The position numbers and the translations under genes were made by a program. Shown here in pieces: positions 1-20,857 of a stretch of DNA of 20,857 nt (positions are counted from its first letter, which is position 1; each line of letters opens with the position of its first letter). Under the pieces are notes generated by a model. It was not told where the DNA came from. It was given only the letters and a program-made list of their open reading frames with translations, and did no database searches. The stretch spans positions 1 through 20,857 of the IMG/VR virus record IMGVR_UViG_3300020205_002774; one strand, given 5' to 3'. The stretch comes from a virus.

Positions 1-1
1 A

Positions 2-202
2 ATGAACGCAGATTACTTTAGAAAACTGTCAGAAGCGCCGCAGGCACAGCCGAAGAAGGCTGACCCGGCGATACTTGAGGCGAAGATAGCGAAGTACCTC
101 GCTGCAGGTAAGACCATAACAACAATTCCACGCGGTGCCTCTGGGGTAGTACTTGCTCCGATGGGCATCAAGCGAACAGGCTTTAAAGGAGCACAGAGAT
201 GA
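2..202 (+). CDS. Small phage protein of unknown function
   Basis: This is a 66-residue, basic protein that I do not assign to a named family. Residues 24-48 (AILEAKIAKYLAAGKTITT, then IPRGASG) resemble a short motif seen in many small phage proteins, a helix followed by G-K-x-I-T-x-I-P-x-G; a small helix-turn-helix is possible but not shown. The ATG is at the second base of the window, so the ribosome-binding site cannot be seen and a longer N-terminus cannot be excluded. Its TGA overlaps the next start as ATGA, so it belongs to the same translationally coupled early cluster. Reality of the gene is likely; function is unknown. Confidence 0.6.
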   Translation: MNADYFRKLSEAPQAQPKKADPAILEAKIAKYLAAGKTITTIPRGASGVVLAPMGIKRTGFKGAQR

Positions 203-591
203 GCCAATTTTGTAAAATGTACGGCTGCCCAAAAGAGTCCCTGCAGTCAGAGGATTACTGCCAGACGCACTATCTGCGTCCCTACACGGAACACCTACAC
301 CCCAAGAAGAAACTACTTACGGCAGGAAACATTCTGCAAACAGCAGCGAAACACATGGAAGATCGTGCGGCGACATACGACCAGCAAGGTGGCGAAAGAA
401 GTATCCACAAGACCGTGACGATGTTTAACATCCTGACAGGTGCCGGGTTGACGGACGAGCAGGGTTGGCTTTTTATGACCTGCCTGAAAATGGTCCGTGC
501 GCAGCAGGGCAGATACCGAGCCGACAGCTATGAGGATGGTGCGGCGTACTTCGCGTTGGCAGGAGAGAGCGCAGCTCAGGAGCGGATATGA
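199..591 (+). CDS. Zinc-finger-like plus DUF6378-like phage protein
   Basis: A protein of 130 residues with two parts. The N-terminus has a possible metal site, C5, C10, C21 and H24 (CKMYGC then CQTH). Residues about 42-128 match my memory of the phage domain DUF6378: an ERS motif after a Y-D-Q-x-G-G turn, then FNILTG, a G-W-L-F-M block followed by K-x-V-R-A-Q-Q-G, and DSYEDGAAYFALAGE at the end. Proteins with this domain are common in phage early regions and have no established activity. AAGGAG at 186-191 sits 7 nt before the ATG. Both ends overlap their neighbours by 4 nt, which fits an operon. The domain name is from memory of the motif; the gene itself is secure. Confidence 0.75.
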   Translation: MSQFCKMYGCPKESLQSEDYCQTHYLRPYTEHLHPKKKLLTAGNILQTAAKHMEDRAATYDQQGGERSIHKTVTMFNILTGAGLTDEQGWLFMTCLKMVRAQQGRYRADSYEDGAAYFALAGESAAQERI

Positions 592-941
592 TGGCAACTG
601 CTAATGCGATAACCGGGGTCTCGGGGAGTCACGTGGTGTACGGCGTTGACCCATCAAACCCGCCGAACTACGATAAAAACTGGTGCGAGACCGGGGCGTA
701 TGGTCGCGGGGGCAGGCTGCCAGTGCATTTCAAAACCGTGCGTCTGGCCCGATTGCTCAGTGTAGAAAGCTACGACTTTCTGGCCCGTAAAATAATGGAA
801 GACGGTGGGAGGCCGCACGATGACGTGATGGTCGGACATGCCCATCGCCGCTGCCTAGTAATGAGGCACGCGGGCAGGGAGTACGTGCAGATAGGACACA
901 GATATTTGGTTAGGAAAACAATCGAGGAGAGTGCGAAATGA
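588..941 (+). CDS. Hypothetical phage protein
   Basis: A basic protein of 117 residues that I do not recognise. There are no membrane segments and no obvious catalytic motif. The central part (about residues 27-100) is mixed helix and strand with many His and Arg. The start is ATGATG at 588, overlapping the previous stop; AGGAG at 578-582 is 5 nt from the first ATG and 8 nt from the second (591), so either could be used. The last codons lie in a 27-bp sequence that recurs at the end of the next gene. Gene status rests on overlaps and spacing; function is unknown. Confidence 0.65.
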   Translation: MMATANAITGVSGSHVVYGVDPSNPPNYDKNWCETGAYGRGGRLPVHFKTVRLARLLSVESYDFLARKIMEDGGRPHDDVMVGHAHRRCLVMRHAGREYVQIGHRYLVRKTIEESAK

Positions 942-1159
942 CTACAGCAAAAATGAAAAAAGAACCCGCGTTTCCAAGCAGCCATACGGACATAAAGGGT
1001 GTACCTGTCCAAGGCATGACACTGCGCGATTACTTTGCGGCACAGGCCATGCAGGGGTATATAGCGGGGCAATACGACTTGTACCCACATGAAAAGGCGG
1101 AAAAAGCATACAAGATTGCCGACCTGATGCTTGAGGAGAGTGCGAAATGACTACAGCAA
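924..1159 (+). repeat. 27-bp direct repeat at two gene junctions (924-950 and 1133-1159)
   Basis: GAGGAGAGTGCGAAATGACT followed by ACAGCAA occurs identically at 924-950 and 1133-1159. Each copy contains the ribosome-binding site, the end of the upstream gene (E-S-A-K) and the start of the next (M-T-T-A). The gene between the copies is thus bounded by a repeated start/stop cassette. Confidence 0.9.
938..1150 (+). CDS. Small phage protein with GMTLRDYFAAQAMQG motif
   Basis: A 70-residue protein whose centre (residues 26-40, GMTLRDYFAAQAMQG) is a signature I know from many small phage and prophage proteins of unknown function; the family usually has this motif followed by a helical tail, as here. 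It has no membrane segment or metal motif. A strong GAGGAG at 924-929 lies 8 nt before the ATG. The start overlaps the previous stop (ATGA) and the stop overlaps the next start in the same way. The C-terminal codons and the following start are inside a duplicated 27-bp junction sequence. Confidence 0.75.
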   Translation: MTTAKMKKEPAFPSSHTDIKGVPVQGMTLRDYFAAQAMQGYIAGQYDLYPHEKAEKAYKIADLMLEESAK

Positions 1160-1461
1160 TACTGCTTTTTATGGGTTTAACACTCACCATGCTCACCGGC
1201 CTTGGGCTTGCCGCAGCGGCGATAAGAGAAGACAAGCTCAGATTTAGAGACGAAACCCCCAGCATCGATAAAGAACTACAGCTCAACGCCAAGATCAGGG
1301 AATTACAGGGGGTCAACCGGGTGGGCGACGAGTTGACGGAGCGATACAAGACTGTCGAGCACGTGGGGCGAGTGCGGGAGCAGACAGAACGTGTGCTGAT
1401 AGCGGGCTTAATCAAACAGTCCCGGACCGCCATCCTCGACAACAAGGAGCCAAAACAATGA
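1147..1461 (+). CDS. Small membrane-anchored protein with coiled-coil tail
   Basis: A 104-residue protein. Residues about 4-26 are a continuous hydrophobic stretch (ILLFMGLTLTMLTGLGLAAAA), a likely single membrane anchor or uncleaved signal, followed by charged residues. The rest is hydrophilic and helical, with heptad-like spacing that suggests a coiled coil. This is the architecture of phage-encoded inner-membrane proteins such as Rz-like spanins or superinfection-exclusion proteins, but nothing here separates those options. No lysozyme or holin neighbour is present, which argues mildly against a spanin. GAGGAG at 1133-1138 is 8 nt upstream of the ATG. Both ends overlap neighbouring genes. 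Confidence 0.65.
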   Translation: MTTAILLFMGLTLTMLTGLGLAAAAIREDKLRFRDETPSIDKELQLNAKIRELQGVNRVGDELTERYKTVEHVGRVREQTERVLIAGLIKQSRTAILDNKEPKQ

Positions 1462-1628
1462 ACGACATACCGGTAATTGAATGCCAGCACGAAGGGGTCC
1501 AGTTTACTTTCTTGTGCGACCGCTGCGGGAAAAAACATTATCACGGGGAAGGGGAGGGGCATAGGGTTGCTCACTGCCCAGCTTATCCAAATGGTTATAT
1601 TCTGAAAAAGGCGGAGCCTACACAATGA
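1458..1628 (+). CDS. 56-residue Cys/His-rich zinc-ribbon-like protein
   Basis: A short gene read directly from the sequence: ATG at 1458, overlapping the previous stop as ATGA, and TGA at 1626-1628 overlapping the next ATG. The 56-residue product has C9, H11, a C20-D-R-C23 knuckle, H27, H29, H35 and C40, in the pattern F-x-C-x-x-C-G-K-x-H-x-H-G-x-G-x-G-H-R-x-A-H-C. I recognise this pattern from small proteins of phages and bacteria that probably bind zinc; no function is established. AAGGAG at 1444-1449 lies 8 nt before the ATG. The tiling of overlapping starts and stops on both sides makes the gene credible despite its size. Confidence 0.7.
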   Translation: MNDIPVIECQHEGVQFTFLCDRCGKKHYHGEGEGHRVAHCPAYPNGYILKKAEPTQ

Positions 1629-1840
1629 GCGACGACGGCTACTGGTGGGTGCAGGTGTATTGGCGATGCACGAACTGGCAACTAGGGTACATCTACGAGG
1701 ACGGCAGGCCGTCCATCGGGTTTGTCTGTGTAGACGAGGATCAGGACGAACCCCCAGCAGGGGCTAACATCATTGAAGACCTCACGGATAAAGCACTTAA
1801 CGAGCTGAAAGCTGAGTTCTACAAAGTAATGAAAGAGTAA
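1625..1840 (+). CDS. Small acidic hypothetical protein abutting the repeat array
   Basis: An acidic protein of 71 residues with an aromatic N-terminal half (YWWVQVYWR at 6-14) and a helical acidic end. I do not recognise it. Its ATG overlaps the previous TGA, with GCGGAG at 1611-1616 about 8 nt upstream. The stop codon TAA at 1838-1840 supplies the first two bases of the first array repeat (AACGAGTCA starts at 1839). There is therefore no space for a separate promoter between this gene and the array, which suggests read-through transcription from the early operon, unless a promoter lies inside the coding sequence. Confidence 0.65.
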   Translation: MSDDGYWWVQVYWRCTNWQLGYIYEDGRPSIGFVCVDEDQDEPPAGANIIEDLTDKALNELKAEFYKVMKE

Positions 1841-2675
1841 CGAGTCATATGAGGCGAGAAACCCAACTCCCTGAAACGAGTCAGATAAGCGGAGAAAACC
1901 ATCGATATTGAACGAGTCATAGTGATTAAGAAAACCAGAATAAACGAACGAGTCAGACAACTAAAGAAAACCATAAAAGGAGAACGAGTCACTGACGTCA
2001 AGAAAACCATAGCTGCCAAACGAGTCAATCCTGTTTAGGAACCCAAACCATGCAAACGAGTTATAAAAAATAAGAAAACCATTCGATGAAAACGAGTCAA
2101 CAAACTTGAGAAAACCATCTCACGAAAGCGAGTCCCAGCGAGTTAGAAAACCTCACTCACGAAGCGAGTCAAAAGGCCAAAGAAAACCACGCAAGGGGAA
2201 CGAGTCACGAACACCAAGTAAGCCGTAAAAGGAGAACGAGTCAGCCTGTCGAAGAAACCCATATTAAACAAACGAGTCATCGGGGATAAGAAAACCAGCT
2301 TGGTCTAACGAGTCATCGGGGGAAAGAAAACCAATGAGAACAAACGAGTCATCATGCACGAGAAAACCATTCTATGAAAACGAGTCATCGAAACCAAGAA
2401 AACCAGTCAATTTAAACGAGTCAAGTAATTGAAGGAAGCCATAAGTCCCAAACGAGTCATATCAATTTAGAAAACCACATCATCGAAACGAGTCATAACT
2501 GGGAAGAAAACCATAATCTGAAAACGAGTCACGCAAAGATAGAAAACCAGTGATTGCAAACGAGTCAAGTAATTGAAGGAAACCATAAGTCCCAAACGAG
2601 TCATCAAAAAGAAGAAAACCAAACCCACCGAACGAGTCATGATTGTCCAGAAAACCAAAGGTGGAGAACGAGTCA
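1839..2675 (+). repeat. TIGR-type array: 23 dual-spacer 36-bp units plus a terminal half-repeat
   Basis: CGAGTC (or its variant) starts at 1841 and recurs every 36 bp without a single indel to 2669. Each unit is repeat 1 AACGAGTCA, spacer A (9 nt), repeat 2 AGAAAACCA, spacer B (9 nt). Spacers A/B by unit: 1 TATGAGGCG/ACTCCCTGA; 2 GATAAGCGG/TCGATATTG; 3 TAGTGATTA/GAATAAACG; 4 GACAACTAA/TAAAAGGAG; 5 CTGACGTCA/TAGCTGCCA; 6 ATCCTGTTT/AACCATGCA; 7 TAAAAAATA/TTCGATGAA; 8 ACAAACTTG/TCTCACGAA; 9 CAGCGAGTT/CACTCACGA; 10 AAAGGCCAA/CGCAAGGGG; 11 CGAACACCA/TAAAAGGAG; 12 GCCTGTCGA/TATTAAACA; 13 TCGGGGATA/GCTTGGTCT; 14 TCGGGGGAA/ATGAGAACA; 15 TCATGCACG/TTCTATGAA; 16 TCGAAACCA/GTCAATTTA; 17 AGTAATTGA/TAAGTCCCA; 18 TATCAATTT/CATCATCGA; 19 TAACTGGGA/TAATCTGAA; 20 CGCAAAGAT/GTGATTGCA; 21 AGTAATTGA/TAAGTCCCA; 22 TCAAAAAGA/AACCCACCG; 23 TGATTGTCC/AAGGTGGAG. 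The period, two alternating repeats and two spacers per unit match published TIGR arrays (tandem interspaced guide RNA). Confidence 0.9.
1839..2675 (+). ncRNA. Predicted precursor of 36-nt tigRNAs
   Basis: In known TIGR-Tas systems the array transcript is processed to 36-nt guide RNAs. Their repeats form a box C/D-snoRNA-like fold bound by the Nop domain of Tas, and both spacers pair with the DNA target. Here the array lies on the + strand between two + strand genes, so a rightward precursor is the simplest reading; strand is inferred from gene direction, not seen. The conserved blocks AACGAGTCA and AGAAAACCA both contain GA steps that could take part in a kink-turn, but they are not simply complementary to each other, so the fold is inference. 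No promoter was recognised upstream. Confidence 0.7.
2417..2596 (+). repeat. Duplicated array units (unit 17 at 2417-2452 and unit 21 at 2561-2596)
   Basis: Units 17 and 21 carry the same spacer A (AGTAATTGA) and spacer B (TAAGTCCCA) and differ at one base, in repeat 2 (AGGAAGCCA against AGGAAACCA). They share the G at the third base of repeat 2, which is otherwise seen only in unit 6. This marks them as copies of each other, placed exactly four units (144 bp) apart. Confidence 0.9.
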
Positions 2676-2707
2676 AACAACAACTAACTAGAAAAGAGAA
2701 CAACACG

Positions 2708-3574
2708 ATGAGCGATATAAGAACGATGGTACGCGGGGCGTACGACATACAGAAACTGAGAATCCAGATGGGTAACCGCATTGTTGCCAACTGGAAAGCA
2801 AAGCTGGGGCAAGCACCCAGTGCTACAGAGGAGACGCTAGACGCAGCCGAGAAAACTTTGCTAGACGATCTGCGGGATTCCTATAAGAAGTTGGCGGATG
2901 GCGTAGCGACACTACCACGCCAGTCCACGTTCAAGGGCGACGAGCTGATAAGCACCTACACCGAACTTGTTTTGATAGATCAGTACCTGAGCCTCGAAGA
3001 TCAGGAGAACAAACAGTTCAGCCGATTGAAGAACGTGCTCAAAGACTTCCCGGTTTACAACGAGTTTCTGGTAAACGTGTACGGCGTAGGGCCAGCAATG
3101 GCAGGAGTCATTGTGTCGGAGATCGATATCCACGCAGCGCAGTACCCGTCCAGCTTGTGGAAGTACGCGGGGCTCGACGTAGCCGGTGACGGGCATGGGC
3201 GTTCAAAACGTAAAGAGCACCTAGAGGAGTCAACGTACTTAGACAAGGATAAAAAGGAGCAGACGAAGATGGGCATCACGTTCAACCCGTTTCTGAAGAC
3301 CAAGCTAGTCGGTGTTCTGGGTTCATCGTTCCTTAAGCAGAGCGCGGTTAAGTGCCCGTACCGTAAGATATACGACGACTACAAGCACCGCTTGGAGAAC
3401 AGCCCCGCACACGCAGAGAAAAGTAAAGGGCATCGCCACAGCATGGCAGTACGCTACGCAGTAAAAAGATTTCTAGCAGACCTGTACGTTGCATGGCGCA
3501 CCCTCGAAGGATTACCAGTAGCTAACGAGTACAGCGTTGATAAACTGGGTATCGTTCATCGCTTAGCTGCGTGA
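2708..3574 (+). CDS. tas: Tas protein of a TIGR-Tas system (Nop/IS110-like, no nuclease domain)
   Basis: A 288-residue protein. Residues 1-115 are charged and largely helical, probably a coiled coil. Residues 118-156 carry the signature of the IS110-family C-terminal domain (Transposase_20): YGVGPAMAGVIVSEID at 125-140, then SSLWKYAGL at 148-156. A basic GRSKRK stretch (164-169) and a helical C-terminus with RHSMAVRYAVKRFLADLYVAWR follow. IS110 proteins and Tas proteins share this fold with the Nop domain of box C/D snoRNPs, which binds guide RNA. The N-terminal DEDD/RuvC-like catalytic domain of IS110 transposases is absent, and I see no HNH motif, so this would be a nuclease-less Tas. An ATG at 2573 in the same frame exists, but its extra 45 codons are array sequence. 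ATG 2708, 32 bp after the last repeat and with AAGAG at 2694-2698, is the better start. Alternative: a degenerate IS110 transposase, made unlikely by the array. Confidence 0.85.
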   Translation: MSDIRTMVRGAYDIQKLRIQMGNRIVANWKAKLGQAPSATEETLDAAEKTLLDDLRDSYKKLADGVATLPRQSTFKGDELISTYTELVLIDQYLSLEDQENKQFSRLKNVLKDFPVYNEFLVNVYGVGPAMAGVIVSEIDIHAAQYPSSLWKYAGLDVAGDGHGRSKRKEHLEESTYLDKDKKEQTKMGITFNPFLKTKLVGVLGSSFLKQSAVKCPYRKIYDDYKHRLENSPAHAEKSKGHRHSMAVRYAVKRFLADLYVAWRTLEGLPVANEYSVDKLGIVHRLAA

Positions 3575-3650
3575 CAACGAGCACGAAACCCTCGGCCCAC
3601 CATTAATAACGTAATGGGTGCGCAGTCACGGGGCCGGGGGCCTTATAACT
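3575..3650 (+). other. Structured intergenic element after tas (nested inverted repeats)
   Basis: CCCTCGGCCC at 3589-3598 pairs with GGGCCGGGGG at 3631-3640 over ten positions, with one G-T (G-U) pair. Inside it a second perfect hairpin, CCATTA/TAATGG (3600-3605 with 3612-3617), has a 6-nt loop. No run of T follows, so it is not a classical intrinsic terminator. Directly before it, at about 3576-3591, AACGAG and GAAACC occur close together like a collapsed copy of the two array repeats. It could end the array-tas transcript, protect it, or be a separate small RNA; which is not visible. Confidence 0.55.
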
Positions 3651-3666
3651 AATGAGGAGAAATCAA

Positions 3667-3975
3667 ATGAATGAAAACACAGCGCCCGTGATGTCCGCCA
3701 CGAAAAAGAAGTGGTGGCAGTGGCACCAAGACAACCCACAGGTCTACGAGATGTTTAAGAAGTTTACGTTTCAAGCAGTGGGTCGTAGGCACAAGCGGTT
3801 GAGTGCTTGGCTGATCGTGAACCGAATACGGTGGGAAACAAGCATCGAGACTACAGGCGTAGACTTTAAGATATCGAATAATTTTATTGCGTACTACGCT
3901 CGGCTTTTTATGCTGGACCACCCGCAGTACAAGGACTTTTTTGCTACTAAGAAAATGAAGGACGACGAAGAGTGA
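3667..3975 (+). CDS. Conserved hypothetical phage protein
   Basis: A 102-residue, mostly helical, basic protein. The pattern W-x-x-H-Q-D-N-P-x-V-Y-E-M-F-x-x-F (residues about 16-33), then RLSAWLIVNRIRWE (45-58), DFKISNNF and ARLFMLDHPQYKDFF near the end is one I recognise from many phage and prophage proteins with no assigned role. An in-frame ATG at 3652 exists, but GAGGAG at 3654-3659 lies 7 nt before the ATG at 3667 and overlaps the earlier start, so 3667 is preferred. The TGA overlaps the GTG start of the DNA polymerase gene (GTGA), placing it as the first gene of the replication module. Confidence 0.75.
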   Translation: MNENTAPVMSATKKKWWQWHQDNPQVYEMFKKFTFQAVGRRHKRLSAWLIVNRIRWETSIETTGVDFKISNNFIAYYARLFMLDHPQYKDFFATKKMKDDEE

Positions 3976-5885
3976 AACTAATAGTAGGAGACTTTGAAAC
4001 GTACTGGTCGCAGACACACTCGCTGTCTAAGATGAGTCCCATAGACTACGTGATGCACCCGGATACAGAAGTCATTTCACTGTCCCTCAAGGTAGATGAC
4101 GAGCCGACACGGGTATGGTTTGGCGAAGCGGCCATACGCAAACGCTTACAAGCGCAAGACTGGTCGGATGTGATGTTAGTCGCGCATAACATGTCAGCGT
4201 TTGACGCGATGCTTTTTGCGTGGCGATTTAATGTACAGCCCAAGGTATGGGGGTGCACGCTGGCAATGGCCCGACCCATCCACAGCAAGACCTGCGGGAA
4301 CTCGTTAGCCAAGCTGGTCGAGCACTACGGTCTCGGGGTGAAAGACAACACCGCCCTACTCAACACCAAAGGCAAACACCTGTGCGACTTCACGAACACA
4401 GAACTGCTGGCGATGGAGGGGTACAACCGCGACGACACTGACCAATGCCACGGCCTGTTCCAAGCCCTGAAAAAGCACTACAACGCCGAAGAGCTATGGC
4501 AGATCGACAGCACGATACGGATGCTGGTAGAGCCGAAGTTCATGTTGAGCCGACAGGTACTGGATAAGGCACTCAGCGATGTCAGGATTCAGAAGCAGCA
4601 GGCGTTGGCGCAGATGGCGAGCGTGCTCTACGAGATGGAGGTAGATGACAACCCAGCGGTAGAAGAAGTTGTTCGCAGTAAGTTGGCGTCCACCGCGCAC
4701 TTCAGTAAGCTGCTGCGGGCCAGAGGCGTCCGGGTACCCATGAAGCAGAGCCCATCAAACCCAGAGAAAAGGATACCTGCGCTGTCTAAAACAGACGAAG
4801 CGTTCCTTGCACTGCAGGAGCACGAAGACCCGGTGGTTGCATTGGCAGCGAGCACGCGACTGGACGTTAAGTCAACAATACTGGAGACCCGGCTGGAGTC
4901 GTTCCTTACAACGGGTAAGGCGCTGCGCGGAAGACTGCCGATCCCACTCCATTACTGTGGGGCCGACACAACGGGCCGGTGGTCAGGCTTCATGTACAAC
5001 CCGCAGAACCTGCCGCGCATAGACCCGAGCAAGCCCAAGCTGTCTGACGCGCTGCGTAAGTCGATGGTAGCCCCGCCCGGATACAAGGTAGTGGTAGCCG
5101 ATTTGTCCGGTATTGAGCTGAGAGTTAATCACTTTCTGTGGAAGGTTCCGAGTTCGATGGCGCTGTACCAAGCGTCACCAGACAAGGCCGACCTGTACAA
5201 GGACTTTGCGCACAGGTTGTATAGGGTGGAGCTAGAGGAAGTAACAAAGCCGCAGCGGCAGATAGGCAAGGTCGCGCACTTGGGACTAGGGTTCGGAGCC
5301 GGGGGCGGCGCATTTCAGAAAGTGGCTAAGACCATGGGCGGCATAGACTTGTCGTTAGAAGCAGCCCAAGCGATTACCACGCAGTGGCGTGACGCATACG
5401 AAGACATTGTGCTTGGGTGGCGCAGGTGCCATGAGATGCTACAATTCATAAGTCAGGGAGACCGCTTGACTATTGACCCGTGGGAGTTGATGGAGACATC
5501 TGCAGAGGGCATACACCTGCCATCTGGGCGCGTAATACGTTACCCCCTACTGCGAGAAGAAGTTAATGAAAACGGCCGGAGCGAGTGGGTGTACGGCACT
5601 GGCCGCCACCAAGCGAGAATATACGCGGGTAAGGTGACGGAGAATTGTGTTCAGGCGTTGGCGCGCGACGTCATTGCCGGTAACGCATATCAGATGTACA
5701 AGCAGACTAAGCTGCGCCCGAGTTTGGCAGTGCACGACGAGCTGGTTTACATAGTGCCCGAGAGCGACGCCGTTGCTGCGCTTGAAACGCTGCAAACAAT
5801 AATGCGAACACCTCCAGTCTGGTGGCCGCAGTTGATAACGTGGTCCGAAGGCGACATTGCCGACACCTATGGAGATGCTAAGTGA
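3972..5885 (+). CDS. polA: DNA polymerase, family A, with 3'-5' exonuclease
   Basis: A replicative phage polymerase of 637 residues with no 5'-3' exonuclease domain. The proofreading domain is visible: Exo I DFET (D7, E9), Exo II AHNMSAFDAML (about 72-82), Exo III YNRDD (Y151, D155). The polymerase domain has motif A DLSGIELR with D377, motif B RQIGKVAHLGLGFG with R429 and K433, and motif C VHDE with D589. At the positions equivalent to E. coli Pol I 762 and 766 it has Leu437 and Phe441, where E. coli has Phe and Tyr. Leu at 762 is a known class of viral PolA in environmental phages. The GTG start overlaps the previous TGA, and its own TGA overlaps the next GTG. Identification is firm; the thumb region is shorter than in E. 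coli Pol I. Confidence 0.95.
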   Translation: MKLIVGDFETYWSQTHSLSKMSPIDYVMHPDTEVISLSLKVDDEPTRVWFGEAAIRKRLQAQDWSDVMLVAHNMSAFDAMLFAWRFNVQPKVWGCTLAMARPIHSKTCGNSLAKLVEHYGLGVKDNTALLNTKGKHLCDFTNTELLAMEGYNRDDTDQCHGLFQALKKHYNAEELWQIDSTIRMLVEPKFMLSRQVLDKALSDVRIQKQQALAQMASVLYEMEVDDNPAVEEVVRSKLASTAHFSKLLRARGVRVPMKQSPSNPEKRIPALSKTDEAFLALQEHEDPVVALAASTRLDVKSTILETRLESFLTTGKALRGRLPIPLHYCGADTTGRWSGFMYNPQNLPRIDPSKPKLSDALRKSMVAPPGYKVVVADLSGIELRVNHFLWKVPSSMALYQASPDKADLYKDFAHRLYRVELEEVTKPQRQIGKVAHLGLGFGAGGGAFQKVAKTMGGIDLSLEAAQAITTQWRDAYEDIVLGWRRCHEMLQFISQGDRLTIDPWELMETSAEGIHLPSGRVIRYPLLREEVNENGRSEWVYGTGRHQARIYAGKVTENCVQALARDVIAGNAYQMYKQTKLRPSLAVHDELVYIVPESDAVAALETLQTIMRTPPVWWPQLITWSEGDIADTYGDAK

Positions 5886-6550
5886 AGAACCCAACGTGGT
5901 CGTTCAGTGCCATTAAGTTGTTTGAACAGTGCCCGAGGAAGTACTACCACCTCAAGATCAAGAAGGACGTTAAAGACGAGCAGCACGAAGCGGCGCTGTA
6001 CGGCGAGCAGTTTCACGAGGCGGCAGAGTTTTACGTGTCCGACCAAGCGGAGCTACCAAAGCAGTTCTGGTTTGCCAAGACGGCGCTGGACAAGCTCAAA
6101 GCCCTGCCGGGTGAGAAGCTGTGCGAGTACAAGATGGGGCTGACGGAAGACCTTGAGGCGTGCGACATGGATGACCCCAAGGTGTGGTGGCGCGGTATAG
6201 CAGACCTCAGTATCATCGACGGAACAAAGGCGAAGGTGCTCGACTACAAAGCGGGCAAGAGTGCCAAGTACGCAGACACTGACCAGTTAGAGCTGATGGC
6301 GTTGGCAACGTTCAAGCACTTCCCGCAGGTTGAATCAGTCGATGCGGCGCTGTTCTTTGTGATAGCCAAAGCGTTCATACGCAAGAAGTACCTGCGAGAG
6401 GACGCGCCGGGGCTGTGGGCGAAATGGTTGAAGCGGTACGGACGGATATTAACGGCGATAGAATCCGGGGTCTGGAACCCCAAAACATCAGGGCTGTGTA
6501 AGAAGTACTGCGTAGTACTAAGCTGCCCTCATAACGGGAGGAACATGTGA
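5882..6550 (+). CDS. PD-(D/E)XK nuclease, RecB/Cas4-like with four-cysteine Fe-S motif
   Basis: A 222-residue nuclease of the PDDEXK_1 (Cas4/RecB) type, which degrades or trims DNA ends in a metal-dependent way. Visible motifs: SFSAIKLFEQCPRKYY at the N-terminus with C17; YGEQFHEAAEF with the first metal-ligand His; RGIADLSIID with Asp; VLDYKAGK (the D-x-K core); and TDQLELMALATF (the Q motif). C206, C210 and C215 at the C-terminus, with C17, give the split one-plus-three cysteine arrangement of Cas4/AddB Fe-S nucleases. The GTG start overlaps the polymerase stop, pointing to a role in replication or recombination. Although Cas4 relatives help CRISPR adaptation, there is no cas1/cas2 here. 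Any link with the TIGR array is speculation. Confidence 0.88.
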   Translation: MKNPTWSFSAIKLFEQCPRKYYHLKIKKDVKDEQHEAALYGEQFHEAAEFYVSDQAELPKQFWFAKTALDKLKALPGEKLCEYKMGLTEDLEACDMDDPKVWWRGIADLSIIDGTKAKVLDYKAGKSAKYADTDQLELMALATFKHFPQVESVDAALFFVIAKAFIRKKYLREDAPGLWAKWLKRYGRILTAIESGVWNPKTSGLCKKYCVVLSCPHNGRNM

Positions 6551-6828
6551 TGCCCAGTTCAAAAAACTATGTGCGTGACTACAAGCAAGAAGCCAAGACC
6601 GCCAAAGCCCGCGGGGAACACGGGGACCGAATGGAGCGCCAGCGTGCACGGCGCGCAGTCGACAAGACCGGTGCGGACAAGAACAACAACGGCACGGCGG
6701 ACAAGCGTGAGGGTAAAGATGTGTCTCACAACAAGATGCTCAAGGACGGCGGCAGTAACGCTGATGGATACAAAATAGAGTCCGCCAGCGCCAACCGCAG
6801 CCGCAACGGCCAAAACCCGAAGAAGTAA
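6550..6828 (+). CDS. HNH-like small basic protein, catalytic residues uncertain
   Basis: A 92-residue, very basic protein. The layout N-Y-x-R-D-Y-x-x-E at the N-terminus, an Arg-rich middle, then GKDVSHNKMLKDGGSN and ending SASANRSRNG resembles small phage HNH proteins, whose core is usually D-H...N...N with an N-R-S-R tail. Here the Asp-His pair reads Ser-His (V-S-H), so cleavage activity is doubtful and a DNA-binding or structural role is equally possible. GGGAGG at 6536-6541 lies 8 nt before ATG 6550; a GTG at 6547 in the same frame is closer than ideal, so 6550 is chosen. The stop of the nuclease gene (TGA) shares its A with this ATG. Confidence 0.6.
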   Translation: MPSSKNYVRDYKQEAKTAKARGEHGDRMERQRARRAVDKTGADKNNNGTADKREGKDVSHNKMLKDGGSNADGYKIESASANRSRNGQNPKK

Positions 6829-6836
6829 GGGCAACA

Positions 6837-8375
6837 ATGCAGATTTACGACAACAAAGCTGTACTGCTGCGGGTACGCAATCCGCAGCAGATATTAAACA
6901 CCATACCTAAAAGCAAGCAACTACCAGACGGGAGGATCGCAGTAAACTGGGGACTGGAAGAAATGCAGGTGCTTAAAAACATCGGCGTTAAGCAAGTCCC
7001 CTCGCCTATAAATAGGTCATACGGCTGGCCCGGGCTGTACACCCCGTTCGCACACCAGCGCACCACGGCGGAGTTTTTGACACTGAACCGTAGAGCGTTC
7101 TGCTTTAGCCAGCAGGGGTCGGGCAAGACTGCGGCAGCGGCGTGGGCAGCAGACTACTTGATAACAGCCGGGGTTGTTCAGCGCGTGCTGGTGGTGTGCC
7201 CACTGTCCATCATGGATGTGGCGTGGCGATCAGACTTCTTTAAAACCATCATGCACCGCAAGGTGGACATTGCCCACGGCAACGCCGACAAGCGTAAAGC
7301 TGTGATAGAGGGCGACGCAGAGTTTGTAGTGACCAACTACGACACCGTGGTTAACTCTTTGGAAGACCTCAAGTACGGCCGATTCGACTTAATAATCTGC
7401 GATGAAGCGACGTACCTGAAGAACGTGCAGACCAAACGGTGGAAGGCTCTCAAGCAGTTGGTGGGGCCAGACACGTGGTTGTGGATGATGACCGGTACCC
7501 CTGCGGCGCAGTCCCCAGAAGACGCGTACGGGCTAGCGAAGTTGGTGAACCCCAACGGCGTGCCCAAGTATTTCACAGGGTTCCGTGATCTGGTCATGTA
7601 CAAGTTAACCCAGTTCAAGTATATACCACGGCCCGACTCTAAAAATATCGTGCATGAAGCACTGCAACCCGCGATACGGTTTACAAAAGCCGAGTGTATG
7701 GACCTGCCGGACATGGTTACCGTCAAGCGCAAGGTGGAGTTGACCGCACAGCAGGCCAAGTACTACAGCATCATGAAGAAGCAGATGGTGATTGAGGCTG
7801 CAGGTGAGCAGGTAACCGCAGTAAATGCGGCGGTGAAGCTGGGCAAGTTACTGCAGATTTCGGCAGGGGCTGTGTACAGTCAGGACGGGGAGACCATAGA
7901 GTTTGACATCAGCAGCCGCTACAACGTGCTCATGGAAGTTATTAACGAGACGGAAAACAAGGTGCTGATCTTTGCCCCGTTCCGCAGTGTCATTGGGATA
8001 CTGACCGCTCGGCTGAACAGCGATGGAATTACCGCAGAGATTATCAACGGCAGCGTTAGCGCGTCTAACCGCACGGACATCTTCCAGAGGTTTCAAACCA
8101 CGGACAGTCCTCGGGTGCTGGTGATACAGCCGCAAGCTGCGGCGCACGGGGTAACCCTGACTGCAGCGGATACAGTTGTGTGGTGGGGGCCGACGTCATC
8201 GGTGGAAATATACGAGCAGGCAAACGCCCGGGTGCACCGTGCAGGGCAGAAGAATAAGTGCACCGTGGTGCAGCTACAAGGCTCGGAAGCGGAGGGGCAC
8301 GTCTTTTCTATGCTGCAGACAAAAGTCAACGTGCATTCAGCAATGATAGATTTGTATAAAAAAGTACTTGCGTAG
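6837..8375 (+). CDS. SNF2-family DNA helicase/translocase
   Basis: A superfamily 2 helicase of 512 residues, ATP-driven and acting on DNA. Motifs in order: an H-Q pair at 73-74 after the N-terminal segment; Walker A QQGSGKT with K97; the T-N-Y-D motif at about 166-169; motif II DEAT at 189-192; TGTP at 219-222; and motif VI QANARVHRAGQ at 461-471 with the arginine-finger Arg residues. RVHRAGQ is characteristic of SNF2/RapA-like proteins. The length is that of the bare two-lobe motor with no added domains. Phages of this type carry it beside the polymerase, where it probably remodels forks or recombination intermediates. The start is ATG 6837, nine bases after the HNH-like gene. Confidence 0.93.
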   Translation: MQIYDNKAVLLRVRNPQQILNTIPKSKQLPDGRIAVNWGLEEMQVLKNIGVKQVPSPINRSYGWPGLYTPFAHQRTTAEFLTLNRRAFCFSQQGSGKTAAAAWAADYLITAGVVQRVLVVCPLSIMDVAWRSDFFKTIMHRKVDIAHGNADKRKAVIEGDAEFVVTNYDTVVNSLEDLKYGRFDLIICDEATYLKNVQTKRWKALKQLVGPDTWLWMMTGTPAAQSPEDAYGLAKLVNPNGVPKYFTGFRDLVMYKLTQFKYIPRPDSKNIVHEALQPAIRFTKAECMDLPDMVTVKRKVELTAQQAKYYSIMKKQMVIEAAGEQVTAVNAAVKLGKLLQISAGAVYSQDGETIEFDISSRYNVLMEVINETENKVLIFAPFRSVIGILTARLNSDGITAEIINGSVSASNRTDIFQRFQTTDSPRVLVIQPQAAAHGVTLTAADTVVWWGPTSSVEIYEQANARVHRAGQKNKCTVVQLQGSEAEGHVFSMLQTKVNVHSAMIDLYKKVLA

Positions 8376-8424
8376 TATAAATAAGGATAGTAAAGTTCGC
8401 TAAACACCCAGCCCCGAGGACGAT

Positions 8425-8841
8425 ATGGCTACCGAGAAAGCAGTTGAGACGGAGGACCCCAAGCTTACAAAGCTGGTGCGGGTCTACCTTAAGATGAAAG
8501 AAACGAACGAGGCAATAGCGAAAGAGTACGACGACAAGGCAAAAGATATTAAAGATAAGATGGCGCTGGTAAAGGGTGCGCTACTTGATTACTGCAGGGA
8601 GCACGGGGTGGAGGGAGCCCGCACGAAGTCAGGGTTGTTCTACCGCACCACGACGACCAACTACTGGACAAACGATTGGACGTCTATGCACGAGTTTGTA
8701 CTGGAGCACAAAGTGCCCGACCTGCTTGAAAAGCGACTGCATCAAGGGAACATGAAGCAGTTTTTGGAAGATAACCCCGACGTTCTGCCCCCGGGCATGA
8801 ACACGGAAACAAAGTACCAGATCAGTATTCGGAGAAAGTAA
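8425..8841 (+). CDS. Gp157-like phage protein
   Basis: A 138-residue protein. Residues about 12-60 form a long charged helix with coiled-coil character; the second half, including TKSGLFYRTTTTNYW and a C-terminal I-S-I-R-R-K strand, has the beta-rich look of the C-terminus of Siphovirus Gp157-type proteins. That family is found among phage replication and recombination genes beside ssDNA-binding proteins, as here, but its activity is not well defined. GAGGA at 8416-8420 is 4 nt before the ATG. The TAA overlaps the next ATG (TAATG). The family assignment is tentative; the gene is secure. Confidence 0.55.
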   Translation: MATEKAVETEDPKLTKLVRVYLKMKETNEAIAKEYDDKAKDIKDKMALVKGALLDYCREHGVEGARTKSGLFYRTTTTNYWTNDWTSMHEFVLEHKVPDLLEKRLHQGNMKQFLEDNPDVLPPGMNTETKYQISIRRK

Positions 8842-9065
8842 TGAGTGACGACAACCTTATCAGAATAGGTGAGCTGGCTGACCGCTTGCAGGTGTCTACC
8901 ATCACGGTTAGAAACTGGATGGACAGTGGGAAGATACCTAAAAGCTCGTATATCGCCGTTGCTGGCGACACCAGAACAACATACAGGTTTGATTACGATA
9001 AGGTGCGAGACCATCTTAGCGCCGATAACGCCGAAGGGCGAAAGCAACTTGAACTAGATTTATAA
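8841..9065 (+). CDS. MerR/excisionase-type helix-turn-helix protein
   Basis: A 74-residue protein that is almost all one DNA-binding domain. LIRIGELADRLQVSTITVRNWMDSGKIP (residues 6-33) is the winged-helix/HTH_17 pattern of MerR-like and excisionase-like proteins: I-G-E-L-A...V-S...T-V-R-N-W...G-x-I-P. The remainder carries a Y-R-F-D wing-like strand and an acidic tail. It could be a phage transcription regulator or a recombination directionality factor; no integrase is in the window to support the latter. It is coupled to the previous gene by a TAATG overlap. Confidence 0.75.
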   Translation: MSDDNLIRIGELADRLQVSTITVRNWMDSGKIPKSSYIAVAGDTRTTYRFDYDKVRDHLSADNAEGRKQLELDL

Positions 9066-9091
9066 CACCAAATTAAAACACAGAGGTTAGC

Positions 9092-10054
9092 ATGAGCAAC
9101 ATGACATTGTTTGAAGGCAAGAAGTTTAAACTACCAGCAATGCCCGCTGGTTTTGAAGACAGCATAACCAAGACCCTTGCGGGCGGTGGTGGTGGTTCTG
9201 GCGGTCGCCGTATATCCATCAAGGGCAAGGCGTTTCGGCAGGTAGTCAACGGCGAAGAGATTCACGTTAGCGAAGACCGCGTACTGGATGTCATTCTAGT
9301 TAACGCCGCACCAGTGTCACGCCAGTACTACCAAGGTGCATACGACCCTAAAGCACAAGCGGTTCCGCCTACGTGCTGGTCATCAAATACTCAGGCGCCA
9401 GACCCAGCAGTGCCAGAAGACCAACGCCAGAGCGGTACGTGCGGTACGTGCCCCAACAACATCAAGGGATCAGGCCAAGGCGATTCTCGTGCGTGCCGCT
9501 ACTCCCAGCGCGTTGCTGTGATGCTCGATGGCGACATTGAAAAGAGAGAGGTGTATCAACTGCAACTGCCCGCTACCAGCGTATTTGGTGACGGCAAGGA
9601 CGGCAAGCTGGGCCTGCAAGCGTATGGCAAGTTCCTAGCAGCCAACAACGTGCACGCAATCTCCGTAGTGACCCGCATGAAGTTTGACGTAGCCAGTGAA
9701 CAGCCCAAGCTGTCCTTCAGCGCGGTGCGCCCACTGGATCAGGAAGAGCTGGAGACCGCTCTTGAAATGCGCGACTCCAAGGAATCTAAGGACGCCGTCA
9801 CACTGACAGTAGGTGCATTTGATGGTGCGAGAAAGTCGCAAGCACAGGACGCACCCACTGCGCCCAAGAAGAAAGCAGCACCTGTCGTAGAAGAAGATGA
9901 CGAGGAGCCAGCACCTGCGCCCAAGAAGAAAGCGGCCCCTGTCGTAGAAGAAGATGACGACGAAGAGCCCGTTGTGCGATCCAACAAGAAAGCGGCCGCT
10001 AAAGAAACCCCTGCGGCTGGGTTGGATGACCTGATAGATGAATGGGACGACTAA
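9092..10054 (+). CDS. Putative single-stranded DNA-binding protein with acidic tail
   Basis: A protein of 320 residues with three parts. Residues 1-60 include a Gly-rich linker (30-38). The core (60-220) holds four cysteines, C95, C117, C120 and C135 (P-T-C-W, then G-T-C-G-T-C-P, then A-C-R), likely one zinc site. The C-terminus (245-320) is low-complexity, with P-K-K-K-A-A-P-V-V-E-E-D-D blocks repeated every 19 residues, and ends in DDLIDEWDD. An acidic, aromatic-containing tip is typical of ssDNA-binding proteins that recruit partners, and the place between helicase and primase genes fits. I see no direct OB-fold signature, so this is inference. GAGG at 9083-9086 precedes the ATG. Confidence 0.6.
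   Translation: MSNMTLFEGKKFKLPAMPAGFEDSITKTLAGGGGGSGGRRISIKGKAFRQVVNGEEIHVSEDRVLDVILVNAAPVSRQYYQGAYDPKAQAVPPTCWSSNTQAPDPAVPEDQRQSGTCGTCPNNIKGSGQGDSRACRYSQRVAVMLDGDIEKREVYQLQLPATSVFGDGKDGKLGLQAYGKFLAANNVHAISVVTRMKFDVASEQPKLSFSAVRPLDQEELETALEMRDSKESKDAVTLTVGAFDGARKSQAQDAPTAPKKKAAPVVEEDDEEPAPAPKKKAAPVVEEDDDEEPVVRSNKKAAAKETPAAGLDDLIDEWDD
9860..9973 (+). repeat. 57-bp tandem repeat inside the ssDNA-binding-protein gene
   Basis: GCGCCCAAGAAGAAAGC begins at 9860 and again at 9917, giving a 57-bp (19-codon) period with two copies. It encodes the alternating basic/acidic P-K-K-K...E-E-D-D tail blocks. A partial third block (NKKAAAKE) follows. Confidence 0.8.
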
Positions 10055-10082
10055 CTCTAAGAGTTGGCAGGTACTTTATGGC

Positions 10083-10102
10083 GGGGGCGCTGCGGCGCCC
10101 CC
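10083..10102 (+). terminator. GC-rich perfect hairpin, possible terminator
   Basis: GGGGGCGC (10083-10090) and GCGCCCCC (10095-10102) form a perfect 8-bp stem with a TGCG loop, in the gap between the ssDNA-binding-protein gene and the primase gene. It is followed by TGTCGTCTCT, a weak T-rich stretch. It could be an intrinsic terminator or an attenuator between the two genes. Confidence 0.5.
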
Positions 10103-10130
10103 TGTCGTCTCTAGCGATAAAGGTTAGCGT

Positions 10131-13019
10131 ATGGGCGCAATAAAATTCTTAGAACACGTGCTGGCGCAAGGGCAGAACTACTGCATATTTGCCGTCAATG
10201 GGGGTTCGGGTCAGAAGCTGATTACACAAAAGTTTTTGGCATCGATACCGGAGATGGACGAGCTTGCGGAAACTCTTAATGAAGATGATAACGACGTGTA
10301 TTTTGCTCTGGCTTCTTTTGTTGCCCCGGGCAAACGCACCGCAGACAACGCCGAAAAGCTGCGATCATTCTTCCTTGACTTAGACTGCGGCAAGGACAAG
10401 GGCGACAAAGGTTTCCCTACGCAGCAAGCTGCGGTGAAGGCGGTTAGGGTATTCTGCCAGACACACCAGCTTCCAAAACCCACGATGGTTAACTCCGGGC
10501 GGGGGCTTCATGTTTACTGGGCAATGGATGAAGACTTGGAGAAGGCTGACTGGCTTCCTCTGGCAGTGCGCTTCAAACAGATGTGCCTTAACCACGGACT
10601 GAATATAGACCCGGTCGTCTCGGCCGATTGCGCTAGAGTGCTGCGATACCCGGGCACGCGCAACCACAAGGACAGCCCGCCAAAGAACGTGGCGGTGTTG
10701 GCAGACCTAGAACCAGCGCTGTCGCTGGATAAGTTCAAAGCCATTCTGGATCACTACATCCCAGAAGGCGTGGTGCCACCTAAAAAGACTCGCTCCAACG
10801 CAGCTGACCCCATGATGGCGTCGCTGATGGGAAACTCCACCAGCCGATTCAAGACCATACTGGAGAAGAGTGCCAAGGGTCGCGGCTGTGCGCAGTTAGC
10901 CTACTCGGCTGCAAACCAAGAGGACGTGGACGAGCCGCTGTGGCGTGCGGCGCTGTCCATTGCGGTCAACTGCGTAGACGGTGACAAAGCAATACACGTG
11001 GTTTCTAAGCGTCATCCAGACTACGACGCTGCCGTTACCATCGACAAAGCGAAGAAGACCGCTGGCCCGTATCACTGCACTACCTTTGACGGGCTTAACC
11101 CGGGACTGTGCGGTAAATGCCCACACAAGGGGAAGATAACATCACCTATTCAGCTTGGCCGGGAGATCATTCGGGCGCAGGAAGAAGACAACGTCGTGTT
11201 TGATAGACCGGAACAGATGAAGACCGTAGAGCTGCAGGCGTACACCATACCCAAATATCCCTCGCCATACTTCAGGGGTAAAAACGGCGGCGTGTATGTC
11301 CAATCGGCGGACCGTGAGGGTGATCCCGTGGAGATGCTCGTGTATGAGCACGATCTCTATGTACTTCGCCGCACAGACGACCCAGAAGACGGGGCGTCCC
11401 TTGTCGTGCGTGTGCACCTGCCATACGACGGCGTAAAAGAATTTACCGTACCGCTTACCGCAGCAACATCGAGAGACGAGCTGCGTAAGTACTTATCTAA
11501 AAACAGCGTAGCAGTAGCTACCGCAGCGCATTGGGATGCTCTTATGACATACATACTAAAGTGGGAATCAAGTTTAGAAAACACATCGGCCGCAGACCTA
11601 AGCAGAAGGCAATTCGGCTGGGGGGATGACGGCTTCACCTCGTTTACACTGGGCCGTGCTCGCGTGCTTCCAGACCGGGTAGAGCTCAACGCTCCATCAA
11701 CTAAGACCTCGCACCTGTTTCCAATGTTTGAACCGCAGGGGTCGTTGGACGAATGGAAGAAGAACTTGGAGTTCTTCAACAAGCCCGGGTTTGAGTCGTA
11801 CCAGTACATTATCGGCACAGCATTCGGCTCGGTACTTACCAAGATGACTGCAATCAAGGGCTCTATATTCCACTTCCATAGCAAGGACTCAGGCTATGGC
11901 AAGACAACGGTACTGCTGGCAGCGGCTAGTCTGTGGGCAGACCCGGCCAAGTTCGTCAAGTTTGAGCGTGATACATACCACGACAAAATGAATTACGCGG
12001 AGACGCTTAAAGACTTGCCGCTGTACTGCGACGAGATGACGAACATGCAGCCCAAAGAGGCCAGTGACTTTATCTACCAGATTCCCAGTGGTAAGCAGCG
12101 CGGCCGACTGAGCCAAGGAGCCAACTCCTCCCGCTGGCGCGGAGACCCATGGAGCTTTATATGCGTGACCACTGGCAACATGAGCCTTATCTCAAAGGTA
12201 AACTCGTACAAGGACGCATCAAAGGCAGAAGCGCAGCGTGTGCTGGAGTTCTCCCCACAGAAGCAGCAGTTGCCTAAGCAAGACACCGACGAGCTGGCGA
12301 AATCCATTGAGCGACACTTTGGGCACGCAGCAATACCGTACCTGCAGTACATCATGAATAACTTGGACGAAGTTCAAAAGCTGCTGATTAGTATTCAACA
12401 GACCATCGACACCCGTGCGGGACTGACTGCAGAGAACCGATTCTGGTCTGCGCAAGTGGCATGTGATATTACAGGTCTACTGATTGCCAAGCGGTTAAAG
12501 TTCATAGACTTCGATGTCAGGGCGTTGCTGGACTGGGCTGTCGATTACCTGCGAGATTACAAGCGAGAGGACACCAGCACGCACAATCAAGACGCGACGC
12601 AGGTTGTCAGCGACTACTTCTACGCCAATGTTAACGATTTCCTGCGCATTCGTAACTCAGGTGAAGGCAGGCTCGATGCCAGCGGTCGACCGGATGTACT
12701 AGACCATCTAGTGGTCCCCGAAGCGATGCCGAGAAACGCGATGCTGGGTCGATTGGAGACGGACACCAACACACTGTTCCTTATGCCGAAACCTTTCAGA
12801 TCATGGTGCGCGGAGCGCCAGCTAGACTTTACCGAGATTGTCAAAGAACTGCGCACCTTGCCGTGTGGCGCCAAGACCGTCTCAAAGCGTATGGGTAAGG
12901 GCACCAAGCTGAACCTGCCGCCGGTAAGTGTGCTTAGGCTTAAAGGAGCGACGTGGATGAGCGACACGGGGACCGACGATGAAGTCATCAGTGATAACAA
13001 GAAAGCCGAGGAAGAATGA
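10131..13019 (+). CDS. AEP primase / DUF927 helicase fusion
   Basis: A replication protein of 962 residues. The N-terminal third is an archaeo-eukaryotic-type primase: FFLDLDCG gives D83 and D85, SGRGLHVYW gives the S-x-x-x-x-H motif with H127, and SADCARVLRYPGTRN gives D166, the three AEP catalytic motifs. A Cys-containing spacer (about 310-340, with C-x-K-C-P-H-K) may bind zinc. Residues about 400-730 look like DUF927, a ring-type helicase: Walker A DSGYGKTT with K591, Walker B LPLYCDEM with D634 and E635, and a later TTGN sensor-like motif. The C-terminus is helical. The protein would both prime and unwind. It has the same upstream motif AGGTTAGC as the ssDNA-binding-protein gene; AAAGG at 10119-10123 is 7 nt from the ATG. 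Confidence 0.88.
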   Translation: MGAIKFLEHVLAQGQNYCIFAVNGGSGQKLITQKFLASIPEMDELAETLNEDDNDVYFALASFVAPGKRTADNAEKLRSFFLDLDCGKDKGDKGFPTQQAAVKAVRVFCQTHQLPKPTMVNSGRGLHVYWAMDEDLEKADWLPLAVRFKQMCLNHGLNIDPVVSADCARVLRYPGTRNHKDSPPKNVAVLADLEPALSLDKFKAILDHYIPEGVVPPKKTRSNAADPMMASLMGNSTSRFKTILEKSAKGRGCAQLAYSAANQEDVDEPLWRAALSIAVNCVDGDKAIHVVSKRHPDYDAAVTIDKAKKTAGPYHCTTFDGLNPGLCGKCPHKGKITSPIQLGREIIRAQEEDNVVFDRPEQMKTVELQAYTIPKYPSPYFRGKNGGVYVQSADREGDPVEMLVYEHDLYVLRRTDDPEDGASLVVRVHLPYDGVKEFTVPLTAATSRDELRKYLSKNSVAVATAAHWDALMTYILKWESSLENTSAADLSRRQFGWGDDGFTSFTLGRARVLPDRVELNAPSTKTSHLFPMFEPQGSLDEWKKNLEFFNKPGFESYQYIIGTAFGSVLTKMTAIKGSIFHFHSKDSGYGKTTVLLAAASLWADPAKFVKFERDTYHDKMNYAETLKDLPLYCDEMTNMQPKEASDFIYQIPSGKQRGRLSQGANSSRWRGDPWSFICVTTGNMSLISKVNSYKDASKAEAQRVLEFSPQKQQLPKQDTDELAKSIERHFGHAAIPYLQYIMNNLDEVQKLLISIQQTIDTRAGLTAENRFWSAQVACDITGLLIAKRLKFIDFDVRALLDWAVDYLRDYKREDTSTHNQDATQVVSDYFYANVNDFLRIRNSGEGRLDASGRPDVLDHLVVPEAMPRNAMLGRLETDTNTLFLMPKPFRSWCAERQLDFTEIVKELRTLPCGAKTVSKRMGKGTKLNLPPVSVLRLKGATWMSDTGTDDEVISDNKKAEEE

Positions 13020-13035
13020 TAGCCGGGGGGTGGCC

Positions 13036-13239
13036 ATGGATTTGGCCCCCGATGGTTTACGCATGGTGGTGAACTGGAAGACCTTTGATCCCGGGTGTTC
13101 TGTGTTCGTCCCCTGCCTCGATATGGTGGAAGCCGTTTCTCAATTTTATGAGATCGCACAGCGCAAGGGCTGGCTGTGCGACCACCGGTACCGGATAGAA
13201 AATAAACTGCAGGGGGTTCGGTTCTGGAGACTGGCCTAA
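13036..13239 (+). CDS. Small phage protein
   Basis: A 67-residue protein. FDPGCSVFVPCLD (16-28) and GVRFWRLA at the end resemble a small phage protein family of unknown function in which W-x-x-x-x-x-G-x-S-V-F-V-P is followed by a V-R-F-W-R end. A longer reading from ATG 12979 would overlap the end of the primase gene; ATG 13036, after a G-rich stretch with GGGGGGTGG, is preferred. Its TAA overlaps the stop of the opposite-strand virion gene by 4 bp, so this is the last gene of the rightward module. Confidence 0.6.
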   Translation: MDLAPDGLRMVVNWKTFDPGCSVFVPCLDMVEAVSQFYEIAQRKGWLCDHRYRIENKLQGVRFWRLA

Positions 13240-16200
13240 AACCCCCAGTCTTCCGCACGCTCTAGGGTATTGCCGCGCATTCTCTCGTCCGGCAATCTAC
13301 CCCTAATCATTTTCTGCGTGTTGTTGTCCCTGCCTTTAATGGACTGGCGCAAGCCATCGGAAGTCATACCAAACTCTGGATAGCGCGCGTTAAACTCAAT
13401 TATCTTCTCTATCGCCTGCGCAACGCCACCGGTATCTCCAACGCGGTACGCAACGTAGACCGCTTCGTAAAGCCCGGTTCGCTTGGTTTTTATTCTGCGC
13501 TCGGCGTTAGAGTCCCCGACATTAAAGTCCATGGTTCTAGCGTAATCGGCCGGGGCAAACCCAAGCGCTTGTGACAGCGCGCCGAAGGGAGTGACCTCCG
13601 TAACGACATCGCCCCGCATCGTCTCAACAGCACCTTCTGTTAAGAACCGCGCGGACTTGAACAAGTTAGAGAACGACGCGGGCAACATACTTTCTACCCC
13701 ACGCTGGATATCCCCGTCTGCGATTAACCCGGCGCCGCGATACGCCCTGCTAACCGACCCATATGCAGGCCCGCCAAAGTGGGCGGCAACAATGTCAGCC
13801 AACGTCGCATCGTTCGGCAAGTTAGAGTCGCGGATCAAGAGATTGGTCATCTCCATTCGCCCTGCGACGTTAGCGTTGAAGAGCAGGTTGGGTATGCCCT
13901 CAACCAGTATCGGATCGAGGTGCGTGCGCAGGAAGTTTTCCAGCGAGTTGTCTTCGTCTTCTTCCCCAAAGAGCGCCCCGTACATTGCCCACAACCCGGC
14001 GACGGCACCCATCATCGGCATACCTTTTACCCCAACCATCGCCGCAGAAGTTAGCATGGTGTACGCAGCAAACTTGCGAGCTGCAGCCTTCACTTCCGGG
14101 TCGTCATTCATGGTGGCGTCATAGGCTGTCTTTGTTTGCAAGTACATCTGCAGCGCCGCAAACCGGCGGTACATGAACGCTATACGCGCAACGTCTTGCT
14201 GTTGGAACCGAGCGCCTGTTACTGCGGTTGATCCTCCGTTGAGCAGCAAACTCATGTCCATAGCCTTTTGAGCAGCGGCCTCCATTTGTTCCGGTGTCGG
14301 GTTGGCCCCTAGCGTTGACAACTCCAAGTCGTACGCGGTCTTTAATCCGATCTCTCGTTTGAAGCGCTCACTGGCGTTCATCATGAACCCCATTCGTGCT
14401 GACCACTTAGACAAGGGGTTACTTTCGCCAAACTCCGCCGATTCAGCCAGCTCAGAGTACCGCTCGGAGTGACCGGCCTCGCGCACCTTATCTACTAACG
14501 GTTTAAGATAGCCGTACTTTTTCTGCTGCGCCGGGTCGTTAAAGTCTATGTTGAGCACGGAAGGCAGCGTTTTTCTGCGCACCGTGTCCCTCCCCTTTGT
14601 CCCCAGTGTCTGCAGCACTTCTTGCAGCGCGGCGCCTTCCAGACCTTGGGTTACCAACGTCTCCACATCTGCTGACGTGCCCATGCCCAGTATGTCTTTT
14701 GCAGCGGCCATCATCACCCGGTGAGTCTTTGCAAACCCGTAGGTTCTTGTCAGGTACGGGCCGGTGACGAGCACGAGTGAGGACATATCCACGATGGCTG
14801 AAGAGACGTTAAACCCCAACGTCCACCCATAGGTGCCAGTTGTGAACAGGTTTGACCACCAGCTTTGACTTGGGTTGGCAGAGTACTTAGCCCGCTTGGC
14901 AATGTCATCTACGATAGAGACTACCGTCGCGTCATTTCCCATGTTTTCGCGCGTGGCCTTCATGTTCTCAACTTCTTTGTTAAGCTGCGCGCCGTACTCC
15001 ATGTTAATCAGCTTTCGGCCGAGCCCTATCGTGCCTTCTTGAAACGCCCAGAACGGGTCACGTATATACCCTGCAACTTCTTTACGTGAAGCAAGGCGCT
15101 CCAGTACCGAATTGGACGGGGACATAGCAACCCCCAGAGCCATAACGGATTCAATCAACGCCGTTTTGGCGTCGCCATCTTCGACCTTGCTCTCTTTGAG
15201 GGTGGTTATAAGCTGCCCAAGGAAACTGGAAGGCACGACCCCATCAAAGGCACGAAGGTCACCGCCTATGAACGGCTTGATGTCTTTGTCACTAATACCC
15301 TCTTCAAGGAGCTGCTGCCTGCGCGCTGCTTGGTCGTTGGGGTTTGTGAATATCTCAAACGCCGGTTCGCCGTTTTTCTGGACGTACTTCAGCATGTGCT
15401 TACCGCTCGGACGCAGCATCGGCGCGTAGCCTTCAAGGGGCCCCTTCTCCCGCATCTGCTTAACAAACTCGTTTTGAATCCGAGTTGCCATCGCTTTGTC
15501 TTGGGTTGCATCGTACACGCGGTTGAACACTTGCTGAGAAATCTGCTTAAACTGTCGATTGTGGATTACGCGCATCTGCCTATAGATAGCCTGCCCTGCT
15601 GGGCCAATGGCATCGTATTGCTTCTTCAGTTTGCGGTACGCGGTAAGTTTCTCCGGGTTCCCTACGTATTCGCTTTCAGGCTTGGTCAAGTCCACCCGAG
15701 CGTGAGACCCCCCAAAGTACAAGTCTGTCATGGCCGCGTACTTATCCGCATTCTTTAATTTCCACTCCCCCATCCGGGTAATCTGTGCAGTGATACCATC
15801 AGTAAACTGCTTCATTGCACCTTCAAACTTAACAGCGGTTTCTGTGTAACGCTTCATGGCGTCGGCAAATAGCGCGTACGCAGGACCCTTGGTCCTAATG
15901 TACGACTGCACGTAATCGTTTAGTGCGGGGAGCGGAAGTCCCCACGTCAGCACAGTACGCGCGGCGTTACCTGCCGCAGAGCCCGTTGACGTGCCCATCA
16001 CCTTGGCTACAGCATCACGCACGGGCTTTGACCGCATGGGTTTAGACGTGGAGTTGAGCTGAGCGCCCTGCACATTCAGGAAGCGGTTGTTGGCCGTAGG
16101 AGACGGGTCGGTGAGAGCCTGCTCGGCTGCCTTTTGAGTTCTTGTGGTGTTTTCAGCCTTGCCCATACGCTTTGTCAGGTCAAGAAGCTCCTCCACCGTG

Positions 16201-19200
16201 CCGGACTTAGCCGCCGGTAGGCCAACAACACGGCGTATGGCGTCAACAAATCGACCCCACCAGTTTTGCCGTTTGAGGAGGCTTCGGAACTTTGGATTTG
16301 TTATGCCTTCGGCAACAAACTCGTAGGGGTTTTCAAAGCCGTACGCATCAGACTCCGGGTGCTGCCCCGTGTACTGTTCAAACAACCGCACTATTCGCTT
16401 GCCTTCAGGGGTGCCCCGGGCAATAGCGTTGACTGTCATGGGGTGCACAAACTCGTGCACAAAAGTCTGTGCAACCGATTCGGCTCGCGGGTCCAGATAG
16501 ATCGCCTCGTCGCCTTTAGACGGGTGCACGTACTCGCCAACTTCATCCACTGCCTCAAACCTTTTACTGAACACAGGCACATTGATATCCGGCGCAGCTC
16601 GCAGCATCGCAGCGGCCATGTCTCGCAGGTCTTGCGGCAAGTCTTTATCTTTTATGATGGCACGCAGTATCTGCGCCGGTGTCGCCCCCTCCTCAACTAG
16701 CTGCATAATGCGCTTGTTGGCTGGGATATCCGCAGCTTCTTCGCGCTTGGGTTGGACGGCGTTAAACTTGCCGGGTAGCGCAATCTCGCTGCGCCCTTGG
16801 TCGCTGGCGTATTCGTTGTAGATGTCAACTTGTTTGGGCAACGGGAGCTGCGAGATCGCCCCTGCCGCATCACCAGTGGGTGCCTTCCCCATAACCCTTT
16901 GAAACGCTTGCGCAAGTTGGGCTTTATTCGCGCCACCAATCGCGCGAGTGAGTTTCGTTCTAAACGCTTGCTCTTCTTTTGCCACCGGCGTAGTTGACTC
17001 AACAGCGGGTTCAACGACGGGCTTAGCAGTTTTAACGGCCTCTAGCACCCGGTCAACGTCCCGCATTGCCAAATCAAGTTTTAAGTGCAGTTGCGCTGGA
17101 AATGGCCTGATCTCGCCAGATGCAATGCCTTCGCGTGCCATAGCCACCACAGAGTCAAATGGGGCAAAACTGCCATTACCCATTTGAACGTCCCCCGGCT
17201 TCTCGTCTTTTTGTGACAGGGACAGCAGTTCTTTTTCTGCTTCGCTGCGACCGTCGCCGATTGATGTAAATTTTGATGGCCGCACGGGCTCGACAACTGA
17301 TTCACCCGGCGACTCTCCGAGCAACTGCTCAATAAACTTGTCGGTTTCGGTTTTGGGGGCAGCGGGCGTTTCAACTGCTGTGGATACAGGCACTTTGTCC
17401 TGTTCCGCTTTAATAATCTCGGCGGCTCGGGCTTTTTCAAGTGCAGTTTCCATCAGCGCTTGATCCCGCGCATCTTGTCTAGGCTTGGCCCGTTTTATAT
17501 TTTCACGCGCCTTGGCAAGAACTTCGGTTTCCGTTAGCAAGGGCACAGAGATACTATCTGCAAGGGCAGTAACTGACGCAGCAACATCCGGGGCGACCCC
17601 GGGAGCTGCAGCATACGTAGTCAACTCTGCTTTAGCCTTCGCGGGGGTCTTGCTCTTCGCCACGCGCTTTGTGACGGGTGCACCTTTTGGCACCCCAGCA
17701 GCAACAAGCTCGGCTTCGGTCGGCGGAGTGAAATCCAACTGTAACTGTTCCTGCTCTTGAGAGTCCGCCGCTTTCGCATCTTCGTCCCGTAATGCCAGAT
17801 CGTTTTCTTCCCTTGCTTGTTGTCTAGCCATGGTTTCAGCGACCCTCGGGGCGTCGCTTGTTGCTGCCTCAAGTTCAGCCGGGAAAAGATCACCGGCGTC
17901 CCGTTGCTGCTGCGCTTGTTCTTGCGCGGCTCGTGCTTCATCTGCGCGCGCTCTGGCAATAGCGTCGTTTAAGGTCATCTGCCCTGCCGCTTCTTGCTCG
18001 TTCCGCGTTGCTGCTGGAGGCATAGGCTGCGCAGCGTTACGCTCTTCCGCAGTCGTAGACGGGGTCGGTACTGGACCGGATACCGGTGCTTCTGCGGTAT
18101 CAAACAACTCTTGCTGTTCAGGGGCACGCGTAACGGTCGACGCTTTGGCCATGGCGTCGACAATGGTTTTAATATCAAACGGTTTTGCCGCAACTTCCAG
18201 CTTACCCATTTCATCTAAGAACGCATTGGGAGATGCCGCGTTGAGCGGCTGCCGCATACGCACAGCTCCATTAGGGTCAACTAGCTCACTAAACAGCTTG
18301 CCGCTGGGCTCTTGCACAAGGCGCATAACGCCGTTCTCGCCGCCACCAGTCATAGAGACAGGGATGTTTACTGTACGCAATGGAGGCGCAGGGGGTGCGG
18401 GCGGGGCTTGTTCTTCTCCCGCTGCAGGGGGCGGGGTTACACCGGCCGAACGGTCTCGAATACCGAGTTCGACTATGGCGGCGACAAGGCCGCCTACGCC
18501 AGCGCCAAGACCCAGCGATTCTCCCGTATTAGTAAAGGTACCCTGCTCGGGGTCGTATATCCCCTGCGCAATCAAGTTCTGCGCGATCTCACTGGCAGCT
18601 TCCTGCAGACCTTCTTCTGTAGCCGATACGCCTACACGGCCCATTCGGCTTGCTATATTTGTAGCGAGTTTTGGCCCAGCCGCTTTTTCCAACCCTTTTA
18701 CTACACCTTCAGCAGGCTTTCTCAGACGGCTCAGTATCCGAGCAGGAGCCACCATTTCTGCTGCGCCGGGGAGAATGCCAAGTGCAGTTGCTTGAGCACG
18801 TTCTTCTCCAGTTGCACCTGCTTGTTCTGCACGAGTTCTTGCCGTACCTGCGCCGGAAGCGGAACCAAGTGCAACGCCACTGGCGACGCGAGCCGCTACG
18901 CCGGGTAGACCGCCCGTCAATACAAACGGAACTGTTGAACCTAAAGCCTCACCCACTGTACCCGCCAAGCTATCTTCATAACCGGCTTTGGGCTGGAACG
19001 AGGACGCCGCGCTCTCGGCTGCGCCAGAAATCAAATCGCGCAGGTACGCCTCTTCTTCATCAGGCAGCATTGCACTGGCCCCGATACCGGCAGTCTCCAG
19101 CAGCCCGATGGCCCCGCGAGGAATACCGCGAAAGAACTCCCCCGCTTGGCCCATGAGCGTGCGCTCTACAGGTTCTTGCTCCGGCGGCTGAACTTGACCT

Positions 19201-19301
19201 TGTAACTGCCGAACAAGATTGGCCAACTTGGCAGCCGCTGCGGTATCCCCCGCGTCGTGGGCATTTTTAAAAGCGGTTATTGCACGCTGCAAGTCGGCCA
19301 T
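13236..19301 (-). CDS. Giant virion-type polyvalent protein with HEFVH metallopeptidase motif
   Basis: A protein of about 2021 residues, probably packaged in the virion and delivered with the DNA, as large internal or polyvalent phage proteins are. The first 290 residues include Gly/Ala-rich hydrophobic segments (such as VPFVLTGGLPGVAARVASGVALG). Residues about 300-900 are low-complexity, Ala/Pro/Glu/Lys-rich linkers. A zinc peptidase core follows: HEFVH at 949-953, then NPYEFVAEG at 991-999 that could give the third ligand. The C-terminal 1000 residues are mostly helical with hydrophobic runs near the end (TMLTSAAMVGVKGMPMMGAVAGLWAMYGALFG) and resemble large polyvalent protein-associated domains. 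A TTG at 19307 is possible, but ATG 19301 has AGGA about 8 nt upstream and is preferred. The gene lies 4 bp downstream of the neighbouring virion gene, so the two are co-transcribed. Confidence 0.82.
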   Translation of the reverse strand: MADLQRAITAFKNAHDAGDTAAAAKLANLVRQLQGQVQPPEQEPVERTLMGQAGEFFRGIPRGAIGLLETAGIGASAMLPDEEEAYLRDLISGAAESAASSFQPKAGYEDSLAGTVGEALGSTVPFVLTGGLPGVAARVASGVALGSASGAGTARTRAEQAGATGEERAQATALGILPGAAEMVAPARILSRLRKPAEGVVKGLEKAAGPKLATNIASRMGRVGVSATEEGLQEAASEIAQNLIAQGIYDPEQGTFTNTGESLGLGAGVGGLVAAIVELGIRDRSAGVTPPPAAGEEQAPPAPPAPPLRTVNIPVSMTGGGENGVMRLVQEPSGKLFSELVDPNGAVRMRQPLNAASPNAFLDEMGKLEVAAKPFDIKTIVDAMAKASTVTRAPEQQELFDTAEAPVSGPVPTPSTTAEERNAAQPMPPAATRNEQEAAGQMTLNDAIARARADEARAAQEQAQQQRDAGDLFPAELEAATSDAPRVAETMARQQAREENDLALRDEDAKAADSQEQEQLQLDFTPPTEAELVAAGVPKGAPVTKRVAKSKTPAKAKAELTTYAAAPGVAPDVAASVTALADSISVPLLTETEVLAKARENIKRAKPRQDARDQALMETALEKARAAEIIKAEQDKVPVSTAVETPAAPKTETDKFIEQLLGESPGESVVEPVRPSKFTSIGDGRSEAEKELLSLSQKDEKPGDVQMGNGSFAPFDSVVAMAREGIASGEIRPFPAQLHLKLDLAMRDVDRVLEAVKTAKPVVEPAVESTTPVAKEEQAFRTKLTRAIGGANKAQLAQAFQRVMGKAPTGDAAGAISQLPLPKQVDIYNEYASDQGRSEIALPGKFNAVQPKREEAADIPANKRIMQLVEEGATPAQILRAIIKDKDLPQDLRDMAAAMLRAAPDINVPVFSKRFEAVDEVGEYVHPSKGDEAIYLDPRAESVAQTFVHEFVHPMTVNAIARGTPEGKRIVRLFEQYTGQHPESDAYGFENPYEFVAEGITNPKFRSLLKRQNWWGRFVDAIRRVVGLPAAKSGTVEELLDLTKRMGKAENTTRTQKAAEQALTDPSPTANNRFLNVQGAQLNSTSKPMRSKPVRDAVAKVMGTSTGSAAGNAARTVLTWGLPLPALNDYVQSYIRTKGPAYALFADAMKRYTETAVKFEGAMKQFTDGITAQITRMGEWKLKNADKYAAMTDLYFGGSHARVDLTKPESEYVGNPEKLTAYRKLKKQYDAIGPAGQAIYRQMRVIHNRQFKQISQQVFNRVYDATQDKAMATRIQNEFVKQMREKGPLEGYAPMLRPSGKHMLKYVQKNGEPAFEIFTNPNDQAARRQQLLEEGISDKDIKPFIGGDLRAFDGVVPSSFLGQLITTLKESKVEDGDAKTALIESVMALGVAMSPSNSVLERLASRKEVAGYIRDPFWAFQEGTIGLGRKLINMEYGAQLNKEVENMKATRENMGNDATVVSIVDDIAKRAKYSANPSQSWWSNLFTTGTYGWTLGFNVSSAIVDMSSLVLVTGPYLTRTYGFAKTHRVMMAAAKDILGMGTSADVETLVTQGLEGAALQEVLQTLGTKGRDTVRRKTLPSVLNIDFNDPAQQKKYGYLKPLVDKVREAGHSERYSELAESAEFGESNPLSKWSARMGFMMNASERFKREIGLKTAYDLELSTLGANPTPEQMEAAAQKAMDMSLLLNGGSTAVTGARFQQQDVARIAFMYRRFAALQMYLQTKTAYDATMNDDPEVKAAARKFAAYTMLTSAAMVGVKGMPMMGAVAGLWAMYGALFGEEDEDNSLENFLRTHLDPILVEGIPNLLFNANVAGRMEMTNLLIRDSNLPNDATLADIVAAHFGGPAYGSVSRAYRGAGLIADGDIQRGVESMLPASFSNLFKSARFLTEGAVETMRGDVVTEVTPFGALSQALGFAPADYARTMDFNVGDSNAERRIKTKRTGLYEAVYVAYRVGDTGGVAQAIEKIIEFNARYPEFGMTSDGLRQSIKGRDNNTQKMIRGRLPDERMRGNTLERAEDWGF

Positions 19302-19311
19302 TATCAAGTTC

Positions 19312-20857
19312 CTACGGAGTAGAGTACTGGTCCAAAAGGGACTGCGTTTCTGCGTCTACGGGTGACGCGGTTCCACCCGCAGCGTTGAGCACTTCTTGCA
19401 CGGCGGCAGCTAGGGTTTTTGTACCGGTAAGATCATCCGCTACTATACGCTGGGCAATTGTCAAAACCTGCTGCGGGGTCATGCTATTTCTGACAGCAGC
19501 CTCATTTACGGCAGCTTCTAGTGCCGCAGTCCGCTCGGCACTAAGACCTTCACGGGTCAGCGTCTGCCTCATCTCCTCGATGGTCATCTCCTGCTTCAAC
19601 CTAGCTGTGTCTTGATCCAAAGCCGCAAGAGCTCGCAGCTCATTGCTGTGAATCTCTGCCGCAGCCTGCTCGGCTTCAAACTGCCCAATACCCAGAGCAC
19701 GCAGCTCATTGATTGTTTTGTCCATGTCCGCAATAACTCGCTGCTGCGCAGTGTCACGTTCCCCGGCAATAATTTCCTCTTCCCCGGCAATTCCAGAGCT
19801 AAATCCGCCAAATCCTCTACTAGCGAGACCCGCAAGACCTGCTCGCAGCAAGCGGCTGCGCTCTTGTTCAGGGCTAAACCGTGCTTCTTGAAGCGCACGC
19901 AGGCGATCTTGTTCAACCCTGCGCTCTCTAATCGCATCCTCCATTCCGGTCAGTTCGCGGTAGCGCGAGCCTGCGTCCGTTGAACCGACAGTCCCTTCAA
20001 CTCTTGCGCGCAGTTGGCTCTCCGCGGTGTTCGTTGGGGCAGCGGCAGGTGCAGCGTTGGAAGCAGCGGCACGGGCAGCGGTGGGAGCAGCGACACCCAC
20101 GTTCCTGTCGGGCCGCTGGTCTACCCCTCGCATTCTGAACTCTGGTTGTGCCCGCTGTGAATCAATACCCACGCCAAACATACTGGGTTGCTGGGCAGTG
20201 GGGGTAGCTGCTGCTGGTTCATCTCCTTCACCCCCAAACATATTTGACAGCGCTAAACCACCACCGCCAATAACGGCTCGCCCCGCTGGAGTCATTGCCG
20301 CCTTTGCACCACGGTACATCATCGGAAGCGCGCGCGTAAGTGCGGTACCCGCGACGCCAAGCGGGGCTCCTAGCCCAGAGGCAGTAAGCGCCATTAACCC
20401 GGCGTCTACTGGGTTTTCTTGGATATACTCCGCCGTGTCAAAAATGGCTTGCCCCTTACCGCTGCGCGGGGTGTTGAGCATCGATTCTATTTCTGCATCT
20501 GTCATATAGCCAAACCGCCTTGCGGGCTCGCTTGCAGGGGATGGTGCACGTGGTATGGGCCCCTCTTGCGCACTCTCCCTTCGAGCTACGGCGTCTTCAA
20601 GTTGTGCCGCTAAGTCTTCTCTCCCCGGGACCGGGGACGGGAGGGTCGGTGTGGGTCTCTGCGCTACTCCATTTCTGCTGGGACGGGCTTCGGCAATAGC
20701 TATGACTCGCGCAGTTTCTGGGGGGACGCCCGCGTCTACTAACTCACTTTCCCTTCGGGCTACTGCGTCTGCGTATGCGGCGTCAAAGTCTTCTCTCCCC
20801 GGGACCGGGAACGGGAGGGTCGGCGTAGGTCTCTGCGCTATTCCATTTCTGCTGGGG
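19312..20857 (-). CDS. Partial virion-type protein; 5' end beyond the window
   Basis: The reading frame is open without a stop from 19312 to the right edge, so at least 514 residues are present and the true start is outside. The methionine at 20505 is internal: upstream codons continue a repeated sequence. The visible N-terminal 117 residues hold two 58-residue repeats containing P-S-R-N-G-x-A-Q-R-P-T-P-T-L-P and D-A-V-A-R-R-E-S. The middle is Ala/Pro/Thr-rich with Gly-rich hydrophobic segments, and the last 230 residues are long charged helices typical of coiled coils. This suggests an internal virion or DNA-injection protein, inferred from composition and from the position beside the giant protein; no named family is recognised. 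Confidence 0.7.
   Translation of the reverse strand, partial: PSRNGIAQRPTPTLPFPVPGREDFDAAYADAVARRESELVDAGVPPETARVIAIAEARPSRNGVAQRPTPTLPSPVPGREDLAAQLEDAVARRESAQEGPIPRAPSPASEPARRFGYMTDAEIESMLNTPRSGKGQAIFDTAEYIQENPVDAGLMALTASGLGAPLGVAGTALTRALPMMYRGAKAAMTPAGRAVIGGGGLALSNMFGGEGDEPAAATPTAQQPSMFGVGIDSQRAQPEFRMRGVDQRPDRNVGVAAPTAARAAASNAAPAAAPTNTAESQLRARVEGTVGSTDAGSRYRELTGMEDAIRERRVEQDRLRALQEARFSPEQERSRLLRAGLAGLASRGFGGFSSGIAGEEEIIAGERDTAQQRVIADMDKTINELRALGIGQFEAEQAAAEIHSNELRALAALDQDTARLKQEMTIEEMRQTLTREGLSAERTAALEAAVNEAAVRNSMTPQQVLTIAQRIVADDLTGTKTLAAAVQEVLNAAGGTASPVDAETQSLLDQYSTP
20571..20857 (-). repeat. 174-bp direct repeat coding for 58-residue units
   Basis: TCTTCTCTCCCCGGGACCGG starts at 20615 and again at 20789, 174 bp apart, followed by near-identical sequence to the window edge. 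The similarity also extends upstream (20571 onward against 20745 onward). 174 is 58 codons, so the frame is kept. More copies may lie outside the window. Confidence 0.8.

What the first reader, a model, noticed from the sequence alone, without database searches (positions are those of the whole stretch)
1839..3574. Phage-borne TIGR-Tas system: 36-bp dual-spacer array next to a Nop/IS110-like gene
Seen: 23 units of exactly 36 bp, each with two different conserved 9-nt repeats and two variable 9-nt spacers, then a gene for a protein with the IS110 C-terminal (Transposase_20) signature 32 bp downstream. Known: TIGR-Tas systems consist of arrays processed to 36-nt guide RNAs plus a Tas protein with a Nop domain related to box C/D snoRNPs and IS110 transposases, and are found in phages. 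Inference: this is such a system, an RNA-guided DNA-binding machine carried by a phage. Nothing else in the region explains a fixed 36-bp period with 18 variable positions per unit.
Basis: partly seen in the sequence, partly recalled or inferred. Interest (0 to 1): 0.97.

Follow-up and report, generated by a model that had tools for sequence, protein, structure and literature searches.

The report
Phage TIGR-TasA RNA-guided DNA-binding system
An environmental phage carries a row of 23 small paired guide sequences next to the gene of a nuclease-free guide-binding protein; it is a TIGR-Tas system of the kind published in 2025, and comparing its many relatives shows how fast the guides change, that the two halves of each guide are coupled, and one possible natural target in other phages.

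Summary
1839-2675 holds 23 units of exactly 36 bp plus a 24th edge repeat: edge AACGAGTCA, spacer A (9), loop AGAAAACCA, spacer B (9). The 288-aa gene starts 32 bp downstream. It begins where TasR's and TasH's nuclease domains end, so it is the nuclease-free subtype, TasA. Relatives with surviving flanks carry the same array; MAG homologues at 57-60% identity show compensatory changes in the edge repeat. TIGR-Tas was published in 2025 (PMC12045711), so this is a new member of a known kind. New here: (i) among 476 tigRNAs the last bases of spacers A and B are almost never both pyrimidines (7 vs 28 expected, p=2e-8), within a unit but not across the edge repeat, where the paper saw no obvious covariation; (ii) arrays can turn over completely between tas genes 98% identical; (iii) no targets in 0.62 Mb of the lineage's own DNA, and one suggestive 18/18 target in another phage group's primase-helicase. 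Natural target and role remain unproven.

The parts
1839..2675 (+). TIGR array: 23 full 36-bp units (edge repeat AACGAGTCA - spacer A 9 nt - loop repeat AGAAAACCA - spacer B 9 nt) plus a terminal 24th edge repeat at 2667-2675
   Evidence: register and column counts; lag-36 periodicity; unit parsing
2708..3574 (+). tasA: 288-aa nuclease-free Nop-domain Tas protein
   Evidence: TasR 9mty, TasH 21kl; model and fold matches; relatives
2415..2450 (+). unit with tigRNA AGTAATTGA / TAAGTCCCA, present twice in the array; homologous tigRNAs in relatives L002 and L004
2559..2594 (+). second copy of the tigRNA AGTAATTGA / TAAGTCCCA, 144 bp downstream of the first: duplication inside the array
2091..2126 (+). 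unit with tigRNA ACAAACTTG / TCTCACGAA, homologous to L004 unit 6 (ATAAGCTTG / CTTCACGAA)
1625..1840 (+). 71-aa ORF whose TAA stop codon overlaps the first two bases of the array, so there is no gap between gene and array; not conserved with the module, context only
3972..5885 (+). family A DNA polymerase; start of the same-strand replication block (polA, exonuclease, SNF2 helicase) in which the module sits in many relatives; context only

Best explanation
The locus is a phage-borne TIGR-TasA system. The array is read on the + strand, probably together with tasA and the replication genes, and is cut inside each edge repeat into about 23 tigRNAs of 36 nt (inferred by homology). A symmetric TasA dimer holds each tigRNA: one protomer on the edge-repeat halves, closed by pairs 2-7 and 3-6, and the other on the loop repeat, closed by pair 2-7. 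The two 9-nt spacers then pair with opposite strands of one contiguous target read as spacer A followed by the reverse complement of spacer B, about 18 bp, with their last bases meeting at the centre. Because TasA has no nuclease domain, it most likely binds and sharply bends the target and blocks replication or transcription there instead of cutting. Targets most likely lie outside the phage's own lineage, in rival phages or other mobile DNA of the same host. Shown here: array, protein family, fold, missing nuclease domain, edge-pair covariation, coupling of the two spacers, rapid turnover, no lineage self-targets. Inferred: processing, DNA binding, blocking, and the identity of targets.
For: Array. 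Protein: phmmer to TasR 9mty (7.9e-12) and TasH 21kl (5.4e-9); profile 1.2e-24 and 6.9e-17. Model pLDDT 78.8, pTM 0.74; TasH Z 19.7 aligned to TasH residues 68-301, TasR Z 17.8 to residues 111-302, IS621/ISCro4 12.6-13.0, Nop5/Prp31 6-7: the fold without the nuclease part. Homologues with complete flanks have 36-bp arrays of the same repeats. Edge pair 2-7 is A-T here (379 of 461 units; G-T 63) and G-C in L234 and L236 (57-60% identical Tas), pair 3-6 stays C-G, loop pair 2-7 is G-C in 440 of 461. The Salicola TasH array has almost the same repeats. A9-B9 coupling across the loop repeat only. No excess of targets in 620 kb of lineage DNA. One 18/18 site in other phages' primase-helicase.
Against: No expression, RNA or binding data. 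No target was found for any tigRNA of the window's own array; a specific prediction (rival DNA polymerase) failed. The helicase site belongs to relatives' arrays and by my estimate chance alone predicts about four hits in that scan. No terminator follows the array, unlike the typical published locus. The A9-B9 rule does not hold in the distant L234 array.
Confidence: 0.8

Rival explanations
1. A genuine TIGR-TasA system, but serving the phage itself: the RNP binds host or phage DNA to regulate genes, helps integration by bending DNA, or aids segregation, rather than acting on rival phages.
For: The founding paper lists these roles for TasA, including a ParB-linked subset. The module sits on the same strand as polA, exonuclease and SNF2 genes in many relatives. 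No host genome could be searched, so host targets are untested.
Against: No lineage self-targets above permuted-pair controls. Near-total spacer turnover between close relatives is hard to reconcile with conserved regulation. No integrase or ParB was found among the window genes searched.
Confidence: 0.3
2. An IS110-type RNA-guided transposase with a repeat-rich non-coding region.
For: Weak Transposase_20 match; PHROG family labelled transposase; IS621/ISCro4 fold match Z 12.6-13.
Against: The N-terminal catalytic domain is absent: model residue 1 aligns to IS621 residue 128. TasR and TasH are much closer in sequence and fold. IS110 elements carry one bridge RNA, not 23 dual-spacer units.
Confidence: 0.02
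3. The 36-bp repeat is a protein-coding or structural tandem repeat unrelated to the gene, since 36 is a multiple of three and minus-strand frames stay open through it.
For: Open minus-strand frames run through parts of the array.
Against: Both repeats and the register are kept beside tas genes of 57-97% identity, upstream or downstream of the gene, while 18 of 36 positions are free to change; edge pairs covary.
Confidence: 0.01

Closest known systems
TIGR-TasH of Salicola phage CGphi29 (SpTIGR; Faure et al. 2025, PMC12045711; PDB 21kl, 9w04)
   Same: Phage-borne; near-identical repeats (edge AGCGAG[C/T]CA against AACGAGTCA, loop AGACAACCA against AGA[A/C]AACCA); 36-bp period; closest solved fold (Z 19.7).
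   Different: Salicola TasH has an N-terminal HNH nuclease, an array downstream of the gene with a terminator, and mostly 8-nt spacers with an extra constant A in each repeat; here that position is a variable but coupled ninth spacer base, the nuclease is absent and the array is upstream.
TIGR-TasA systems (e.g. FpTIGR of Flavonifractor plautii; Faure et al. 2025)
   Same: Solo Nop-domain protein plus dual-repeat array with two 9-nt spacers per 36-nt unit.
   Different: Different lineage; FpTIGR sequences were not held here, so repeats and protein could not be compared directly.
TIGR-TasR of a Thermoproteota archaeon (PDB 9mty)
   Same: Nop domain with coiled coil, fold Z 17.8, profile E 1.2e-24; two-strand spacer logic.
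   Different: TasR has an N-terminal RuvC nuclease (about residues 1-110) and cuts DNA; this protein has none.
IS110-family recombinases with bridge RNA (IS621, ISCro4)
   Same: Shared RNA-binding fold (Z 12.6-13.0).
   Different: Catalytic N-terminal domain and bridge RNA; one guide RNA per element, no array.
Box C/D snoRNP proteins Nop5/Nop58/Prp31
   Same: Nop-domain fold (Z 6-7); box C/D-like symmetric repeats.
   Different: RNA-modification or splicing machinery with K-turn proteins; no tandem array of this kind.

Membership tests
TIGR-Tas (dual-repeat type) | Array of two distinct alternating 8-12-nt repeats interspaced by about 9-nt spacers, several units, next to the gene | tested here: met
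   23 units, 9+9+9+9 bp, 32 bp from the gene; same in relatives
TIGR-Tas (dual-repeat type) | Associated protein with a Nop domain of the Tas clade | tested here: met
   Profile hits TasR 1.2e-24 and TasH 6.9e-17, IS621 only 0.61; fold Z 19.7 / 17.8 / 13 / 6.8 in that order
[quoted passage not shown]
   Both repeats read A-R-...-Y-C-A; pair 2-7 is A-T in the edge here, G-C in the loop and G-C in edges of L234/L236; pair 3-6 C-G in 453 of 461 edges
TIGR-Tas (dual-repeat type) | Processing to 36-nt tigRNAs cut inside the edge repeat | not testable with these tools
   Needs small-RNA sequencing; indirect support: spacers coupled across the loop repeat (7 vs 28, p=2e-8) and not across the edge repeat (33 vs 27)
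TIGR-Tas (dual-repeat type) | Spacers A and B pair with opposite strands of one DNA target | not testable with these tools
   One suggestive 18/18 natural site in this geometry for a relative's tigRNA; coupled bases A9 and B9 would meet at the centre of such a target
TIGR-Tas (dual-repeat type) | Array followed by a rho-independent terminator (called typical, not defining, in the founding paper) | tested here: not met
   No plus-strand terminator-like site in 1400-4000; the array runs into tasA
TasA subtype | Solo Nop domain, no RuvC or HNH nuclease | tested here: met
   Model residue 1 aligns to TasR residue 111 and TasH residue 68; no Pfam nuclease
IS110 transposase | N-terminal DEDD/RuvC-like catalytic domain | tested here: not met
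   Model residue 1 aligns to IS621/ISCro4 residue 128; Pfam finds only a sub-threshold C-terminal match
CRISPR-Cas | Single repeat of about 25-36 nt with spacers of similar length, and cas genes | tested here: not met
   Two different 9-nt repeats per unit and 9-nt spacers; no cas gene among window proteins searched

The most novel reading that the evidence does not exclude
Nuclease-free TasA is a weapon between phages: its paired spacers pick conserved motif sequences in replication genes of rival phages (for example LRGHSSL of a RepA-like primase-helicase) and follow their synonymous codon changes, while arrays are rewritten much faster than the protein. The last bases of both spacers form a coupled centre that must contain at least one purine.
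Probability: 0.3. Interest if true: 0.88.

Novelty: new member of a known kind. Interest (0 to 1): 0.57.

Why it matters
TIGR-Tas is a programmable two-strand DNA-targeting machine whose natural targets, spacer origin and, for TasA, function are listed as open by its discoverers. This lineage supplies 36 non-redundant arrays with almost 480 distinct tigRNAs of one TasA clade. It yields a rule linking the two spacers where the paper saw no obvious covariation, fast array turnover, absence of lineage self-targets, and one concrete candidate target that can be tested. It also led to cultured phages (Mycobacterium, Gordonia, Rhodococcus, Microcystis) carrying TIGR-like loci, in which the biology could be tested directly.

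Tried and rejected
1) Targets inside the lineage: 514 tigRNAs against 620 kb, gaps 0-6, no excess over permuted spacer pairs (earlier 427 tigRNAs, four geometries). 2) Other genes of the helicase-bearing phages: no clear excess apart from the helicase tigRNA family. 3) Predicted DNA-polymerase target of the window's duplicated tigRNA: 32 hits, about the chance number, no polymerase, mostly not in a long open frame: rejected. 4) Window tigRNA ACAAACTTG/TCTCACGAA: all 20 hits read the predicted KLVRE frame but in about ten unrelated genes, so no single target. 5) A-H-x-A-Y-C tigRNA family: 11 hits, three of nine families in the predicted frame (a FolE-like and a terminase-like protein among them), near chance. 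6) Synonymous tracking across all homologous tigRNA pairs: combined spacing p=0.005 and a codon-permutation test p=0.03 for one gap only, both found after looking; the independent replicate had five pairs only: not established. 7) Apparent codon-frame agreement of A and rc(B) (z 3.1-3.9) came entirely from positions A9 and B9; with these masked z=0.8: rejected as evidence for coding targets. 8) Three A.rc(B) queries from actinobacteriophage stem-loop units against known phages gave only chance 16-mers or nothing. 9) No Rfam family in the window.

Full report
Observation. The array is real and exact: 23 units of 36 bp from 1839 to 2666, then a 24th edge repeat at 2667-2675. Twelve columns are invariant and all 18 spacer columns vary. 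The first edge repeat overlaps the TAA stop of the upstream ORF, and tasA starts 32 bp after the last one. One tigRNA is present twice, 144 bp apart (units 2415 and 2559).

Protein. Pfam alone is inconclusive (Transposase_20, E 0.023). Against solved structures the protein matches TasR (9mty) at 8e-12 and TasH at 5e-9; a profile of 17 relatives gives 1e-24 and 7e-17, against 0.61 for IS621. The AlphaFold model (pLDDT 78.8, pTM 0.74) ranks TasH (Z 19.7) and TasR (17.8) first, then IS110 recombinases (12.6-13.0), then Prp31/Nop5 (6-7). The protein aligns from its first residue to TasH residue 68 and TasR residue 111, so the nuclease domains are missing: it is TasA.

Relatives. A protein search and two repeat-pattern scans of IMG/VR gave several dozen relatives. 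Homologues with intact flanks have an array of the same two repeats, upstream or downstream of tasA. The module lies near polA, exonuclease or SNF2 genes on the same strand in many of them. Three MAG contigs with 57-60% identical Tas carry arrays with edges AGCGAG[T/C]CA or AGCGTGCCA. Edge positions 2-7 thus change from A-T to G-C while 3-6 stays C-G, as the published edge-repeat pairs predict. The Salicola TasH array has nearly the same repeats.

A rule linking the two spacers. Among 476 distinct tigRNAs from 36 non-redundant arrays, the ninth bases of spacers A and B are both pyrimidines in 7 cases against 28 expected (Fisher p=2e-8); T goes with A in 80-90% of cases. The coupling exists across the loop repeat but not across the edge repeat (33 against 27), nor as pyrimidine avoidance between neighbouring units, and no other symmetric position shows it strongly (chi-square z 14.9 against within-array permutations). 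The window's 22 cleanly parsed units obey it without exception. It identifies spacer A-loop-spacer B as the functional unit, as in tigRNAs, without RNA data. In the geometry A followed by rc(B), which I derived from the published cleavage pattern with 8-nt 3' overhangs, these two bases meet at the centre of the target. The paper reports no obvious covariation between spacers. In Salicola the equivalent position is mostly a constant A of a longer repeat. The rule is absent in distant L234 (4 of 12 both pyrimidine), so it is lineage-specific. Whether it reflects RNP assembly or target DNA is open.

Turnover. tas genes 98% identical in DNA can share no tigRNA (L027 and L042: 13 and 14 units), while others share half; the window shares one distant homologue with its closest relative, whose tas DNA is 94% identical. 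Arrays also hold internal duplications and point variants.

Targets. There is no excess of A.rc(B) matches in 620 kb of the lineage's own DNA. A scan with a tigRNA shared by several arrays (TAGAGGTCA/AGCGAACTA) found two contigs, both at one site in a phage primase-helicase (AAA_25): 18/18, gap 0, codons for LRGHSSL. The peptide is the same at the 77 sites found in related phages (the pattern used fixed part of it). The tigRNA's natural variants mostly encode the same residues (AGA/CGA/CGT, CTN/TTN; one variant does not), and one target contig has an IMG sample number (3300021961) adjacent to those of three arrays of this tigRNA family (3300021960 and 3300021962). Against this, I estimate about four chance hits for such a scan, and similar predictions for two window tigRNAs gave no single target. 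I rate this target at about 35-40%.

Mechanism. By homology with TasR and TasH, and from anatomy, the most likely function is RNA-guided binding and bending of DNA outside the lineage, blocking replication or transcription without cutting. The array, protein family, fold, missing nuclease and spacer coupling are shown; processing, binding and role are inferred.

Side finding. tblastn with the Microcystis phage TasA found Tas-like genes in 76 Mycobacterium phages and in Gordonia, Rhodococcus and Acidianus viruses. Four cultured actinobacteriophages examined carry stem-loop units of the form CCA-N9-CG...CCCA-N9-CG beside the gene, resembling the published stem-loop TIGR arrays. The founding paper's main text names none of these genera.

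Noticed in passing
L239, L240, L241, L242 (Mycobacterium phages Rich and Francis47, Gordonia phage Morrissey, Rhodococcus phage Peregrin): Tas-like genes annotated as hypothetical or transposase lie beside units CCA-N9-CG...CCCA-N9-CG flanked by palindromic stems: stem-loop TIGR-like arrays in cultured phages with known hosts.
   Followed up: partly
L238:2261-3340 (Microcystis phage Mvi-JY20, PP438412): A 241-aa TasA-like gene annotated hypothetical, followed by a dual-repeat array of about nine units (edge ATGCGAGCC, loop ACGAAACCC) and a terminator-like hairpin with a T run: an isolate phage with an intact-looking TIGR-TasA locus.
   Followed up: partly
L084:297-1088 (same contig as L049): A highly divergent Tas (27% identical, with an internal gap) sits next to an array of the same edge and loop repeats, suggesting exchange of arrays or proteins between Tas lineages.
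   Followed up: no
L044, L045, L055: An isolated repeat unit lies upstream of tasA while the main array is downstream (1370-bp gap), suggesting arrays can occur on both sides of the gene.
   Followed up: no
window 13236-19307, minus strand: A 2023-aa open reading frame, probably a large polyvalent or virion protein, faces the replication block.
   Followed up: no
window 20032-20096: A 24-bp tandem repeat (2.7 copies) within a minus-strand alanine-rich ORF.
   Followed up: no

What the first reader, a model, noticed from the sequence alone, without database searches (positions are those of the whole stretch)
2708..3574. Tas protein without any visible nuclease domain
The protein keeps the GVGP...AGL core but the N-terminal 115 residues are charged helices with no D-E-D-D, RuvC or HNH motif. 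It may act by binding only: blocking transcription of host or rival genes, steering phage gene expression, or recruiting another nuclease. A Ser at 166 in the GRSKRK stretch lies roughly where IS110 enzymes have their active Ser, but equivalence is not established.
Basis: partly seen in the sequence, partly recalled or inferred. Interest (0 to 1): 0.85.

Follow-up and report, generated by a model that had tools for sequence, protein, structure and literature searches.

The report
Nuclease-free RNA-guided phage protein (TasA)
A virus of bacteria carries a small protein of a recently described RNA-guided family that has no cutting domain, next to a bank of 23 short guide pairs, so it most likely finds DNA by guide RNA and blocks it rather than cuts it; the kind is known, but what such systems target in nature is still open.

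Summary
The 288-aa protein at 2708-3574 is a solo Nop-domain Tas protein, i.e. TasA of TIGR-Tas, with a 23-unit TIGR array just upstream (1839-2675). It passes NCBIfam's TIGR-Tas model, and its AlphaFold model (pLDDT 86.5) superposes on TasH and TasR only downstream of their HNH and RuvC domains, leaving nothing for a nuclease. Nuclease-free TasA is published and is the commonest Tas type, so this is a known kind. The Ser166/IS110 idea is not supported: the IS621 serine falls opposite H163. No neighbouring gene is constant enough to be a recruited nuclease. The window's guides do not match its own genome. Beyond the finding, I pooled 970 distinct spacer pairs from 82 of 91 related sequences. 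Spacers A and B of one unit share a codon phase only if read on opposite strands with a gap of 2 (mod 3) (6 of 2000 shuffles), and jointly spell Shine-Dalgarno...ATG more often than mispaired spacers (34 of 1000). A small set of 120 new pairs repeated neither signal. Candidate targets (a structural gene; DUF3310 genes) are leads, not proof. Best reading: RNA-guided binding that silences genes of other phages.

The parts
2708..3574 (+). tasA: solo Nop-domain Tas protein, 288 aa, no nuclease domain
   Evidence: NCBIfam NF052498 TIGR_Tas_endo 126.8 bits, cut-off 100; hmmsearch vs PDB: TasR 9mty 8.7e-25, TasH 21kl 3.7e-17; fold search
2711..3040 (+). residues 2-111: long helices = coiled-coil part of the Nop fold, starting where the RuvC of TasR and the HNH of TasH end
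   Evidence: model secondary structure; model 1 to 285-286 = TasR 111-317 and TasH 68-301
3203..3205 (+). codon of Ser166 (GRSKRK stretch); conserved in at least 90% of 63 sequences, but not opposite the IS621 serine
1839..2675 (+). TIGR array: 23 units of 36 nt (edge 9, spacer A 9, loop 9, spacer B 9) plus a last edge repeat; starts right at the stop codon of ORF 1625-1840
2415..2450 (+). unit 17, spacer pair AGTAATTGA/TAAGTCCCA, same pair as unit 21; exact match (gap 4) to DUF3310-like genes of other phages
2559..2594 (+). unit 21, second copy of that spacer pair
3589..3640 (+). predicted RNA structure just after tasA (three-way-junction fold also predicted for L002 and L024); function unknown
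   Evidence: z -1.88 here, -2.94 in L002, -1.04 in L024; L003 folds differently

Best explanation
The locus is a phage-borne TIGR-TasA system. The array is transcribed with tasA and cut into 36-nt tigRNAs; a TasA dimer holds one tigRNA by its edge and loop repeats; spacer A pairs with one strand and spacer B with the other strand of a short duplex target, which is unwound and bent. As there is no nuclease, the effect is occupancy: block of transcription (or replication) of target genes, most likely genes of competing phages. Shown here: membership, fold, absence of a nuclease domain, array anatomy, no self-match. Inferred from the family: processing, dimer, RNA binding, opposite-strand targeting. 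Suggested here by statistics: natural guides obey the opposite-strand rule with a gap of 2 (mod 3) and lie largely in coding DNA, some over ribosome-binding site and start codon. Not shown: binding, silencing and the identity of the targets.
For: Family: NCBIfam model passed; PDB hits to TasR and TasH; superposition Z 19.7-19.9. Array units of the same register in 82 of 91 sequences. Self-match: 1 hit at up to 3 mismatches, mispaired control 1.95. Guide geometry: codon-phase coherence of A and rc(B), gap 2 mod 3, z 2.79, 2 of 1000 within-locus shuffles; gaps 0 and 1, same-strand reading and next-unit pairing show nothing. With all 982 pairs 6 of 2000. Shine-Dalgarno-N4-9-ATG across the two spacers: 9 against 2.9 (none of 100 free shuffles reached 9), while the other three geometries gave 0-3 and next-unit pairing 1; with stricter within-locus shuffles 8 against 3.96, 34 of 1000. 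A published precedent for silencing between phages by a nuclease-free RNA-guided protein is VIPR (PMC13142463, abstract and section 8 read), an unrelated protein.
Against: An independent set of 120 new spacer pairs repeated neither signal (codon z -0.99; start-site motif 0 against 0.39), though it was small. Tests on near-identical spacer variants gave no overall codon signal (z 0.88 at gap 2). Direct search of 970 pairs in the 1.88 Mb held found no clear excess beyond loci that had been fetched by the patterns themselves. No target is proven, and no binding or silencing was tested.
Confidence: 0.62

Rival explanations
1. TasA finds the target and a nuclease encoded elsewhere (phage PDDEXK or resolvase-like protein, or a host enzyme) cuts the opened DNA.
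For: A PDDEXK gene lies at 5882-6550 and has homologues in 22 of 65 tasA loci; a small Hjc-like ORF lies within three genes of tasA in 14 of 91 loci (Pfam 20.2 bits, below its cut-off of 21.1, in the one tested).
Against: No family is near tasA in more than 19 of 91 loci; many contigs are cut short, so this is a lower bound. Such nucleases are ordinary in phage replication modules (recalled).
Confidence: 0.1
2. The system regulates the phage's own genes, for example an early-late switch.
For: tasA sits in a replication module next to a family-A DNA polymerase, the same neighbourhood as in L002 and L003.
Against: The 22 distinct guides give 1 hit at up to 3 mismatches in the window, mispaired 1.95; over the other loci together 124 against 105.8. 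The window may be only part of the genome (20.9 kb).
Confidence: 0.1
3. TasA silences host genes (for example defence genes) rather than other phages.
For: Nothing excludes it: host genomes were not searched with the guides, as the host is unknown.
Against: None direct.
Confidence: 0.12
4. The bend of the target DNA serves recombination or integration (an RNA-guided aid to an integrase), or the protein is a relic of an IS110 recombinase.
For: Structural kinship to IS621 (Z 13.7); the integrase idea is put forward in PMC12045711 (section 10).
Against: IS110 NCBIfam model far below cut-off (19.6 against 140 bits); no DEDD half. The Pfam scans of 12 window ORFs showed no integrase; the large ORF 13236-19307 and other ORFs were not scanned.
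Confidence: 0.06

Closest known systems
TIGR-TasA (e.g. FpTasA, Flavonifractor plautii; PMC12045711)
   Same: Solo Nop-domain protein beside a dual-repeat array with 9-nt spacers and 36-nt units; such systems are found mainly in mobile elements, phages included.
   Different: Sequence not compared with FpTasA itself; array upstream of tasA; edge AACGAGTCA and loop AGAAAACCA do not begin with the UG of TasR arrays; guides hint at a 2-bp gap between the two half-sites.
TIGR-TasR (9mty)
   Same: Same Nop fold, Z 19.7, rmsd 2.0 over 194 residues.
   Different: No RuvC domain; the model begins opposite TasR residue 111.
TIGR-TasH (9w04, 21kl)
   Same: Same Nop fold, Z 19.9.
   Different: No HNH domain; the model begins opposite TasH residue 68.
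IS110/IS621 bridge-RNA recombinase (8wt6)
   Same: Related C-terminal fold, Z 13.7.
   Different: No DEDD half, serine not opposite Ser166; an array of guides where IS110 has one bridge RNA.
VIPR (PMC13142463)
   Same: Phage-borne, RNA-guided DNA binding used for repression; a model for how silencing between phages works.
   Different: Unrelated protein (RAMP, per the paper's section title) and a different RNA code (alternating GGY/NN, abstract).

Membership tests
TIGR-TasA | Nop-domain Tas protein | tested here: met
   NF052498 above cut-off; Z 19.7-19.9 to TasR/TasH
TIGR-TasA | no RuvC or HNH domain fused | tested here: met
TIGR-TasA | adjacent array of two alternating 8-12-nt repeats with about 9-nt spacers, 36-nt unit | tested here: met
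   23 units, 9+9+9+9
TIGR-TasA | edge and loop repeats with box D (UG) start and box C (CCA) end, or covarying variants | tested here: inconclusive
   loop ends CCA, edge ends TCA; neither begins with UG
TIGR-TasA | array followed by a rho-independent terminator | tested here: inconclusive
   the array runs into tasA; no terminator-like site on the + strand in 1400-4100
TIGR-TasA | binds processed 36-nt tigRNA | not testable with these tools
   needs pull-down and small-RNA sequencing
TIGR-TasA | spacers A and B pair with opposite strands of adjacent half-sites | tested here: inconclusive
   statistical support in 862 and 982 pairs, not repeated in 120 new pairs
IS110 recombinase | DEDD RuvC-like N-terminal domain | tested here: not met
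   absent from the Pfam scan; NF033542 19.6 bits, cut-off 140; model residue 1 aligns to IS621 residue 128
IS110 recombinase | catalytic serine in the C-terminal domain | tested here: inconclusive
   a weak alignment puts it opposite H163, not S166
VIPR | guide of alternating GGY/NN motifs | tested here: not met
   array units are dual-repeat 36-mers

The most novel reading that the evidence does not exclude
Natural TasA guides read a 20-bp target (9 + 2-bp gap + 9, opposite strands) in coding DNA and over the ribosome-binding site and start codon of genes of rival phages, several guides tracking alleles of one gene through synonymous sites; TasA thus is a nuclease-free, programmable gene silencer used between phages, and the array holds the record of its targets.
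Probability: 0.27. Interest if true: 0.78.

Novelty: new member of a known kind. Interest (0 to 1): 0.42.

Why it matters
What TasA does, and what natural tigRNAs target, is stated as open in the founding paper (section 10). A large set of phages with TasA and readable arrays makes that question testable by computation: the guides can be treated as a code, with mispaired spacers as an internal control. It also shows that NCBI's model would label such nuclease-free proteins 'RNA-guided endonuclease'.

Tried and rejected
Targets among the TasA phages themselves: no excess over mispaired spacers (at gaps 0-4, exact hits 0 against 0). Targets in L098 and its relatives: only the pattern's own unit stood out. 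All-pool search, 158 sequences, 1.88 Mb: real counts exceed mispaired mainly through loci fetched with the patterns themselves. Codon periodicity in differences between near-identical spacer pairs: not significant overall; all-synonymous pairs 6 at gap 2, null mean 1.9, maximum 5 in 20 simulations, but the six come from only two families. Stop-free frames: z 2.77 at gap 0 only, no pattern, not used. AYC guide family (L012-L017): 6 contigs, none exact to an observed pair; best are 1 mismatch, among them a terminase gene (L097) and an HNH-like gene (L094). Guide shared by L002 and L004 (CTAGAACGA/TAATAATAG): 3 contigs, gaps 1, 1 and 4, nothing convincing. First AlphaFold model with 23 sequences was poor (pLDDT 60.1) and was replaced. 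PADLOC: no match. Rfam: no match. The statistical tests were exploratory and several were run, so the shuffle counts are nominal; redundancy was cut only by dropping pairs within five differences of a kept one.

Full report
What is there. The ORF at 2708-3574 (+) encodes 288 residues. Upstream, at 1839-2675, lie 23 units of exactly 36 nt: edge AACGAGTCA, 9-nt spacer A, loop AGAAAACCA, 9-nt spacer B, and a final edge repeat. The array begins at the stop codon of ORF 1625-1840. Units 17 and 21 carry the same spacer pair; units 4 and 11 share spacer B.

Family. PHROGs call the protein a transposase family (phrog_4285, 1.5e-39). NCBIfam's TIGR_Tas_endo model is passed (126.8 bits, cut-off 100), IS110's is not (19.6 against 140). 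A profile of 63 sequences finds TasR (8.7e-25) and TasH (3.7e-17) in the PDB and IS621 only weakly (0.72). By its own sequence alone the protein found TasR at 7.9e-12.

No nuclease. The AlphaFold2 model from 63 sequences has mean pLDDT 86.5 and pTM 0.79. Foldseek's twelve best rows are eleven TasH/TasR chains and one IS621 chain. VIA-align gives Z 19.9 for TasH 68-301 and 19.7 for TasR 111-317 against model residues 1 to 285-286, 13.7 for IS621, 7.1 for the archaeal Nop5 3pla (by the tool's note, Z under about 13 may mean only a common helical arrangement). Ser166 is conserved in at least 90% of 63 sequences, but the IS621 ESG serine falls three residues earlier, opposite H163.

What is known. 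Faure et al. 2025 (PMC12045711; sections 4, 6, 7, 8, 10 and legends read; passages of section 5) define TasA as the solo Nop form, the commonest effector, binding 36-nt tigRNA; its function is called 'less apparent', with blocking of transcription or replication, or aid to integrases, proposed. My literature searches found no further paper on TasA targets in the held library; most papers of subscription journals are missing from it.

Relatives and context. 25 viral loci came from the single protein, 80 kept of 119 from the profile, 8 genome contigs. Units were extracted from 82 of 91 sequences: 1261 units, 970 distinct pairs (the extraction looks for this repeat family, so units with other repeats are missed). 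In the window's clade the array is upstream, in the loci of the L011-L023 group that show it downstream. tasA sits in a replication module (family-A polymerase, PDDEXK, SNF2 helicase, DUF927). Homologues of polA occur in 23 and of the PDDEXK gene in 22 of 65 tasA loci, but no family is within three genes of tasA in more than 19 of 91.

Geometry of natural guides. From the paper (8-nt 3' overhangs, cut 5' to the base paired with the fifth spacer base) I derived that the target reads A, gap, reverse complement of B. Mispaired spacers are an internal control. (i) Codon-phase coherence: among 862 non-redundant pairs, z 2.79 for a gap of 2 modulo 3 (2 of 1000 within-locus shuffles), nothing for gaps 0 and 1, for same-strand reading, or for B paired with A of the next unit; the window's clade alone (90 pairs) gives 3 of 300. 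The test cannot tell A+rc(B) with gap 2 from rc(B)+A with gap 1. (ii) Start-site motif: Shine-Dalgarno, 4-9 nt, ATG across the two spacers, 9 against 2.9, none of 100 free shuffles; the other orders 0-3, next-unit pairing 1. This favours A+rc(B). With within-locus shuffles and all 982 pairs the figures are 6 of 2000 for (i) and 8 against 3.96, 34 of 1000, for (ii). A separate set of 120 new pairs from the last scan repeated neither (z -0.99; 0 against 0.39). Its expected strength was low (by my estimate about z 1 and one or two sites), but it does not help. I rate this as suggestive.

Candidate targets. (a) Guide CCATACACA/ATTGGCGGA of L002 (tasA 97% identical to the window's) matches exactly, gap 2, a gene in L098, in frame for I-G-G-T-V-Y-G; the variant in L004 differs at two synonymous sites of that frame. 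L098 comes from the same IMG sample number, 3300046006, as the TasA locus L007. Six homologues match with one mismatch. But the scan gave 4 contigs in all over three gaps, about what chance gives by comparison with the other scans, and no other guide stood out in that gene neighbourhood. (b) The window's duplicated guide AGTAATTGA/TAAGTCCCA matches exactly 34 contigs; 26 at gap 4, of which 25 show the same DUF3310-like core (KVI[DE]AWDL; Pfam checked in one, L128; in four of the 25 no ORF of 80 aa or more was called). A family of ORFs that Pfam places near DUF3310 (one checked, L006, 23.8 bits against a cut-off of 24) also occurs within three genes of tasA in 15 of 91 loci. Against it: gap 4 exceeds what TasR tolerates in vitro (1-2 bp, section 7) and differs from the gap seen in the codon test. 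Both are leads.

Self and host. The window's 22 distinct guides give 1 hit at up to 3 mismatches in the window, mispaired mean 1.95, so self-regulation is unlikely on the part of the genome held. Host genomes were not searched, since the host is unknown.

Verdict. Real, correctly described, ordinary as a kind: a TasA. The mechanism that fits best is guide-directed binding that silences genes of competing phages; the protein, fold and array are shown, the binding and silencing are inferred, and the target rule is suggested by statistics that need an independent repeat.

Noticed in passing
window 3589-3640; L002, L024 after tasA: A predicted three-way-junction RNA fold right after the tasA stop, the same fold in L002 and L024, with paired changes in one stem (ATTA/TAAT in the window, ACTA/TAGT in L002); no Rfam match in the window.
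   Followed up: partly
window 2708-3574: NCBIfam NF052498 names its members 'RNA-guided endonuclease' but its 215 positions match this nuclease-free protein over residues 4-264, so TasA proteins will be mislabelled.
   Followed up: partly
L023, L018, L005, L079 arrays and others: Pairs of near-identical guides inside one array (for example TTGAAGGTG/AAGAGCGCA and TGGAAGGCG/AAGAGTGCA in L023), as if alleles of one target were tracked.
   Followed up: partly
L012-L017 arrays: Four guide variants whose differences are synonymous for xAHxAYC when read with a 2-bp gap.
   Followed up: partly
window 1839-2675, all arrays: The last base of both spacers is biased to A (42% and 52% over 970 pairs), perhaps part of the RNA-binding motif rather than the target.
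   Followed up: no
window 20571-20682 and 20745-20856: Two 112-bp direct repeats, 85% identical, at the end of the record.
   Followed up: no
window 199-591: PHROG label 'phosphofructokinase' for a 130-aa protein that Pfam files as DUF6378; the label looks wrong.
   Followed up: no
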